Source: Terriglobia bacterium
Lineage (GTDB): Bacteria > Acidobacteriota > Terriglobia > Bryobacterales > Bryobacteraceae
Direction: 5' to 3'
Assembly: GCA_020073305.1 (NCBI GenBank)
Contig: JAIQFK010000024.1
Span: 1 to 64,000 of the forward strand
DNA length: 64,000 bases
Under the pieces are notes generated by a model, which was given only the letters and a program-made list of their open reading frames with translations, searched no databases and was not told the origin of the DNA. Position numbers and translations under genes: made by a program. Shown here one piece after another: positions 1 to 64,000 of the stretch (positions within the stretch are counted from its first letter, which is position 1; the number at the start of each line of letters is the position of its first letter).

Positions 1-132
1 CTCCTGATACGCCTGCCGCTTGCGCTGCATGTTGCGCACGCTCATCCCGGCGATCTCTGCGGCTTCGATCCAGGTCAGTTTCTTGGCCATGGCTTTCAGA
101 ATCACGTCCTGCAGTTTCATCATCCGCTCCAT
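1..132 (-). CDS. ISNCY-family transposase, N-terminal fragment cut by the window edge
   Basis: The minus strand from an ATG at 132 reads MERMMKLQDVILKAMAKKL and continues through TWIEAAEIAGMSVRNMQRK to the window edge in one open frame of 44 codons. The 'KLQDVILKAMAKK..W.EAAEI.G.S.R.M.R' pattern is the DNA-binding helix-turn-helix at the start of ISNCY-type integrase-fold transposases. The catalytic DDE part lies outside the window, so I cannot say whether the gene is intact. An ATG at 120 or 123 would be an equally good start. Confidence 0.7.
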   Translation of the reverse strand, partial: MERMMKLQDVILKAMAKKLTWIEAAEIAGMSVRNMQRKRQAYQE

Positions 133-196
133 CTCTCGGGCGGGTATCGGCTGGCTGGGTTCCACTCCGCCAGCTTCCTACCCCGCCCGGCCTGGA

Positions 197-241
197 CCGG
201 ACAACTCACGTGTTAATTACACCGGACAAATCACATGCTAA
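197..241. repeat. Two imperfect 20-bp direct repeats at the IS end
   Basis: CCGGACAACTCACGTGTTAA (197-216) is repeated as CCGGACAAATCACATGCTAA (222-241), with 17 of 20 bases identical and a 25-base period. Because they lie just upstream of the transposase start and before the formaldehyde dehydrogenase gene, they probably belong to the IS terminus. I inferred this role from position only. Confidence 0.6.
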
Positions 242-331
242 CGACAAGCCCGCGGCGGCGACTTGACCTGAAGGCACTTTTTTGATGGGATGGTCCGTCG
301 CAATCAACTCTACTCCTGAGGAGAAAACGCA

Positions 332-1522
332 ATGGCTTCCAATCGCGGTCTCGCCTACATGGGTCCGGGGAAAGTAGAAGTGCAGTCGATCGACTTCCCC
401 AAACTGGCGTTGGGCTCGCGCAAATGCGAGCACGGTGTCATTCTCAAAATCGTCACCACGAACATTTGCGGCAGCGATCAGCACATGGTGCGCGGCCGCA
501 CCACGGCTCCCAAGGGCCTGGTGCTGGGGCACGAAATCACGGGCGAAGTGATCGAGGCCGGACGCGACGTGGAGTTCGTCAAGGTTGGCGACCTGGTTTC
601 CGTCCCTTTCAACATTGCCTGCGGGCGATGCCGCAACTGCAAAGAGGGTAAGACCGGAATTTGCCTGCACGTGAACCCGGCGCGTCCCGGCGCGGCTTAT
701 GGGTACGTGGATATGGGCGGCTGGGTTGGCGGGCAGGCCGAGTACGTGATGGTGCCGTACGCCGATTTCAATTTGCTGCGGTTTCCGGACAAGGCCCGCG
801 CGATGGCAAAAATCAAGGACTTGACGTTGCTCTCCGACATCGTGCCCACCGGATTTCATGGCGCGGTGACGGCCGGAGTGGGACCGGGATCGATTGTCTA
901 CGTGGCGGGCGCGGGGCCGGTGGGGTTGGCCTGCGCCGCCGGATGCCAGTTGCTGGGCGCGGCGGTGGTGATTGTCGGCGACATGATTCCGGAGCGGCTC
1001 GCGCAGGCCAAGAGTTTCGGCTGTGAAGTGATCGACCTGAAGAAAGACGCCACGCTGGCACAGCAGATCGAGCAGATCCTCGGGATTCCTGAGGTCGAGT
1101 GCGCGGTGGATTGCGTGGGCTTCGAAGCCCGGGGGCACGGCAAGGATGCCGTTGTCGAGAGGCCCGCCACGGTACTCAATTCTCTAATGACCGCGACCCA
1201 GGCCGGCGGCAGGATCGGGATTCCGGGGCTCTACGTTACCGACGATCCGGGCGGCGTGGATGAAGCCGCGAAGACCGGCAATTTGAGCATTCGCATCGGC
1301 CTGGGCTGGGCAAAGTCGCATGTGTTCAGCACGGGACAATGCCCGGTGATGCGCTACAACCGCCAGCTCATGCACGCGATTCTTTATGGCAAATTCCAGC
1401 CGGCGAAAGCGGTCAACGCGACCCTGATTTCGCTCGACGATGCGCCGCAAGGCTACAAAGATTTTGACAAGGGCGCCGCGAAGAAGTTCGTCATCGATCC
1501 ACACCGGATGGCGGCGGCATAG
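332..1522 (+). CDS. fdhA: Glutathione-independent formaldehyde dehydrogenase (zinc, NAD)
   Basis: This 396-residue medium-chain dehydrogenase matches the Pseudomonas putida FdhA type, which oxidises formaldehyde to formate with tightly bound NAD and no glutathione. The catalytic zinc ligands expected for that enzyme are at the same positions: C46, H67 and D169. The structural zinc lobe is C97, C100, C103 and C111. The Rossmann motif GAGPVG is at 193-198. The ATG at 332 follows a GGAG ribosome-binding site. The gene stands alone between the IS end and a convergent acyl-CoA ligase. Family members sometimes dismutate other aldehydes, so formaldehyde as the only substrate is an inference. Confidence 0.93.
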   Translation: MASNRGLAYMGPGKVEVQSIDFPKLALGSRKCEHGVILKIVTTNICGSDQHMVRGRTTAPKGLVLGHEITGEVIEAGRDVEFVKVGDLVSVPFNIACGRCRNCKEGKTGICLHVNPARPGAAYGYVDMGGWVGGQAEYVMVPYADFNLLRFPDKARAMAKIKDLTLLSDIVPTGFHGAVTAGVGPGSIVYVAGAGPVGLACAAGCQLLGAAVVIVGDMIPERLAQAKSFGCEVIDLKKDATLAQQIEQILGIPEVECAVDCVGFEARGHGKDAVVERPATVLNSLMTATQAGGRIGIPGLYVTDDPGGVDEAAKTGNLSIRIGLGWAKSHVFSTGQCPVMRYNRQLMHAILYGKFQPAKAVNATLISLDDAPQGYKDFDKGAAKKFVIDPHRMAAA

Positions 1523-1603
1523 CGGCTCTGCTGAATTCACGCACCTGGGACGGCCGTCGTGGCCTGACTCGGCCTGAAATAGAAATCGCCCGGCCGTTTT
1601 GCT

Positions 1604-3211
1604 TCAGCTCTGCGTCGCCAACTCTTCCCGGGCCCCCCGCTCGCTCCAGTATTTTTTGCGCAGATCCCGCTTCAGCGTTTTCCCGGTCGCATTTTTCGGC
1701 AGGGCGGATACGAATTCCACCGAGCGTGGCGCCTTGTAGTGCGCCATGTGAGCGCGGCAGAATTCGAGCAGTTCGAGCTCGGTCGCCTGTTCCCCCGGCT
1801 TCAACACCACAAATGCCTTGGGAACCTCACCCCACTTTTCGTCGGGGACTGGAATGACAGCGGCGTCGTAGACACTGGGGTGGGCTGCCAGCGTCTTCTC
1901 CAGCTCGAGCGAGGAAATGTTCTCTCCGCCGCTGATGATGATGTCCTTCTTGCGATCGACAATCAGGGTGTAGCCGTGGGCGTCCACGGTGGCCATGTCG
2001 CCGGTGTGAAGCCATCCGCCGCGCATCACATCCGCGGTCGTCTGCTCCTGTTTCCAGTAGCCTTCCATCACACCGTCGGCGCGGGTGATGATCTCGCCGA
2101 TGGTTCGCCCGTCACGTGGCACATCGGTGTCGGTTGCATCCACCACGCGCATTTCCACGCCGGGGAGGGCATATCCGGTCATGGCCTGGCGCTCGTAATG
2201 CTCTTGTCCCTTCCACGGAACGCCACCGGCCCTTTGCCGCGAAATGGCCAGCACCGGTGCGGTCTCGGTCATGCCGTATCCGGAGAAGCAATCGCAGCCC
2301 AGCTTTTCCTTCACTTCCCGCACCAGGGTGGGAGACGATGCCGAGCCGCCAATCGCCATCCACTTCAAGCTGCTTAAATCGTATTCAGGGCGTTGCGGCG
2401 CGTGGATCAATCCCTGCGCCATGATGGGCACGACGAAACAGGATTGCACGCGCTCCTGCGCGATCAGGCGCAACACTTCCACAGGGTCGAAGCTGCGAAT
2501 CATCACGTGCTTGCCACCCATGACGGTAATGAAATGTGCGGCTCCCCAGCCATTGGCGTGAAACAGTGGAATGGTGTGCAGGTGAACGGTGTCGGCCGGG
2601 ACAGTGAAGCCAACCGCCACGTCCAACGCGTGGAGATACACGTTGCGGTGGGTCAGCATCACTCCCTTCGGGCTGGCGCTGGTTCCGCTGGTGTAGAAGA
2701 GTTCCGCCAGCGCGTTCTCGTCAAATTGCATGATGTTGGCGAAGTACGGCTGCGCCGACGCCAGCAGGTCTTCGTAGTTTTGCGAGGACAGCCAACTCGC
2801 GTGCGGCTTCCCGTTAAGCAGGAAGAAACTCCGCACCGTGGGAACGTTCTTGCGGAAAGAATCCACCAGCGGCAAAAACGCCTGATCCAGGAAGAGCACT
2901 GTGGCTCCGGCGTCATTCAGAATGTAGGCCAGCTCGTGTGGCGCCAGCCGGATGTTCAGAGGGAGCAGAACGGCTCCGGCTTCCAGGACGCCGTAGTAGG
3001 CTTCAAGCAGCCGGTGGCAATTTGGACTGAGGAACGCGACGCGGTCACCGGCCTTCACGCCGGACTCGCGCAACGCGCCCGCCAGACGGGCGGCGCGGTC
3101 CCCAAACTGCGCGTACGTGAACCGCTCCTCGCCACACACGACGGCCATGTGATCCGGAACCTGCTCTTGGGCATATCGAAGAAAGCGTACAGGAGTAAGT
3201 GGAACGTTCAT
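1604..3211 (-). CDS. AMP-forming acyl-CoA ligase (fatty-acid CoA synthetase family)
   Basis: This 535-residue ANL-superfamily enzyme would activate a carboxylic acid through an acyl-adenylate and transfer it to CoA. The P-loop YTSGTSASPKG is at 173-183. The adenylate-binding stretch GYGMTETAP, the hinge region DRKKDIIISGGENISSLELE and the C-terminal catalytic lysine context PKNATGKTLKRDL are all present. A GGAGG site sits just before the ATG at 3211. It is the last gene of a long minus-strand run with ETF, thiolase and the hydratase/dehydrogenase fusion, so a fatty or branched acyl substrate feeding beta-oxidation is likely. Chain length cannot be read from the sequence. Confidence 0.9.
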   Translation of the reverse strand: MNVPLTPVRFLRYAQEQVPDHMAVVCGEERFTYAQFGDRAARLAGALRESGVKAGDRVAFLSPNCHRLLEAYYGVLEAGAVLLPLNIRLAPHELAYILNDAGATVLFLDQAFLPLVDSFRKNVPTVRSFFLLNGKPHASWLSSQNYEDLLASAQPYFANIMQFDENALAELFYTSGTSASPKGVMLTHRNVYLHALDVAVGFTVPADTVHLHTIPLFHANGWGAAHFITVMGGKHVMIRSFDPVEVLRLIAQERVQSCFVVPIMAQGLIHAPQRPEYDLSSLKWMAIGGSASSPTLVREVKEKLGCDCFSGYGMTETAPVLAISRQRAGGVPWKGQEHYERQAMTGYALPGVEMRVVDATDTDVPRDGRTIGEIITRADGVMEGYWKQEQTTADVMRGGWLHTGDMATVDAHGYTLIVDRKKDIIISGGENISSLELEKTLAAHPSVYDAAVIPVPDEKWGEVPKAFVVLKPGEQATELELLEFCRAHMAHYKAPRSVEFVSALPKNATGKTLKRDLRKKYWSERGAREELATQS

Positions 3212-3354
3212 AGGACCTCCAGACAGACTGCGGGGACAACCACTCCTTACCAGTCGTGGCTCGGAATCCGCGCTCTCGGCTGTCTGCTACTTAAACGGAG
3301 CCGCGACCGCAGGGGCGGTTGCACCCCTCCAAATCTCACCCGCGCCTCGGTGTG

Positions 3355-3540
3355 CTAGTGGTGATGCGCCAAGCGCGCGGTCCAATACAACATGACAGCG
3401 ACAAGGCCGAACCAGCACCAGATCGAGCCGAACAGACCGAACAACGACACCAACGGCTGATCCGGATATGTGCTATCCAACAGCATGCTGGCGGCGACCA
3501 GCAGAAAACCAGGGCTGAGAGCCCACAGCGTAAACTTCAT
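3355..3540 (-). CDS. Small hydrophobic membrane protein
   Basis: A 61-residue protein with two hydrophobic stretches (about residues 4-22 and 31-55) separated by a short polar loop, ending in LAHHH. The ATG at 3540 is preceded by a very strong purine run (GGGGAGGGGG), which supports translation. It lies between etfA and the acyl-CoA ligase on the same strand and may be cotranscribed. I do not recognise the family. Confidence 0.55.
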   Translation of the reverse strand: MKFTLWALSPGFLLVAASMLLDSTYPDQPLVSLFGLFGSIWCWFGLVAVMLYWTARLAHHH

Positions 3541-3623
3541 ACCCCCTCCCCGTTTGGCCCCCCGGGCATCTGTTGCCGCCCGAACCTACGGCGGATGAGC
3601 AGGTCTGACTACGCACGCACCTT

Positions 3624-4610
3624 TCAGTGCGCCACCAATGCCGACTGAAGCGATTCCACCAGCGCCGGCACCACCTCGAACAGATCGCCGACGATCCCGT
3701 AATCCGCGACTTCGAAAATCGGCGCGTTGGCGTCTTTGTTAATGGCCACGATGGTCTTGCTGCCCTTCATGCCGAGCTGGTGCTGGATCGCGCCCGATAT
3801 GCCGACCGCAATGTAGACCTTCGGCGAAACGGTCTGCCCGGAGCTTCCCACCTGGCGCTCAATAGGCAACCAGCCGCTGTCGCACACTGGACGCGTGGCC
3901 GCCAGTTCTCCGCCCAGCGCTTTAGCCAGTTCCTCGACGATCGGGATGTTGTCCTTCTCCTTGATGCCGCGGCCAACCGCTACGATGATCTCCGCGGCAG
4001 TCAGGTCCACCGCGCCGGTGGATTCCCGGAACGGCGCCTGCGGGCGCTGGCGAATATCGGCCGCCTTCAGATGGGGAACGAACTTCTCCACCGGGGCCGC
4101 GCCTGCCTCGAGCGATTCCGCGTTGAACGCGCCCGCCTGGATGGAGATGAAATATGGCGCCGGTCCGCCGGGCCTCACGTCGGCATTGAGCTTGCCCTGA
4201 AAAAGCTGCCGGACGAAGATGGGCCCGTTCTCGTTGCGAATGCGGATCACGTCGCTGATCAACGCCTGGTTGAAACGCGTGGCCAGCTTGGGCGCAAAGT
4301 CACGGACTTGGTAGGTGTGCGGGAACAGCACGATCGACGGCTGCACCTGCCGGATGAGTTCCTCGAGCGCGGCTGCAAATCCGTCAGCGGTGTAGTCGTT
4401 GAGCAACTCGTGCTCGACGGCATACACGCGATCGAGCTTTTTGGACGCAACCTCATTCGCGAGCGCATCGACGCCGCGCCCCGGTATGGCCGCCGACACC
4501 GTCTTTCCCATCTCTGCCGCAAGCCGCTGGCCTGCTGCCAGCGTTTCAAACGACGTGCGGGTCCATGCTCCGCCCCGCTGTTCCATAATCACCAGAACGG
4601 TCTCGCTCAT
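3624..4610 (-). CDS. etfA: Electron transfer flavoprotein alpha subunit
   Basis: The 328-residue alpha subunit of ETF, the soluble FAD carrier that takes electrons from acyl-CoA dehydrogenases and passes them to the membrane quinone oxidoreductase. The C-terminal FAD-binding domain (about 205-325) carries the family signature [20 protein letters not shown] followed by [13 protein letters not shown]. The N-terminal half has the alpha/beta fold shared with EtfB. Its ATG overlaps the etfB stop in an ATGA arrangement, so the two subunits are translationally coupled. No acyl-CoA dehydrogenase gene lies in this window. Confidence 0.96.
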
Positions 4611-5377
4611 AGGACTCGCACCTCGAATCTCAGCTTCTCAATCAGTTTGGCCGCTGCTTCTCTCGCGCTGCCGGTGAGCAACTGCGTCTGCTTCACCTTC
4701 TGCGGAGAATAGATGCGCTCAATGGTTGCCGTGGCGGATGCGGCCACTCCGAGGTCGCCCGCCGCCAGAGCCTTGAGTTCTTTGCTCTTCGCCTTCTTGA
4801 TTCCCATCAACGTGGCATACCGCACTTTATTGATGCCGGACTGGATGGTGAGCACGGCGGGCAGCGTCATTTCTATGTTCTGAAACCAGCCGCTCTCGAG
4901 TTCCCGCTTCACGCGGATGCTTCCATCGAGCACCTCCGCGGCCATAATGATGGTCGCGTGCGGAAGGCCCAGAATCTCGGCCAGCACAACGCCGGTCTGC
5001 CCATAGCCCAAGTCATCCGACTGCAGGCCGGTCAGGATCAGGTCCGGCTTCTCCGGACCGGCAGCTTTTGCCAGCAGACGCGCGAGGCCGAGCGTGTCCC
5101 ACGACGAGATGTGCTCGTCTTCAATGTGCAAGGCGCGGTCCGCGCCCTTGGCGAGCGCTTCGCGAAGGGTTCGCGATGCACCGGACGGGCCCGCGCACAG
5201 AGCAATCACTTCGCCGCCGTGCCTCTCCTTCAACTGCAACGCTTCTTCGAGCGCATAGGCATCCGGCTCATTCATTTCGTAACTGAGATCGCCATCCTCG
5301 ATCCAGCGCCCGTCAGCGCTGATGCGAAGCTGGGAATCTCGAACGGGGACCTCTTTGATGGAAACGATGATTTTCAT
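4607..5377 (-). CDS. etfB: Electron transfer flavoprotein beta subunit
   Basis: The 256-residue beta subunit, which binds AMP and forms the heterodimer with EtfA. The start MKIIVSIKEVPVRDSQLRI, the stretch DLILTGLQSDDLGYGQTGVV and the conserved LPAVLTIQSGINKVRYA segment are typical. The odd point is its leader: the bases directly upstream of the ATG are a heptameric repeat (5381-5418) and show no Shine-Dalgarno sequence, unlike most genes here. This suggests that the original leader was displaced. Confidence 0.96.
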   Translation of the reverse strand: MKIIVSIKEVPVRDSQLRISADGRWIEDGDLSYEMNEPDAYALEEALQLKERHGGEVIALCAGPSGASRTLREALAKGADRALHIEDEHISSWDTLGLARLLAKAAGPEKPDLILTGLQSDDLGYGQTGVVLAEILGLPHATIIMAAEVLDGSIRVKRELESGWFQNIEMTLPAVLTIQSGINKVRYATLMGIKKAKSKELKALAAGDLGVAASATATIERIYSPQKVKQTQLLTGSAREAAAKLIEKLRFEVRVL

Positions 5378-5380
5378 AAC

Positions 5381-5418
5381 GTGTTAGGTTCCAGGTTCCA
5401 GGTGCTAGGTGTCAGCAG
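5381..5418 (+). repeat. Heptameric repeat block R1
   Basis: Five units with exact 7-base spacing: TTAGGTT, CCAGGTT, CCAGGTG, CTAGGTG and TCAGCAG. The block begins four bases upstream of the etfB start codon and therefore forms its 5' leader. The same unit family occurs at 6747-6826, 33528-33571 and 40788-40917. Confidence 0.85.
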
Positions 5419-5563
5419 ACGCTTCATTACTGATACTCAGCCCCTTCAGTTCTTGACCGTCATGGACTCTGAATTGACAGCCTTCCTGCCGGTAATGCCT
5501 TCGAGTCCGGCTAGGACGCCCCGATAGTCGTTCTTATCGCACTGCATGGCCAGACCGCAGAAC

Positions 5564-6220
5564 TCACTTTACAGGCGCCGGAGGATGGCTGAGCTTCTCG
5601 AGATCGCGCAAAAGTTGTTTTACGACCTTGTCGGCTGCATCTGCCATGGCCCCCTTGTACTTTGCACCCTTGCTCTCCTGGGTGGTGGACCATACCACGT
5701 CACCATCGTTAGACACCAAGCGCACGGCTACTCGCGCATCATTCAGGGTCTCGACCGATGCTTGCGAGTCCTCAACGCCGAGTTGGCGAGCCACAAAACC
5801 TCCACTGCTGGAGCCCGACAACGAGCCGCCTGCTGGCCCCGAAAAGCCTGCAACGCTTGCGCTGCCCCCTCCGGCTGCCCCTGCAACTGAAGTTGCGGAG
5901 CCGAGAGCGTGAGCCTCTTGCGTCGTCTTTTCGAGCGCAGCACCCTTCAGCACGAGGTCAGCTTTCTCCCTGTTCTCGGTCACGATAAACCGCTTGCTCG
6001 CTCGGAGCGCGTCAAGCACCATGGCTTGCAGGGCCTTGTTGACGGGGTCCTCACCGAAGCTATCTAAGTAAATCCGCTTGGCCGTGAGTAACTTGTCTTT
6101 CAGTTGGGCATCCAGCTGCGATGCAATGTCTGTTTGCGCATTCCGGGGAGTCGAAGCAGAAGACGTTTGGCCTTTCGCGGAGGCCAGCATTGCGAATATT
6201 ATCAGGCCTTTCCACAGCAT
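5564..6220 (-). CDS. Secreted protein of unknown function with Gly/Ser-rich linker
   Basis: 218 residues with an N-terminal signal peptide (MLWKGLIIFAMLASAKGQ). An alpha/beta region follows (about 40-95) and includes RIYLDSFGEDPVNKALQAM and ADLVLKGAALE. A Gly/Ser/Ala-rich linker lies at about 105-140, then a second beta-rich part with DARVAVRLVSNDGDVVWSTT. The pattern resembles exported acidobacterial proteins that read a short-lived nucleotide or lipoprotein-like fold, but I cannot name the family. It forms a pair with the gene at 6230 (9 bases apart). The pair interrupts the fatty-acid gene block and is bracketed by heptameric repeats. Confidence 0.7.
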   Translation of the reverse strand: MLWKGLIIFAMLASAKGQTSSASTPRNAQTDIASQLDAQLKDKLLTAKRIYLDSFGEDPVNKALQAMVLDALRASKRFIVTENREKADLVLKGAALEKTTQEAHALGSATSVAGAAGGGSASVAGFSGPAGGSLSGSSSGGFVARQLGVEDSQASVETLNDARVAVRLVSNDGDVVWSTTQESKGAKYKGAMADAADKVVKQLLRDLEKLSHPPAPVK

Positions 6221-6229
6221 GGCAGTTCC

Positions 6230-6697
6230 CTAATTGCCCTTGCTGCTCTTACGGGCTTCTTCGTCCTGATACTCGATCTTACGGCCACTGCGAGCCTCAA
6301 GACTGGCCAGCGTCGTCCGGACGACATCCTTGCCGAGTTCCAATACGACTGCTTGCTGCTTCTCGCTATCGTCCAGGTAACTGACGGTCAAGAAATGCTT
6401 ACGCTTCTTTGACAAGAGAGCGATCGGCGAAACCGCGATGGCCAACCCCACCCGCCTACCCGCTTTTTGGCCGTATTCCAAGGTGTTCATGCGTTCATAC
6501 GGAATCGTCAAGTTCCCATGCTTGGATACGAAGGTGAATGCCTTTTCATCGGCAGTTGAAGATTTTCCCTCCGTTCCTTCCTTGATCGTTGTCGCTGTAC
6601 CCCCCACATACATTGCATTGTGGCTGCCAATGCCGGCGCGGGCCACGCAAGCAAGAAGGCACAACAGCGCGACAGCTGAACAGATTGATCGTTTCAT
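6230..6697 (-). CDS. Secreted protein of unknown function
   Basis: 155 residues with a clear signal peptide (MKRSICSAVALLCLLACVARA). The mature part contains a beta-rich segment (AFTFVSKHGNLTIPYERM), which looks like a small SH3-like or lipid-interaction fold, then the hydrophobic stretch VGLAIAVSPIALLSKKRKHF and a charged C-terminus. It is the first gene of the two-gene insert between thiolase and etfB. I found no catalytic motif and do not assign a function. Confidence 0.65.
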   Translation of the reverse strand: MKRSICSAVALLCLLACVARAGIGSHNAMYVGGTATTIKEGTEGKSSTADEKAFTFVSKHGNLTIPYERMNTLEYGQKAGRRVGLAIAVSPIALLSKKRKHFLTVSYLDDSEKQQAVVLELGKDVVRTTLASLEARSGRKIEYQDEEARKSSKGN

Positions 6698-6746
6698 CTA
6701 CATTTCTCCGAGACCGCTAACGCCCGGTCGGCGCCCAGCCCCAGTG

Positions 6747-6826
6747 CTAGGTTCAGGTACCAGGCATCAGCAGCCCGCTTGGGTGCTAACACCTGGCACC
6801 TAACACCTGGCACCTAACACCTACTG
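6747..6826. repeat. Heptameric repeat block R2, two facing arms
   Basis: The left arm (6747-6770) reads on the plus strand as CTAGGTT, CAGGTAC and CAGGCAT units. The right arm (6782-6826) reads on the minus strand as alternating TAGGTGY and CAGGTGT units. The arms can pair into a hairpin. The TAG stop codon of the thiolase gene (6821-6823) is itself the first part of a repeat unit. Confidence 0.85.
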
Positions 6827-7993
6827 CACGTTCTCGAAAATGCCGGCTGCGCCTTGGCCGCCGCCGATGCACATCGACACCATGCCGTACTTCGAATTGC
6901 GCCGCTTCATTTCGCGAAGAATAGTTGCGGTGAGTTTCGCGCCGGTGCACCCCAGCGGGTGGCCCAGGGCGACTGCGCCGCCGTTCACGTTGATCCTTTC
7001 GGGATCAAGACCAGCCTCGCGAATCACACCTAGCGATTGCACCGCGAACGCTTCATTCAGTTCGATCACGCCGATGTCGTCGAGTCTCAGCCCCGCGAGC
7101 TTCAGTGCTTTGGGAATCGCCACTACCGGGCCGATCCCCATGATCTCCGGCGGAACGGCCCCCACCGCGTAGCTGACAAAGCGGACCATCGGTTTGAGCC
7201 CCAGCTCCTGCGCCTTCCTCTCAGACATGACGATGGCCATCGCCGCGCCGTCGCTGGTTTGTGAGGAGTTGCCTGCTGTGGAGGCGCCATCGGTCGCAAA
7301 CGCCGGCTTCAACTTGGCGAGCGCTTCAAGATTGGTGTCCGCGCGTGGGCCTTCGTCCTTGCTGAAGGTGGTCTTCACGCGCTTCGGTTTCCCGTTGAAG
7401 ACCGTGCTCTCCACTTCAACCGGGACGATTTCCTCGTCGAATTTGCCGCCCGTCTGCGCGGCGATGGCCTTCTGGTGGCTGCGCAATGCGAACTGATCGG
7501 CATCTTCCCGCGTGATGCCGTACTTCTTGCGCAGGCACTCGGCGGTCATTCCCATCCCCATGTAAGTTTGCGGCAGGTTATCCACAAGCCAGGGATTGGG
7601 CGCGAGCTTGTTGCCGCCCATCGGAATCATGCTCATGGACTCGCAGCCTCCCGCCAGAATCAGATCCGCGGAGCCCGCGCGAATGCGCTCCGCCGCCAGG
7701 GCAATCGCCTGCAGCCCCGACGAGCAGAAGCGGTTGATGGTCATGGCGGGAACGGTATTCGGAAGACCCGCCCGAAGGACCACGGCCCGGGCCATGTTCA
7801 TGCCGGCTTCGCCCTCGGGAAACGCGCACCCGAGGATGAAGTCGTCGATCTCTTCTGGCCGGACCTGGGGAAATTTCTTGAGCAGTGCCTGCACGACGAA
7901 CGCGGCCAGATCGTCCGGCCGGGTGTTGCGCAGGGTGCCTTTCGGCGCCTTTCCAATGGCGGTGCGAAGACAATCAATAATTACGGCTTCCAT
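6821..7993 (-). CDS. Acetyl-CoA acyltransferase (thiolase)
   Basis: A 390-residue degradative-type thiolase that cleaves 3-ketoacyl-CoA with CoA in the last step of beta-oxidation. The acyl-accepting cysteine is C90 in NRFCSSGLQ, and the second active-site pair is H345 in GHPLGCTG and C375 in CIGGGQG. Length and all three active-site residues are normal. The gene lies 40 bases downstream of the hydratase/dehydrogenase fusion, forming the usual thiolase plus multifunctional-protein pair. Its stop codon is supplied by a heptameric repeat. Confidence 0.94.
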
Positions 7994-8033
7994 ATAATCT
8001 CCTTTTTGACTGATGCCTGTGGCTCGTCCCGGC

Positions 8034-10442
8034 TTAATTGCGCAGGGGCTTGCCCGTCTTCAGCATGTGCGCCATGCGTTCCTGTGTTTTCACATTGCCG
8101 CACAGGCTCAGGAACGCTTCGCGTTCCAGATCCAATAAGTACTGTTCAGAGACCAGTTGCTCACCCACCAGGCGGCCTCCAGCCAACACATAAGCCAGTT
8201 TTTCGCCGATCACCGCATCGTGATCGGTGATGAAGTGGCCTTGCTGGAAACTCCAAACGCCCAGCTTCAGCAGCGCGTACGCGGCGTCGCCCCCAACCTT
8301 GACGTCGGTGCGAGGAACACCCGGTACGTAGTGCGGCACCAGCTTTAGCGCCAGCGCCTTGGCGTCGGCGATCAGCCGTTCCGGATTCATTGAGATGGGA
8401 ACGCTGCGGTCGAGGAGCCCCAGGTTCTTGGCTTCCTCGGCGCTCATCGAAACCTTGGCCATGCCGATGAGCTCGAACACTTTTCGCGCGTCCTTCAACC
8501 GGAGCGTCAATTCCTTGCAGCCGCCGGCCGCCGGAATCAGGCCCACACCCAGCTCGACTTGTCCCATATAGAGTTCAGCCGAAGCCTGCGGAATCGTATG
8601 CAGCACAATCTCGCAGCCACCGCCCAGAGTCCGGCCAAATGGAGCCGAAACCACGGGTTTGGGGGCATATTTCAGGGCCATGTTGACTTGCTGGAAGCGA
8701 TTCACCGCTTCGTTTATCTCGTCCCATTCGCCCTCCTGCGCGGCAAGCAGGATCGGCACCAGGTTGGCGCCGACGCAGAAGGTTTCGCCTTCGTTGGCGA
8801 CGATCATCGCCTCGAAATTCCTCTTGGTCTCTTCGAGGCCCGCATACAGCATGCTGATGATGTCTTCGCCGATGGAGTTCATCTTGCTGTGGAACTCGAC
8901 GCACAACACGCCGTCGCCGACATCCACCAGCGATGCGCCGGCATTCTTCTTGACCACGCCGCGCGCGCGCTTGATGTCCGCCAGCACCAGGGTGCCGGGG
9001 CGGATGTCAATCGGCTTGTGCTCCATCTTGATGACGTCGAAGTACTGAGCATGCGGGCGGTCCCCTTCAGCCCAGCGATAGAGCGACGTCACTCCTTTGT
9101 CGACCATCTCCTGGATGTTCTTCGGCAGCACGCGGCCTTCTTTTTGCAACCGCCGCGCGATGTCCTGGAACCCGAGGGCATCCCAGAGTTCAAACGGCCC
9201 TAACTTGTGGCCATACCCCCAGCGGATGCCGCGATCAATATCCACGATGCGGTCGGAAATCTCGGGAATCATCTCCGCCGAATACAGGAAGTAGTCGCTG
9301 AACAGCTTCCAGAGAAAACGGCCGGCCCGATCGTCGGAGGAGATCAGAGCCTTGATGCGTTCCGGAACGTCCTCGATGACGTTGGCAGCCTCTACCGACG
9401 GGAACTTGGGCTTTTGCGTCGGATGGTATTCCATCGTTTTCAAGTCGAGGGCCCAGATTGACTTCTCTTCGCCCGTGACCACGCGCTTGTAGAAGCCCTG
9501 GCCGGTCTTCTCGCCCAGCCATTTCCGCTCGATCATCTGCTTTTCAAACGGCGGCAGCAGGAAGCGCTCGCTCCACTGGGTGCCCTTGTTGGCCTCAGCC
9601 AGATTGGGACTGACCTCACCCCACACGTCCAGGCCAACCAGGTCGAGCATTCGGAAGCTGGCGCTGTTCGGCAAGCCGATCAGGGGACCCGCAAGTGCGT
9701 CGGCTTCCTCTACGGTGTAACCGTCTTCCCAGGCGATTTTGCTAACGGTCGCGCCGAAGAAGCAGCCCACGCGATTGGCGATGAAGTTCGACGTGTCTTT
9801 ACACAGAACGACCCCTTTGCCAAGCCGGCGGTCGCCATATTCCTGAACGAATGACATCACCTCCGGATCGGTCTCCGCCCCGGGAATCACTTCCAGCAGG
9901 TGCAGGTATCGAGGTGGATTGAAGAAGTGCGTGCCAAGAAAGTTGCGGCGGAACGCAGGCGAGAAGCCTTCCGAGATCTTCGATAATGGAATTCCGCTAG
10001 TGGACGTGGAAAGAATGGTGCCCGGTTTTGCGACTGCTTCCACTTTGCTCCACAGGTCGCGCTTGATTTGCAGGTTCTCGGCAACCGTCTCGATGACCCA
10101 GTCGCAATCGGCGATGTCCTTGAGGTTATCGTCGTAATTGCCGGGCTTGACGAGCCGGATGGCATCCTCGGCGAAGAAAGCGCCGGGCTTTTGCTTCACC
10201 GCGGTTTGGATCGCTTTCACGGCCGTGGAAGAGCGGTTGGGTTCCTTAGGAGTGGTTCTGCTTAACAGCAACGAGGGTACCCCCGCGTTGGCAAAATGCG
10301 CGGCGATGCGCGTCCCCATTGTGCCGGCCCCGAGGATCGCGACGCGCCGAAGTGCTCTCAGCCCCGTTGGTTGAGCCAGATCAGCTCGTGGAATCTCCTC
10401 AGCCCGGCTGAGTTGGTCGATTGCATGTGCAGTTACCGCCAT
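8034..10442 (-). CDS. 3-hydroxyacyl-CoA dehydrogenase / enoyl-CoA hydratase fusion (FadN type)
   Basis: An 802-residue bifunctional beta-oxidation enzyme. The dehydrogenase comes first, with the NAD-binding motif GAGTMG at 38-43 and the substrate loop [19 protein letters not shown]. The crotonase domain is C-terminal (about 500-720) and carries the oxyanion-hole segment [10 protein letters not shown] and the catalytic glutamate contexts [10 protein letters not shown] and [12 protein letters not shown]. This order is the reverse of E. coli FadB/FadJ and matches Bacillus FadN-like proteins. It is the first gene of the minus-strand block and lies behind the promoter at 10747-10775. Confidence 0.94.
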
Positions 10443-10746
10443 GACTAGTTGCCTTCCTTTCTGTTTCTATTGGTTTTTTTCAAGCTCAAAATCCGTGGCG
10501 CGGCTCACCCGCGCTCCAGGCACACCTACTGGCATGCCTCTGCTTCCGCAGTCTTTGCTGGGTCTCGATGTTTCGCGCTAGTCCTGGAGGCGGGTTGATG
10601 ACCGACAGGTGCAGCCCACTGCAGCGTGACGCGGTATCAAAACCGTGCAGTGGCGCTTATCAAAGGTCTTCCGTTCCCCCGTCAGAAGGAAAGTCACTTC
10701 CACGTCGAGGTCCAAAACTTCTCTCGGTGAGATTTCCTTAAGATAA

Positions 10747-10775
10747 AGGATAATCTTATCCGATATTCCTGTCAA
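10747..10775 (-). promoter_or_regulatory. Sigma-70-like promoter for the fatty-acid degradation block
   Basis: On the minus strand a perfect -35 box TTGACA (10775-10770) is followed after exactly 17 bases by TATCCT (10752-10747). It points towards the gene starting at 10442. The match at -35 and the ideal spacing make it the best promoter seen in the window, although the -10 box is only four of six. Confidence 0.6.
10748..10761. promoter_or_regulatory. Palindrome overlapping the -10 box, possible operator
   Basis: GGATAATCTTATCC has 6-base perfect arms (GGATAA / TTATCC) around a 2-base centre and covers the -10 box of the minus-strand promoter. A repressor bound here would block the fatty-acid operon. 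No regulator gene is adjacent, so the cognate protein is unknown. Confidence 0.45.
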
Positions 10776-10797
10776 TCCAAATCCGGCGGTTTATACT
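10769..10797 (+). promoter_or_regulatory. Candidate promoter for the gene at 10815
   Basis: TATACT (10792-10797) is preceded at 17 bases by CTGTCA (10769-10774), which shares its bases with the divergent -35 box. The leader before the ATG would be only about 11 bases, so either the transcript is nearly leaderless or the true start of transcription lies elsewhere. Confidence 0.3.
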
Positions 10798-10814
10798 GAG
10801 ATTTCTCGACTTCA

Positions 10815-11585
10815 ATGGCACAGGCGGCCGAACCCGTTCAGTTGCACCAGGACACGCTGGGAGCCTATCTCGAGTATGTCCGCGAGACCGAGGCTCAGAT
10901 GGAACGAAGCATGCAAGGCGATGGCCCGTTTCTGTGGTCTGACGCCTCTCCGGAGCGGACCCGGCAACTCGGCCAGGGAGAGGCTATCGCGCAGCTCTGG
11001 TCTGGGAAGCGGCCGGTCCACGTGCCGGCTGGCCTGATCCACGACTGGATCGGAGCCATCCGTATTCCCAACGCCACCCTCGACGAAACCCTCGCCACCA
11101 TCCAGAATTACGACAATCACAAGAACATCTATAAGTCCGAGGTGATCGACTCAAAGTTGATCCGTCGCCACGGCAATGATTTCGAGATTTATCTGCGCCT
11201 CCTCAAGAAGAAAATCATTACCGTGGTCCTGGACACCGATCATGAGGTGCATTACGCGTCTTTGGATTCCACGCGGTGGTCCTGCCGCTCCTACACGACA
11301 CGGATTGCAGAGGTGGAAGATGCCGGCAAGTCTACCGAACGGGTGCTTCCGCCTGACACCGGCTACGGGTTCCTGTGGCGTCTCTACTCCTATTGGCGAT
11401 TCCGGGCAGGGGATGCCGGCGTCGATGTGGAATGCCGTTCCCTTTCGCTCACGCGCGATGTGCCCAAAGGACTTGGATGGATGATTGAACCGATCATCCA
11501 GAAGCTGCCGAGGGAATCGCTGATCCACATCCTGCACGCTACGCGCCAGGCACTGACTTCGCATGGACTTGCAGGCGGGTACTAG
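10815..11585 (+). CDS. SRPBCC/START-like protein, first gene of the NRPS locus
   Basis: A 256-residue cytosolic protein without signal peptide or membrane segment. From about residue 80 it reads like a helix-grip (SRPBCC) fold: HDWIGAIRIPNATLDETLA, then strand-rich sequence to the C-terminal helix region with ECRSLSLTRDVPKGLGWMI and PRESLIHILHATRQAL. The first 70 residues are helical and less conserved-looking. Members of this fold bind hydrophobic ligands or catalyse cyclisations. It lies 118 bases upstream of the carbamoyltransferase and in the same direction, but I cannot tell whether it takes part in the same pathway. Confidence 0.65.
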   Translation: MAQAAEPVQLHQDTLGAYLEYVRETEAQMERSMQGDGPFLWSDASPERTRQLGQGEAIAQLWSGKRPVHVPAGLIHDWIGAIRIPNATLDETLATIQNYDNHKNIYKSEVIDSKLIRRHGNDFEIYLRLLKKKIITVVLDTDHEVHYASLDSTRWSCRSYTTRIAEVEDAGKSTERVLPPDTGYGFLWRLYSYWRFRAGDAGVDVECRSLSLTRDVPKGLGWMIEPIIQKLPRESLIHILHATRQALTSHGLAGGY

Positions 11586-11607
11586 TACGGGTGGATGGTA
11601 AGCAATC

Positions 11608-11634
11608 CTACACATTGCAACCGGAGTTGTGTAG
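11608..11634. promoter_or_regulatory. Inverted repeat upstream of the carbamoyltransferase
   Basis: CTACACA (11608-11614) and TGTGTAG (11628-11634) form perfect 7-base arms separated by 13 bases, about 70 bases before the carbamoyltransferase start. The spacing fits a dimeric regulator site. Function is inferred only from symmetry and position. Confidence 0.35.
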
Positions 11635-11703
11635 ACTGAACAACAAGTACCCTAACCCAGGGGTAAGGAAGGACTTCGAGGTTTTCACCTCCAATGCGCC
11701 CGG

Positions 11704-13482
11704 ATGAACATCCTTGGAATCAGTGGCCTGGAAAAAGCAATTCGGTTCAAGAAGTCTCAATGGCCCGGCCTTGAGGACCGGGAGTACCGCATCTCCCAAG
11801 GCCACGATTCCGCTGCCGCACTGGTCGTTGATGGAAGGATAGTCGCGGCCGCAGCCGAAGAGCGGTTCAGCCGCAAGAAACACACCGGGGATTTTCCAGT
11901 TTGTGCCATCTCCCGCTGCCTGTCTGAGGCAGGGCTTTCCCTGGGTGACGTGGACGAGATCGCCCATGGGTTCGACTACGCCCCGTACCGGGAGCTTTAC
12001 TCGCTCGATCCGATTACGGCGAAATTGTACGACGAAGTCTTCGCCAAAGACGTCCTGCTGGCTCAAGTCAAACGATGCCTGCCTGCCTTCCCGGCGGAAC
12101 GGGTCCACCAGGTGGGCCATCATCTGTCGCACGCGGCGAGCGCCTTTTTCACTTCCGGTTGGGACGAGTGCCTGGTGATCATCCTGGATGCCATGGGCGA
12201 GGTCCAGAGCACATCCGTGTACCAAGGGCGCCAAGGCTCCCTGCGCAGCCTCTGTGAGATCTCCGCCAACGATTCCATTGGCATTCTGTACTCGCTGGTG
12301 ACGCTTCATCTGGGTTTCGATTTCAACGCCGACGAGTACAAAATCATGGGCTTAGCCCCTTACGGGAATCCCGAGCGCTTCCGGCCATTTTTCGAACGAG
12401 AGGTGCAACTGCGCAAAAACGGCACGATGCGAATTCCAATGCTGGGGTTGAACCGGACGAGAGATGAGCGCGAGAACTACCTTCTGACACGGAAATACCT
12501 CGATGAAAACCTGATCGGGCGCCGCCACCCCGAGGACGAGATCACCGAGGTACATCGCGATGTCGCCGCCGCCCTGCAGGAGGCTCTGGAACGGTGCGTG
12601 ATGCATGTGTGCACCTCATTCGCCCAGACCACGGGATTGCGCCGGCTGGCTCTGGCCGGTGGTGTGACACTGAACTGCACGGCCAATGGCAAACTGCTCC
12701 GATCGGGCCAGTTCGATGAGATCTATGTGCAACCCGCGGCGGGAGACGATGGCTCCGCGCTGGGAGCGGCGCTCTACCGCGCATCCCTAGCCGGGGAATG
12801 CAGAAATGAACGATTGCCCGTGCCGTTCTTCGGTCCGTCTCAACCCATGACGGCAGTCGAGACCGCGCTCGTGGAATTCGAGGACCGGATCGCGGTGAAG
12901 CGGTTTGACACTCTGGAGGAGACCTGCGCCGAGGCGGCGGGCCTGATTGCTGACGGCCGGGTGGTCGCATGGCATCGGGGGCGAATGGAGTTTGGTCCCC
13001 GCGCACTGGGCAACCGAAGCATCCTGGCGGATCCGGGCCATCCGGAGATGCGCGACCGAATCAATGCGATGGTGAAAAAGCGAGAGGCTTTTCGCCCTTT
13101 CGCCCCCGCCGTGTCGATCGAGCAGGCGCATGTCTGGTTTGATCTCCCGGCGGGTGCCAACTTGCCGTACATGATCATGACGGTGGACGTCCGAGAGCGT
13201 TATCGCCCAGCATTGCCGGCCATAACACATGTCAACGGGTCTGCAAGGGTGCAGACGGTCTCCGCAGACGATAACGAAGCGTTCCACAAACTTCTGCAAG
13301 CGGTAGGCAGGAGCACCGGCAAAGAGATGGTGCTCAACACGAGCTTCAATGTGAAGGGCCAGCCCATTGTCAATACGCCACGAGAAGCGATCGAGACCTT
13401 TCTCGGCACCGGGATCGACTGTTTGTTTGTGGAGGACATCCTGATTACGCGCGGCCAGGCAGACAAGGGCAGCAGACAATGA
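11704..13482 (+). CDS. Carbamoyltransferase (NodU/CmcH family)
   Basis: A 592-residue O-carbamoyltransferase expected to make carbamoyl-AMP from carbamoyl phosphate and ATP and transfer the carbamoyl group to a hydroxyl. The N-terminal Kae1-like domain includes SQGHDSAAALVVDG, the metal-binding HHLSHAASAF motif (about 139-148) and the ALAGGVTLNCTANGKLL segment. The C-terminal domain has the EFGPRALGNRSILADP signature and NTSFNVKGQPIVNTPREAI. All are intact. Its stop overlaps the NRPS start (ATGA, 13479-13482), so the two proteins are made together. The natural substrate is probably the NRPS product or an intermediate. Confidence 0.92.
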   Translation: MNILGISGLEKAIRFKKSQWPGLEDREYRISQGHDSAAALVVDGRIVAAAAEERFSRKKHTGDFPVCAISRCLSEAGLSLGDVDEIAHGFDYAPYRELYSLDPITAKLYDEVFAKDVLLAQVKRCLPAFPAERVHQVGHHLSHAASAFFTSGWDECLVIILDAMGEVQSTSVYQGRQGSLRSLCEISANDSIGILYSLVTLHLGFDFNADEYKIMGLAPYGNPERFRPFFEREVQLRKNGTMRIPMLGLNRTRDERENYLLTRKYLDENLIGRRHPEDEITEVHRDVAAALQEALERCVMHVCTSFAQTTGLRRLALAGGVTLNCTANGKLLRSGQFDEIYVQPAAGDDGSALGAALYRASLAGECRNERLPVPFFGPSQPMTAVETALVEFEDRIAVKRFDTLEETCAEAAGLIADGRVVAWHRGRMEFGPRALGNRSILADPGHPEMRDRINAMVKKREAFRPFAPAVSIEQAHVWFDLPAGANLPYMIMTVDVRERYRPALPAITHVNGSARVQTVSADDNEAFHKLLQAVGRSTGKEMVLNTSFNVKGQPIVNTPREAIETFLGTGIDCLFVEDILITRGQADKGSRQ

Positions 13483-16475
13483 GTGGGTGTGATATGCCTA
13501 ACGCGGGGCTCGACACCCGGGTTCCGTACGACGCGGACCGCTGCATCCACCAACTGTTTGAGGAGCAAGTGGCACGCACTCCCGACACGGTGGCGGTGAT
13601 CTTTCGGAACGACCCTCTGACCTATCGCGAACTCGACGCCCGCGCCAACCAGCTTGCACGCCGACTTCAACAACTTGGGGTAGGTCCCGGCTCGTTGGTC
13701 GGAATCTGTTTGGAACGCTCGTTGGAAATGATGGTGGGGTTACTCGCCATCCTGAAGGCGGGTGGAGCGTACCTGCCTCTCGATCCTTCTTACCCGCGCG
13801 AACGGCTGGCCTTCATGCTGGAAGACGCGCAGGTGCCTGTGGTTCTGACACGGAGCCGTCTGGCAGGCTCTCTACCCGAGCATGCGGCGCAGGTGGTCGC
13901 GGTGGACGCGGACTGGCCCGCGATCGCGCAACTCAGCCCGGAACGCCCCACCAGCGGCGCGCGCTCCGAGAATCTCGCCTATGTCATCTACACTTCCGGG
14001 TCCACCGGAAAGCCCAAAGGCGTGATGGTGACTCACCGCAACGTGGTCAACTTTTTCGCTGGAATGGACCAGAGAATCGGACCTCAACCCGGCGTCTGGC
14101 TCGCCGTGACCAGCATTTCGTTCGACATTTCGGTATTGGAATTGTTCTGGACGCTGGCTCGCGGGTTCAAGGTGGTCCTTCAGGAAGATGAGGCCATTGG
14201 CGCCGTGTGGCGTGTTCCCAGCGCGCCAACGGCAAAAAAGACGATCGAGTTCAGCTTGTTTTATTTCGCCGGTGATGAGCGTCAGAACGGCGGCAAGTAC
14301 CAACTGCTGACCGAGGGGGCCCGCTTCGCGGATCAAAACGGCTTCACGGCGGTGTGGACTCCGGAGCGGCACTTTCACGCTTTTGGAGGGCTTTTCCCAA
14401 ATCCGTCGGTTACCAGCGCCGCGCTTGCCATGATCACCCAACATGTACAGATCCGGGCGGGTAGCATCGTGCTGCCGCTACACGACCCGCTTCGCGTGGC
14501 CGAAGAGTGGTCGGTGGTGGACAACCTATCGCACGGACGGGTGGGTGTTTCCTTCGCGTCCGGATGGCATGATCGGGATTTTGTCTTTGCGCCTCACCAT
14601 TACGCCGAGCGCAAGAAGGTCATGTTCCGCGAAATCGAAACGGTACGCGCCCTTTGGCGGGGCGAGGCCATCCAGCGCCAGCGAGGCGGTGGCGAGAATA
14701 CAAGCGTTTCCATCCTGCCGCGCCCGGTCCAGCCCGAACTGCCGGTCTGGGTGACCGCCGGCGGCGATCCGGAAACGTTTCGCCTGGCCGGCGAATCACG
14801 TTCTAACCTCCTCACTCACCTGCTCGGGCAGAGCATGGAAGAGCTGGCGGCGAAGATTGCCGTTTATCGGAAAGCCTGGTCAGGCGAAGGGCAGGGCCAC
14901 GTAACCCTGATGCTGCACACGTACGTGGGGAACACGCCGGAAGAGGTCGCCGAGAAAGTCCGAGGACCGTTCTGCGAGTATCTGAAAACCTCGGTAGACC
15001 TCATGAAGCAAGTTGCCAAGGGCCTCGGAGTCGAGTTTGCGTCCGGCAATCTGACGCCCGCGGATCTGGAGTCGCTGATCGATCACGCCTTTCACCGTTA
15101 TTTTGAAACGAGCGGCCTGTTCGGAACGCCGGACACGTGCCTGGCACTGGTCGAGCGGCTGAAGGCCATGGGCGTGGATGAAGTGGCATGCCTGATTGAC
15201 TTCGGGATTGAGCCTGAGGCCGTGCTGGCGAGCCTGGAGAACCTGCGTTTATTGATGGAAAGAGCGAACCACGAGCAAGCTGACCGCTCCGATTTCTCCA
15301 TTCCGGAACAGATTGTGGCCCATGGCATATCGCACTTGCAGTGCACGCCGTCCCGGGTCAGGATGCTGCTGATGACGCCCGAGGGGCCGCGGGCCGTTGG
15401 TTCCCTACGCAAGCTCATGGTCGGCGGGGAAGCGCTGCCGCAGTCGCTGGCGGAGCAACTTCACGCGCTTCCCGTCGGCGAGATTTTCAATATGTACGGC
15501 CCGACCGAGACGACCATCTGGTCGACAACGCACCGGCTGGTGAAAGGGGAAAACCCCGTCCCCATTGGCCGCCCCATCGCCAATACCTCGGTCTACGTTC
15601 TGGATGAGAGTCTTTCGCCGGTTCCCACGGGTGAAGCAGGCGAGCTGTTTTTGGGCGGAGACGGCGTTGTCGCGGGATATCTCAACCGGCCCGAACTGAC
15701 CGCGGAGAAGTTCATCGCAAACCCATTCTCTTCCGAAGCCGGCTCGCGTCTGTACCGGACCGGAGACCTGGTGCGGTTCTCGCGGGCGGGCGTAATCGAG
15801 TTCCTGGGCCGCGTCGATCACCAGGTGAAGATACGGGGCTTTCGCATCGAGCCCGGCGAGATTGAAGCCGTGCTGGACCAGCATCCGCACGTGCGTCAGG
15901 CTATCGTCAGTTCTACCGAGGATTCCGAGGGCACCCGGAGCCTGGTGGCCTACGTCCAATCCGGCGAGGCGAAGGCGCCAACGGTGCGCGAACTCCGCCG
16001 CTTCGTGGGGACGAAACTGCCCGCCCACATGGTGCCTTCGACTTTCGTCTTTCTAGAAAGCTTTCCGTTGACTCCCAATGGGAAGATCGACCGGCGCATG
16101 CTGCCGAAACCGGGGGTGTCACAACGCCAGGCGTGCGCCGCCGCAGCGCCCAGCGCCCTGGAGGAAAAGCTGTCGGCCATCTGGGCAGACGTTCTTCGGG
16201 TGGAAAGGGTCGGGGTCCGCGACAATTTCTTTGACTTGGGCGGACATTCGCTGTCCGCTGTCCAGATGACTTTCCTCGTCCGGCGCGCATTCGCCGTCGA
16301 GCTTCCTCTGCAGGCGGTGTTTGACTTTCCAACCGTCTCCGGACTCGCCGCCGAACTCGAAGCGAGGATCACCCAACCAGGCGCCAGCTTCGGACCCCAG
16401 CCTGCGATCACGCCGGCAGCCAACCGCCGCAAAAAAATAACGGCGCCCGAAGGTGGAGCCAAGCTCAGTGCATGA
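13479..16475 (+). CDS. NRPS: adenylation domain interrupted by a luciferase-like monooxygenase, plus carrier domain
   Basis: 998 residues. The adenylation domain starts at about residue 20 with core A3 YTSGSTGKPKG (171-181) and A4 FDISVLELF (215-223). A flavin-dependent luciferase-like monooxygenase of about 345 residues (253-599) is then inserted. Adenylation resumes with A5 NMYGPTETT (671-679), A7 YRTGDL (759-764), A8 (777-796) and A10 NGKIDRR (867-873). A carrier domain follows with LGGHSLS, phosphopantetheine site S924. The specificity residues read off by alignment to GrsA are D216, I217, L220, Q621, M647, G649, M672, I680, W681 and K869, close to the glycine code. There is no condensation domain, so this is an initiation module. 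MtaG of myxothiazol biosynthesis has a comparable glycine A domain with embedded monooxygenase. Confidence 0.93.
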   Translation: MSGCDMPNAGLDTRVPYDADRCIHQLFEEQVARTPDTVAVIFRNDPLTYRELDARANQLARRLQQLGVGPGSLVGICLERSLEMMVGLLAILKAGGAYLPLDPSYPRERLAFMLEDAQVPVVLTRSRLAGSLPEHAAQVVAVDADWPAIAQLSPERPTSGARSENLAYVIYTSGSTGKPKGVMVTHRNVVNFFAGMDQRIGPQPGVWLAVTSISFDISVLELFWTLARGFKVVLQEDEAIGAVWRVPSAPTAKKTIEFSLFYFAGDERQNGGKYQLLTEGARFADQNGFTAVWTPERHFHAFGGLFPNPSVTSAALAMITQHVQIRAGSIVLPLHDPLRVAEEWSVVDNLSHGRVGVSFASGWHDRDFVFAPHHYAERKKVMFREIETVRALWRGEAIQRQRGGGENTSVSILPRPVQPELPVWVTAGGDPETFRLAGESRSNLLTHLLGQSMEELAAKIAVYRKAWSGEGQGHVTLMLHTYVGNTPEEVAEKVRGPFCEYLKTSVDLMKQVAKGLGVEFASGNLTPADLESLIDHAFHRYFETSGLFGTPDTCLALVERLKAMGVDEVACLIDFGIEPEAVLASLENLRLLMERANHEQADRSDFSIPEQIVAHGISHLQCTPSRVRMLLMTPEGPRAVGSLRKLMVGGEALPQSLAEQLHALPVGEIFNMYGPTETTIWSTTHRLVKGENPVPIGRPIANTSVYVLDESLSPVPTGEAGELFLGGDGVVAGYLNRPELTAEKFIANPFSSEAGSRLYRTGDLVRFSRAGVIEFLGRVDHQVKIRGFRIEPGEIEAVLDQHPHVRQAIVSSTEDSEGTRSLVAYVQSGEAKAPTVRELRRFVGTKLPAHMVPSTFVFLESFPLTPNGKIDRRMLPKPGVSQRQACAAAAPSALEEKLSAIWADVLRVERVGVRDNFFDLGGHSLSAVQMTFLVRRAFAVELPLQAVFDFPTVSGLAAELEARITQPGASFGPQPAITPAANRRKKITAPEGGAKLSA

Positions 16476-18987
16476 CTTCGCTGAGAATCCCAACGGCGAC
16501 GACCCAACGTACGCGGAACCGCTGACGTTCCCCATATCGTTTGGCGAGCAGCGTTTGTGGTTTCTGGACCAACTGGAACCCACCAAGTCCGCTTACAACG
16601 TGCCAGAAGCCGTCCGGCTCACCGGCCAGATCCACGCGGACGCGCTCGAGAGCGCGATCCAGGAGATCGTCCGGCGCCATGAGTCCCTGCGAACCACCTT
16701 CGGGGAGGTGAACGATCTCCCGATGCAGATCGTGGCGCCTTCACTCGACGTGCGACTGGTGGCGAGGGACCTGCGGAATCTGCCCGCCGCCGAGCGGGAG
16801 CCCGAGGCGGGGCGGCTCGCCAGCGAGGAGGCCAACGCGCCGTTCGATCTGAAGCGGGGGCCGTTGATCCGCGCTCTGCTCATCCGGCTCCAAGACCACG
16901 AGCATATTCTGGTGGTGGTCATGCACCACATTGTTTCCGAAGGGGGCTGGTCCATGGGCGTGTTCCGCCGGGAACTCAGCGCGCTCTACAACGCCTATTC
17001 GTCCGGCCAGCCTTCGCCGCTGGCGGAGCTGCCCATTCAGTACGGAGACTACGCGGTGTGGCAGCGAGACACACTGAAGCCTCAGGTGCTGCGACCCCAT
17101 CTCTCCTATTGGAAGGACCAACTGGCAGGGGCGCCGGCGCTGATCGACTGGGCAGTCGGCCGTCCGCGTCCGGCGGAACAGACCTACAACGGCGCCCGGC
17201 AATCTGTCCTCCTTCCCAAGAATCTCAAGCACGGGCTTGATGTTCTGGCCCGCCAGGAAGGGGTCACGCTCTTCATGACCCTGCTGGCGGCGTTCCAGGT
17301 TCTGCTGTACCGCTACACCGGCCAGGAAGACCTGGTTGTGGGGGTGCCGGTCGCCGGACGCACCCCGCAGACTGAGCCGTTGATCGGTTTGTTTCTCAAC
17401 GCCCTGGCGCTTCGAACACAGCTCTCCCCCTCGGTTTCCTTTCGCCAGTTCCTGAAACGGGTGCGAGAGGTCGTGGTCAGCGGCTTGACTCATCAAGATC
17501 TGCCTTTTGAATGGTTGGTGGAGGCCACCCACCCGGATCGCAGCATGGCCTTCACGCCGCTGTTCCAGGTCATGTTCTCGTTCCAACCTCCAGGGCAGGC
17601 ACTGGATCTGAATGGCCTCACAGAAACCCCTTTTGAGGTCGAGAGCAAGTCCTCCGCGTTCGATCTGACCCTGTTCGCTTGGGAGATGACCGACGAGCTG
17701 AAAATCCGATTCGAATACAGCACCGATCTGTTCGATTCCGCCACGATCAGCAGCATGCTGGATTATTTTCAGGTGCTGCTGGAAAGCATGGTTCGAAACC
17801 CCGACGAGCGGATCTCGACGGTCGAACTCGTGACCGGCAAAAAGCGCACCCATCGTTTGCTGGATCAGAATCAGTCCGAAACAGGCCCGGTTTTCGTCGC
17901 GCCGCGGGATCCTTTAGAGCGCTCTCTGGCAAGCATCTGGGAGCATCTCCTGAACGTCAAGCCCATCGGCGTGCGCGACAATTATTTTGATCTGGGCGGA
18001 CACTCGCTCCTTGCGGCGCGCCTTTTCTCGGAAATCAGAAGAGGGTTCGGCGTCAGCCTGCCCTTGTCCACGCTTTTCCATGCGCCGACAGTCGAACAAC
18101 TGGCACAGGTTCTAAGAAAGGACCGGCACTCGGCTCCGCCGCGCTCGCTGGTCCCGATTCAGCCCAACGGATCGAAGCCTCCGCTGGTGTGTGTCGCGGG
18201 GCTAGACGGCGAAGCCGTTTTCTTCCGCCGCCTCGCGGACTTCCTCGGGCCGGATCAACCGATCTTCGGATTAGAGCCGCCCGGCAGGGATGGCCAGCAA
18301 CCCCTTCTGCTCCGGCTGGAAGATATCGCCTCTCATTATGTTCGCGAGTTGCGCGCCGCGTACCCGAACGGTCCCTATTACCTGGGGGGCTACTCCTTTG
18401 GCGGTCTGGTCATCTTTGAAATGGCGCAGCAACTCCATCGGCAAGGCGAAAAAGTCGGCTTGGTGGCCTTGCTGGACACCTGGAACAAGACGTACGTCAA
18501 ACAATTGCCGCGGACGCAACGATGGCGCCAGATATTCCAGCTTTACCAATACCATTTCAGCCGGCTGTTGTTTGGCCCCGAAAGGCTGGGTTACGTGAAG
18601 CTCAAAGTCGGACACCGGGTGCTACGAACGATTTGCTGGTACTGCGATAAGACGGGTCGCCCGTTACCCCAGCAGGCGCGCAAGTTGTACGACGTCCAGT
18701 CGTTTGCCGCGGCCAATTACGTACCAAAGGTTTATCCGGGGCGACTGGATTTGTTTCGAGCGAAAGTGAAGCACCAACTCGAGATCCACGACGGCGAACT
18801 GGGGTGGGGACGCCTGGCGCAAGGCGGCGTCGCCGTTCATGAGGTCCCCGGGGATCATCTCACCATGAATGTCGGCGGCAATCTGCAGATTCTTGCGGAA
18901 CAGTTGAAGGCTTGCCTGGAGCAGGCGCAACACCGCCCGGCGCGAGTGTCACATCGTTCTGCGGAGAACCCTGCGCTAGTTTCGTAG
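16453..18987 (+). CDS. NRPS: condensation, carrier and thioesterase domains, no adenylation domain
   Basis: 844 residues. Condensation domain at about 28-460 with C1 SFGEQRLWFLDQ, C2 RHESLRTTF and the active-site motif H158-H159-I-V-S-E-G-G, where the usual HHxxxDG aspartate is replaced and one residue is added. The domain is followed directly by a carrier domain (LGGHSLL, site S518) and a type I thioesterase with GGYSFGG (nucleophile S648) and a late histidine in PGDHLTMN. No adenylation domain is present, so this carrier must be loaded in trans or be bypassed. The GTG at 16453 overlaps the previous gene by 23 bases; GTG at 16468 is an alternative start. Confidence 0.92.
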   Translation: MEPSSVHDFAENPNGDDPTYAEPLTFPISFGEQRLWFLDQLEPTKSAYNVPEAVRLTGQIHADALESAIQEIVRRHESLRTTFGEVNDLPMQIVAPSLDVRLVARDLRNLPAAEREPEAGRLASEEANAPFDLKRGPLIRALLIRLQDHEHILVVVMHHIVSEGGWSMGVFRRELSALYNAYSSGQPSPLAELPIQYGDYAVWQRDTLKPQVLRPHLSYWKDQLAGAPALIDWAVGRPRPAEQTYNGARQSVLLPKNLKHGLDVLARQEGVTLFMTLLAAFQVLLYRYTGQEDLVVGVPVAGRTPQTEPLIGLFLNALALRTQLSPSVSFRQFLKRVREVVVSGLTHQDLPFEWLVEATHPDRSMAFTPLFQVMFSFQPPGQALDLNGLTETPFEVESKSSAFDLTLFAWEMTDELKIRFEYSTDLFDSATISSMLDYFQVLLESMVRNPDERISTVELVTGKKRTHRLLDQNQSETGPVFVAPRDPLERSLASIWEHLLNVKPIGVRDNYFDLGGHSLLAARLFSEIRRGFGVSLPLSTLFHAPTVEQLAQVLRKDRHSAPPRSLVPIQPNGSKPPLVCVAGLDGEAVFFRRLADFLGPDQPIFGLEPPGRDGQQPLLLRLEDIASHYVRELRAAYPNGPYYLGGYSFGGLVIFEMAQQLHRQGEKVGLVALLDTWNKTYVKQLPRTQRWRQIFQLYQYHFSRLLFGPERLGYVKLKVGHRVLRTICWYCDKTGRPLPQQARKLYDVQSFAAANYVPKVYPGRLDLFRAKVKHQLEIHDGELGWGRLAQGGVAVHEVPGDHLTMNVGGNLQILAEQLKACLEQAQHRPARVSHRSAENPALVS

Positions 18988-19226
18988 AGACCAAACTGGA
19001 AGTGGCCGAGCCGGGCAGGGCTCGAATTTTTTGCGATCCTTGTGTAGGCCCTCGGTGTATACTGCGGACCTGGGGCATCAGGTATGGTCATCAATCGTCA
19101 GATATCGAGACGCTGTTTCTTTGGCGGGGCGCGCCAAATCCCGTCATGCTAGCCGGTGTCATCCGGCTCGCCGTGAAAGGCGATGCCCCCGGCGCGGATT
19201 TCTTGTTTGCTGAGACAAAGGTGCCC

Positions 19227-19616
19227 ATGGAGACCATCCTCCTGATCGAAAGTGACCCGGATCGTCTGGTAGCAGTCGCCTGCATTCTGCGCTGCTTTGG
19301 ATATAGAGTCCTGGAAGCCAGTAGCCGAGGTGACGCTTGGCGAGTCTGCCATCATCACCGAGCGCCGATCCACCTCGTAATGACGAAAGCCATTCTGGAC
19401 CATGACAGCACCAGTGAGTTTGTCGCCCGGCTTCAGCTCCTGTATCCCCAGATACGCGCCGCCCTTTTTCTTTCCGACGCATCATCGGGGGAATTGGCTA
19501 CCATGCCCTGCGAGTACGCCTTCGTGCAAAAACCGTTTCGAGCGGACGCCTTAGCTGATACCATAAGGGGACTGCTCGAAGATCCAAAAAAAAGAGCAGT
19601 CTCTTCCCTTTCGTAA
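19227..19616 (+). CDS. Degenerate response-regulator receiver domain
   Basis: A 129-residue stand-alone receiver fold starting at the ATG METILLIESDPDRL. The acidic pair E-S-D and the conserved lysine (FVQKPF) are present. The phosphoacceptor position reads LVMTKAIL where active receivers have an aspartate, so a lysine appears to replace it. Phosphorylation by the normal route is therefore unlikely. The frame is open upstream to 18912, but that extension overlaps the NRPS gene and lacks receiver features. It sits just upstream of the PilZ gene. Confidence 0.7.
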   Translation: METILLIESDPDRLVAVACILRCFGYRVLEASSRGDAWRVCHHHRAPIHLVMTKAILDHDSTSEFVARLQLLYPQIRAALFLSDASSGELATMPCEYAFVQKPFRADALADTIRGLLEDPKKRAVSSLS

Positions 19617-19637
19617 CGGATCGGCCAACTTCGCGCC

Positions 19638-19976
19638 ATGGCCTCATCTGGTGATCGCCGCAAACGCAAGCGGGTAGCCGTGCATTGGCCCCTCCGTCTG
19701 TTCCGGCAGCCTGGAAACCCGTTGGTTGAGAGCACTACGGAAAACCTCAGCAGCGAAGGACTCTATTGCATCACCGGCGAGCCGTTCAGGCCTGGCGAGC
19801 GCCTGCAATGCGAGATTGTCATTCCCGGGGAGAGACTCGGTTTTTCAGAACCTTCCATGCGACTGCAATGCCATGTCATGGTGAAGCGAGTGGAACACCT
19901 GCGCGGTGGTTTCGGCCTTGGCTGCCATATTGAGGATTACTCGCTTGCCACTGGCTCGCCGCCGCCGGCCATGTGA
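19638..19976 (+). CDS. PilZ-domain protein (cyclic-di-GMP binding)
   Basis: 112 residues, essentially one PilZ domain. The arginine-rich switch RRKRKRVAVHW (7-17) and the second motif N37-L-S39-S-E-G41 match the c-di-GMP binding signature RxxxR / [DN]xSxxG. It lies 21 bases after the degenerate receiver, and the two probably form one transcription unit. The target process is unknown. Confidence 0.8.
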   Translation: MASSGDRRKRKRVAVHWPLRLFRQPGNPLVESTTENLSSEGLYCITGEPFRPGERLQCEIVIPGERLGFSEPSMRLQCHVMVKRVEHLRGGFGLGCHIEDYSLATGSPPPAM

Positions 19977-20018
19977 ATCCGCCGGCCCGGCGCTGCCAAC
20001 GCAAATTTTAGAAAAAAC

Positions 20019-20094
20019 TGGTGAGCCGGGCGGGACTCGAACCCGCGACCCTTTGCTTAAAAGGCAAATGCTCTACCGCCTGAGCTACCGGCCC
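20019..20094 (-). tRNA. tRNA-Lys, anticodon TTT
   Basis: The minus strand folds into a standard 76-base tRNA: acceptor stem GGGCCGG with CCGGCTC, D arm with AGCTCAGGCGGTAGAGC, anticodon loop CTTTTAA (anticodon at 20061-20059), T arm GGGTTCGAGTCCC, and an encoded CCA end at 20021-20019. Confidence 0.97.
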
Positions 20095-20185
20095 TGAGGA
20101 TGGGACGGTTTCAGCTTAGCACAGCCGCTTTCCTAGCCATTTTCGACGATGGACGCGCGGGAATTCCTAGTGGCAGAATGTTCTC

Positions 20186-21796
20186 ATGCCAGAACCTGTA
20201 GTCGTCATCGCTAACGGCGATCTGCGCCTTGCCGCCAATCAGAAGTGCTGGCCCGCACAGTCGCGCGCTGAAGAAGCCGTCATGGACGCCATTCGCGGCG
20301 AAGGGTGCGAGGTCAAACGCGGCCATCCCTACGATCCGGCGAAGCAGCACGGCTTCATCGACAGCCAGAAGCGGGGCATGGAAGTCTTTCGCGAAATTCC
20401 GCCGGCCGCGCCTCTGGTGGTGGTCGAGGCCGTCTGGCAATACAGCCATCACCTGCTGCACGGCTTATACACCCATCGCGGCCCCATTCTCACCATCGCC
20501 AACTGGAGCGGCGAATGGCCAGGCCTCGTCGGCATGTTGAATCTCAACGGGTCGTTGACCAAAGCGGGCGTAAAGTATAGTTCGCTCTGGAGCGTGGATT
20601 TTCGCGATGAGTTTTTTCTCAGCGGTCTGCGGGAGTGGCTCGCGGGAAAACCCATTGAGCACGACACCAGCCACGTACACCCGCTTCGTGATTTCAAATT
20701 GCCCGCGCGCGCTGAAAAAATCGCCGGAACTTTGGCCGCCGGCCTCCGGCGCAGCAAAGCCATCCTGGGCGTTTTCGACGAAGGCTGCATGGGCATGTAC
20801 AACGCCATCATCCCGGACGAACTGCTTCACCCTACCGGCGTTTTCAAGGAGCGTCTCAGCCAGTCGGCGCTCTATGCCGCCATGCAATGCGTCTCCGAGG
20901 AGGAAGCGCACCACGTGCGTTTGTGGCTCGACGCGCGCGGCATGCAGTTTCACACGGGCGTGGATCCGGAAACCGAACTCACTGACGCGCAAATCCTTGA
21001 GCAGTGCAAGATGTATATCGCCGCCATGCGCATCGCCGACGAGTTTGGCTGCGATGCCATCGGCATCCAGTATCAGCAGGGCCTGAAGGATCTCACCGCC
21101 GCTTCCGACCTTGCCGAAGGCCTGTTCAATAACGTAGACCGGCCGCCGGTGCGCGATGCTCGCGGGCGCGTGCTTTTTGAGAACCAGGCGCTGCCGCATT
21201 TCAATGAAGTGGATGAATGCGCGGGCCTGGACGCGCTCGTCACCAACCGACTTTGGAACCATCTGGGCTTTGACCCCGAAACCACGCTACACGACGTTCG
21301 ATACGGCGAGACTTACGGCGCCAACGGGAAGGGAGAATTCGTCTGGGTATTCGAGATCTCGGGAGCGGTCCCCCCCAAGCACCTCATCGGCGAATATGCG
21401 GGCGCAGTGAGCGAGCGCCAGCCACCCATGTACTTCCGGCTGGGCGGCGGGACCGTGAAGGGTATCAGTAAACCGGGAGAAATCGTCTGGAGCCGGGTGT
21501 TTGTCGACCACGGCACTCTCAAGGCCGACCTGGGCCGCGCCAAGGTAGTCGAGCTGCCGCGCGAAGAAACCGACCGGCGATGGCGCATCACCACGCCGCA
21601 ATGGCCCATCATGCATGCCGTGACTTACGGAATCACACGCGACCAGATGATGGCGCGCCACAAGTCGAATCACATACAGGTCGCCTATGCCCCGGACGCT
21701 GTTGGCGCCAACCTGGCGCTGGCCACCAAGGCCGCGGCATTCCGCGAAATGGGCCTCGAAGTCAGCATCTGCGGCACCGAACACGGGTTGTTATAA
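20186..21796 (+). CDS. L-fucose/L-arabinose isomerase-fold protein
   Basis: A 536-residue cytosolic protein of the fucose/arabinose isomerase-like fold. The N-terminal domain begins VVVIANGDLRLAANQKCW and the central part contains GVFDEGCMGMYNAIIPDE, which resembles the substrate-facing loops of these sugar isomerases. The C-terminal part ends with HAVTYGITRDQMMARHKSNH. Enzymes of this family interconvert aldoses and ketoses with a divalent metal. I cannot identify the sugar, and some members of the superfamily have unproven activity. It stands alone between two tRNA genes. Confidence 0.72.
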   Translation: MPEPVVVIANGDLRLAANQKCWPAQSRAEEAVMDAIRGEGCEVKRGHPYDPAKQHGFIDSQKRGMEVFREIPPAAPLVVVEAVWQYSHHLLHGLYTHRGPILTIANWSGEWPGLVGMLNLNGSLTKAGVKYSSLWSVDFRDEFFLSGLREWLAGKPIEHDTSHVHPLRDFKLPARAEKIAGTLAAGLRRSKAILGVFDEGCMGMYNAIIPDELLHPTGVFKERLSQSALYAAMQCVSEEEAHHVRLWLDARGMQFHTGVDPETELTDAQILEQCKMYIAAMRIADEFGCDAIGIQYQQGLKDLTAASDLAEGLFNNVDRPPVRDARGRVLFENQALPHFNEVDECAGLDALVTNRLWNHLGFDPETTLHDVRYGETYGANGKGEFVWVFEISGAVPPKHLIGEYAGAVSERQPPMYFRLGGGTVKGISKPGEIVWSRVFVDHGTLKADLGRAKVVELPREETDRRWRITTPQWPIMHAVTYGITRDQMMARHKSNHIQVAYAPDAVGANLALATKAAAFREMGLEVSICGTEHGLL

Positions 21797-21818
21797 TCCG
21801 CTGTAGAACCCTCAAAAA

Positions 21819-21905
21819 GCCCGAGTGGCGAAATTGGCAGACGCGCTGGATTTAGGTTCCAGTGGCCGAAAGGCCGTGAAGGTTCAAGTCCTTTCTCGGG
21901 CACCA
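21819..21905 (+). tRNA. tRNA-Leu, anticodon TAG
   Basis: An 87-base class II tRNA with acceptor stem GCCCGAG / CTCGGGC, a long variable arm (TGGCCGAAAGGCCG) as in leucine tRNAs, anticodon loop TTTAGGT (anticodon 21853-21855), T arm GGTTCAAGTCC, and encoded CCA at 21903-21905. Confidence 0.97.
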
Positions 21906-22173
21906 TTAACACACCGGAAGCGGCGGGCGGAACCACTCCCCTTGGTTCGCGCCTCGGAATGTGCCCTTTGGGCGGTCAGCGACTTGCCGAGCCGCGACCA
22001 AAGGGAGCGGTTGCTTAGCGGAGTTCTTCAACGCTCACTAACCGCCAGAAAATGATGTTATTTTTCTTGGTAACTTAGAGTAATTCGTATGTTAGTAAAG
22101 TTACTCCGGCGACGTATTGGCGTATCATTCGATTGCTAACTTAAGTTAAACAATCTTTCGACTTCATTAATTA

Positions 22174-22204
22174 TTGACTAAGTAAGAAAACTACCGGTTA
22201 TAAT
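22174..22204 (+). promoter_or_regulatory. Candidate promoter upstream of the HEAT-like gene
   Basis: TTGACT (22174-22179) and a perfect TATAAT (22199-22204) are 19 bases apart, two more than ideal. The -10 box is consensus and lies 40 bases before the start codon at 22244. Confidence 0.5.
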
Positions 22205-22215
22205 ATTGGAGAGGA

Positions 22216-22233
22216 ACCCACCGTTCGGTGGGT
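22216..22233 (+). promoter_or_regulatory. Hairpin in the leader of the HEAT-like gene
   Basis: ACCCACCG and CGGTGGGT form a GC-rich stem in the mRNA leader, ending 10 bases before the ATG at 22244. The 3' arm covers the position where a ribosome-binding site would lie, so the hairpin could limit translation. It could also be a protein site in DNA. Confidence 0.45.
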
Positions 22234-22243
22234 AGATAAGACG

Positions 22244-22750
22244 ATGCTCTGGTGGTGGAAGTTACAATTCAACTCACCTGATGGGGCCACCCGTCAACGA
22301 GCAATCGATAAGTTCACCTCTTTACTCGAACACGGCGACGAGGACCGCCAACAAAAGGCCGCCGCGGTGCTGGCGACGCTTGGCCACCCTCTGGCGGTGC
22401 GATGGGCGCTCGCAGGCGTCACGAACCGCGATTGTGCGGAATCGAGAGTCCGTATCCTGGAGCAGATTATCGCTGACTTCCCCCATGCGATGCAGCTTGA
22501 GATTTTGGAACGTATTGCGGAACTGGACGATCCACTGCAGAAAATTTCAACCCCGCCAGTGAGCGTAGGCGGAAAATATCAACTTGCCAACTGGGAGAAC
22601 TACCGCGCCGTGAATTGCTCGGGGCTGCGTGAGAAGGCCGATGCTGAGTTGCTACGGCGATGGGAGGCCGAGGCCCAGTGGCTCGCCGCGGACGAAGAGC
22701 GAAAGCGGCCGCCAGCAGCCTTGCAGACGGTGGACCGCCGGACCGCCTGA
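22244..22750 (+). CDS. HEAT-repeat-like protein
   Basis: 168 residues starting MLWWWKLQFNSPDGATRQRA. The helical pattern SPDGATRQRAIDKFTSLLEH then KAAAVLATLGHPLAVRWALAG fits two or three short HEAT-type helical pairs. No signal peptide or catalytic motif. It opens a same-strand signalling cluster that continues with the Hpt protein 40 bases downstream, so a scaffold or interaction role is possible. The function is not known. Confidence 0.6.
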   Translation: MLWWWKLQFNSPDGATRQRAIDKFTSLLEHGDEDRQQKAAAVLATLGHPLAVRWALAGVTNRDCAESRVRILEQIIADFPHAMQLEILERIAELDDPLQKISTPPVSVGGKYQLANWENYRAVNCSGLREKADAELLRRWEAEAQWLAADEERKRPPAALQTVDRRTA

Positions 22751-22790
22751 GCGAAGGGACATACGGCTCGCGTTCTAATGTGAGGCGACC

Positions 22791-23243
22791 TTGTCAATAG
22801 AGGCATTTATTCCCACACTCCCGGAAACCCGGCAAGAGCCTGACTGGCCGCCTCCGCCCGTCCTGGAGCAACTGACGCAGGACCTGGGAGCAGCCTTTGT
22901 GATCGAGCTCATCCACGCATTTCTCGATCATTTCGCCGCCACCCTGCCAATTGTATGCGCTGCCACGGCCCGAGGTGATCTTGGAACCGTCGCGAAAGAA
23001 GCGCACAGCATCAAGGGCAGTGCGAGACAGCTCGAAGTAGAAGTCATTGGCGCGATTTGCGAGCAAATCGAAGCTCTCGCCAAAGAGAATAAGCTTCGGG
23101 AAGTTCAGTTACTTACCGTGCGTCTGGAAGAGGAAAGCAACGCCGTCGAGCGAGGACTCGGCGCGTACCTGGAGAGGTTGGAGGCTCAACAATCCGCGTC
23201 CACGGAACTGGCTCCGCCACTTGGGAACCGGGAAGTCGAATGA
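22791..23243 (+). CDS. Histidine phosphotransfer (Hpt) domain protein
   Basis: 150 residues with one Hpt four-helix domain (about 25-135). The phosphohistidine is H72 in AHSIKGSARQLE, which matches the canonical HxxKGxAxxxG/E pattern. The start is TTG at 22791 because an in-frame stop lies 15 bases upstream and no ATG follows in the domain. It would relay phosphoryl groups between a hybrid kinase and a response regulator. The kinase and three receivers lie directly downstream. Confidence 0.85.
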   Translation: MSIEAFIPTLPETRQEPDWPPPPVLEQLTQDLGAAFVIELIHAFLDHFAATLPIVCAATARGDLGTVAKEAHSIKGSARQLEVEVIGAICEQIEALAKENKLREVQLLTVRLEEESNAVERGLGAYLERLEAQQSASTELAPPLGNREVE

Positions 23244-23459
23244 GATTCCTCCCTGGAATGTGCCAGCGATTCCCGTGGACGGGTGCTTGAAAGCCACCCC
23301 TGCGGTATGCCAGACTGATAGCCAACGTCCGGGTAGAGGCTTCCGAAGTCATCCAGCGCCGGTTTCGGTTGCTGGCCTACCTCCCCACTCGACTCCGGCG
23401 CGCCACAGAGCGTTCGATTGTCTCATTCGCCACCAAGAACCGCGTCACGGCAACCACGG

Positions 23460-24638
23460 ATGGTTCCTCAAGATTCTCATTCCGACCCTTTGCATTCGAT
23501 TGAACCGCTGGATCCCAGCGGGAGCCTAACGGGCGTGGCCGGCATCGCCCAGGTTCTCAGCGAGAGCAAGAAAGCCAACCATGCGGTCCACGACGCCGAG
23601 AGTCGCTGGCAACTCTTGTGCGAGAGATCGGGAATGGCCATCCTCACAGTGGACGTGGCTTCGAAAATTTTGAGTGCGAACCCCGCTGCTCAACAACTGT
23701 TTCGGTATACCGAGCCGGAGCTGAAGCAGCTTACCACCCTGCAGATGACGCACGAAGACGACCGCGCGCGAACGCGACGGATCGTGCGCGAGATGATCGC
23801 GGGCAGGAAAACAGTGCACCGGTATGAAAAGCGTTACCGGCGCAAGGATGGCCGGATTGTCTGGGTGAGTACCACCGGCACGCTGGTGCGTGACGCGTTA
23901 GGTCAACCATGGTTCTTCACGCTCATGCTGGAAGACATCACCGGGCGGAAACGAGCGGAAGCCGCACTCGATGGGCTTTCCAAACGCCTGCGCCGCTTGC
24001 AGGATGAGGAGCGGAGCAAACTCGCGCGCGAACTTCACGACAGCACGGCGCAAAGCCTGGCGGCGCTAAGTCTGAACCTCGGTGTGGTCGAGTGCTCCGC
24101 CGACCAGCTCAGCCCGCCCACGCAACGAGCGCTGCGCGAAGCCATATCCCTGGCTAACCAGAGCGCACGTGAAATCCGCACATTTGCGTACCTGCTGCAC
24201 CCGCCGGAACTCGAGGAATTAGGTCTGGGATCTGCCTTGGCCACCTACGTGGAGGGTTTCGCCCAGCGGAGCGGCATTCGCGTCGAGCTTGACCTGCCGC
24301 GGACGCTCGGCACGCTTCCACGCGAACTGGAACTGAATATCTTCCGCATTGTGCAGGAGAGTCTGGCCAACATTCGGCGGCGCTCGGGCAGCAAAACCGC
24401 GCGCATCCGGATCGTACACCGCCGTGAAGCGCTTGTGTTGGAAGTGAAAGGCCCGCGTAACGCTCTTCTGGGCGGTGCGGCGCGATTGAAGAATTCAACC
24501 CTCGCCGTCCGCATCGCCGGAATGAGAGAACGGGCACGCCAGCTTGGTGGCACGCTGGAAGTCCTCGCGCGAAAGACCGGAAGCACGGTGAAGGTCATCC
24601 TGCCGCTCTCGCCCCGAAAGGAAGGCGAGCGTGGCTAA
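23460..24638 (+). CDS. PAS-domain sensor histidine kinase (NarL/DesK type) with degenerate ATP site
   Basis: 392 residues from the ATG; TTG at 23418 would add 14. A PAS domain (about 50-162) is followed by a HisKA_3 dimerisation helix with phosphohistidine H193 in KLARELHDSTAQ and an HATPase-like domain. The N box FRIVQESLANIRRRSGS keeps its asparagine. The G1 position reads LEVKGPRNALL where active kinases have an aspartate and glycines, and the G2 glycines are also lost (STLAVRIAGMRERA). ATP binding is therefore doubtful. No membrane segment is visible, so sensing is cytosolic. The stop overlaps the downstream regulator by 8 bases. Confidence 0.85.
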   Translation: MVPQDSHSDPLHSIEPLDPSGSLTGVAGIAQVLSESKKANHAVHDAESRWQLLCERSGMAILTVDVASKILSANPAAQQLFRYTEPELKQLTTLQMTHEDDRARTRRIVREMIAGRKTVHRYEKRYRRKDGRIVWVSTTGTLVRDALGQPWFFTLMLEDITGRKRAEAALDGLSKRLRRLQDEERSKLARELHDSTAQSLAALSLNLGVVECSADQLSPPTQRALREAISLANQSAREIRTFAYLLHPPELEELGLGSALATYVEGFAQRSGIRVELDLPRTLGTLPRELELNIFRIVQESLANIRRRSGSKTARIRIVHRREALVLEVKGPRNALLGGAARLKNSTLAVRIAGMRERARQLGGTLEVLARKTGSTVKVILPLSPRKEGERG

Positions 24639-25269
24639 ACTGCGCATCCTTATCGTGGACGATCATGCGGTGGTGCGGAGAGGTGTGCGCACGCTCATCG
24701 AAGGACACCGCGGTTGGACCGTGGCTGGCGAAGCCACCACTGCGGCTGAAGGCGCGGCCAAGGCGAGAACACTGAAGGCCGAGGTAGTTCTGTTGGACCT
24801 TGGATTGCCGGATGTCCATGGCACTGAGGCGATCAACATGATCCGCCAGGTGCGGCCCGAGGCTCAAATTCTCGTGCTTACCATGCACCTTTCCGCAGGG
24901 ATCGCCACCAAGGTCCTGGCGCAGGGAGCGCGCGGCCTGGTACTGAAATCCGATGCAACGTCGGATCTCGTACGCGCAGTCGAAGCGCTCGCGCGAGGAA
25001 AGGCGTTCGTCTCACCGGGCGTCATGGAAGTGATTGTCAAGGGGCTGGCTGAGAGCGGCAAAACCCTGGAGAACAATCTTACGCCGAGAGAGCGGCAGAT
25101 CCTGAAATTGCTGGCTGAGGGCAGAGCCAACAAGGAAGTGGCAACCGCTCTCGGCTTAAGCATCAAGACGGTAGAAGCACATCGCGCCAACCTCATGCGC
25201 AAACTGGACCTGCGCTCCTTGACCGAACTCATCCACTTCGCAATTCGTAATCACCTCGTCGACCTCTAA
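24631..25269 (+). CDS. NarL/FixJ-family response regulator
   Basis: 212 residues starting at GTG. Receiver domain with acidic pair D10-D11, phosphoacceptor D56 in VVLLDLGLP and lysine K106; the LuxR-type helix-turn-helix (about 148-210) contains LTPRERQILKLLAEGRANKE. It overlaps the kinase gene by 8 bases and is the obvious cognate regulator. All receiver residues needed for phosphorylation are present. Confidence 0.94.
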   Translation: MAKLRILIVDDHAVVRRGVRTLIEGHRGWTVAGEATTAAEGAAKARTLKAEVVLLDLGLPDVHGTEAINMIRQVRPEAQILVLTMHLSAGIATKVLAQGARGLVLKSDATSDLVRAVEALARGKAFVSPGVMEVIVKGLAESGKTLENNLTPRERQILKLLAEGRANKEVATALGLSIKTVEAHRANLMRKLDLRSLTELIHFAIRNHLVDL

Positions 25270-25457
25270 TCCGCGGCCCGACGCCAGTCAGCACACGGCT
25301 CGAAGGCGCCAGGCGGCGAATGCTCCAAAACCCTTAGGTGGTTTCCTTAAGGGCGCCACGCCGAATTTGTAGGTAGCCGCCCCAGTAGACAGTAGGTCTT
25401 CGCGGATGCTTCAATGTAAGCATTCTTCTCTGCCACTTCGCAGAGGCTTTTTGCGCC

Positions 25458-26177
25458 ATGATGAATCGTCCTGATCCCGTGCCGGCTGCCACAGGTGAAA
25501 CCAAATCCTCGAAGAGTATGTCTCCAGGAGAGAAGAAGGGCGCGGCGCTTCGTATCCTGGTGGTCGATGATCACGCGGTCGTTCGGCAAGGCATCATTCG
25601 GATTCTCGCCAGCGATTTGCCCGGCGCTATCCTGGCGGAGGCCGGGACCGGCCAGGAAGCGATCGACGCCACCTGGAAGGAAGATTGGGACCTCATCCTG
25701 CTGGACATCAGTCTCCCGGGCCGGTGTGGAATCGACGTCCTAAAGGAGATCAAGTCGGCGCGTCCCAAGGTCCCGATTCTGATTGTCAGCATGCATTCGG
25801 AAGGACAGTTTGCCATCCGCGCTCTGAAAGGGGGCGCCGCAGGCTATCTCACCAAAGACAGTCCGCATGAGACTCTGATTTACGCTGTCCGGCGCCTCTT
25901 GGGTGGAGGCAAGTTTATCAGCGCCACCCTGGCCGAGAAGCTTGCCGTCCAGTTGGACGTTGACACCAGCAAACTGCCTCACGAATCCCTGTCCGACCGC
26001 GAGTTTGAGGTCTTGCGCATGCTGGGATCCGGCAGAACCGTAGGCGAGATTGCTCAGCAGTTGTTCCTCAGCGTGAAAACCATCAGCACATACCGGGCTC
26101 GCATCCTGACCAAAATGGGTCTCACTAATAACGCCGAGCTTGTGCAGTATTGCATTCGCAACAGCCTGGTTGACTAA
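25458..26177 (+). CDS. Second NarL/FixJ-family response regulator
   Basis: 239 residues. A 30-residue charged N-terminal extension precedes the receiver (acidic pair D37-D38, phosphoacceptor D83 in LLDISLPG, lysine K133). The LuxR-type DNA-binding domain follows at about 174-237 with LSDREFEVLRMLGSGRTVGE. It lies 188 bases after the first regulator, so it may have its own promoter. Its kinase partner is not certain, but the nearby kinase and Hpt protein are candidates. Confidence 0.93.
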   Translation: MMNRPDPVPAATGETKSSKSMSPGEKKGAALRILVVDDHAVVRQGIIRILASDLPGAILAEAGTGQEAIDATWKEDWDLILLDISLPGRCGIDVLKEIKSARPKVPILIVSMHSEGQFAIRALKGGAAGYLTKDSPHETLIYAVRRLLGGGKFISATLAEKLAVQLDVDTSKLPHESLSDREFEVLRMLGSGRTVGEIAQQLFLSVKTISTYRARILTKMGLTNNAELVQYCIRNSLVD

Positions 26178-26280
26178 CCCGGTAATAAGCCAAACCCCAC
26201 AAGGGCGGCGGCCAAGATCCTACCGGTAAAGGCGCGCCTCACTTATTCCCTGATCCGCCGCCGCATTTTACACTGGCACC

Positions 26281-26670
26281 GTGACCTTGTTGAGGGTCTT
26301 CCTTGCGGAGGATTCACCGGCCGTGCTGACGGCCCTGAAACTCATGCTGGAGCCCATTCCGCAAGTTCAAGTCATCGGCGACGCGGAACGCGCCTCGCAG
26401 GCAGTGGAACGGATTGAAACGCTCCGGCCCGATGTGGCTTTCCTGGATATCTCTCTTGCGGAAGGAAGCGGCATCGATGTCTTGAAACGGATCAAACAGA
26501 CCCTGCCCGCCGTGATCGCCATCATGTTGACATCCCACGACGATCGTTGGACCCGTACGAAATGCAAAGAGGCCGGCGCCGACCATTTCTTGAGCAAGTC
26601 CGACGATTTTGCCAAAATTCCCGCTTTATTGCGGCAGATTGCCCAGGAAACGGGGCTCGACCTCTCTTAG
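26281..26670 (+). CDS. Single-domain response regulator
   Basis: 129 residues starting at GTG, a lone receiver with no output domain. The acidic pair E10-D11, phosphoacceptor D56 in VAFLDISL and lysine K106 in FLSKSDDF are intact, so it can be phosphorylated. In the context of an Hpt protein and a damaged kinase it could serve as a phosphate sink or shuttle. Confidence 0.85.
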   Translation: MTLLRVFLAEDSPAVLTALKLMLEPIPQVQVIGDAERASQAVERIETLRPDVAFLDISLAEGSGIDVLKRIKQTLPAVIAIMLTSHDDRWTRTKCKEAGADHFLSKSDDFAKIPALLRQIAQETGLDLS

Positions 26671-26865
26671 TCGTCTCACCGGCTGCCCACCGCTATACAC
26701 CGGCAACTGCCGCTGGATAATTGCCAAAAGATCGCTGCCCCGGAATGTTATCTCCAGTCGGATAAAACAGGACTCGCTTCGGGTCCCAAGGTCTACAACA
26801 AGCTCAGATGTGTTCCGATTGTTGCTCTTGAAAAGTCATGCCATTCTTTAGAAGGTCATCGTTCC

Positions 26866-27111
26866 ATGAATCTCGAAGTACAATTACCCAGCGTTCCAGA
26901 GCCCATGCCGAGTCCGCCTAGAAAAGGCATCGGTCGGCCGAAGAAGACGGCCCAGCGCAATCCCCTGGCTCCTTACCCACGGTGCCGCTGCGGCGTTTGC
27001 TCCATGTGCAAAGACAACGCGAAATGGGATCGCATCTTTGCCAAGTTCGTGGTGCTCGAGTATGCGGATGTCAAAGGGGTGTTTCAGTCTCCGTTGAAGG
27101 ATCTTTCTTAA
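26866..27111 (+). CDS. Small Cys-rich protein, likely zinc-binding
   Basis: 81 residues with a basic AT-hook-like stretch (RKGIGRPKKTAQR) followed by the cluster C-R-C-G-V-C-S-M-C-K-D-N-A-K-W-D-R-I-F. Four cysteines within nine residues suggest a compact metal site. I recall the CxCGxCxxC..AKWDRIF pattern from many acidobacterial genomes near regulators, but it has no established function. It precedes the winged-domain protein by 15 bases. Confidence 0.65.
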   Translation: MNLEVQLPSVPEPMPSPPRKGIGRPKKTAQRNPLAPYPRCRCGVCSMCKDNAKWDRIFAKFVVLEYADVKGVFQSPLKDLS

Positions 27112-27126
27112 CCGCGCGACTCGAAA

Positions 27127-27870
27127 ATGACTCAACCCATGGCGAGCACGTTAGTCGATCAGCAAGCCAGCGCGAGCCTGGCGCCGCTCCAGGGCTTTCT
27201 CCAGGATGCCGGCAGCCCGGCCGTCTCACCGCAGGCTGTCCAGCGCCAGTTGAGCAAAATCGTCGCGAGCCACATCTTCGCCCGATCCAAGCAGCTCTGC
27301 CGGTTCTTGCGGTTCGTCGTTGAAGAGGCGCTGAATGGCAACGCCGACGGGCTGAAGGAGTCTCTCATCGGCACAATCGTTTTCGAGCGCGGCGAACTTT
27401 TCAATCCCGGCATCGATCCCATCGTGCGCGTGCAGGCCCGCCGCCTGAGAACCAAGCTCGAGGAATACTACGAAACGGAAGGCAGGCGGGATCTCCTGGT
27501 GATCGGACTACGGACCGGTTCTTATAGCCCGGCCTTCGTAACCCGGGCAAACGAGGCTGTCGAACCCTCGCGGAGTTCCCCCGCGGCCACGTCTGCAGAA
27601 ATCCAGCAAAGTATCGCGGAATGCGAGCGCGCCTTGAATATCAATCGGGAGGCCTCGCTCACCCCGTACAATCCCCTGGACACCGGCGCCACGATGGCTC
27701 GCGTCAGCGAAATCCTACTCAGGGTCCTGGACCTCACACGGCGCGTCGCTGAACTTCCCGCCGTCCGTGCCGCCGCAGTCGAAGCCGGAGCTTGGCATGC
27801 GGAGAGCGCGGGCCTGCGCCACGACCCGGTCCAAACCCCGCGTGCGGTTGGCCGGCCCCATTTCCGGTAA
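27127..27870 (+). CDS. Acidobacterial winged-domain regulator, short form
   Basis: 247 residues. Residues about 40-135 match the N-terminal domain that precedes TPR or TolB-like repeats in many acidobacterial putative regulators: SKIVASHIFARSKQLCRFLR, then LKESLIGTIVFER, DPIVRVQARRLRTKLEEYYE and TGSYSPAF. The usual long repeat or enzymatic C-terminus is absent and is replaced by an Ala/Arg-rich tail of about 100 residues. The short form could be natural or the result of truncation. Confidence 0.65.
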   Translation: MTQPMASTLVDQQASASLAPLQGFLQDAGSPAVSPQAVQRQLSKIVASHIFARSKQLCRFLRFVVEEALNGNADGLKESLIGTIVFERGELFNPGIDPIVRVQARRLRTKLEEYYETEGRRDLLVIGLRTGSYSPAFVTRANEAVEPSRSSPAATSAEIQQSIAECERALNINREASLTPYNPLDTGATMARVSEILLRVLDLTRRVAELPAVRAAAVEAGAWHAESAGLRHDPVQTPRAVGRPHFR

Positions 27871-27954
27871 CGGTCCCTCCACTCGCCTGAGCCTGCAGCC
27901 GAGACTGTCTCAGGCGCAGGCCATCCGGTTACACTGAGATTTCAGCCATTCAGA

Positions 27955-28959
27955 ATGAAGCCGCTCCTCGGTTGCTTTTTCACCGCTATCGCTCTCTGCG
28001 CCCAACAGCCTCATCTCGACTTCCTGAATCATAACCGCCCGGTCCTCGACGCGCACAACTGTTACCCCTACGAAGGCCGTTACGCCGACCGCATCGATCG
28101 TGTTCTCACCACCAGCTTCCCCGTCGCCATTGAACAGGACATCGCCTGGGCCGTTGACCGCACGACTGGAAAAGGACGCCCCGTAGTCACGCACTCGGCG
28201 AAGACCACCGGCGCCGAGCCCTCATTGCGGGATCACTTCTTCGAGCGCGTCCGCCCCATCATCGAAAAAGCCCTCGCCGAAAACGACCGCGCGCATTGGC
28301 CGCTGATCATCGTGCACTTTGATTTCAAGTCGCTCGATCCGAAACTGCTCCGCGCCGTCTGGGACGTCTTGGGCGAATACCAGTCCTGGATCACCACCGC
28401 GCCGCAGACCCGCGATCCTCACCAGCTCGCTCCGTTGGATCCGAAACCGCTCCTGGTGCTCACCGAAGACGCCGACGCACAGGAAAAGGTCTTCTTCCGC
28501 AACCTTCCGCCAGGCACCGGGTTGCGCGTCTTCGGCTCGGCTCATACCGCGCGCATTCGCGCCCGGTCCGAAAGGCAGCGAATTCACCTCGCCGCCACTC
28601 TCCCGCCAGAAAGGTTGCTGGTCGAACGGCCCACCAACTATCGCCGCTGGTGGAACAATTCCTGGTTTGAAGTCGAAGAAGGTGGACAAAATAAAGCAGG
28701 CGACTGGACTCCGGCCGACGCGCGCCGTCTCCGCGCGCTGGTCGACCACGCGCACCAACTCGGGTACTGGATCCGCTTCTACACTCTCGACGGTTTCACG
28801 CCAGAAGAAAATCGCGGGTGGGACAACAGCTATAATTTCGGCTCCCGCCAAGCCGTCGAAGCCCGCTGGCGGGCGGCGATCGAGGCCAGCGTGGACCTCA
28901 TCGCTGCCGATCAATACGAAGACCTTGCCGCCTTCATGCGAGACCACCGCGGCAGATGA
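27955..28959 (+). CDS. Secreted PI-PLC/GDPD-like phosphodiesterase
   Basis: 334 residues with signal peptide MKPLLGCFFTAIALCAQ. The start of the mature protein, VLDAHNCYPYEGRYADRIDR and FPVAIEQDIAWAVD, matches the histidine/acidic loops of the PLC-like phosphodiesterase TIM barrel, and GSAHTAR and the late barrel strand IRFYTLDGFTPEENRGWDN follow. Such enzymes hydrolyse glycerophosphodiesters or related lipids in the periplasm. Substrate is not determinable here. Confidence 0.65.
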   Translation: MKPLLGCFFTAIALCAQQPHLDFLNHNRPVLDAHNCYPYEGRYADRIDRVLTTSFPVAIEQDIAWAVDRTTGKGRPVVTHSAKTTGAEPSLRDHFFERVRPIIEKALAENDRAHWPLIIVHFDFKSLDPKLLRAVWDVLGEYQSWITTAPQTRDPHQLAPLDPKPLLVLTEDADAQEKVFFRNLPPGTGLRVFGSAHTARIRARSERQRIHLAATLPPERLLVERPTNYRRWWNNSWFEVEEGGQNKAGDWTPADARRLRALVDHAHQLGYWIRFYTLDGFTPEENRGWDNSYNFGSRQAVEARWRAAIEASVDLIAADQYEDLAAFMRDHRGR

Positions 28960-29053
28960 AAAGGACTCTAACGCACTAGATTCGTTGATTAATGAAAGAT
29001 GAACGCCGCAACCTGGGAAAGGCGCCGCGCGTTTCCATCAGCAGGAGGTTGAT

Positions 29054-29206
29054 ATGAAGCGAGCACTCTTGCTGGTACTGGTGGCACTCTCCTTGACCGG
29101 TTGTGCCGTGCGCGCGGGGTACTATTCGCGACATGACCCTTATTGGATGCGGGATCACGATCGCTACGAGCATCATGACCGTGACCGGGATGACCGCTGG
29201 CGCTAG
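29054..29206 (+). CDS. Tiny lipoprotein with charged His/Asp/Arg tail
   Basis: A 50-residue protein too short for usual ORF cut-offs. It starts at an ATG preceded by a full AGGAGG. The signal MKRALLLVLVALSLTGC ends in a lipobox (LTGC), predicting lipid attachment at C17. The mature part of 34 residues is rich in His, Asp, Arg and Tyr (HDRYEHHDRDRDDRWR), which could bind metals or polyanions. No family name known to me. Confidence 0.65.
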   Translation: MKRALLLVLVALSLTGCAVRAGYYSRHDPYWMRDHDRYEHHDRDRDDRWR

Positions 29207-29218
29207 CGGTATCTTTCG

Positions 29219-30577
29219 CTAGAACGTCTTCAGCGAATCCCCGACCTTCGCTTTGTCGCCCACGACGACCAGCGTCATCTTGCCGGGATCCAGATACGTT
29301 TCTGTGATTCGCTGTACGTCCTGCCGGGATACGGCGTTCACCCTCTGCACATAGGTCTTGAGGTAATCATCGGTCAGCCCGTGCAGATCGACGAAAGCGA
29401 GCTGCCCGATGATGCCTTGATTGGACGAGTTCCGCAGGACAAAGATGCCGCCCATGAAATTCTGGATTCCCTTCAGCTCCTTCGCGTCCGGCGGTTCTTT
29501 TCGCAATCGGTTGATTTCGAATTGAATCTCGCGGACAGAATCCGCCGTAAACTTCGTGGTCACGTCGGCTGACTCCTGCCAGGCCGCCGTGCGGTAATGC
29601 GGTACCACCTGGCTGAACGGCGAATAGGTATACCCTTTCTGCTCGCGGATATTGTTGGTGATGCGCGAGGTGAAGGCGCCACCCAGAAGAGAATTCGTCA
29701 CGTCCAATGGGATGTAATCCGGATGGGCCGGGCTAATGCTCATCGGCAGACCGATCCGAAGCGTCGATTGCACCGCGCCCGGCCGGTCCAGCAACACCAG
29801 ACTCTTCTTCGCTACGGGATTCGGCGGAGTTCGTCTCACCGCCGGCCCCGAATCCCAGCCTTCAAAAACCGCTTCAATGGTCTTTCTCACCGCTGGATCG
29901 AAGCGTCCCACCACGTAGAGATGTGTCCGTTGTGCGCCGGCATTATCCGCATAGAACTTGCGTACGTCGTCGATCTTGTAACCCTTCAACTGGCTTTCGG
30001 TCGGGAACAACCGCCCGTACGGATGGTCCGGGTACAGGCTGGCCGCGAACGCCCGGTCAGCCTGCGATTGCGGCGTTGAAAGTTGCACCGTGAGTTGCCG
30101 CAAGAGATTGCCGCGTACCCGCTCCAGTTCGCTTTCGGGCAGCTTGGGATGCTCCAGCACGTCCGCCACCACCTTCACGGCGTCCGCCGCAAACTCGCTG
30201 AGGACCTCGATCCGCGCCGACGATTCATCGGTCCCGGCGATCACTTCCAGTTGGCCTCCCATGCGGGCGGCCTCCTTCGCCACTTGCTCCGCCGTCATGG
30301 TGGCCGTGCCTTCTTTCATCAATTCGGCCAGCAGGTTCGAAAGCCACACCTGATCGGCGCTTTCGTTGGCGCGTCCGAAAGCCAGCCTGGCGTTGACCGC
30401 TACCACCGGTACGGAGCCGTATTCCGCCAGCGTCACCTTCATTCCGTTCTTGAGCGTGAAGGTGGTGGCCGCCGGCAATGCAAACGGCTTTGGCGTTCCC
30501 GGTGGTGGTGGCGCCTCCCTCTCCTCCGCGGCAAAGCATGCGGTGGCAAGAATAACCGCCAGTGCCCAGATCCTCAT
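29219..30577 (-). CDS. M16-family peptidase subunit lacking the zinc motif
   Basis: 452 residues with a signal peptide (MRIWALAVILATACFA). The M16 fold is clear in LKNGMKVTLAEYGSVPVVAV and the C-terminal REQKGYTYSPFS region. The HxxEH zinc motif is replaced (WLSNLLAELMKEGT), so it cannot be the catalytic half. It keeps the arginine/tyrosine pair of the regulatory half. Its start overlaps the upstream M16 gene by 4 bases, which fits a two-subunit periplasmic protease as in the mitochondrial alpha/beta processing peptidase. Confidence 0.92.
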   Translation of the reverse strand: MRIWALAVILATACFAAEEREAPPPPGTPKPFALPAATTFTLKNGMKVTLAEYGSVPVVAVNARLAFGRANESADQVWLSNLLAELMKEGTATMTAEQVAKEAARMGGQLEVIAGTDESSARIEVLSEFAADAVKVVADVLEHPKLPESELERVRGNLLRQLTVQLSTPQSQADRAFAASLYPDHPYGRLFPTESQLKGYKIDDVRKFYADNAGAQRTHLYVVGRFDPAVRKTIEAVFEGWDSGPAVRRTPPNPVAKKSLVLLDRPGAVQSTLRIGLPMSISPAHPDYIPLDVTNSLLGGAFTSRITNNIREQKGYTYSPFSQVVPHYRTAAWQESADVTTKFTADSVREIQFEINRLRKEPPDAKELKGIQNFMGGIFVLRNSSNQGIIGQLAFVDLHGLTDDYLKTYVQRVNAVSRQDVQRITETYLDPGKMTLVVVGDKAKVGDSLKTF

Positions 30578-31980
30578 CGCGCACCTCCTGTTCCTTGCGC
30601 CTTCCCTGCGGCTCCGGCCTCCACCACCAGCACCGTGCGGTTGGTCCGCCGCAGATATTCCTTGGCAGTCTTCTCAATCAGCTCCGGCGTGACCTTTCGC
30701 AGATCCTTCTCGAGACTGTTGATCAAGGCCGGATTGTCGTTGAACAGCGCCAGGCTGGCCATCAGGTCGGCTCGCCCGAGGCCGCCGAATTGCGTCAGAT
30801 CCTTGTAATACTGGGCTCGCAGCTTCACCAGCGCCCGGCCGATCTGCTCCTTCGTCACGGGCTTCTCCCGCAAGCTGTCGATCACCGGATCGGCCGCCGC
30901 CAGAATCTGGTCCGGCTTCGCGCTTGCATCGTGAATCAGGCTGGCCATCCACAGCATCGGTCCGCTATAGTTGAACGCGTTGCCCAGGAGGTTGATGCCG
31001 CCGTCCACCGAGTCGGTGAATCCTCTTTTCTTCACCAGTTCTTGCGTCAGCAGGCTGTCGTCTCCCTGCAGCAGAATCTGGTCGAGCAGCACCATGGCGT
31101 AGTGCTCGGGCGTCAGCCGCTCCGGTATGTGGTATGCGATCGCCAGCGCTGGCTTCTCGGCCAGCTTGTCGGTCTTGGTAAAACGCTTCTCCGCTTCCTG
31201 GCGCGGTTCACTCAGATCCGGTTTTTCCGGTAATTTGGACGCCGGGATCGAGCTGAAATATTTCTCAATCCACTGCTTGGCCTGATCTTCGTCAAAATCG
31301 CCCACCAGCGCCAGGGCCGCATTGTTGGGCGCATAGAAGGTTTGGTTGAAATTCTTTGCGTCTGTGAGCGTCGCCGCTTCGAGGTCCGCCAGATCTCCGT
31401 AGAAATTGTGCGCGTTGTACCAATTCTTATTGGCGTACTGCGGCATGTCCAGCCAGGGGAATCCTCCATACGGGCGGTTGAGAACGTTCACCTTCACTTC
31501 GTTACCCACGACCCCCTGTTGGTTCTTGAGACTCTCCTCGTTGAGCGCCAGGCTCCTCATCCGGTCGGCTTCCCCCCACAGCATGGTTTCCAGCACGTGC
31601 GACGGGACGACTTCGAAATAGTTGGTGAAGTCGAACCGCGTGCTTCCGTTCGAGAGGCCGCCATTGCCCTCGATCAGCTTGTCGAACTCGCCTTTGGGCA
31701 TATTCTTCGAGCCCTCGAACATCAGATGTTCGAAAAGGTGCGCAAATCCGGTCCGATTCTTGGGCTCGATGCGGAAGCCGATGTTGTAATAGACCGCCAC
31801 CACCACCAGCGGCGCGGTGGTGTCTCGCGAAAGCGCCACCTTCAGCCCGTTGGGCAGTTTGTAGTATGTGATCGGAACCGTGAACTGAGCCGGGGCTTCT
31901 TGGGCAAGCGCCCCAAACCCCAGCCCGACTGCCAGCGTTGCGATCGAAGCCAGACTGCGTGCATGATGTGTCACAATCAC
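30574..31980 (-). CDS. M16-family zinc peptidase, catalytic subunit
   Basis: 468 residues with a signal peptide ending near ALAQ. The inverted zinc motif HxxEH is present as H81-L-F-E84-H85, with the distal glutamate in EESLKNQQGVVGNEV. It is exported and should degrade peptides in the periplasm together with the zinc-free partner encoded downstream. Start is GTG at 31980, or more likely GTG at 31974, which has AGGAAGG at good spacing. Confidence 0.93.
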   Translation of the reverse strand: MIVTHHARSLASIATLAVGLGFGALAQEAPAQFTVPITYYKLPNGLKVALSRDTTAPLVVVAVYYNIGFRIEPKNRTGFAHLFEHLMFEGSKNMPKGEFDKLIEGNGGLSNGSTRFDFTNYFEVVPSHVLETMLWGEADRMRSLALNEESLKNQQGVVGNEVKVNVLNRPYGGFPWLDMPQYANKNWYNAHNFYGDLADLEAATLTDAKNFNQTFYAPNNAALALVGDFDEDQAKQWIEKYFSSIPASKLPEKPDLSEPRQEAEKRFTKTDKLAEKPALAIAYHIPERLTPEHYAMVLLDQILLQGDDSLLTQELVKKRGFTDSVDGGINLLGNAFNYSGPMLWMASLIHDASAKPDQILAAADPVIDSLREKPVTKEQIGRALVKLRAQYYKDLTQFGGLGRADLMASLALFNDNPALINSLEKDLRKVTPELIEKTAKEYLRRTNRTVLVVEAGAAGKAQGTGGAR

Positions 31981-32124
31981 CTTCCTGACATGGAACTCTT
32001 ATGGTACCGAAGGCCCCTAAACTGAATTTGGACGAATCCAAACGGATTTGGTACCACGCAGAGGAGAAAAAGGTCGAAAAGAAATCGCCAGCCCGTCGCG
32101 ACGATACACTATTTCGTAGACGCC

Positions 32125-33552
32125 ATGGCCTTTCTAGATGAGAATTTCCTCCTAAGCACCGAGACGGCCCGCAGACTCTACTTCGATTATGCCGAGCCGG
32201 AGCCGGTGCTCGACTATCACAACCATCTGCCTCCCCGCGAGATTGCCGAAGACCGCCGCTTCGCGAATCTGTTCGAGATCTGGCTGGAAGGCGACCATTA
32301 CAAGTGGCGGGCCATGCGCGCCAATGGCGTTGAGGAACATTTCTGCACCGGCGCCGCAACGCCCTACGAGAAGTTCCTGGCATGGGCGCGCACCGTCCCC
32401 TACACCCTTCGCAATCCGCTCTACCACTGGACCCACCTCGAGCTCCAGCGATACTTCGGAATTAAAGAACTGCTGGACGAACGCACCGCGCCAGCCATAT
32501 GGGAGCGCGCCAATGAGATGCTGGCCGGCCCGGATCTCACCGCGCGTGGCATTTTGCGCCGCTTTCGCGTGACCGCGCTCTGCACCACCGACGACCCGGC
32601 AGACGACCTGGCTCATCACAAAGTCATCGCGGCTTCAGGTTTTTCGGTTGCCGTTTATCCCGCCTTCCGTCCCGATCGCGCGCTCGAGGTTCACCTGCCT
32701 GAACGATGGAACGAATGGCTGGCCCGCCTCGAAGCCGCCTCAAACCGCGAGATCCACAAGCTAGCTCAATTGCTCGACGCCCTCGAAGACCGGCACAATT
32801 ACTTTCACTCGCTGGGTTGCCGTCTCTCCGATCACGGCCTGACCTCCTGCCCGGCGGAGGACACCAGCGAACGCTCTGCGGCCGAGATTTTCCTCAAAGC
32901 TCGTGGCGGCCAAGCCGCTTCCCCCGGGGAGCACGCTCAGTTCGCTTCGTTCCTCATGATTTTTCTGGGCCGGCTGGATGCCGCCAAGAACTGGACCAAA
33001 CAACTGCACCTGGGCGCCCGCCGCAGCGTCAACTCACGAATGCTGGCGCGTGTCGGCCCCGATACCGGATTCGACACCATCGGCGACTTTCCGCAGATCC
33101 AGGGCCTCGCGCGATTTCTGGACGCGCTGGAACGCGAGAACGCGCTGCCCAAGATGATCCTCTACAATCTCAATCCCTCTGACAATTATGCGTTCGCCGC
33201 GCTCGTCGGCAACTTTCAGGGCGGCGTTCCGGGCCGCATCCAGTTCGGCAGCGGCTGGTGGTTCCTCGATCAGAAAGAGGCCATCGAGTGGCAATTGAAC
33301 GCGCTGTCCAACTGCGGCTTGCTGTCGCGCTTCATCGGCATGCTGACCGACTCGCGATCGTTCATGTCCTATCCGCGCCACGAATATTTCCGGCGCGTGC
33401 TCTGCAACCTCATCGGAGCGGAGATGGAGCGCGGAGAACTGCCCGGCGATCGGGAACTCGCCGGCCGCATGATCCGTGACATCTGCTACGGCAATGCCCA
33501 CGCGTACCTCAGCCTGCCGGAAATAAGCCAGGTATCAGGTATTAGGCGTTAG
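32125..33552 (+). CDS. uxaC: Glucuronate isomerase
   Basis: 475 residues of the UxaC family, which converts D-glucuronate to D-fructuronate (and galacturonate to tagaturonate) in hexuronate breakdown. The metal-binding start VLDYHNHLPPREIAEDRRF, the stretch RVTALCTTDDPADDLAHH and the DSRSFMSYPRHEYFRRVLC segment are diagnostic. No other hexuronate genes are nearby. The last seven codons and the TAG stop are encoded by a heptameric repeat (33528-33555), so the C-terminal tail is probably not the ancestral one. Confidence 0.95.
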   Translation: MAFLDENFLLSTETARRLYFDYAEPEPVLDYHNHLPPREIAEDRRFANLFEIWLEGDHYKWRAMRANGVEEHFCTGAATPYEKFLAWARTVPYTLRNPLYHWTHLELQRYFGIKELLDERTAPAIWERANEMLAGPDLTARGILRRFRVTALCTTDDPADDLAHHKVIAASGFSVAVYPAFRPDRALEVHLPERWNEWLARLEAASNREIHKLAQLLDALEDRHNYFHSLGCRLSDHGLTSCPAEDTSERSAAEIFLKARGGQAASPGEHAQFASFLMIFLGRLDAAKNWTKQLHLGARRSVNSRMLARVGPDTGFDTIGDFPQIQGLARFLDALERENALPKMILYNLNPSDNYAFAALVGNFQGGVPGRIQFGSGWWFLDQKEAIEWQLNALSNCGLLSRFIGMLTDSRSFMSYPRHEYFRRVLCNLIGAEMERGELPGDRELAGRMIRDICYGNAHAYLSLPEISQVSGIRR

Positions 33553-33571
33553 GTTCACCCCTAACCCCTAG
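33528..33571. repeat. Heptameric repeat block R3 at the end of uxaC
   Basis: Units CCAGGTA, TCAGGTA, TTAGGCG and TTAGGTT run on the plus strand and are followed by an opposing arm (CACCCCTAACCCCTAG), whose complement reads as TTAGGGG-type units. The IS6 element starts at the very next base. Confidence 0.8.
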
Positions 33572-34388
33572 GGATGTGTTGCAAATAGAAGAATGAGCTC
33601 AGAGTTGGAGTGGAGGCCGCCGAGAAATTAAGCAGCGATGCCGAAGAGGGTGTGGATGAATTGGCGCTGCCCGACCACATCGCCCTTGGCCAGCCAGCGG
33701 ATCTGCCCTTTCCGGATCAGATGCATTGCCTCGTAACCGTCGATCGTCCTCCATGCCCCTTCCGCCGACCGGAAACCAAGACTCGCCGCGATGCGCTTCT
33801 TTATGAATCGGTGATCCTGCTCAATGATGTTGTTTAGGTAAGGTGATGGCCGACAGCGGCAGCGCCGACCGAGATCCCCGGATCGCTTCAATTCGGCGAT
33901 GGCGCGGGCATATGCCGGGTGTCCATCCACATTGATCACCCGTGGCCGGATCCCGCTGGTTCCGGACAATGCCAAGCGAAGGAACAGCTTGGCTGCAGTC
34001 AGGTCCCGCGTGGGGGATAGCGTGAAATCGATCGTGTCGCCAGCAGAGTCCACCGCTCGGTAGAGGTACGTCCAGTGGCCGGCGACGCGGACGTACGTCT
34101 CATCGACGCGCCAGGAACGATTCGGATGCCGGAGTTCGCGGCGCAAGCGTTGATTCAAAAGGGGAGCATAGCGCTGGACCCAGCGCCAGATGGTGACGTG
34201 ATCCACCGACAACCCGCGCTCCGCCAATATCTCCTCCAGATCCCGGTAGCTCAACGAATAACGCAAGTACCACCGGACGCATAGGATGATGATGACATCC
34301 TCGAAGTGGCGCCCGCGGAACAGCACTGGCCGGTTTTGGCTCACCGTTTCACCCTGCCAGAGCCGCTCGTACCATTTGCAACAGATCC
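33572..34388 (-). mobile_element. IS6-family insertion sequence, complete
   Basis: An 817-bp element bounded by terminal inverted repeats GGATGTGTTGCAAAT (33572-33586) and, read inward from the right, GGATCTGTTGCAAAT (34388-34374), which resemble the IS26 ends. It encodes one full transposase. The 8 bases on either side (ACCCCTAG and TCTTGGTG) differ, so the target duplication expected of a simple insertion is missing. The left end abuts a heptameric repeat. Confidence 0.9.
33628..34344 (-). CDS. IS6-family transposase
   Basis: 238 residues, the usual size for this family. The DDE triad is D81 (VDETYV), D140 (NVDGHP) and E175 (IIEQDHRF), with the typical 34-residue spacing between the last two. 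An N-terminal helix-turn-helix ([19 protein letters not shown]) precedes it. Start is GTG at 34344; an upstream ATG frame closes after a few codons. There is no sign of disruption, so the element may be active. Confidence 0.94.
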
Positions 34389-34406
34389 TCTTGGTGGACT
34401 CTCGAA

Positions 34407-34592
34407 CTACTTCATCTGTTCCGTTCGGCTGCGTGCTATGCGAGACTCTGCTTGCTTGGCGCTCTCCTGTATCAATCCGCGAGAGTAATCGTTCGACCGC
34501 GGCTGAGAGAGTAAGCCCACCACCAGCCCAATCCCCAACCCTAATAGAAAGCCTGCCACTTCGTTCTGACTTATGTTTTTTCCATTTGTCAT
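34407..34592 (-). CDS. Small YtxH-like membrane protein
   Basis: 61 residues from the ATG MTNGKNISQNEVAGF, with a GGAG site upstream. One hydrophobic segment with small residues (GFLLGLGIGLVVGLL) is followed by a basic amphipathic tail, the layout of YtxH-type stress or envelope proteins. A TTG start 102 bases upstream would run over the next gene and is unlikely. The IS6 element ends 18 bases after its stop. Confidence 0.6.
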   Translation of the reverse strand: MTNGKNISQNEVAGFLLGLGIGLVVGLLSQPRSNDYSRGLIQESAKQAESRIARSRTEQMK

Positions 34593-34674
34593 GAGACGCT
34601 CCTGGATGCCGGGGCCGGCTTCGCGCGACGTGAACGGCGAGACGCAGACAATCTCGCCGTCTCCCCGTTGCCAG

Positions 34675-35535
34675 TCATTTCCGCGCCATTTCAACCTTTG
34701 GGGTAGCCAGATATCCGGTGATGGTGTCCTTGGTCACTTGGTTGACCACAATTTCATACGGTTGGCGCGCTTTGGACACAAAAAACTGAACTGGTTCGTT
34801 GATGGTTTTGTCCCGCTTCTCAACGGTCTTGTCATCCGACTGGATCGCGAGGGTGAACCTGTTTCGCTTAGGATCGGTTTTTTTCAGCCACAGTTGGACG
34901 TTGGCAACCTTCTGCGGTATCTTCGATTTGGCAACGCTGAACTCGAAGTAATTCCGCTCTCCCAGTGTTCTGAGAGCAGCGAGTTCCTGACCATTTGTCG
35001 CAATCCGGTCGCTGAGGACACCCATATCGCCGGTTACGCGCTTCAATTCGGTGACCGTACTCTCCAGTTGGGATTTGGTCGCGGCGACGTCGGATTTAGT
35101 GGCGGCGACATCACTGCTCACCCCGTCGATCTTAGTGTTCGCCGTGGCAGCACTCTGCTGCACCTCAGTTAACCGTTGCTGCTGTTGTTGTTGTTCCTCC
35201 GCCAACTGGTTGGCCAACTGCTCGGCATGGCGTTGAGCCTCAATCTTGGCGTGCCCCACGGTGAGTTCAGCCTGATGTCGTGCCTCCTCAAGATCGCGCC
35301 CAAGCGCCTCCAGTTTCTTGGCATGGGTCGAGTCGCTCACGGAAAGTGTGTCGCGAAGCTCCGTGATCTGTTGGGATGTGGCGGCCATCCACTGCGACGT
35401 CCCCAGGTCGAGGCGCTGGACGCGCCAGAACAGATACAGGTTGCAGGCGAACAGAACCGCAGCCACTGCGACCGCTGCGAACATCCTCGGATTCGCGCTG
35501 TTGCGCGGACTATCATGCAATTCGTTGTCGTTCAT
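34675..35535 (-). CDS. Membrane-anchored coiled-coil protein
   Basis: 286 residues from the ATG MNDNELHDSP, preceded by GGAGAGG. One transmembrane helix (about 20-40, AVAAVLFACNLYLFW) is followed by a long coiled coil (about 50-190) that includes a run of six glutamines and a duplicated 7-residue unit (DVAATKS twice). The C-terminal 90 residues look globular and beta-rich (FEFSVAKSKIPQKVANVQLW). It probably spans the envelope; the function is unknown. Confidence 0.72.
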   Translation of the reverse strand: MNDNELHDSPRNSANPRMFAAVAVAAVLFACNLYLFWRVQRLDLGTSQWMAATSQQITELRDTLSVSDSTHAKKLEALGRDLEEARHQAELTVGHAKIEAQRHAEQLANQLAEEQQQQQQRLTEVQQSAATANTKIDGVSSDVAATKSDVAATKSQLESTVTELKRVTGDMGVLSDRIATNGQELAALRTLGERNYFEFSVAKSKIPQKVANVQLWLKKTDPKRNRFTLAIQSDDKTVEKRDKTINEPVQFFVSKARQPYEIVVNQVTKDTITGYLATPKVEMARK

Positions 35536-35891
35536 TTGGCTACCTCTCCTCACACGGACTTAAGCAGCAGACGCACTGCAATCAAGACCCGCGGACAAGG
35601 ATGGAGCAATCGCGCTGCCATCGATTAGCGCTACCGGGAACTGCCTGGCACAAGTACTCATCAACCCGCCTATCAATCGAAGACATTTCTCGACTGTTGA
35701 GTAGGTGAAATCTGTGCGACAGATCACAGTACCTGCCAACCCTGCAATATCTACATCCAGGCGGCACTATTTCCCCATGAAAAGGCGTGCTGGAGAGTGG
35801 TTTCCAAAGCAGATACGCTGGCCTTCCAGTTGCCTAACACGATAGAGTCGCGGATTCGCAACGACTCCAATGTAGTAGGAAGGACATCTTT
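35536..35891. other. Divergent intergenic region before csbD
   Basis: 356 bases with no gene. The only structure I see is an inverted repeat GAGTCG / CGACTC (35845-35850 and 35862-35867) 25 bases before the CsbD start. It might be a regulatory site for the stress gene. No convincing sigma-70 boxes. Confidence 0.4.
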
Positions 35892-36134
35892 ATGAATTGG
35901 GAACAACTCGAAGGAAGTTGGAAACAGTTAAGGGGAACGGTGAGGCAGAAGTGGGGTAAGCTCACGGACAACGACGTCGAGTACATCGCTGGAAAACGAG
36001 ACCGGCTTGCTGGTAAGTTGCAGGAGCGCTACGGTCTGGCCAAAGAGGAGGCCGAAAAGAAGGCAGATGAATGGCTCGGCATGTTACAGGAAATGGAGGC
36101 TGGCAAGGGACAGCACCGTAGCGCGAAAGGCTGA
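35892..36134 (+). CDS. CsbD-family general stress protein
   Basis: 80 residues matching CsbD: MNWEQLEGSWKQLRGTVRQK, then WGKLTDNDVEYIAGKRDRLAG. These small, highly charged helical proteins are induced by osmotic, phosphate or general stress in many bacteria; their mode of action is unknown. An AGGAAGGA site precedes the ATG. Its place 106 bases upstream of the trehalose operon fits a shared stress response. Confidence 0.9.
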   Translation: MNWEQLEGSWKQLRGTVRQKWGKLTDNDVEYIAGKRDRLAGKLQERYGLAKEEAEKKADEWLGMLQEMEAGKGQHRSAKG

Positions 36135-36240
36135 TCGTTTGTAGGACGCTGCGCCCATTGTCTGGGGCTTGGACTGCGCCCGGATCTCCCGGCTCCAGGC
36201 CCCGCTCTTGCTTCACTGGCGAAGTTTTTCGAGAGGAACC

Positions 36241-37767
36241 ATGTGGACAAAGGAAGGCCTCGTAGAATTGATCGGTGAGAAACTGCGCGACTACAGGTTC
36301 ATTCTAGTTTCGAATCGGGAGCCGTATGTGCATCGCTACGCCAGCGGCCAAATCGAGTGCACCCAACCCGCCAGCGGCCTGACAGTGGCTCTCGATCCGA
36401 TCATGCGCGCCTGTGGCGGCACCTGGATCGCACACGGAAGTGGTGACGCCGATTGGAAGATGGTGGACGAGCAGGATCGCGTCTTCGTCCCCCCTGATGA
36501 TCCGTGCTTCACATTGCGGCGCGTCCGGCTGAACCCTCGTCAGGAAGAAAGGTACTACTACGGCCTCGCCAATCAAGCCTTGTGGCCGCTTTGTCATATT
36601 GTCTTCACCCGGCCCGTGTTCCGCCCCGAAGATTGGCAAGCTTACCGAGAAGTCAACCAGATTTTCGCGGATGCGGTGGTCGAAGAGGCAGGCGATGCCC
36701 CGACGTTTGTATTTATTCAGGACTTTCATTTTGCGCTCCTCCCGCGAATGCTGAAGGAACGTAATGCGAATTTGATCGTCGCGCAGTTTTGGCACATCCC
36801 TTGGCCCAATCCAGAAGTTCTTCGAGGGTTCCCCTGGAAGGAAGAGTTGTTGGATGGTCTGCTGGGTAACGATTTGCTCGGCTTCCATTTGCGCTTCCAT
36901 TGCCAGAATTTCCTAGACACAGTCGATCGCATTCTGGAATCGAAGGTGGATCGGGAGCGCTACGAAATCACGCGCGGCGGCAAGACGACTACGGTTCGGG
37001 CTTTTCCCATCAGTATTGATTTCCAGAGACACAGCGCCACGGCGGAAGCGGAAACCACGGAGCGGGAGATGAAGCGCTGGCGCTCCGCACTGGGAATCCG
37101 CGACGAACTGATTGGCATTGGGATCGATCGCATCGATTACACAAAGGGAATTTGTGAACGGCTACACGCTATCGACCGCTTTCTGGCCAAATACCCTGAA
37201 TACCGGGGGCGTTTTGTATTTGTGCAAGTGGCCGTGCCCAGCCGCAGCCAGATTCCTGAGTACAAGACACTGGAAAAAAAGCTCGAGACACTGGTGAATG
37301 AAATCAATCGGAAATACCGCCGCTGGGCTGTCCGCTCCTGGCGCCCCATCATCCTGCTGAAACGGTGTTTTCCACAGCACAGTCTGACCGCCCTACACCG
37401 TTTGGCAAAATTCTGCATGGTCAGCTCTCTGCACGATGGCATGAACCTGGTGGCCAAGGAATATGTCGCCAGCCGTGTGGACGAAGACGGTGTGCTGATC
37501 TTGAGCGACTTCGCCGGCGCCTCCCGCGAGTTGACGGACGCTCTTGTGGTGAATCCGTTCAGCGAGGAGGAATCCTTGGAGGCCATCCGGCAGGCGCTCG
37601 AAATGCCAGAAGACGAGCGGCGAAAACGGATGCGGAAGATGCGAGCTGTCGTCGCCGAGAACAACGTATACCGGTGGGCCGGGAAGATCATCTCAGCGCT
37701 GCTGAAGTTCGAGTTCACTACCTCCGATGAAAGCCATGTGTCATTCTCTGCTTCAGGATCTTGCTAG
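36241..37767 (+). CDS. otsA: Trehalose-6-phosphate synthase family glycosyltransferase (GT20)
   Basis: 508 residues from the ATG after GAGAGGAACC; the frame is open upstream to 36169 without a better start. The GT20 core is present: RIDYTKGICERLHAIDRF (donor-binding Arg/Lys), SRSQIPEY and SLHDGMNLVAKEYVAS. The N-terminal acceptor loop differs from E. coli OtsA (SGLTVALDPIMRACGGTWIAH in place of GGLAVG..GLWFGW), as in a distinct acidobacterial/archaeal subfamily. It should make trehalose-6-phosphate from UDP- or GDP-glucose and glucose-6-phosphate. The 3' end overlaps otsB by 41 bases. Confidence 0.88.
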   Translation: MWTKEGLVELIGEKLRDYRFILVSNREPYVHRYASGQIECTQPASGLTVALDPIMRACGGTWIAHGSGDADWKMVDEQDRVFVPPDDPCFTLRRVRLNPRQEERYYYGLANQALWPLCHIVFTRPVFRPEDWQAYREVNQIFADAVVEEAGDAPTFVFIQDFHFALLPRMLKERNANLIVAQFWHIPWPNPEVLRGFPWKEELLDGLLGNDLLGFHLRFHCQNFLDTVDRILESKVDRERYEITRGGKTTTVRAFPISIDFQRHSATAEAETTEREMKRWRSALGIRDELIGIGIDRIDYTKGICERLHAIDRFLAKYPEYRGRFVFVQVAVPSRSQIPEYKTLEKKLETLVNEINRKYRRWAVRSWRPIILLKRCFPQHSLTALHRLAKFCMVSSLHDGMNLVAKEYVASRVDEDGVLILSDFAGASRELTDALVVNPFSEEESLEAIRQALEMPEDERRKRMRKMRAVVAENNVYRWAGKIISALLKFEFTTSDESHVSFSASGSC

Positions 37768-38518
37768 CGTCGAGGAGCGCCTTCGGGCGGCTGTCCGGAT
37801 CTTGCTCTTTCTGGACTTTGACGGCACTCTAGTGCCTTTCGTGCAGGACCCCTCGGAGGCTCGGCTCGACGAGGGCGCTCGCCAGACGCTGGCCCAGATC
37901 TCGCGCAACGCTCGCACGGTAACCACCATCATCAGCGGGCGCTCCGCTTCTGATATTTGCGGCCGAATTGGCTTGGACGGTGTCGTGTACGCAGGAAATC
38001 ACGGGCTCGAAATCTGCGGCAGGCGTCTGCAGTTCGTGGAGCCCGTGGCCGCGGCGCGGCAAGAGAAACTAGCGCATCTCTCGACGCAACTTGCCGCGCA
38101 GCTGCGCGACGTCGAAGGCGCGATCGTCGAATTCAAGGGATTGACTGCCAGTGTTCATTACCGGTGGGTCGCCGCATCGGAAGTCGCACGGATCCAATCC
38201 GCGGTAGAAGCAGCAGTTGCCTTGGCCCCGGCGTCATTTCGCTTGATCTCGAGCAAGATGGCCTTTGACATCATTCCCCGAACCGGCTGGGACAAAGGCA
38301 AGGCCGTCTGCTGGATCAAACAACATCTCGGCAACGGGAAGGCCCTGTCGATCTATCTGGGAGACGACCTGACGGATGAGGACGCATTCCGTGTGTTGCC
38401 GGACGGAATCACAGTCAAGGTAGGGAGTATCACGGCCACTTCCGCCCGGTATTGCCTTGCAGACCCTGCTGCCGTGCATGAGTTCCTGAACTGGTTGACA
38501 CGCCATGTTCTTGCTTGA
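37727..38518 (+). CDS. otsB: Trehalose-6-phosphate phosphatase
   Basis: 263 residues of the HAD superfamily. The nucleophile motif LFLDFDGTLVPF carries D30 and D32, and the last motif YLGDDLTDEDAF the metal-binding aspartates. It removes phosphate from the OtsA product to release trehalose. The start lies 41 bases inside otsA, which implies tight translational coupling. It overlaps the next gene by 14 bases. Confidence 0.94.
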   Translation: MKAMCHSLLQDLASVEERLRAAVRILLFLDFDGTLVPFVQDPSEARLDEGARQTLAQISRNARTVTTIISGRSASDICGRIGLDGVVYAGNHGLEICGRRLQFVEPVAAARQEKLAHLSTQLAAQLRDVEGAIVEFKGLTASVHYRWVAASEVARIQSAVEAAVALAPASFRLISSKMAFDIIPRTGWDKGKAVCWIKQHLGNGKALSIYLGDDLTDEDAFRVLPDGITVKVGSITATSARYCLADPAAVHEFLNWLTRHVLA

Positions 38519-39197
38519 GCGGCCGGATAAGCAGGTGAGAGAACCCACTAAGTCCTACGGACCGTTTGTCTTTTACACGGAGCGGCGTCTGGTGGCACTG
38601 ACTGGGCGCAGGGCCAGGAACCTCGAAGAACTGCTTTCCCATCTGTCTCAGGTGTCGGGCTCGTGCATCTTTTATCACACTCACTATCTCTACCTGATCC
38701 ACCACTTTGAGAAACCGAGATTCTATAACGAATTTGCCAACTGGGTGTCGCATGCCCTTCAAGAAGAGCGCCTGGCGGAGCGTTTGGCGGCCATTGATCT
38801 GCTGGCCATCACATCCATTCGAGACCTCCGCGAAGCGATCGGCTCCACGATACAAAAATATCTGGAAGGCGGCGCCGTCCGCCGTGACTGCCCGGCCGGT
38901 GACGAATTTCACTTTTGCGAAGCCCAGAGCTTCATCATGCCCACCGGCACGGTGGCGCACGATGTGCCGGAGTTCTTCGAACAACTCGCCCGGGTAACCA
39001 ACGCCTGCCTACACTTCCATTTCTTCGAGGCGCGCTTGCGTCTGGAACGGCCTACCAACGATTTCTCACAGTGGCTGAACGACCTCGGCGAGGCCAGGCT
39101 GGCGCGGGCCATCGACAGACTGAATCCCTACGCGATGACCTTGGATGAGCTGAAGGCAGCAATCATCAGGCTGCGCCGCAGGCGCACCCGGAGGTGA
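38505..39197 (+). CDS. DUF5752-family protein in the trehalose operon
   Basis: 230 residues matching a family of unknown function (DUF5752) usually found beside TreT-type trehalose synthases. Two similar halves are visible: HLSQVSGSCIFYHTHYLYLI with FANWVSHALQEERLAERL, and LARVTNACLHFHFFEARLRL with FSQWLNDLGEARLARAIDRL. This suggests an internal duplication. There is no membrane segment or known catalytic motif. It sits between otsB (14-base overlap) and treT (1-base gap). Confidence 0.75.
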   Translation: MFLLERPDKQVREPTKSYGPFVFYTERRLVALTGRRARNLEELLSHLSQVSGSCIFYHTHYLYLIHHFEKPRFYNEFANWVSHALQEERLAERLAAIDLLAITSIRDLREAIGSTIQKYLEGGAVRRDCPAGDEFHFCEAQSFIMPTGTVAHDVPEFFEQLARVTNACLHFHFFEARLRLERPTNDFSQWLNDLGEARLARAIDRLNPYAMTLDELKAAIIRLRRRRTRR

Positions 39198-39198
39198 T

Positions 39199-40428
39199 AT
39201 GAGCGTAAGCCTGCAGGATTATCAGGAAATCGTCGGCCCCGGTGTGATTGAAGAGTTGCGTATCCTTGCTGACCGGGTGAAAGGCCGCCGGATGCAGCAC
39301 ATCAATTCCACCCCGGTAGGAGGAGGCGTGGCTGAGATCCTCACGCGGATGGTCCCCCTGTTCCGTGAACTAGGGCTGGATGTCAGTTGGGACGTAATCA
39401 AGGGCGACCAGGCCTTCTTTAACGTCACAAAGGCCTTTCATAACGCCCTCCATGGTAAGGCGGAAACCATGACCGAAGACATGTTCGCAATTTTCCGCTC
39501 CAACACGGAAATGAATCTCCGCGAAGTCAATTTCTCCGGAGATGTGATCTTCATACACGATCCCCAGCCTGCCGGTTTGATTTTGCGCAAAAAAGAGATC
39601 GGACGCGGCTGGGTTTGGCGCTGTCACATTGATGTTTCCACGCCTCAGCCAGACGTCTGGAACTTCCTCAGGCCCTACGTTGAACAGTACGACGCCGCCA
39701 TTTTCTCGATGCCTGATTTCGCACAACAACTGCCCATTGCTCAGTATCGAGTAGCGCCGTCCATCGATCCCTTAAGTGACAAGAATAAACCGTTGAACAA
39801 AGTCGATATCGAGAAGGTGCTGGAGAAGTATCATATTGATCCCGGCCGGCCGGTGGTCACACAGATCTCGCGGTTCGATCGTTTGAAAGATCCACTGGGT
39901 GTAATTGCCGCTTATCGGATGGTCAAGAAGCGGAACAGGTGCCAGCTAGTCCTCGCCGGCGGGGGCGCGCCCGATGACCCGGAAGGCGAGCAGGTGCTCC
40001 GCGAAGTCCAAGAGGCCGCCGCCGGCGACCCCGACATTCACGTGCTGCTTCTTGCTCCTTTCAGCGATCTCGAGATCAACGCGCTGGTGCGTGGCTCGGT
40101 GGTACTCATCCAGAAGTCGATTCGGGAAGGCTTTGGCCTGACGGTGAGCGAGGCCCTATGGAAGCGAAAACCGGTAATTGGCAGCGCGGTGGGAGGGATC
40201 AAATTGCAGGTCATCGACGGCGAGACAGGTTTCCTGGTGCATTCCGTGGAGGGTGCCGCGAACCGTATCAGCCAATTACTCAGAGACCGCCGGCTGCGTG
40301 AACGCCTTGGACAGAACGGGTACGAGCACGTGAGACAGAACTTCCTCGTGACACGGCATCTCAAAGACTACCTCTTGACCGTGCTGGCACTAGAGCATCC
40401 AGGCGAGAGTATTGTGTACCTGAATTGA
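39199..40428 (+). CDS. treT: Trehalose glycosyltransferring synthase (TreT, GT4)
   Basis: 409 residues of the GT-B fold. TreT makes trehalose in one step from NDP-glucose and glucose. The N-terminal domain shows [20 protein letters not shown] and [10 protein letters not shown]; the C-terminal donor site contains SREFD-like [19 protein letters not shown] and the E-x7-E motif [20 protein letters not shown]. Together with OtsA/OtsB upstream it gives the operon two routes to trehalose, one from glucose-6-phosphate and one from free glucose. The TreT route is also reversible in characterised members. Confidence 0.88.
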
Positions 40429-40473
40429 ATGGAGTTATCCCGCCTTCGACCTTCCTGCGCTGTGTGGTCGGTT

Positions 40474-40572
40474 CTAGAGTGGATTTCGTCCTTGAATCAC
40501 TCGAATCAACACCAAGATGATTGCGATGACAAGCAGTAGGTGTACGAAACCGCCGAGGGTGTAGGACGTCAC
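40474..40572 (-). pseudogene. 3' fragment of an lmo0937-type small membrane protein gene
   Basis: The minus strand from 40572 reads [20 protein letters not shown] followed by [12 protein letters not shown] and stop. This is the C-terminal two-thirds of the roughly 50-residue lmo0937-family membrane protein. The first hydrophobic helix and start codon are missing. At the break the sequence changes directly into a kinase gene in a different reading frame, so the fragment is not translated as it stands. Confidence 0.75.
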
Positions 40573-40768
40573 GGTTCAGCGCCGAGGCGGCACGGGCTTC
40601 CCGTTGAAAGCGCTCCAGAGCCTGATGGTCCTTGGCCAATTCCGGAGGCAGAAACTTGAGTCCCACAAAACGGTGCAGTTTGGTGTCTTCCGCTTTGTAC
40701 ACGACACCCATACCGCCGCCGCCCAATTTTTCCAAAACGCGGTAGTGCGATATCGTTTTACCGATCAT
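40573..40768 (-). pseudogene. 5' fragment of a Ser/Thr protein kinase gene
   Basis: From the ATG at 40768, with a GGAG site, the frame encodes 65 residues of a typical acidobacterial kinase: [20 protein letters not shown] with the glycine loop, the ATP lysine in GLKFLPPEL, and [12 protein letters not shown]. Kinase homology stops abruptly at 40573, before the catalytic loop. Beyond this point the frame runs 70 more codons through the foreign fragment and the treT 3' end to 40361, giving a meaningless tail. The catalytic domain is gone. Confidence 0.8.
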
Positions 40769-40787
40769 GCAGAGCGCTCCATCTTAG

Positions 40788-40917
40788 CAGGTGCCCGGGT
40801 CCAGGTTCCAGGTTTTAGGTGTCAGGTTTTAGGTGTTAGGGATCGCAGTCCAGGGCCGATGCGCCCGAACCCTAAAACCTAGCACCTGACACCTGCTTTT
40901 TCACCTGGCACCTGTTC
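40788..40917. repeat. Heptameric repeat block R4, hairpin-forming
   Basis: The left arm (about 40801-40842) has plus-strand units TCCAGGT, TCCAGGT, TTTAGGT, GTCAGGT, TTTAGGT and GTTAGGG. The right arm (about 40869-40917) has the same units on the minus strand. Over a 24-base stretch the two arms match with three mismatches, so a long hairpin with a GC-rich loop (about 25 bases) can form. It lies between the kinase remnant and the SurA-like gene. Confidence 0.85.
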
Positions 40918-40980
40918 TTCACTCCCGTGCCCCCAACTCACAGTGCCGCTTCCCACGCGTTTGCGGGATAATAACCTTAT

Positions 40981-42246
40981 ATGCATTTTCGGTTAGGCGC
41001 AGGGATTTTGGCGCTTGTAAGTATCGGCTTGGCGGCGGATGTCCGCATCGTCGAGGAGATTGTCGCCAAGGTGAATGGCGACATCATCACCAAGGGTGAA
41101 CTCGACAGAGCGCGGCAGGAACTCGATGCCCAGCTTCGCCAGAAAGGGCTCAGCGGCCCGGACCTCGATACCGCGGTCAAACAGCAGGTCGCCGACGGGC
41201 TGCGCGATCAGATCGACACGCTGCTCCTGGTCCAGCATGGCAAGGACCTGAACATCAACGTGGATGGAGAAGTCACCAAGCGCCTCGCCCAACTTCAGCT
41301 CGAAAGCAAGATCGCCGACCCGGATAAGTTCCACGACTACATTCGCGAGCAGACCGGAGTGCCGTTCGAAGATTTCAAGCAGAAGATCAAGGACCAGATC
41401 CTCACGCAACGCGTGATCGGCCAGGAAGTCATGAGTCGCATCAGCACCCCGCACTCTGAGGTCGAAAAATATTACGAAGAGCACAAAAAGGACTTCGTCC
41501 GCGAAGAGCAGGTTTTTCTGAGCGAGATCCTGATTAGCACCGAGGGCAAGACGGCCGATCAAACGGCCCAGGCCGAGAAGCGGGCCAAGGACCTGGTGGC
41601 GCGCGCCCGTAAAGGGGAAAAGTTCGGCGAAATGGCCCGGCAATACTCTGACGCGGAGACCAGAGACAACTTCGGCCAGTTGCCCCCCTACAAGCGCGGG
41701 CAATTGAAGAAAGAAATCGAAGATGTGGTCTTCAAGGAAAAGAGAGGCTACGTCACCGATCCCGTCCGGCTGCCCAATGGATTCGAGATTCTCAAGGTGG
41801 AAGAGCGTTATGAAGCCGGCCAGGCGCCGCTCGCCGATGTCGAGAACGAGATCATGGAGAAGCTCTCCATGCCACAGATGCAGCCCAAGGTGCGCGAACT
41901 GCTCACCAAGCTGCGCGAAGACGCGTTCCTCGAAATTCGCGCCGGCTACGTCGACAGCGGCGCAGCCCCGAATAAAGATACCGCGTGGAAGGATCCCGCA
42001 CAGCTAAAGCCGGAGACCACCACCAAGGAAGAAGTCGCATCGCATAAGCGGAAAAAGCGCCTGCTCTGGGTCATGCCGATCCCGGGGACTTCAACCACGC
42101 CCAAGAAGGTTGAGACGGCCAAACGCCCGGGTGACTCCAGCACGCCCGCTGCAGGCGGCGCGGACCGCCCCGCGCCTGCCGATCCTCAGTCCGCGGCCGC
42201 CAATCCGGCTCCCGCGAGCGGAAATCCAACGCCCGCCAAGCCATGA
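40981..42246 (+). CDS. SurA-like periplasmic peptidyl-prolyl isomerase/chaperone
   Basis: 421 residues with signal peptide (1-18). The N-terminal SurA-like chaperone region (about 20-165) begins VEEIVAKVNGDIITKGELDR, and one parvulin domain follows (about 177-276: VFLSEILISTEGK, FGEMARQYSDAETRDNFGQL). The last 70 residues are low-complexity Pro/Ala. It should assist outer-membrane protein folding. It opens an operon that ends with lipopolysaccharide genes. The following gene overlaps by 4 bases. Confidence 0.9.
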   Translation: MHFRLGAGILALVSIGLAADVRIVEEIVAKVNGDIITKGELDRARQELDAQLRQKGLSGPDLDTAVKQQVADGLRDQIDTLLLVQHGKDLNINVDGEVTKRLAQLQLESKIADPDKFHDYIREQTGVPFEDFKQKIKDQILTQRVIGQEVMSRISTPHSEVEKYYEEHKKDFVREEQVFLSEILISTEGKTADQTAQAEKRAKDLVARARKGEKFGEMARQYSDAETRDNFGQLPPYKRGQLKKEIEDVVFKEKRGYVTDPVRLPNGFEILKVEERYEAGQAPLADVENEIMEKLSMPQMQPKVRELLTKLREDAFLEIRAGYVDSGAAPNKDTAWKDPAQLKPETTTKEEVASHKRKKRLLWVMPIPGTSTTPKKVETAKRPGDSSTPAAGGADRPAPADPQSAAANPAPASGNPTPAKP

Positions 42247-43343
42247 AGTCCCCTTACCTGAAGGAGATCGAGGCCAACCGGACGTTCACCACCTCCTTCC
42301 TGGTCCGCTCCAAGGAGATTCGCGAAAAGAAAACCGGCGAGCCGTATATTTCCATGAGCCTGGGCGATCGCACCGGCGAGATCGACGCCAAGATGTGGGA
42401 TAACGTGGCCGAGGTGATGGACACCTTCAATCGCGACGATTTCGTGAAGGTGAAGGGAATCGTCCAGATCTATCACAACCGCCCGCAGATCACCATCCAC
42501 AAGGTGCGCCGTCTCGAAGATAGTGAAGTCGATTTCGCGGATTACTTCCCGGCATCTGCGCGCGATACAGGCGAAATGTGGAGCGAACTGCGCGCCATCG
42601 TCGACGCGATGACCGATCCCCATCTTCGAGCCCTCTCGCTGGCCGTTCTGGATGACCCCGAGATTGCGCGGCGCTATCAGAAAGTTCCGGCCGCCAAGCA
42701 GATTCATCACGCATGGCTGGGAGGGCTGCTGGAGCATGTCCTCTCGCTCTGCCAGTTGTGCCACTTCGCGGCTGATCACTACCACGTGGACCTGAATCTC
42801 CTCCTGGCTGGAGCGGTCTTGCACGACGTCGGCAAAATTTACGAGCTAAGCTATGACCGCAGCTTCGGCTACACCACCGAAGGCCAGCTCCTGGGCCACA
42901 TGGTCATGGGCGTGCGCATTGTCGGCGATAAAATCCGCGATCTTCCGGATTTTCCGCCGCGGCTTCGGACCCTGGTCGAGCACATGATCGTCAGCCATCA
43001 TGGGAAACTGGAGTTCGGTTCGCCCAAGCTGCCGCAGTTTCCCGAAGCGTTGCTCTTGCATTATCTCGACGACATGGATTCTAAAATGGAGTGCATGCGC
43101 ACGCTGATCGTGCTGGACCGGCAAGTCGAAGGGCATTTCACCGGTTACAATAATTCGTTGGAACGCACCGTGCTGAAGAAGGCGAAATACTTGTCGCCCG
43201 CGGCGGATGCGAACGGACGGACGGCCCAGCGGGTTCCGGCGGAGCCTGAGGTAGCGGAAACGCCTGTGCCGGCTCCGCCCAAAGTCGCGCCGCGGGACGC
43301 CTCCCATCCGCTGTTCGCGGCCCCCCCTGTACAGGAATCTTAG
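42243..43343 (+). CDS. YhaM-like 3'-5' exoribonuclease (OB fold plus HD domain)
   Basis: 366 residues. An N-terminal OB-fold nucleic-acid-binding domain (about 12-92, YISMSLGDRTGEIDAKMWD) precedes an HD metal-dependent phosphohydrolase domain with H156, H165 and the diagnostic H194-D195 in AGAVLHDVGKIYEL. This combination is that of YhaM, which trims RNA and single-stranded DNA from the 3' end. The C-terminal 50 residues are Pro/Ala-rich. ATGA overlap with the upstream PPIase gene. Confidence 0.88.
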   Translation: MKSPYLKEIEANRTFTTSFLVRSKEIREKKTGEPYISMSLGDRTGEIDAKMWDNVAEVMDTFNRDDFVKVKGIVQIYHNRPQITIHKVRRLEDSEVDFADYFPASARDTGEMWSELRAIVDAMTDPHLRALSLAVLDDPEIARRYQKVPAAKQIHHAWLGGLLEHVLSLCQLCHFAADHYHVDLNLLLAGAVLHDVGKIYELSYDRSFGYTTEGQLLGHMVMGVRIVGDKIRDLPDFPPRLRTLVEHMIVSHHGKLEFGSPKLPQFPEALLLHYLDDMDSKMECMRTLIVLDRQVEGHFTGYNNSLERTVLKKAKYLSPAADANGRTAQRVPAEPEVAETPVPAPPKVAPRDASHPLFAAPPVQES

Positions 43344-43757
43344 ATGGCTCGTGCCGCCGCTCAGCGCGAACTGCCGCCGCCTCTCGAACTGTCGTGTCTT
43401 AAGGCGCTCTGGTCGCTGGGAGAAGGCAGCGTGAACGACGTGCGCCGCATCGTTTCCCGCAACAAGCCGCTAGCGTATACCACGGTGATGACCCTGCTCG
43501 ACCGGCTCGCGCGCAAGGGCGTCGTGACGCGCCGTAAAATGGGCCGCGCGTTCCTTTATACCCCCCAGGTGTCGCAGGACTCGGTCCGGCGGATGGCGGT
43601 TCGCGAGTTTCTCGAGAACCACTTCGATGGCTCCGCTGACGTGCTCATCGAGTTCCTGGGCGGAGTGCCGGCCGGCTTGTCCGTCGCGGCAGCCGCCGAG
43701 CCGGCTCGAGCGGCGGCCGCCGCCTCCGATGGCCGCCTCGATACCGCCCTGCTTTGA
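43344..43757 (+). CDS. BlaI/MecI-type transcriptional regulator
   Basis: 137 residues. The winged-helix DNA-binding domain (about 12-85) contains ELSCLKALWSLGEGSVNDVR and LAYTTVMTLLDRLARKGVV, typical of BlaI/MecI/CopY repressors. No BlaR1-like sensor protease gene is adjacent, unlike in resistance operons. The Ala-rich C-terminus is not conserved. It starts at the base after the YhaM-like stop and overlaps waaF, so it may regulate its own envelope operon. Confidence 0.88.
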   Translation: MARAAAQRELPPPLELSCLKALWSLGEGSVNDVRRIVSRNKPLAYTTVMTLLDRLARKGVVTRRKMGRAFLYTPQVSQDSVRRMAVREFLENHFDGSADVLIEFLGGVPAGLSVAAAAEPARAAAAASDGRLDTALL

Positions 43758-43765
43758 ACCGTTCG

Positions 43766-44803
43766 ATGGCGTTTTCCAAAATTCTCATTCGCGCGACCAA
43801 CTGGGTAGGCGATGCCGTGATGTCGTTACCCGCCATTCGCACGGTGCACGCACGCTTTCCCGGCGCTCAGATCACGGTGCTTGCGCGCCCCTGGGTCGCG
43901 GATCTGTACGCGCGCGAGACCGCCATCCATCGCGTGATCCCCTATGCCGCGGCCACTGGGTTTCGTGATTTTCCGACCAAGCTGCGCGCGGCTCTGGCCC
44001 TGCGTGCGGAAGAATTCGACTGCGCCATCCTGTTGCAGAATGCGTTCGAAGCAGCGGCGATCTCGTGGCTGGCCCGCATTCCGCGGCGCATCGGCTATGC
44101 TCGCGATGGCCGCTCCGCGCTGCTCACCGATCCGGTTCCCGTACCCAAGCCCGGCGAGATTGCGCGTCACCAGCGCTTTTACTATCTGGAGCTGCTGCGC
44201 CGCGCCGGCCTGATCGACGAACTCCCCAAGGTGGACGCCATCCGGCTGGAAGGCGCGGAAGCTGCCGCCCGTGAGGGAGAGTGCCGTCTCGTCGAGCGCG
44301 GTCTGGCGTTGCCCGTGATCGGTGTAAGTCCGGGAGCCGCCTACGGAGCCGCCAAACGCTGGCTGCCGGAACGCTTTGCTCAGGCTGCCATCGAGGTGGC
44401 GCGCTCCTCGAACGCATCGGTCGCCGTTTTCGGCTCGTCGGCGGAACGAGGCTTATGCGAGACCGTCGCGGACATGATCCAGCGAGGAGGCGTTCGGGCG
44501 TCGAATTTCGCCGGCGAGACCGCTCTCAAGGTATTCGTCGAGATGGCCGCCGCCTGCCGTGTGTTTCTCACCAATGATTCGGGCGCAATGCACATCGCCT
44601 CCGCCGCAGGCGTGCCCACGGTCGCGGTCTTCGGCGCCACCGATGATTCAGCCACTGGGCCGACGGGGCCGCTCGCGCGCGTGGTCCGCGAACCGGTCGA
44701 ATGCAGCCCCTGCCTGCTGCGTGAGTGCCCCATTGACCACCGCTGCATGACGCGCGTCACGGCTGGGCAGGTGGCGGGTGTGGCGCTGGAACTGCTGCGC
44801 TGA
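43766..44803 (+). CDS. waaF: Lipopolysaccharide heptosyltransferase II family (GT9)
   Basis: 345 residues from the ATG MAFSKILIRATNWVGDAVMS; TTG at 43754 would overlap the repressor gene and add four residues. GT9 features include the N-terminal NWVGDAVMSLPAI loop, GVSPGAAYGAAKRWLPERFA and FLTNDSGAMHIASAAGVPTV. It adds a heptose to the inner core of lipopolysaccharide on the cytosolic face. A second GT9 enzyme lies downstream. Confidence 0.9.
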   Translation: MAFSKILIRATNWVGDAVMSLPAIRTVHARFPGAQITVLARPWVADLYARETAIHRVIPYAAATGFRDFPTKLRAALALRAEEFDCAILLQNAFEAAAISWLARIPRRIGYARDGRSALLTDPVPVPKPGEIARHQRFYYLELLRRAGLIDELPKVDAIRLEGAEAAAREGECRLVERGLALPVIGVSPGAAYGAAKRWLPERFAQAAIEVARSSNASVAVFGSSAERGLCETVADMIQRGGVRASNFAGETALKVFVEMAAACRVFLTNDSGAMHIASAAGVPTVAVFGATDDSATGPTGPLARVVREPVECSPCLLRECPIDHRCMTRVTAGQVAGVALELLR

Positions 44804-44809
44804 TCGCCC

Positions 44810-45193
44810 ATGGATACGCGACACAAAATCATCGAGCCCGAGCGCGCCATTGCACTTTCCAAAGACCTGCGCGCCAAAGGCGTGAGAATCGTCACCGGGT
44901 ATTTTGACGTAATCGTCGCCGAGCACGTGCGCCGCCTCCTGGAGATCAAGAACGGTTCGGGCGCGCTCGTGGTGGTCGTTCTCGACCCTCCCGATCCCGT
45001 GCTTTCCCTGCGTGCACGCGCCGAACTCGTGGCTGCGCTGCGCATGGTAGACTACGTGGTGCCCGCCGGGGAGCCGGCAGCCCGAGAGTTGCTGAGCCAT
45101 TTCAACCCCGGTGAAATCGTGCGCGAGGAATCGGCCGATCTTCTCCGCGCCCGCCGCTTAAGCGAACATGTCCAACGCCGCCACCAGCCCTAG
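44810..45193 (+). CDS. RfaE2-like nucleotidyltransferase with lost HxGH motif
   Basis: 127 residues aligning with the cytidylyltransferase-fold heptose-1-phosphate adenylyltransferase. IVTGYFDVIVAEHVRRL corresponds to the usual TNGCFDLLHAGHVRYL, and RAELVAALRMVDYVVPAGE to the conserved middle segment. The catalytic HAGH is replaced by V36-A-E-H39, so nucleotide transfer is doubtful. The length is slightly short. Its position between two heptosyltransferases suggests it keeps a role in heptose supply, perhaps structural. It overlaps the next gene by 26 bases. Confidence 0.75.
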   Translation: MDTRHKIIEPERAIALSKDLRAKGVRIVTGYFDVIVAEHVRRLLEIKNGSGALVVVVLDPPDPVLSLRARAELVAALRMVDYVVPAGEPAARELLSHFNPGEIVREESADLLRARRLSEHVQRRHQP

Positions 45194-46175
45194 TTCCGGT
45201 CCCCGCATCCTGGTTGTTCGCCTGGGCGCCATGGGCGATGTGATCCACGCGCTTCCCGCCGTGGCCTCGCTCAAACACAGCTTTCCCGGCTCGCATCTCA
45301 CCTGGCTCATTGAAGCGCCTTGGGCCACCCTTCTCGAGCAGAATCCTTACGTGGACCGCATCGCCATCTTCGAGCGCGGCAATCCGGGCGCATGGATGCG
45401 CAACTGGAGCAAGCTGCGCGCCGAGCGGTTCGATTTCGCCGTGGATTTTCAAGGCCTGGTGAAGTCGGCGCTGGCCGCCTCGATGGCCTGGCCCGACCGC
45501 ATTTTCGGCTTCCATCAATCGCACGTGCGCGAACGGGCGGCGGCACTATTCTATTCAAACAAGACGAAGCCGCAGTCGGCCCACCAAGTGGACCGGAATC
45601 TGGAACTGGCGGCGGCCGCCGGCGCCGCCAGCATTCTCCGCACGTTTCCGCTGCCTCCGGGCGAGCCAGAAGGCGAATTGCCCGCGGGCGGATTCGTCCT
45701 GGCCAGCCCGATGGCTGGCTGGCGCGCCAAACAATGGCCGCTGGCCTTTTACTCGCGCCTGGCCACCCGTCTGGAGCGCGAGCTGGAGCTGCCCCTGGTT
45801 CTCAACGGCCCCGCGGATATGGGCGAGCTGGCCAACGTTCCTTCCGCCCTGGTCCATCACTCTTCGGTCGCGGGCCTGATCCACGCGACGCGCCGGGCGA
45901 CCGCCGTCGTCGGTGTGGATAGCGGGCCGCTACACCTCGCCGCCGCCCTCGCCAAAATCGGGGTGGGGATCTTCGGCCCCACGAATCCCGCCATGAACGG
46001 TCCCTACGGCAACACGCTCAGCGTCTTGCGCAGCGAGCGCGCGGTGACCAGTTATAAGCGCCGTTCGGTAATCGACGCCGGCATGCGGGAGATCGATCCC
46101 GATCGCGTCTTTGAAGCGCTCAAAGCACAGCTCATTCGCCATTCCGCCAGTTGTGCAACCCAGCCGATTTCCTAA
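45168..46175 (+). CDS. waaC: Lipopolysaccharide heptosyltransferase I family (GT9)
   Basis: 335 residues of the GT9 family: ILVVRLGAMGDVIHALPAVA at the start, the substrate loop ASPMAGWRAKQWPLAFYSRL and the C-terminal GVDSGPLHLAAALAKIGVGI. It should attach the first heptose to Kdo in lipopolysaccharide assembly. It overlaps both neighbours, consistent with one operon from 40981 to 46707. Confidence 0.88.
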   Translation: MSNAATSPSSGPRILVVRLGAMGDVIHALPAVASLKHSFPGSHLTWLIEAPWATLLEQNPYVDRIAIFERGNPGAWMRNWSKLRAERFDFAVDFQGLVKSALAASMAWPDRIFGFHQSHVRERAAALFYSNKTKPQSAHQVDRNLELAAAAGAASILRTFPLPPGEPEGELPAGGFVLASPMAGWRAKQWPLAFYSRLATRLERELELPLVLNGPADMGELANVPSALVHHSSVAGLIHATRRATAVVGVDSGPLHLAAALAKIGVGIFGPTNPAMNGPYGNTLSVLRSERAVTSYKRRSVIDAGMREIDPDRVFEALKAQLIRHSASCATQPIS

Positions 46176-46707
46176 ACCCTACGCCGACTTCGTCGCCCGC
46201 CTCCGGGTGCCTAGCGGATTTCTGCTAGTGGCCGCCTTCGCCTGGTTCGCAAATCCTTCCGCCCAATCGCTCGGGTTCGGACTCCCCGTTTCCTTGGCCG
46301 GGCTGGCGCTCCGGGCGTGGGCGGCGGGCCATCTGGCCAAGAACCAGCAGTTGGCTACTGGCGGGCCCTACGCCTACGTCCGCAACCCTCTCTATCTAGG
46401 CACTTTGCTGGTCTCGATCGGCTTGGCCGTCGCCTGCCGGAGCGCTGGCCTCGCCATTCTGTTCGCTTGTGTCTTTGTTTTCATCTATTTGCCGGTCATC
46501 ATGCTCGAAGAGCAGCACCTCCGCCAGCTATTTCCCGAGTTCGAGCAGTATGCCGCCACCGTTCCTCCTTTGTTTCCATATAGAAAGCCCCGGAACTCGG
46601 ATGGCCGGTTCAGCTTGGCCGTTTACCAGAAAAACCAGGAATACCAGGCATTGCTTGGGTTTCTAGCGGGAGTGGCGTGGCTAGTGTTTCGATTCATCTC
46701 GACTTGA
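46153..46707 (+). CDS. Isoprenylcysteine carboxyl methyltransferase-like membrane protein
   Basis: 184 residues from the GTG at 46153 (TTG at 46111 would lie deeper inside waaC). Several hydrophobic helices plus the family signature GGPYAYVRNPLYLGTLLVSI and LEEQHLRQLFPEFEQYA place it in the ICMT/PEMT group of integral membrane methyltransferases, which use S-adenosylmethionine. Bacterial members are mostly uncharacterised; a lipid or isoprenoid substrate is likely. Its end overlaps the convergent thioredoxin-like gene by 14 bases. Confidence 0.8.
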   Translation: MQPSRFPKPYADFVARLRVPSGFLLVAAFAWFANPSAQSLGFGLPVSLAGLALRAWAAGHLAKNQQLATGGPYAYVRNPLYLGTLLVSIGLAVACRSAGLAILFACVFVFIYLPVIMLEEQHLRQLFPEFEQYAATVPPLFPYRKPRNSDGRFSLAVYQKNQEYQALLGFLAGVAWLVFRFIST

Positions 46708-47197
46708 GCATGCGGTCGAGTTCAGCGAAGAGGTCGCGGCCCTCGAAGATGCCGCGGTTGAACGGGCTGTAGCCGTAGTCACTCTGAATCATTCCCTGGG
46801 CATCGACGATGAAGAGATGGGGCACGTCGAAACTGGGAGCCTTCATGTAAGACGCCGCGACTTGGCCACAATCAAACAAGAGCGGGTAAGTGAGCTTGTG
46901 CTGAGCCACGTACTGCTTCACTGTAGCGGTGGTGTCCGGCGGATTCACGATCGAGAGAACCGCGACTTTACTGCCGTACTTGGCGACGACTTCCTGGAGG
47001 ATATTTGAGAGCTCACCGCAGTGCGGGCAACTGGTCTGGATGAAGTCGACCAACACGACTTTGCCGCGATAATCCTGCAGATCGTGCTGGGTGAAATTCA
47101 CGTCGACCAGGGAAAAACCGGGAGCGCGGCGGCCCGAGAGGTCGCCCGCAGCCATCAGGGTGGCGGCACACGCCACCAGACAGAAGAATAAGCGCAT
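46694..47197 (-). CDS. Secreted thioredoxin-like (TlpA/peroxiredoxin-type) protein
   Basis: 167 residues from the ATG at 47197, with AAGG upstream; GTG at 47206 is an alternative. A signal peptide (MRLFFCLVACAATLMAAG) precedes a thioredoxin fold with the redox motif C57-P-H-C60 in QTSCPHCGELS and the cis-proline region SFDVPHLFIVD. It probably reduces disulfides in the periplasm. It follows the permease gene on the same strand, 27 bases downstream. Confidence 0.85.
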   Translation of the reverse strand: MRLFFCLVACAATLMAAGDLSGRRAPGFSLVDVNFTQHDLQDYRGKVVLVDFIQTSCPHCGELSNILQEVVAKYGSKVAVLSIVNPPDTTATVKQYVAQHKLTYPLLFDCGQVAASYMKAPSFDVPHLFIVDAQGMIQSDYGYSPFNRGIFEGRDLFAELDRMLKSR

Positions 47198-47223
47198 AGA
47201 TTTCACCTTAGCAGAGGCTTCAT

Positions 47224-49653
47224 CTACTCGTACCGCAAGGCGGACATGGGATCGACGCGTGTGGCGCGCACGGCGGGCACGGCGCAGGCGAATGCCGCGA
47301 CGGCCGCGAGGGTGACCGTCACCGTGGTGATGGTCAGTGGATCGGCCGGGCTCACTTCAAAGAGCAAGCTGCTGAGCAAGCGGCCGAGCGCCAGCGCGCC
47401 GGCCACTCCGGCGATCAAACCGAAGGCCACGGGCGCGAGTCCCTGCCGCAGAACCATTCGATAAACGTCGGCAGCGCGGGCGCCGAGAGCTACACGCACC
47501 CCGATTTCGTTGGTTCGCTGGGCTACCGTGTAGGAAACGACGCCATAGATTCCCAGGCTGGCGAGCAGGAGCGCCGTTGCGGCAAACAGCAAGACCAGCA
47601 GCATCTGAAAGCGCCTGGGCGCGGCGCCGATCGAGATCAGTTCATCCATGGTCTTCATCGGCACGGGTATCTCAGGATCCACTTTCCAGATCTCGCTGCG
47701 CAACGCGGCGGCAATGGAGCGCGGATCCATAGCCGTCCGCACCAGGACTTGGGTGCTATAGAGCGGCTGCTCCCAGTACGGGAAATAGACGGTGACGACG
47801 GGCCCTTGTTGCAAGGAAGTACGCACGTCGCCGACGACGCCGATGACCTCGCGCTGTTTCTCATCTCCGCGGTAGAGGCGTTTGCCGAGCGGGTTCTGCC
47901 CGGGCCACAACTGGTCCGCCGTGCGCTGGGCGACGATGACGAGATCCTTCTTGCGATCGCCTTCCTCGAAGGGACGGCCGGCGCGCAGCGGGATTCCGGC
48001 GGTCTTGAAGTAATCGGGGCTCACAAAGCGCGAGTTAGCTGCTAGGCGTTCAAACATGGGACGCGTATCGCCGGGAAGCCAGATGATATCGACCCAGGTT
48101 TCGCCCTGCAAAGGCAGGCCGTTGGTCACCGCCGCGGAGCGCACACCGGGCAGAGCGTGGACGCCGGTCAGGACGCGGCGGACGAAATCAACGCGCGATG
48201 CGTCCTCCTTGTAGCGCGTGGCCGGGATGCGTAAGTCGGCAGTCAGGAGTCGCTCCACGGGGAATCCTTTATCGACGTTCATAAGGCGCACGAAGCTGCT
48301 GATGAGCAAACCGGCCACAATCAGCAGCACCGCGCTTAGGGCGACCTCCGTGCTCACCAGCAAGCTGCGCAGCCGTGTACCCTGAAGGCCTTCCGTTGCG
48401 GAACGGCCGCCGGTCTTCAGCACTTCCTGCGGGATGACCCGCGTCATGCGCAAGGCGGGCAGCACGCCGAACAGGAGAGCGGTGATGGTCGAAATCGCCA
48501 GCGCAAATGCCAGGGCGTAGCCGTCAAGACGCACCTCCTCGATGCGCGGCAGATCGACGGGCGCGCTCTTGATGAGCACGTTCAATCCCCAACTGGCCAG
48601 AATCACACCCAACGCGCCGCCGAGGACGGCCAGCAGCAGGCTCTCGATGAGCGGCTGACGCAACAGTTGAGCGCGGCCCGCGCCCAACGCCGTGCGAATG
48701 GCCGATTCGCGGCTCCGTGCGGCGCCACGCACCAGCGACAGATTCGCCAGGTTCACGCAGACAATCAGCAGCACCGATGCGACGGCGCCCAACAGAACCA
48801 GCAGCCCGCGCCGCACGGGCCCGACCATCTGATCCTGGAGGGCAGAGAGGGCGGCTTTCAACTCCGTCTTGTCCTTGAACGTTTTGGCGATGTCCGCCTG
48901 GACGACGTTCATCTCCGCCAGAGCCCGCTCGCGAGTGACGCCGTCTCTCAGCCTTCCGACGACGAAGTAGTTGAAATTTCCCTCGTTTTCGGCATCCTTG
49001 AGATCGAGCGCCAGGGGCTTGAAGACCTCGGCCTTCTCGGGAAGGGACATGAGCATGTCCAGTTGCTTGCCTTTTGGGAAATGGAAAGACGCGGGCAGGA
49101 CACCCACTACGATGTGAGGACTGCCGCCAAGCGTGATTTTCTTGCCGACGATCGAGGGATCGGCTCCAAAGCGGCGCTGCCAGAGGGAATTCGACATGAT
49201 GACGACATCGCCGTGTCCGGGGCGGTCTTCTTCTACTACGAAACCGCGGCCCAGTTGCGGCTGGACACCCATCATGGAAAAGAAATTGGCGGAGACGCGA
49301 GCGCCGTCGAGCTGCTCGGGTTGACCTACACCCGTCAGGTTCGGCGAAAAGGATCCGAGCTCGGCGATCTGCTCAAAGGAGGCGCAGCGCTTGCGCCATT
49401 CCAGGAAGTGGAGAGGGTTGACGGGCAGCTCGGGGTAAAGATTGCTGACCTTGGGGATCACCTCATGAATGGAGATCAGACGATCGGGCGCCCGGTAGGT
49501 GAGGGGCCGGAGGATAACGCGGTTGACGATGGAGAAAATGGCGGTGTTTGCGCCGATCCCGAGCGCCAGAGTCAGTAGGGCGACAATGGCGAAGCCGCGG
49601 TCGCGGCCCAAATTGCGCAGGGAGTAACGCAGATCGTTCCAGAGGGTTTCCAC
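47224..49653 (-). CDS. MacB-like duplicated orphan permease (ADOP)
   Basis: 809 residues with two FtsX-type units, each made of a periplasmic MacB-like domain and three or four membrane helices. The start METLWNDLRYSLRNLGRDRG and FAIVALLTLALGIGANTAIF are hallmarks of the large permease family expanded in Acidobacteria. No ATP-binding subunit and no PadR-type regulator gene is adjacent. Such orphan permeases may use a shared ATPase, and the substrate is unknown. Confidence 0.92.
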   Translation of the reverse strand: METLWNDLRYSLRNLGRDRGFAIVALLTLALGIGANTAIFSIVNRVILRPLTYRAPDRLISIHEVIPKVSNLYPELPVNPLHFLEWRKRCASFEQIAELGSFSPNLTGVGQPEQLDGARVSANFFSMMGVQPQLGRGFVVEEDRPGHGDVVIMSNSLWQRRFGADPSIVGKKITLGGSPHIVVGVLPASFHFPKGKQLDMLMSLPEKAEVFKPLALDLKDAENEGNFNYFVVGRLRDGVTRERALAEMNVVQADIAKTFKDKTELKAALSALQDQMVGPVRRGLLVLLGAVASVLLIVCVNLANLSLVRGAARSRESAIRTALGAGRAQLLRQPLIESLLLAVLGGALGVILASWGLNVLIKSAPVDLPRIEEVRLDGYALAFALAISTITALLFGVLPALRMTRVIPQEVLKTGGRSATEGLQGTRLRSLLVSTEVALSAVLLIVAGLLISSFVRLMNVDKGFPVERLLTADLRIPATRYKEDASRVDFVRRVLTGVHALPGVRSAAVTNGLPLQGETWVDIIWLPGDTRPMFERLAANSRFVSPDYFKTAGIPLRAGRPFEEGDRKKDLVIVAQRTADQLWPGQNPLGKRLYRGDEKQREVIGVVGDVRTSLQQGPVVTVYFPYWEQPLYSTQVLVRTAMDPRSIAAALRSEIWKVDPEIPVPMKTMDELISIGAAPRRFQMLLVLLFAATALLLASLGIYGVVSYTVAQRTNEIGVRVALGARAADVYRMVLRQGLAPVAFGLIAGVAGALALGRLLSSLLFEVSPADPLTITTVTVTLAAVAAFACAVPAVRATRVDPMSALRYE

Positions 49654-49702
49654 AGTTCACCTCAGGTAGGTGATACGAAAGCCGCCGGGTGCGAGTTCCG
49701 TT

Positions 49703-50017
49703 CTATCCCAACAAATCGAGGACGGCTTCCAGCTCGCTCCGGGTGTGCTGGTCACCGATTTCCGCGCTGACCTGAATGCCGCGGCGGTAGAATTCGCGGG
49801 CTTCGTCGAGCTTGCCGAGTTTTTCGAGAGCCTGCCCACCGTGAAAGTAGGCCGCTACATACTTGGGATTGATTTCGAGCAGCTTCTGATAATGCTCCAC
49901 GGCTTGCGCGTGGTCGCCGGCGCCGGCGCAAGCCATCGCCAGCCCGTAGCGCGCAAAACTATCGCCCGGATTCTGCGCCACCAGGTTCTTCAGAATTTCC
50001 AGCCGGCTCTCCGCCAT
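49703..50017 (-). CDS. Small TPR-repeat protein
   Basis: 104 residues, almost entirely tetratricopeptide helices: ILKNLVAQNPGDSFARYGLA, AVEHYQKLLEINPKYVAAYF and QALEKLGKLDEAREFYRRGI. It has no signal peptide and is probably a protein-interaction module. It diverges from the gene at 50038 with only 20 bases between the two starts. Confidence 0.82.
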   Translation of the reverse strand: MAESRLEILKNLVAQNPGDSFARYGLAMACAGAGDHAQAVEHYQKLLEINPKYVAAYFHGGQALEKLGKLDEAREFYRRGIQVSAEIGDQHTRSELEAVLDLLG

Positions 50018-50037
50018 CCCTGTGCTACTATACCTCG

Positions 50038-50445
50038 GTGGCGTGCCCGCTTTTCGAGCCCATCAGGCACCGCGCAGAAGCAGGAACGCTCCTGCCGCTG
50101 CGCGATTTCTGGTTTGGCGTGTGCCGCGCAGACAAAACAGCTTTTGAGCCGGACGAGCACGTCTTGAGCGAGTGCTGCAACATGGGCTATGCGCGCGGGA
50201 AGTGTGCGCGATTTCCGCAATCCGCCGGCCCTGACGCAGTCCGTTTCACCATCGCGCGCGATTCGGATCAGAAAATTCTCGTAAGCTTCGCGGTAGAGCG
50301 AAACCACGGCCCTCATGCACAGGGTTCGATCGAATATTCGCGAGCGGCCGGCAAATTCGCGGCTCCGGAGTCCGATTCACTGATTGAGAAACAAGCCGGC
50401 GCGTACGTGGCAAGCTATTTGCGCCGCAGGCCGACATCCGCTTGA
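50038..50445 (+). CDS. Conserved-looking protein of unknown function with Cys cluster
   Basis: 135 residues from a GTG. Five or six cysteines occur in the first 60 residues: C3, the pair in LSECCNMGYARGKCARF, and FGVCRADK. They could bind a metal or cluster. The rest is mixed alpha/beta with no recognisable motif. It overlaps the thioesterase gene (TTG start) by 4 bases, so both are probably cotranslated. Confidence 0.55.
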   Translation: MACPLFEPIRHRAEAGTLLPLRDFWFGVCRADKTAFEPDEHVLSECCNMGYARGKCARFPQSAGPDAVRFTIARDSDQKILVSFAVERNHGPHAQGSIEYSRAAGKFAAPESDSLIEKQAGAYVASYLRRRPTSA

Positions 50446-50933
50446 ACATCAATCCGCACATGGAAGGCAAACCGGTCCGCGAATCGCAATCTGAGTATTC
50501 GGAATTTGCTCTGCCCAACGACGCCAACGTGCTGGGACACGTTCTGGGCGGCAAGGTGATGCACCTGGTGGATCTGGCAGGCGCACTGGCGGCCTTGCGG
50601 CACGCGCGATGTCCGGTGGTGACGGCGTCGGTGGACTATATGAATTTTCTGCACCCGGTGCACATCGGGCAGCTCATTCTCTTGCGGTCCTCGGTAAACC
50701 GCGTGTTCCACACGTCCATGGAAGTGGGCGTGAAGGTTTGGGTGGAGGATGTGAGGACCGGCGACCGGCAGCACACGTCCTCGGCCTACCTCACATTCGT
50801 GGCGATTGATGCGAACGGCAAGTGTCTGGGCGTCCCGCCCGTGATTCCCGAAACCGCAGAGGAAAAGAGACGCTACGAAGAGGCGCTGAGGCGCAGGGAA
50901 TACCGGCTGGAACTACGGAAGAGATCGAAATAA
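50442..50933 (+). CDS. Acyl-CoA thioesterase (hot-dog fold)
   Basis: 163 residues from a TTG that overlaps the previous stop; ATG at 50460 is an equally good start. The hot-dog helix and active-site region NVLGHVLGGKVMHLVDLAGA and the strand VVTASVDYMNFLHPVHIGQL match the YciA/BFIT-type acyl-CoA thioesterases, which release free fatty acids from CoA. Substrate length cannot be read from the sequence. Confidence 0.88.
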   Translation: MNINPHMEGKPVRESQSEYSEFALPNDANVLGHVLGGKVMHLVDLAGALAALRHARCPVVTASVDYMNFLHPVHIGQLILLRSSVNRVFHTSMEVGVKVWVEDVRTGDRQHTSSAYLTFVAIDANGKCLGVPPVIPETAEEKRRYEEALRRREYRLELRKRSK

Positions 50934-50947
50934 AAAAGAGGCACACA

Positions 50948-51619
50948 ATGAACGCTGCGATTTCTGCAATGGATGAACAAATAGCGGGGCGAAAGCTGCT
51001 GCTGCACCCGTTCTATCAGCGCTGGAGCGCGGGAACTCTGACCCGCGAAGCGCTGTGCGATTACGCCAGGCAGTATTACCATCACGTCGCCACGTTTCCG
51101 CGTTATCTTTCCGCGGTGCACAGCAACACAACGGACATAGAGACGCGCCGCCAGATTCTGGCCAACCTGATGGATGAAGAGGCGGGGAATCCGAATCATC
51201 CCGAGCTATGGCTCCGCTTCGCGGAAGGCGTCGGCGCGAATCGTGACGACGCGCAGCGCGCCGAGCCTTGGGAAGAGACCAGCGACCTGGTGCGGACCTT
51301 CCACTCCATTTGCCGGGATGGCAGCACGGCCGAAGGCCTGGCGACGCTATACGCCTACGAGAGCCAGATTCCGGAGGTGGCGGAAGCGAAGATCGCCGGC
51401 CTGAAGAAGTTTTACCAGGCCGACGACCCGCGCACGCTGGCCTATTTTGAAGTTCACAAGGAGGCGGATCAGGAACATTCGGCGGTAGAGCGCGCGCTGC
51501 TGGAGCGCTACGTGGACTCGACGAACGCGCCCGCGGTCCGGCATGCCGTGGCCAGGGTTCTCGACGTTCTTTGGGAGATGCTGTCCGCCGTGGAACGCCG
51601 TCATCCTCTGGCGGTTTGA
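50948..51619 (+). CDS. CADD-family p-aminobenzoate synthase homologue
   Basis: 223 residues from the ATG MNAAISAMDEQIAGRKLLLH, with AGAGG upstream. The all-helical TenA/PqqC-like fold matches chlamydial CADD (CT610). With a constant offset of 4 the metal ligands of CADD are all present: E77, H84, E138, H170, D174 and H177. The two residues reported to be consumed in making p-aminobenzoate are also present as Y23 and K148. It would supply p-aminobenzoate for folate without the PabABC pathway. It overlaps convergent panC by 19 bases. Confidence 0.85.
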   Translation: MNAAISAMDEQIAGRKLLLHPFYQRWSAGTLTREALCDYARQYYHHVATFPRYLSAVHSNTTDIETRRQILANLMDEEAGNPNHPELWLRFAEGVGANRDDAQRAEPWEETSDLVRTFHSICRDGSTAEGLATLYAYESQIPEVAEAKIAGLKKFYQADDPRTLAYFEVHKEADQEHSAVERALLERYVDSTNAPAVRHAVARVLDVLWEMLSAVERRHPLAV

Positions 51620-52485
51620 GTGGGGTGAGCGCCGCCCGGTGCGCACAACACATTGTCGATGAGGCGGGTCTTGCCGATCCAGATGGCGCCCGCCACGCGC
51701 ACGGGACCGGTGATCTCACCCGTGGGCTGCATATCCTCCGCACCCACAATTTCCAGATATTCGACGCGAACTTCGGAATACTCCTCGAGAATGCGGAGCG
51801 CTTCCCGCTTGATGGCCGCGGGGCGCGTTTCGCCTCCCGAAATCAAATCCCGCGCCGTCTTGAGCGCAAGGCTGAGCATGGGAGCGATCCGGCGCTCCTC
51901 CGGACTCAGGTGCTGGTTGCGCGAGCTCAGCGCCAGCCCGTCCGCGTCACGGACCGTGGGCACTTCGACGATGGCTACGGGAACGTTCAGATCGGAGACC
52001 ATGCGGCGGATCACGGCAAGCTGCTGGGCATCCTTCTCGCCGAAATACGCACGATCGGGTTGAACGATATTCAGCAGCTTGAGAACAACGGTTGCGACTC
52101 CACGAAAGTGGCCGGGCCGGAACTGCCCGCACAGGTGTTCGCTGACTCCGGCTACTTCAACGAACGCGCGCTCGGTATCCGGGTACATTTCCTTGGCCGA
52201 AGGCGCGAAGACGAAGTCGACGCCCCGGGCGGAGCAGAATTCCACGTCGATGGAAAGCGGGCGCGGGTAGCGTTCATAATCATCGCTGCGATCGAATTGA
52301 ATGGGGTTGACGAAAATGCTCACGACCACGCAACCGGTTTCGCGGCGCGCGGTTTCGATCAAACGTCCGTGCCCGGCATGGAGAGCGCCCATGGTGGGCA
52401 CCAACCCGATGGTCCGGCCGGCAGACCTGATGGACGCCAGTGCGCCGCGGAGTTCCTGGATGGTTGGAATGACCTGGGCCGTCAC
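51601..52485 (-). CDS. panC: Pantothenate synthetase
   Basis: 294 residues; condenses pantoate and beta-alanine with ATP. The HIGH-type motif is in PTMGALHAGHGRLIE; further conserved segments are VSIFVNPIQF, YFGEKDAQQLAVIRRM and the KMSKS-like ALSSRNQHLS. The GTG start overlaps the panB stop (GTGA), so panB and panC are translationally coupled. Confidence 0.95.
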   Translation of the reverse strand: MTAQVIPTIQELRGALASIRSAGRTIGLVPTMGALHAGHGRLIETARRETGCVVVSIFVNPIQFDRSDDYERYPRPLSIDVEFCSARGVDFVFAPSAKEMYPDTERAFVEVAGVSEHLCGQFRPGHFRGVATVVLKLLNIVQPDRAYFGEKDAQQLAVIRRMVSDLNVPVAIVEVPTVRDADGLALSSRNQHLSPEERRIAPMLSLALKTARDLISGGETRPAAIKREALRILEEYSEVRVEYLEIVGAEDMQPTGEITGPVRVAGAIWIGKTRLIDNVLCAPGGAHPTQTARG

Positions 52486-53321
52486 TTGTGCCGGTCGATA
52501 ACAGCCGAAACCGAGAGAGTGCGTTTGAGCGCTGGAAACCGGCCTTCGCGGACCTCCGCGGCGTATTCCTTGGCGGCCTCCACCATCTGCTCTCCCAGTT
52601 GGGCGTACTGCTTGACAAATGGGGGAAGCGATTCCACCGTGAGGCCGAAAGCGTCATAGCTGACCAGGACCTGGCCGTCGCAATGCGGGCCGGCGCCGAT
52701 GCCGATGGTGGGAATACTGAGCTCCGCGGTGACGCGTTCGGCGACGTCGTCGGGGATGGACTCCAGCACGATGGCGAAAGCTCCCGCCTGCTCGAGCATG
52801 CGGGCCTCCTCGAGCAACCGGCCGGCGTCGCGCGGATCCTTCGCCTGCATGCGAAAGCCGCTCAATTCGTGAACGTGCTGGGGCATGAGTCCCAGGTGGC
52901 CCATTACCGGAATGCCGGCGTCGACCAGGCGCTCGACGACTTCGAGCACAGCCCGTCCGCCTTCCAGCTTTACGGCAGCGGCGCCGCCTTCCTGAATCAA
53001 CCGTCCGGCGTTGTGGACGGCCTCGACCACCGTCACCTGGTAGCTAAGAAAGGGCATGTCCGCGACGACGAACGCCCGCTTCGTTCCACGCGTCACGGCC
53101 TGGGTGTGATGGAGGACGGCATCAAGCGTTACGGGTAAGGTGGTCGCGTGCCCCTCGATGACCATGCCCAGGGAATCGCCCACCAGGAAGACATCGATGC
53201 CGGCGCGATCAAGCAGGCGCGCCATGGTCGCGTCGTACACGGTGAGCATGACGATGCGCTCGCCGCGCCGTTTCTTTTCCAGAAGGTCGCGAACGCGGAT
53301 TGGCCTTACCCCGTCAGACAT
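52482..53321 (-). CDS. panB: 3-methyl-2-oxobutanoate hydroxymethyltransferase
   Basis: 279 residues; makes ketopantoate from 2-oxoisovalerate and methylene-tetrahydrofolate, the first committed step to coenzyme A. The magnesium and substrate loops FLVGDSLGMVIEGHATTLPV and VMGHLGLMPQ, and the catalytic glutamate region AIVLESIPDDVA, are intact. It is upstream of panC and 46 bases downstream of the Hfq-like gene, all on the minus strand. Use of a folate cofactor gives a functional link to the neighbouring CADD gene. Confidence 0.96.
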   Translation of the reverse strand: MSDGVRPIRVRDLLEKKRRGERIVMLTVYDATMARLLDRAGIDVFLVGDSLGMVIEGHATTLPVTLDAVLHHTQAVTRGTKRAFVVADMPFLSYQVTVVEAVHNAGRLIQEGGAAAVKLEGGRAVLEVVERLVDAGIPVMGHLGLMPQHVHELSGFRMQAKDPRDAGRLLEEARMLEQAGAFAIVLESIPDDVAERVTAELSIPTIGIGAGPHCDGQVLVSYDAFGLTVESLPPFVKQYAQLGEQMVEAAKEYAAEVREGRFPALKRTLSVSAVIDRHK

Positions 53322-53367
53322 CTCACTCCTATGTTCTCAAATCGCAGGTGAAAACGCCTGCTCCAGA

Positions 53368-53676
53368 CTAGGAATGTTCGTCCTTGTACATGTACTTGAT
53401 GTTGGGCTTGTAGAGCAGCAGGTTGGGTTCGCCATCGCGATTGACCTTGAGGCACGACTTGTCGTACCACTCGATGACGCCGTGCAGCTCCTCGCCGTCG
53501 CGCAACACGAAAACCATGCGCGTCTTGGCCTGCATCTGCTTGACGTAATAGAAGTTTTCGGCGTTGGTCTGGTCGGGAGGGACGGGCCTCTTCTGGGGAG
53601 CGCGGCGGGGTGAGCTCATTTGCTCCTTGATCTCATTGAAGGACGGACGTATGAGTTTTCGATTAGCAGACTCCAC
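53368..53676 (-). CDS. hfq: Hfq-like RNA chaperone, acidobacterial form
   Basis: 102 residues. The Sm-type core (about 50-97) reads KTRMVFVLRDGEELHGVIEW and continues to YKPNIKYMY, which corresponds to the Sm1/Sm2 strands of Hfq. A basic N-terminal extension of about 45 residues precedes it and the usual acidic C-tail is missing. The proximal-face glutamine and YKHA motif are altered (LYKPNI), so RNA preferences may differ. It is probably a hexameric post-transcriptional regulator. Confidence 0.75.
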   Translation of the reverse strand: MESANRKLIRPSFNEIKEQMSSPRRAPQKRPVPPDQTNAENFYYVKQMQAKTRMVFVLRDGEELHGVIEWYDKSCLKVNRDGEPNLLLYKPNIKYMYKDEHS

Positions 53677-53965
53677 AGCTTACCTTCCTTTGATTCAAGA
53701 GTAATCAGGATCGTTGAACTCGATCCGAGAGCAGAGCGTTCCATGGATCGAGGTGTACGACTTGACAATATTCATAACACAACGAAAAAGCAGCCGCAAC
53801 GCCGCGGTAATGCCGCAGTACTAGCCGTCACATGTGAGTTTGAAGACGTGGACGGAGGGAGGCTGGTTACCGTTTTTGCCTGGCCTGGCCCCTCGGCGCA
53901 AGTCGCAATACCCGCCATAGAAACTTTTGATTGGACCCTTTCCCGCCCCTCACACTACGCTCAAA

Positions 53966-54703
53966 ATGGTGACATCGCTACTCGAAATCCTGCACCAGAT
54001 CAGCAAGATTGTCAGTTCTGAGTTGAATCTGGACGACATGTTGCGTGAACTGGTCCGGCTAACCGTCGACGTGACCGGCTGCGATGCGTGCCTGATCTAT
54101 CTGGCAGATCCGGGCGGTGAAGTCGTGCTGCGGGCATCCCAACTCCCGCACACGGCGGAGATTGGGAATATCCGCATCAAGCTGGGAGAAGGCGTGACTG
54201 GATGGGTGGCTGAGCACCGGGCGGTGGTGGCGCTTGCGTCGAAGGCCGCCTCGGACAGGCGGTTCAAAAACTTCCCTACCCTGGTTGAGGATACGTACGA
54301 AGCCCTACTTTCGGTGCCCCTGGTGAGCAGCGGTGATGTGATCGGCGTCATTAACGTGCATCACCGGGACGCACACGCCCATACGCCCGATGAGGTGGGG
54401 CTGCTGACCTTCCTGGGCGAGCAGATGGGCGGCGCGATTTCCAAATCGCGCTTGACCGATGAGAACGCGCGGCTGCAGGAAGAGACGCTGGAGATGAAGC
54501 GCCAGCTCGAGACCCGCAAGCTGGTGGAACGCGCCAAAGGCATTCTCCAATCCAAGTACAAACTCTCGGAAGAATCGGCGTACCTGCGATTGCGCAACGA
54601 GAGCCGGCGGCTGCGACGGCCCATGCGCGAACTGGCCGAAGCGATCATCCTGGCCGAGGATGTGGTTTCGAGCGCGGAGAGCAAGGCGGGGGAACGAAGC
54701 TGA
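53966..54703 (+). CDS. GAF-ANTAR antitermination regulator
   Basis: 245 residues from the ATG (TTG at 53927 is possible). A GAF sensor domain (about 12-150) is followed by a helical linker and a C-terminal ANTAR domain (about 190-240: RKLVERAKGILQSKYKLSEE, SAYLRLRNESRRLRRPM). ANTAR domains bind paired RNA hairpins to prevent termination. The target transcript and GAF ligand are not known. It is divergent from the Hfq-like gene. Confidence 0.88.
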   Translation: MVTSLLEILHQISKIVSSELNLDDMLRELVRLTVDVTGCDACLIYLADPGGEVVLRASQLPHTAEIGNIRIKLGEGVTGWVAEHRAVVALASKAASDRRFKNFPTLVEDTYEALLSVPLVSSGDVIGVINVHHRDAHAHTPDEVGLLTFLGEQMGGAISKSRLTDENARLQEETLEMKRQLETRKLVERAKGILQSKYKLSEESAYLRLRNESRRLRRPMRELAEAIILAEDVVSSAESKAGERS

Positions 54704-54717
54704 GGTTCGTCGAGCGG

Positions 54718-55101
54718 TTAAACGGATGCGTGCTGCGAAGCCAGCAAGGCTGATTCTATGAGCCAGGCCAGATGCTGGTGCTCGAAGGGCGCGGCGCAGT
54801 AGTCCGCGGCGCCGGCGTCGAGGGCGTCCAGCCACTCCGATACTTCTGGAATACGGCTCACCACCACAACCGGCAGGCGCAGGCCTCGCCGCTTCACTTC
54901 GCTGAGGAGGGCCTGGTACTCGCGAGGGTCCGAATTGCAGAAGACGACGCCGGCGTGCAAGCGCTTAGCCAGCGACAGGCACTCGGAAGTGGACTGAGCG
55001 GCGTGGAATGCGTGGCCCGGTTCGAAGGCTGCATGGCGAAGCTGCGTCGCCAAGGACTCGTCCAGCTCGTGCAAAATGAAGTTCCTGGTGGGCATCGGCA
55101 T
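54718..55101 (-). CDS. Degenerate receiver-like protein
   Basis: 127 residues from the ATG at 55101, which has a full AGGAGG; the frame is open far upstream but that part is unstructured. The fold follows a response-regulator receiver (GVVFCNSDPREYQALLSEVK, LPVVVVSRIPEVSEWLDAL, AGAADYCAAPF). The phosphoacceptor aspartate is replaced by asparagine or shifted (C-N-S-D) and the conserved lysine is alanine, so it is probably not phosphorylated. Convergent with the GAF-ANTAR gene, 14 bases apart. Confidence 0.65.
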   Translation of the reverse strand: MPMPTRNFILHELDESLATQLRHAAFEPGHAFHAAQSTSECLSLAKRLHAGVVFCNSDPREYQALLSEVKRRGLRLPVVVVSRIPEVSEWLDALDAGAADYCAAPFEHQHLAWLIESALLASQHASV

Positions 55102-55524
55102 GATTCCTCCTGAGAGGGTGCGTTTTACAAGCTTCTCGTCGGAGAGAATGGGTGGGTCAGCAGGGGCCCGCTGAGTTAGATGGCTTAAACCGCCTGTTAC
55201 GACAGTAAAGCCAGAAGAGCAAGAAGTCCAATTCAAGTTGCTGATGCCCACGATAACGGGGACTGATGGGGCGATCGTGGAAACGGCGTGTTTTCGGAGC
55301 ACCGTGACACGGTTGCAACCGGAGGAAACGCTTGTTACAGATCTGAAACACATGGTTGCTTCGCGGGCACTGAAGGATGTATGCTCTTGCTCAATCATTC
55401 ACTTTCTTGCAGACTGGACAGCAACGTGATTTTACGCCGCTGGCCGGAGAGTGCAAGGGGCACGGATTGTTAACAATTTCTCGAGGGTCCAAAGTGATCC
55501 TTGGCCAACTAGAGGAATCTCATC
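55102..55524. other. Long leader/control region of the TonB receptor gene
   Basis: 423 bases with no convincing gene. It contains the start region of the degenerate receiver (minus strand) and the upstream region of the TonB receptor (plus strand). The only clear element is a 12-base perfect palindrome at 55466-55477. No confident promoter boxes were found. Confidence 0.5.
55466..55477. promoter_or_regulatory. Perfect palindrome ATTGTTAACAAT upstream of the TonB receptor
   Basis: A perfect 12-base palindrome 48 bases before the receptor ATG. Size and symmetry fit a dimeric repressor such as a LacI- or GntR-type sugar regulator, which often control such receptors. No regulator gene is adjacent, so this is inference. 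Confidence 0.4.
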
Positions 55525-58500
55525 ATGTACGAACAGACCAAAATCGGTAGAACAACAAATCTCTTACGGGTTTTGTTTCTTATCGCGGCAGTCGTGCTGT
55601 TCGCGGGCACGAGCTTCGCGCAAATTGGCACGGGCAGCATCACCGGAATTGTCTTCGACTCGACCGGCGCTGTCGTTCCCGACGCCGAAGTGACCATTAC
55701 GAACGTCGACCGCAATACCCCACACGTGACGCGCACTACCGGCACCGGGGATTACACGGTCGTGGCGCTTGAGCCCGGTCACTATACCGTAACGGTGAAA
55801 CATAGCAGTTTCCGGACAGCGAGCGTTCCTTCTTTTGAGTTGCAGGTGGACCAGAAGGCGCGCGTGGACGTGACCCTGGAGGTCGGGCAAGTGTCCGAGA
55901 CCGTGACCGCCACCGCCGCGGCCCCGCAACTGGAAACCGAGTCGAGCACCGTGGGTCAGGTGGTCGACAGCCAGCGCATCGCGGATCTGCCGCTGAACGG
56001 CCGGAATTTTCTGGATCTGGCCACGGTGGCGCCAGGCGTGACCTTCACCAAAGACGGCAATACCGGCTTTCAGGAGGTCCGCGATGTCGGCCGCCGGGCG
56101 AGCGAGCAGTACTCCGTCGGCGGCGCGCGCGCTCAAGACACCAACTATCTGCTCAACGGAGCCACCAATACTTCACCCGCCTTCAACGTTGTTGTTGCCA
56201 TCCCTTCCATCGACGAGATCCAGGAGTTTAAGGTACAAACGAACTCCTACACCGCCGAGTTCGGCCGTGGCGCCGCTCAAATCAACGCCGTGACCAAAGG
56301 AGGAGGGAACGCGTTCCATGGTACGGCCTACGACTTTCTGCGGAACGACGCGCTCGATGCCAAGGATTTTTTCAACGATATCAAGAGCTTTCCCGGTGCG
56401 CCCAAACCGCCTTTTCGGCGGAATCAATTCGGGGCCACCGCAGGCGGCAAAATCAAGAAGGACAAATTGTTCTATTTCGGCAGCTACGAAGGACTGCGGG
56501 ACCGCACCAACAGCGCCGACAGCCTCACCGTGCCCGTGCCCAACGTCAAGAATGGCGACTTCTCCGATTACGGCGTCCCCATTTTCATGCCGCACACCAC
56601 CGACCCGAACGGCAACGCCCTCTTCCGGCCTGGCAATACCCTGCCGTCAGGATGCTACAATCCCGATCCCAACACGGACGTACCTTGGTCTAACATGCAG
56701 ATCCCGCAGCAGTGCTGGAACCATGCCACTTCGACATTTCTGGCGTCTCAGTACGTGCCTGCGCCGAATCGCCCCGGCCTGCGCAATAACTTCGTCGGGG
56801 TCGTGGGTCAGCCCACGAACAATGACCAGGCCGCGGGCCGCATCGACTACGTGCTGAACCCCAATATGAATCTCTGGGGTCGATATGCCTGGAGCCGCGA
56901 AGACGTAGGCAACAATCAATTGATGCCGTTTACCAACCTTACCGAGTCCGTGAAGACAGAGATGGTGACGTTGCACCACTCCTGGACCATCGGCGCGCGT
57001 ATGGTGAACGAGTTGAAAGCTAACTTCATCCGCGCTGACGGCAGCCGCCAGGGCCAGCTTGCCGGTAAGACCGATGTGGTTGGGAGCCTGGGCATCCCAG
57101 GCGTCTCCGCCAACCCCGTGGACTTCGGCCTGCCGGATTTTGAAGGACAGGGAGACAGCTTCATGGGGCGTCTGGGAGAGGACACTTTCGGGCATCCGCT
57201 GAGGAATGTCCAGAACACCTGGGAGTACGGGGACGACTGGTCCATGACCAAGGGGCGGCACGTGATCAAGGCCGGCGTCGATTTTCGCCGCGAGCAACTG
57301 AATATGCTCTCCCACAACATCGCCCGCGGTGAGTTCACATTTTCCACCATCTCCACCTCCGCCCTGGACGGCAGTGGGGGGCTTTCGCTCGCGTCATACC
57401 TGCTTGGCGTCAGTAACGCCGCTGGTGTGGCAACTGGAGACTCTCACATACACGTCTTCCGCTGGACCCAGGCCTACTTTGTCCAGGACGATTTCAAGCT
57501 CTCGCGGAACCTGACCCTGAACTTCGGGCTGCGCTATGAACTCGCGCCCTATTACCACGACAATCGAGATGCGATCGTAAACGTGGACTTGAGCGGTGCC
57601 ATCCCGGTGGTGGTGCGGCCGGGACACGGAGATCCGTATGCGGGGTTCCCGCAGGCGTTTCTGGACTCGGACCCGAACTCACCGACGTATCTTCCGTACG
57701 TGCGCGACAACCGCCTGGGACCCAATCTCGTATTCACAGACCATACCAACTGGGCGCCACGGCTCGGCTTTGCCTGGTCACCCGGCTTCGGGCACAACAA
57801 AACCGTAATTCGCGGCGGTGCGGGCATTTTTTATTCTCCGGTCAACGCATACCCTTGGTTTGACTTCGCGCGCAACGCTCCCCGTTCGGCCAAGTTGCAG
57901 CGGTCGGGGCAGTTCACCGTCGTGGATCAGGTTTTCAACAATACTTCGCAATCGATTGTGCAACCTTCCATGTTCGTCATGGATGCCCACCTGAAAACGC
58001 CGCGGGTCCAGCAGTGGAGCTTAGGCATTCAGCAGGAGCTGGCGCAAAACCTGGTGGTGGAGCTCGCTTATGTGGGATCGGCCTCAACCCATCTGCCTCA
58101 CCTCACGGACATAAACCAGACCTTCCCGGCCATGCAAGGTGGCCAGGTGGTGCAGCCGGTCACGTACCTGCCGCCGAAATATCAGTCCATGGCCTCCTTC
58201 TTCAACCTTTACCAGAGCGTCACGTCTGCCAACTACAACTCGATGCAGGCCAAGCTCGAAAAGCGCTTCTCACAAGGAGTCAGTTTCTTGAGTTCATTTA
58301 CCTGGTCCAAGACCCTGGATACATCCTCCTCTACGCGCGACGGTGGCTTTGGCCAGTCGACTCCTCACATCTACGATTACAAGCTCGATTACGGTCCGTC
58401 CGTATTCGACGCCAAGCTCAACTGGGTGAATAGCGCGCTCTACGAACTCCCGTTCGGCAAGGGCAAGCACTGGGGTGCGAACTGGGCCGGGCCGGTCGAC

Positions 58501-59016
58501 AAGGTCCTCGGGGGATGGCAGATCGGCGGGATCACGGTCGTGCGCACGGGCTTCCCAGTATCCTGCCTGGTTGGGGCCGACGCGGCCGTGAACAACGTCG
58601 GTTTCGAGAATGACGACTGCGACATCGTGGGTAAGGCGAATAGCGGCCCACACCAGTTGTTGAATTGGTGGAATCTTTCTGCCTTTGCCATACCGACCAA
58701 CCAGGAGGTTTTCGGCAACGCGGGCCGCAGTGTCTTACGGGGCCCGAAATTCGTCAGCATGGATTTCACTGCCCAGAAAATTGCCAACATTACGGAGCGG
58801 CTGAAACTCCAGTTTCGCTTTGAGGCTTTCAATCTGCTGAATCACCCGATTTTCTCGATGCCCAACCCGTATGTCGACCAGTATGTCAATTACGACCCGA
58901 CGGGCAGATATCCGACCGGCAGCGCCGGCATCGACGCCATCGGCGCCTTCAACACCATCAGCAGCACCGCTGCCAGCAACCGCCAGATCCAGTTCGCACT
59001 GAAGTTCCTCTGGTAG
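55525..59016 (+). CDS. TonB-dependent receptor with carboxypeptidase-regulatory-like domain (Oar type)
   Basis: 1163 residues, outer-membrane beta-barrel. Signal peptide (about 1-33, ending SFA-Q). A CarboxypepD-regulatory-like domain follows (about 36-118: [35 protein letters not shown]). The plug begins around [17 protein letters not shown] and the barrel ends with aromatic ...FALKFLW, as required for assembly. It is preceded by AGAGGAATC. Acidobacteria carry dozens of such receptors for glycans, peptides or siderophores; the substrate cannot be told. Confidence 0.93.
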
Positions 59017-59067
59017 TTCCTTTTGCGGGGCCGCTAGCTCAAGCGACCCCTGCGTTACCATAGCGGG

Positions 59068-60108
59068 TTGTCCAAACCCGACACATTCCGCGTCGGACTC
59101 TCGCCCGACTTCTACACGGACGCCAAGGGTTATTTCGAAGAGCCCGTCCAGGAAGTCTTCGGCAGCGTGCCGTGGATTGATTGCGGTCCGATGCCGCCGC
59201 AGCCGGGCAATATCGCCACACCGGAAGCGCTCAATCAGTTTGATGCAATTATCAATCTGGCGCTGCGCATGGGCGCTGACAGCCTTCGCGGCGTCGACCG
59301 CCTGGCCATCGTGGCGCGATGGGGCGTGGGCTACGACCGGATCGATGTCGCTGCGCTGACTGAAGCCGATGTAATACTCTCCATTACGCCTGAAGGCGTG
59401 CGCGCGCCGGTTGCCGAAGCCATCCTGGCCTTTGTTTTCGCGCTTTCGAAGAACATGTTTCGCATGGACCGCATGACACGCGCGGGCCAGTGGCGCGACC
59501 AACTCGGCGAATTGAACGGCGACATCCGGGGCAGCGTCCTGGGCTCGGTGGGATGCGGCAACATCGCGCGCAAGCTGTTCCGCCTTGCCCGGCCGCTCGG
59601 CTTCCGGCGGCTTCTGGCTTGCGATCCGCTGGTAACACCGCGGGAGGTAAAACACCTCGGCGTGGAACTGGTGGAGATGGACACAGTGTTCCGCGATAGT
59701 GATTTCGTCACCGTCAACACCTTCCTCAACGACACGACGCGCGGACTCGTAGGCCAAGGCCACTTCCGGCTCATGAAACCTACCGCGTATTTCATCAACA
59801 CCGCGCGCGGGCCGATCGTGCAGCACGAAGCACTGGTGAAAGCACTCAAGGAAAAATGGATTGCCGGAGCGGGCATAGACGTGTTTCCCACGGAGCCGCC
59901 GCCCAGGAACGATCCGCTGTTCGAGCTGGACAACGTCATCCTGGCACCGCACGCGCTGGCCTGGACCAAAAACATCATGCACGATAACGGCGTCGAAGCT
60001 TGCGGGCACGTGCTGAAAGTCGCGCTGGGAGAGGTCCCCGAAAGGGTGGTGAACCCCGAGGTATTGAACCGCCCCGGATTTCGCCGGAAACTGGAGCGGT
60101 ACCGATGA
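59068..60108 (+). CDS. D-isomer-specific 2-hydroxyacid dehydrogenase family
   Basis: 346 residues from a TTG (no ATG near the correct N-terminus). The NAD-binding motif is slightly unusual, SVLGSVGCGNIARKL, with alanine in place of the third glycine. The catalytic triad contexts are R in NTARGPIVQHE, E in GAGIDVFPTEPPP and H in LAPHALAWT. It reduces a 2-oxoacid or oxidises a D-2-hydroxyacid. It lies 51 bases after the TonB receptor and could be cotranscribed. Confidence 0.85.
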   Translation: MSKPDTFRVGLSPDFYTDAKGYFEEPVQEVFGSVPWIDCGPMPPQPGNIATPEALNQFDAIINLALRMGADSLRGVDRLAIVARWGVGYDRIDVAALTEADVILSITPEGVRAPVAEAILAFVFALSKNMFRMDRMTRAGQWRDQLGELNGDIRGSVLGSVGCGNIARKLFRLARPLGFRRLLACDPLVTPREVKHLGVELVEMDTVFRDSDFVTVNTFLNDTTRGLVGQGHFRLMKPTAYFINTARGPIVQHEALVKALKEKWIAGAGIDVFPTEPPPRNDPLFELDNVILAPHALAWTKNIMHDNGVEACGHVLKVALGEVPERVVNPEVLNRPGFRRKLERYR

Positions 60109-60137
60109 AGCCCAGCCGGCTCCCGCCAAGTAATGAA

Positions 60138-61139
60138 CTACGGCCGATTCGAACCCAACCGGTCGGGCGGCCGGCTGGCAAGCTCGATGATGGCGCGTAA
60201 AGCGGCAGCATTCTGTTCCGCCGTCGCGATGAAATACCGGTGTCTGCCGTTTGCATCGGCCGTGAAGCGGGTTCGGCCCTTGTCATCCACGGTAATGACG
60301 CCCGGCGCTGAAAGTGAAAATGAATCTGGACGAACGGCGTACAGAGTCGCCGTGGGGTCCCACATCGGGCGGTCATAAGGCATTTTCATGTAATCGCGAT
60401 ACGCTTCCGCCAGCGGATGGTCTTCCACGTAGCTGTAGTCTTCCAGGATGCTTGCGGCCGGGTACAGGATTTTGTTCCCGATCTCGTACCCGCTGGCCAC
60501 GATGGGAGTGGGCCACTGCGCGAAAAGCTTCCGGGCGGCAGGGACGTCGGTCTCGATGTTGTACTCCGGCTTCCCCTCCGGGAACGCTCCACCCATGATC
60601 GAGAGCAAGCGGAGCTTGCGCTTTACCAGATCGCGGCCGGAGAGCGGGCTTGCGCCGTCGGGCTTCGAATCGAGTAAACGCGCGAGGTTCGTGCTGAAAC
60701 CGACTTGCACGATGACAACCTGGCCATCCGCTTCCCGCGCGAGGATGCGGCGCAGCAGACCGACCGCTTCGGGAGCTTCGCGTCCATCGGTGAGATGGCG
60801 CGGATAAACCAAAGCGCCATCCGGACGCCTGCGCTCCGCCGGCAGCCGGATCATGTTGCCGTCCTCGGGTGTCTTGCCGTTATGGACCACGCCGATGGGA
60901 ATCTCGGCGCGGCCGTAAAAGGTGTTCATCGCGTCAATGAACGGCGCGGCCCACCGGTTGTCTTTGGTGACCGTGACCGCCAAAAGTTTGGCTTCGCCGC
61001 GGCTCTCGAGCGCGTGAATCATGGCCAGCGCAACGGCATCATCCACGTCGTTGCCCATGTCGGTATCGAAGATCAGGCGCACGGGCGCGGCCGTCAAGGT
61101 GCAGCAGAGGAAGAACGCGGATATTTTCGACAAATGCAT
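60138..61139 (-). CDS. Secreted inosine-uridine-type nucleoside hydrolase
   Basis: 333 residues with signal peptide MHLSKISAFFLCCTLTAAP. The calcium-binding fingerprint D25-T-D27-M-G-N-D31-V-D33-D34 is intact. It would split nucleosides into base and ribose in the periplasm for salvage; the exact base preference is not visible. Convergent with the dehydrogenase gene. Confidence 0.88.
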   Translation of the reverse strand: MHLSKISAFFLCCTLTAAPVRLIFDTDMGNDVDDAVALAMIHALESRGEAKLLAVTVTKDNRWAAPFIDAMNTFYGRAEIPIGVVHNGKTPEDGNMIRLPAERRRPDGALVYPRHLTDGREAPEAVGLLRRILAREADGQVVIVQVGFSTNLARLLDSKPDGASPLSGRDLVKRKLRLLSIMGGAFPEGKPEYNIETDVPAARKLFAQWPTPIVASGYEIGNKILYPAASILEDYSYVEDHPLAEAYRDYMKMPYDRPMWDPTATLYAVRPDSFSLSAPGVITVDDKGRTRFTADANGRHRYFIATAEQNAAALRAIIELASRPPDRLGSNRP

Positions 61140-61229
61140 CGCTCTACGAACCTACTGCGCCAGACTCGAGGATCTCACCGCAGGGCCGTCTCCAGCGGCG
61201 CCGGATGCTACGATAAATAAATCCCGGAT

Positions 61230-62630
61230 ATGCCATTGCGCTTCTATAATACGCTCTCGCAGCAAGTGGAGGAGTTCCGACCGCAGGAAGACAACATCGT
61301 GCGCATGTACACCTGCGGCCCGACGGTTTACGACTATGCGCACATCGGCAACTTCCGTACGTTCACATTTTTCGACCTGCTGCGGCGATGGCTGCGCGAA
61401 CGAGGCTACCGGCTCGACCACGTAATGAACATCACCGACGTGGAAGACAAGATCATCCGCAACGCGTTGGCGCAGCACAAATCGCTCACCGACTACACCG
61501 CGACGTTTGAGAAAGCGTTTCTCGAAGACTGCAAAGCGCTGCGCCTCGAGCCGCCGGAGCGGTGGGTGCGCGCCACCGAACACATTAACGAAATGGCCGC
61601 AGCCATCCAGAAGCTCAGTGAGCAGGGCCATACGTACAGCAGTGAAGGCTCCCTGTATTTCCGGATCGCGACGTTTCCGGACTACGGCAAGCTGTCGCAC
61701 AACGACTTCAGCGGCATCCGCGCGGGCGCACGCGTGGACGTGGACACCTACGACAAAGCGGATGCACGTGATTTCGCGCTGTGGAAAGCGCCGAAAGACG
61801 GCGAGCCGTTCTGGGATACGCCCATCGGTCCGGGGCGGCCGGGATGGCATATTGAGTGCTCCGTGATGGCCATCCGCTACCTGGGCGAGACGCTCGACAT
61901 CCATGCCGGCGGCGTGGATCTGATCTTTCCGCACCATGAGAATGAAATCGCCCAGTCGGTGTCGCTGACGGGAAAGCCGTTCGCGCGTTACTGGATCCAC
62001 AGCGAGTTCCTGCTGGTGGACGGCCAGAAGATGTCCAAGTCGCTGGGCAACTATTACACGCTGCGCGACGTGCTGGCGCGCGGCTTCGCTCCGGAGGCGG
62101 TGCGCTACCTGCTGGCGTCGGTTCCTCATCGCAAACAGTTGAATTTCACGTTTGAGGGCCTGAAATCGGCGGAGACCTCGGTCGACAGGCTGCGCAATTT
62201 CAAGCTGCGTCTGGAAAAGGAAAAGTTCCCGCCGGGCAACAATCCAAAACTGGCCATTCGAACGGCGGAGGCGGAAACCAAATTCAGCGAGAGCCTGGAC
62301 GACGATCTGAATGTCGCCGAAGCGCTGGCGGCGGTGTTCGAATACATTCGCGATGCCAATGTGGCTATGGATGCCGGCGATTTTCAGGAAGAAAACGGCG
62401 CCGTTGCGCGCGCTTTTCTCAACCGCTTTGACCGGATTTTTGACGTATTGCGGCCCAGCACGCAGCGTGAGTCGCTTTCGGACGCGGATGTGGAAGCAAA
62501 GATCGCCGCGCGCGCGCAGGCCAAGAAAGCCCGCAATTTCGCCGAAGCCGACCGCGTTCGCGACGAACTGCTCCAGCAGGGCATCATTCTCGAAGACACC
62601 AAGGACGGAGTCCGATGGAAAAGAAAGTAA
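61230..62630 (+). CDS. cysS: Cysteinyl-tRNA synthetase
   Basis: 466 residues of a class I synthetase that charges tRNA-Cys. The zinc-binding start [20 protein letters not shown] contains the HIGH-type motif, and [14 protein letters not shown] the second signature; zinc ligands include C29 and the HxxE region [10 protein letters not shown]. Its 3' end overlaps the next gene by 16 bases. Confidence 0.97.
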
Positions 62631-63841
62631 AACCGCACACCAAGGCCGTGCATGCCGGAGACCGCAAGCGATCCGGAAGCCACGTCCCCGTCACAACCCC
62701 CATCAACAACGCGGTGAGCTACTTCTACGAGAGCATGGAGCAACTCGATCGCGTGTTTGGGCGCGAGGAGCCGGGCTTCAGCTATTCACGCTACGACAAC
62801 CCCACCAACCAGGCGCTCGAAGAGCTGTGCGCGGCGCTCGAAAGCGGGCACGGCGCGCTGGCTTGCAGTTCGGGTATGGCGGCGATTCACGTGGCTTTGC
62901 TCACGGCGCTCACTGACCGCCCGAAGTCGATTGTCGCCGCCAACGCCATTTACGGCGCAACCGTGAGTCTGCTTATGACGGTGCTCGAGCCGATGGGCGT
63001 GGCGGTGCGCTTCGTGGATATCTGCGATCTGGCTGAAGTCGAACGGGCCATTGCCGAAGTCAAGCCCGGGTGCCTGCTGATGGAGACGGTGTCCAATCCT
63101 TTGCTGCGGGTGGGCCAGATCGACCGCGTGGCCGCACTGGCGAAAGGCGCTGGCGCCGCACTGATTGTGGACAACACGTTTGCCACGCCCCTATTAGTGC
63201 GGCCCATCGAGCTGGGCGCCAATATGGTGGTGCACAGCCTGACGAAATTTCTGGCCGGCCACGGCGATGTGTTGGGCGGCGTGGTGGTCTCCGACGCCGC
63301 GCATTACGATACGCTCCGCTCGCTCTCTCGCATCTTCGGACCGGTGCTGGGACCCTTCGAGAGTTATCTGGCGATGCGCGGCATCAAAACGTTCGCCGTG
63401 CGCGTGGAGCGGCAATGCGCCAATGCATGCCGCGTGGCGTCGTGGCTGGCGGCGCGCCCGGAAATTGCCCGTGTATACTTCCCGGCGGACCCGGCCCATC
63501 CCGATGCCGCGGCCATTCGCCGGCTGCTGCCAGACAGCCTCTACGGCGCCGTGGTCAGTTTCGAACTAAAGGACGCCGCGCGCACCGAGGTCTTCCGCTT
63601 CATGAATGCGCTGCGGCTGGTGGTTCCCGCTACGTCTCTGGGAGACGTGCACAGCATGATGCTCTATCCCGCCATGAGTTCGCATCGTGAGATTTCTCCT
63701 AAACATCGCGAGCGCATGGGCATCCGCGACAGCTTGGTACGGCTCTCGCTGGGCATCGAGGCGGTGGAGGACATCCTTGCCGATCTCGAGCAGGCGCTCA
63801 GCGCGGTGTCTGAAAAAAGCTCGGCCACCACGGTTGTGTAA
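62615..63841 (+). CDS. Cys/Met-metabolism PLP enzyme (cystathionine gamma-synthase/lyase family)
   Basis: 408 residues of the fold-type I PLP family that makes or breaks cystathionine and homocysteine. The PLP lysine is K211 in HSLTKFLAGHGD, with the substrate loop FSYSRYDNPTNQALEEL and the serine segment ACSSGMAAIHVAL. Gamma-synthase, gamma-lyase and methionine gamma-lyase cannot be separated with certainty from sequence alone. The overlap with cysS suggests joint control of cysteine supply and charging. Confidence 0.9.
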   Translation: MEKKVKPHTKAVHAGDRKRSGSHVPVTTPINNAVSYFYESMEQLDRVFGREEPGFSYSRYDNPTNQALEELCAALESGHGALACSSGMAAIHVALLTALTDRPKSIVAANAIYGATVSLLMTVLEPMGVAVRFVDICDLAEVERAIAEVKPGCLLMETVSNPLLRVGQIDRVAALAKGAGAALIVDNTFATPLLVRPIELGANMVVHSLTKFLAGHGDVLGGVVVSDAAHYDTLRSLSRIFGPVLGPFESYLAMRGIKTFAVRVERQCANACRVASWLAARPEIARVYFPADPAHPDAAAIRRLLPDSLYGAVVSFELKDAARTEVFRFMNALRLVVPATSLGDVHSMMLYPAMSSHREISPKHRERMGIRDSLVRLSLGIEAVEDILADLEQALSAVSEKSSATTVV

Positions 63842-63913
63842 GTTATGCCCGCGTGTGATTCCGCGCCACAGGCCTGAAAAGCGTCATCCAGTTGATAACA
63901 GAAGATATTCATT

Positions 63914-64000
63914 TTGGAACGCAGATTGCTCGATCTACGTCGTGCGCGTGTTACGGCAAATGCCCGTGATGAAAATCTCCCGCCAGGGACTGTGTTCCAT
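63914..64000 (+). CDS. Possible start of an unidentified gene, cut by the window end
   Basis: An open frame from a TTG at 63914 runs 29 codons to the window edge and begins LERRLLDLRRARVTANARDE. It has a codon composition like the neighbours but no clear ribosome-binding site. It is too short to identify. The remaining bases between 63842 and 63913 show nothing recognisable. Confidence 0.2.
   Translation, partial: MERRLLDLRRARVTANARDENLPPGTVFH

Follow-up and report, generated by a model that had tools for sequence, protein, structure and literature searches.

A domains that carry a flavin monooxygenase inside the adenylation fold are known from natural product pathways. MtaG in myxothiazol biosynthesis and its melithiazol counterpart have the monooxygenase between motifs a4 and a5 of a glycine A domain, according to the account in PMC10204066. 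There the peptide made so far is attached to the glycyl residue and leaves as a terminal amide. SolF, from the solanimycin pathway, also contains a flavin monooxygenase in its glycine A domain; the insert is placed between a8 and a9 of an elongation module, and alpha-hydroxyglycine is found in solanimycin B (as described in PMC10204066). In the portions of the literature covered, alpha-hydroxylation by such embedded enzymes is a conclusion drawn from the products and the gene content.

Here we study a 64,000-nucleotide stretch of DNA from a Terriglobia bacterium (the window, meaning the whole stretch that was analysed). It contains an operon of about 7.3 kb with three overlapping genes on the same strand, coding for a carbamoyltransferase, a glycine-type module with an embedded luciferase-like monooxygenase (LLM), A(LLM)-T, and a C-T-TE protein without an A domain, see Table 1. 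The reading frames of all three genes are open. The middle gene, coding for the A(LLM)-T protein, overlaps the carbamoyltransferase gene in an ATGA at its own start codon. As the first-pass annotation noted, the module resembles MtaG, as that enzyme is described, in the type of insert and its site in a glycine A domain. It differs from MtaG and the melithiazol enzyme in that it starts the chain, and from SolF in both the site of the insert (A4/A5) and the position of the module (starter).

An LLM insertion in a glycine A domain is therefore already of a known kind, while its pairing with a carbamoyltransferase and an A-less C-T-TE protein looks new. A bare glycine A(LLM)-T next to these two partners was not found in the other loci examined, nor was the same three-gene variant found in the literature searched, where subscription papers are thinly covered and an absence counts for little. 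With a probability of roughly 0.4, we read the three genes as a minimal NRPS operon that would make a small product from N-capped, alpha-oxidised glycine, with the carbamoyltransferase as the capping enzyme.

Table 1. Features of the three-gene operon; positions are those of the window, residues those of the respective protein.
Feature	Position	Strand	Evidence and remarks
Carbamoyltransferase (NodU/TobZ/GdmN family), 592 aa	11704..13482	+	PF02543 8.5e-61, PF16861 4.1e-67
A(LLM)-T, 998 aa, a starter module of glycine type on its own	13479..16475	+	
A domain N-terminal part, residues 27-236, motifs through A4	13557..14186	+	PF00501 (AMP-binding) best stretch
Embedded FMN-type luciferase-like monooxygenase, residues 258-592	14250..15254	+	TIGR04020; Bac_luciferase 265-568; PuwE 6ket fold match
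A domain C-terminal part, residues 603-869, A5 to A10 lysine-containing NGK	15285..16086	+	TIGR01733 second stretch from 603; PF13193 (AMP-binding_C) 794-869
Carrier domain T1, residues 896-959	16164..16355	+	PF00550 (PP-binding); LGGHSL at residue 920
C-T-TE protein, 844 aa, without A domain	16453..18987	+	Start overlaps A(LLM)-T gene
Condensation domain	16543..17844	+	PF00668 1e-106
Carrier domain T2, residues 492-553	17926..18111	+	PF00550
Thioesterase domain	18181..18909	+	PF00975 7.7e-25; GYSFGG (18388), GDH (18850)

Pfam and NCBIfam profiles agree on the order A(N-half)-LLM-A(C-half)-T. The insert scores 516.5 bits against TIGR04020, where the curated cut-off is 244.45, and it is the sole match to that profile at E <= 0.001 in the 6.98-Mb assembly. 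Both the AMP-binding profile of Pfam and TIGR01733 match the protein in two stretches, one on either side of the insert. The motifs YTSGSTGKPKG (residue 171) and FDIS (215) precede it, and MYGPTETT (672), YRTGDLVR (759), GRVDHQVKIRGFRIE (777), NGKIDRR (867) and LGGHSL (920) follow it; these we take to be the usual A-domain and carrier core motifs. By FDIS before and MYGPTETT after, the insert lies between A4 and A5. The interruption had been claimed at about 14235-15275, with intact cores on both sides; the LLM match falls inside that range and the core motifs are indeed present around it.

A model of the whole A(LLM)-T protein was made with AlphaFold2 from a 17-row alignment (mean pLDDT 80.2, and pTM 0.53, a value at which the mutual arrangement of the domains is unreliable). 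The modelled A core superposes on Txo1 6p4u over 411 residues with an rmsd of 1.6 (Z 55.7), and the modelled insert matches PuwE 6ket with a TM-score of 0.87 by target length and 52% identity. In the model, then, the adenylation core fold is retained across the insert. PuwE, from puwainaphycin biosynthesis, is the closest solved structure to the LLM of the window (387.5 bits); its PDB title describes the OX domain of a hybrid PKS/NRPS, whereas the LLM of the window sits in an A domain. Chance or an assembly fault is excluded as the origin of the insertion, because the same insertion occurs in 17 other loci.

The classical glycine code is DILQLGLIWK. From an alignment on the GrsA PheA fragment, with the numbering checked against PDB 1amu, the code of the window is read as DILQMGMIWK, two changes away; this reproduces the code read in the first pass. 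All 18 interrupted A domains compared, the window included, have a DILQ-type glycine code, and the exact code DILQMGMIWK is found in 9 of the 17 from the mapped loci (window included) and in L166. At the last position L120 has A and L045 has W, where an extra insert or the end of the frame disturbs the alignment. That the A domain loads glycine is thus a well-supported prediction.

At E <= 1e-60, TIGR04020 is found in 9 of the 396 genomes of a phylum sample and in 6 of the 237 genomes of the family, the genome of the window being counted in both. A scan of named genomes with general A-domain patterns gave at least 79 loci, and among plasmids an LLM match was present in 81 records, three of which were followed. 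The 18 interrupted A domains consist of 17 among the mapped loci (window included) and L166. L165 and L167 are excluded from the counts, as their LLMs lie outside any A domain by BLAST; L085, where the contig ends inside the LLM and a C domain lies upstream, is excluded from the A-domain counts but used in the LLM tree.

What precedes the A domain distinguishes the window from its relatives. A condensation domain lies directly upstream in 7 of the 17 relatives (L029, L040, L045, L064, L079, L120, L121), and the other ten have a formyltransferase domain (L039, L041, L042, L043, L044, L046, L049, L122, L031, L166). For L031 (genome G247, 8291-13365) this domain is in a neighbouring ORF that overlaps the A(LLM)-T ORF, an arrangement that is either a genuine split or an assembly frame error. 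Unlike all 17, the module of the window has neither domain in front: the upstream frame is open for 68 codons, running into the preceding gene, with no condensation or formyltransferase domain in it, and by Pfam the A(LLM)-T protein does not match Formyl_trans. The proposed chain-initiating position is thereby upheld, as is the difference from MtaG. A starter position is not in itself unusual, however, since 10 of the 17 relatives are starters headed by a formyltransferase. Among the loci compared, it is common for a glycine A(LLM)-T to start the chain, but not for it to do so with nothing in front.

Compared with an LgrA-type formylating NRPS initiation module, the protein has no fused formyltransferase. 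Like MtaG-type interrupted glycine A domains it has a TIGR04020 LLM, an A4/A5 insert with the fold kept and a glycine code, and it groups with the other interrupted A domains in the tree; unlike an MtaG-type terminal amide-forming module, it has no condensation domain in front. The formyltransferase-headed starters (among them L041 of Loktanella, L043 of Agrobacterium, L039 of Acanthopleuribacter pedis and L166 from the same family) share the glycine code, the A4/A5 LLM and initiation with the window; they have a formyltransferase and a shortened C-like stretch in front, both of which the window lacks. Near L041 and L039 a PKS of the type KS-AT-KR-DH-T-TE is confirmed, where the window instead has C-T-TE. 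A formyltransferase domain combined with a monooxygenase domain in a glycine or initiation module was not found in the literature searched, with its thin coverage of subscription papers.

In a tree of A domains, calculated with the insert omitted, the 17 interrupted domains and three uninterrupted ones form a clade of 20 rows (support 100/99, bootstrap not settled). The three nested uninterrupted domains are a paralogue in the same genome (L118) and L147 and L148 from genomes G276 and G067. By this tree, the three are more likely to have lost the LLM, although a single clade of interrupted A domains is not rejected (AU p 0.09). An on-the-spot insertion into the A domain of the window was considered and is not favoured, as this domain falls among the interrupted ones. 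In the LLM tree of 30 domains (18 A-embedded and 12 others), four changes are needed and the two kinds are not cleanly separated; the nearest LLM to that of the window comes from an Opitutae MAG (67%).

The paralogue L118 (G000:C51, 8308-10662) is an uninterrupted A-T with 67% and 56% identity to the two halves of the A domain and a glycine-type code, DILQLGMIWK. It has a shortened C-like stretch in front, and by eye a polysaccharide-type tyrosine kinase gene is nearby; possibly L118 is an NRPS fragment serving a polysaccharide locus. In L043 (Agrobacterium sp. AGB01, 5443-6804 and 16164-17759), a formyl-type A(LLM)-T is found near a polysaccharide export protein, a setting that again hints at a tie between A(LLM)-T modules and polysaccharide loci.

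The first gene of the operon belongs to a two-domain family. Both PF02543 and PF16861 are above their cut-offs, so that by Pfam the Kae1-like N-terminal and the C-terminal carbamoyltransferase domains are present. Its relatives in the PDB are novobiocin carbamoyltransferase (9s2t), GdmN and TobZ, members of the same family that either bear the name O-carbamoyltransferase or modify finished antibiotics; their substrates are presumably alcohols of the novobiocin and geldanamycin type. In a tree of 20 carbamoyltransferases, made by a quick method, the window and six others stand apart from the remaining 13 (SH-aLRT 97). The five closest are those of the window, G001, G010, G276 and G067, and four of these five adjoin an A domain.

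In G276 (69%) and G067 (67%) the orthologous carbamoyltransferase directly precedes a stand-alone glycine-type A-T, as in the window. Their A domain has no LLM and a PKS (KS-AT-KR-DH-T) comes next, where the window has the LLM and then C-T-TE. In G010 (66%) a luciferase-like monooxygenase, an A domain and the carbamoyltransferase are separate proteins encoded in a row (L139, 2816-7528) in a polysaccharide-type locus, and this is a split version of the three activities in the window. No A domain adjoins the G001 orthologue (71%), whose contig is 8.3 kb long. Further away, two plasmid homologues at 46% were followed out of 77 plasmid records listed. The one from Burkholderia glumae opens a PKS run and precedes a PKS protein with A-T, and the one from Kitasatospora opens an NRPS run and precedes an NRPS protein with T-C-T. 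In the Kitasatospora locus (L149, 11634-14441) the T-C-T protein has no A domain, so that a second A-less NRPS protein is found next to a carbamoyltransferase of this clade.

The comparison with the relatives suggests what the carbamoyltransferase may do. Since all 17 relatives have a condensation or formyltransferase domain and the window has neither, the carbamoyltransferase could fill the capping gap, taking the role that these domains have elsewhere. In the proposed pathway the A domain would first activate glycine and load it onto T1. The carbamoyltransferase would then carbamoylate the starter glycine, most likely at the amine, to give ureidoacetyl-S-T1. By analogy with the reactions described for MtaG and SolF, the LLM would hydroxylate the alpha-carbon of the carrier-bound glycine, giving ureidoglycolyl-S-T1. 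Finally the condensation domain would join the ureidoglycolyl unit to an acceptor on T2, and the thioesterase would release a small product. Capping is placed first, so that the LLM would meet an N-acyl glycyl thioester as it may do in the relatives. A free or acylated alpha-hydroxyglycine on the carrier had been predicted initially; the capped form is the more likely of the two, because the free one is expected on chemical grounds to lose ammonia. The carbamoyltransferase and A-less C-T-TE genes, which that first prediction left unmentioned, change the predicted product.

It should be kept in mind that N-carbamoylation of the starter glycine is put forward as a hypothesis, because the named solved members of the family are O-carbamoyltransferases, and those relatives that are not so named act on alcohols of the novobiocin or geldanamycin type. 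PRISM takes free hydroxyls to be the acceptors of carbamoyltransferases, as stated in PMC4787774; by its title, one entry in the reference list of that paper deals with padanamide and the N-carbamoylation of 2,4-diaminobutyrate. For carbamoyltransferases of the TobZ, GdmN and novobiocin type, the portions of the literature covered describe no amine acceptor. The general form of the idea, that TobZ-family N-carbamoylation and an LLM together yield a ureidoglycolyl-S-carrier and that LLM glycine modules always work on N-capped glycine, we consider rather doubtful.

The order of the two reactions could also be reversed. The LLM would then act on glycyl-S-T1 or on a later intermediate, and the carbamoyltransferase would O-carbamoylate that hydroxyl or another one in the product. 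This agrees with the activity for which the solved relatives are named, and apart from the LLM no enzyme that would make a hydroxyl was found in the operon. The G276 and G067 operons speak for the amine instead, as they combine an orthologous carbamoyltransferase and a glycine A-T without an LLM, thus without an LLM hydroxyl to carbamoylate. In addition, an alpha-carbamoyloxyglycyl thioester with a free amine would be expected to be unstable. On balance we regard hydroxylation before carbamoylation as unlikely. The PKS in G276 and G067 could, on the other hand, supply a hydroxyl of its own, which weighs against N-carbamoyl capping. An argument that their products keep no hydroxyl was dropped, as a pattern search found no canonical H-x3-G-x4-P in four such DH-like domains (L147, L148, L041, L039), which may or may not dehydrate. 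By eye, these domains read H-x4-G-x4-P.

Even if glycine is capped and then hydroxylated, the product need not survive on the carrier. In myxothiazol and melithiazol biosynthesis, the carbinolamide is cleaved and a glyoxyl thioester remains, as reported in PMC10204066, and an MtaG-like cleavage here would turn the capped alpha-hydroxyglycyl thioester into urea and glyoxylyl-S-T1, the latter to be used by the condensation domain or the thioesterase. The same account has alpha-hydroxyglycine kept in solanimycin B and skyllamycin, and spending a carbamoyl group on the release of urea would appear wasteful; we find such a cleavage improbable.

The last gene raises further points against the proposed pathway of capping, hydroxylation and release. 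As the C-T-TE protein has no A domain, T2 must be loaded in trans, and it has no obvious loading enzyme; the glycine-type paralogue L118 elsewhere in the genome may be a candidate. Beyond the A domain of the window, two in the genome exceed the TIGR01733 cut-off, one of them L118. The active-site region of the condensation domain (16924-16947) reads HHIVSEGG and not HHxxxDG, with one extra residue compared with HHxxxDGW, and GG at this site is found in no other of the 212 readable motifs among 240 condensation matches examined. The condensation domain is the single PF00668 match in the genome. The G001 orthologue without an adjoining A domain counts against the pathway as well.

The operon lies in a variable segment. 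On its 5' side is a locus of beta-oxidation type with genes for an acyl-CoA ligase, electron transfer flavoproteins, a thiolase and a hydroxyacyl-CoA dehydrogenase, and directly before the operon a 256-aa protein (10815-11585) without a Pfam or NCBIfam match. On the 3' side are a tRNA-Lys (20019-20094), regulators, and a protein with weak similarity to fucose isomerase. The congener G001 aligns with the left flank as far as 10466 and again with the right flank from 20003, its two matching parts being on separate contigs; for G002 the right flank alone could be read, and the contig ends there. Both congeners searched lack a TIGR04020 domain. Because of this and of the break in G001 homology, the 10.5-20.0 kb segment beside the tRNA-Lys is a variable, accessory one. 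A clean empty site was looked for in the two congeners and none was seen, with the G001 flanks on two contigs and the G002 contig ending.

Another reading takes the operon for the decaying remains of a larger cluster, its assembly line non-productive or partly lost. The absent front domain, the second module without an A domain and the altered C motif would fit this, as would the only condensation domain of the genome and the two congeners without TIGR04020. Decay is distinctly improbable, however, given three reading frames that are open and overlapping, an LLM far above its cut-off, and core motifs present in the A, T and TE domains.

The system consists of three proteins encoded in about 7.3 kb, and each step from the loading of glycine through capping and hydroxylation to release could be traced on intact proteins. 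If it is the amine that is carbamoylated, NRPS initiation with a carbamoyl cap would take its place beside initiation with a formyl or acyl cap, and genome mining would gain a rule: where a glycine A domain contains an LLM, an N-capping partner goes with it. The proposed pathway, if true, would be an assembly-line route to ureide (allantoin-like) chemistry.
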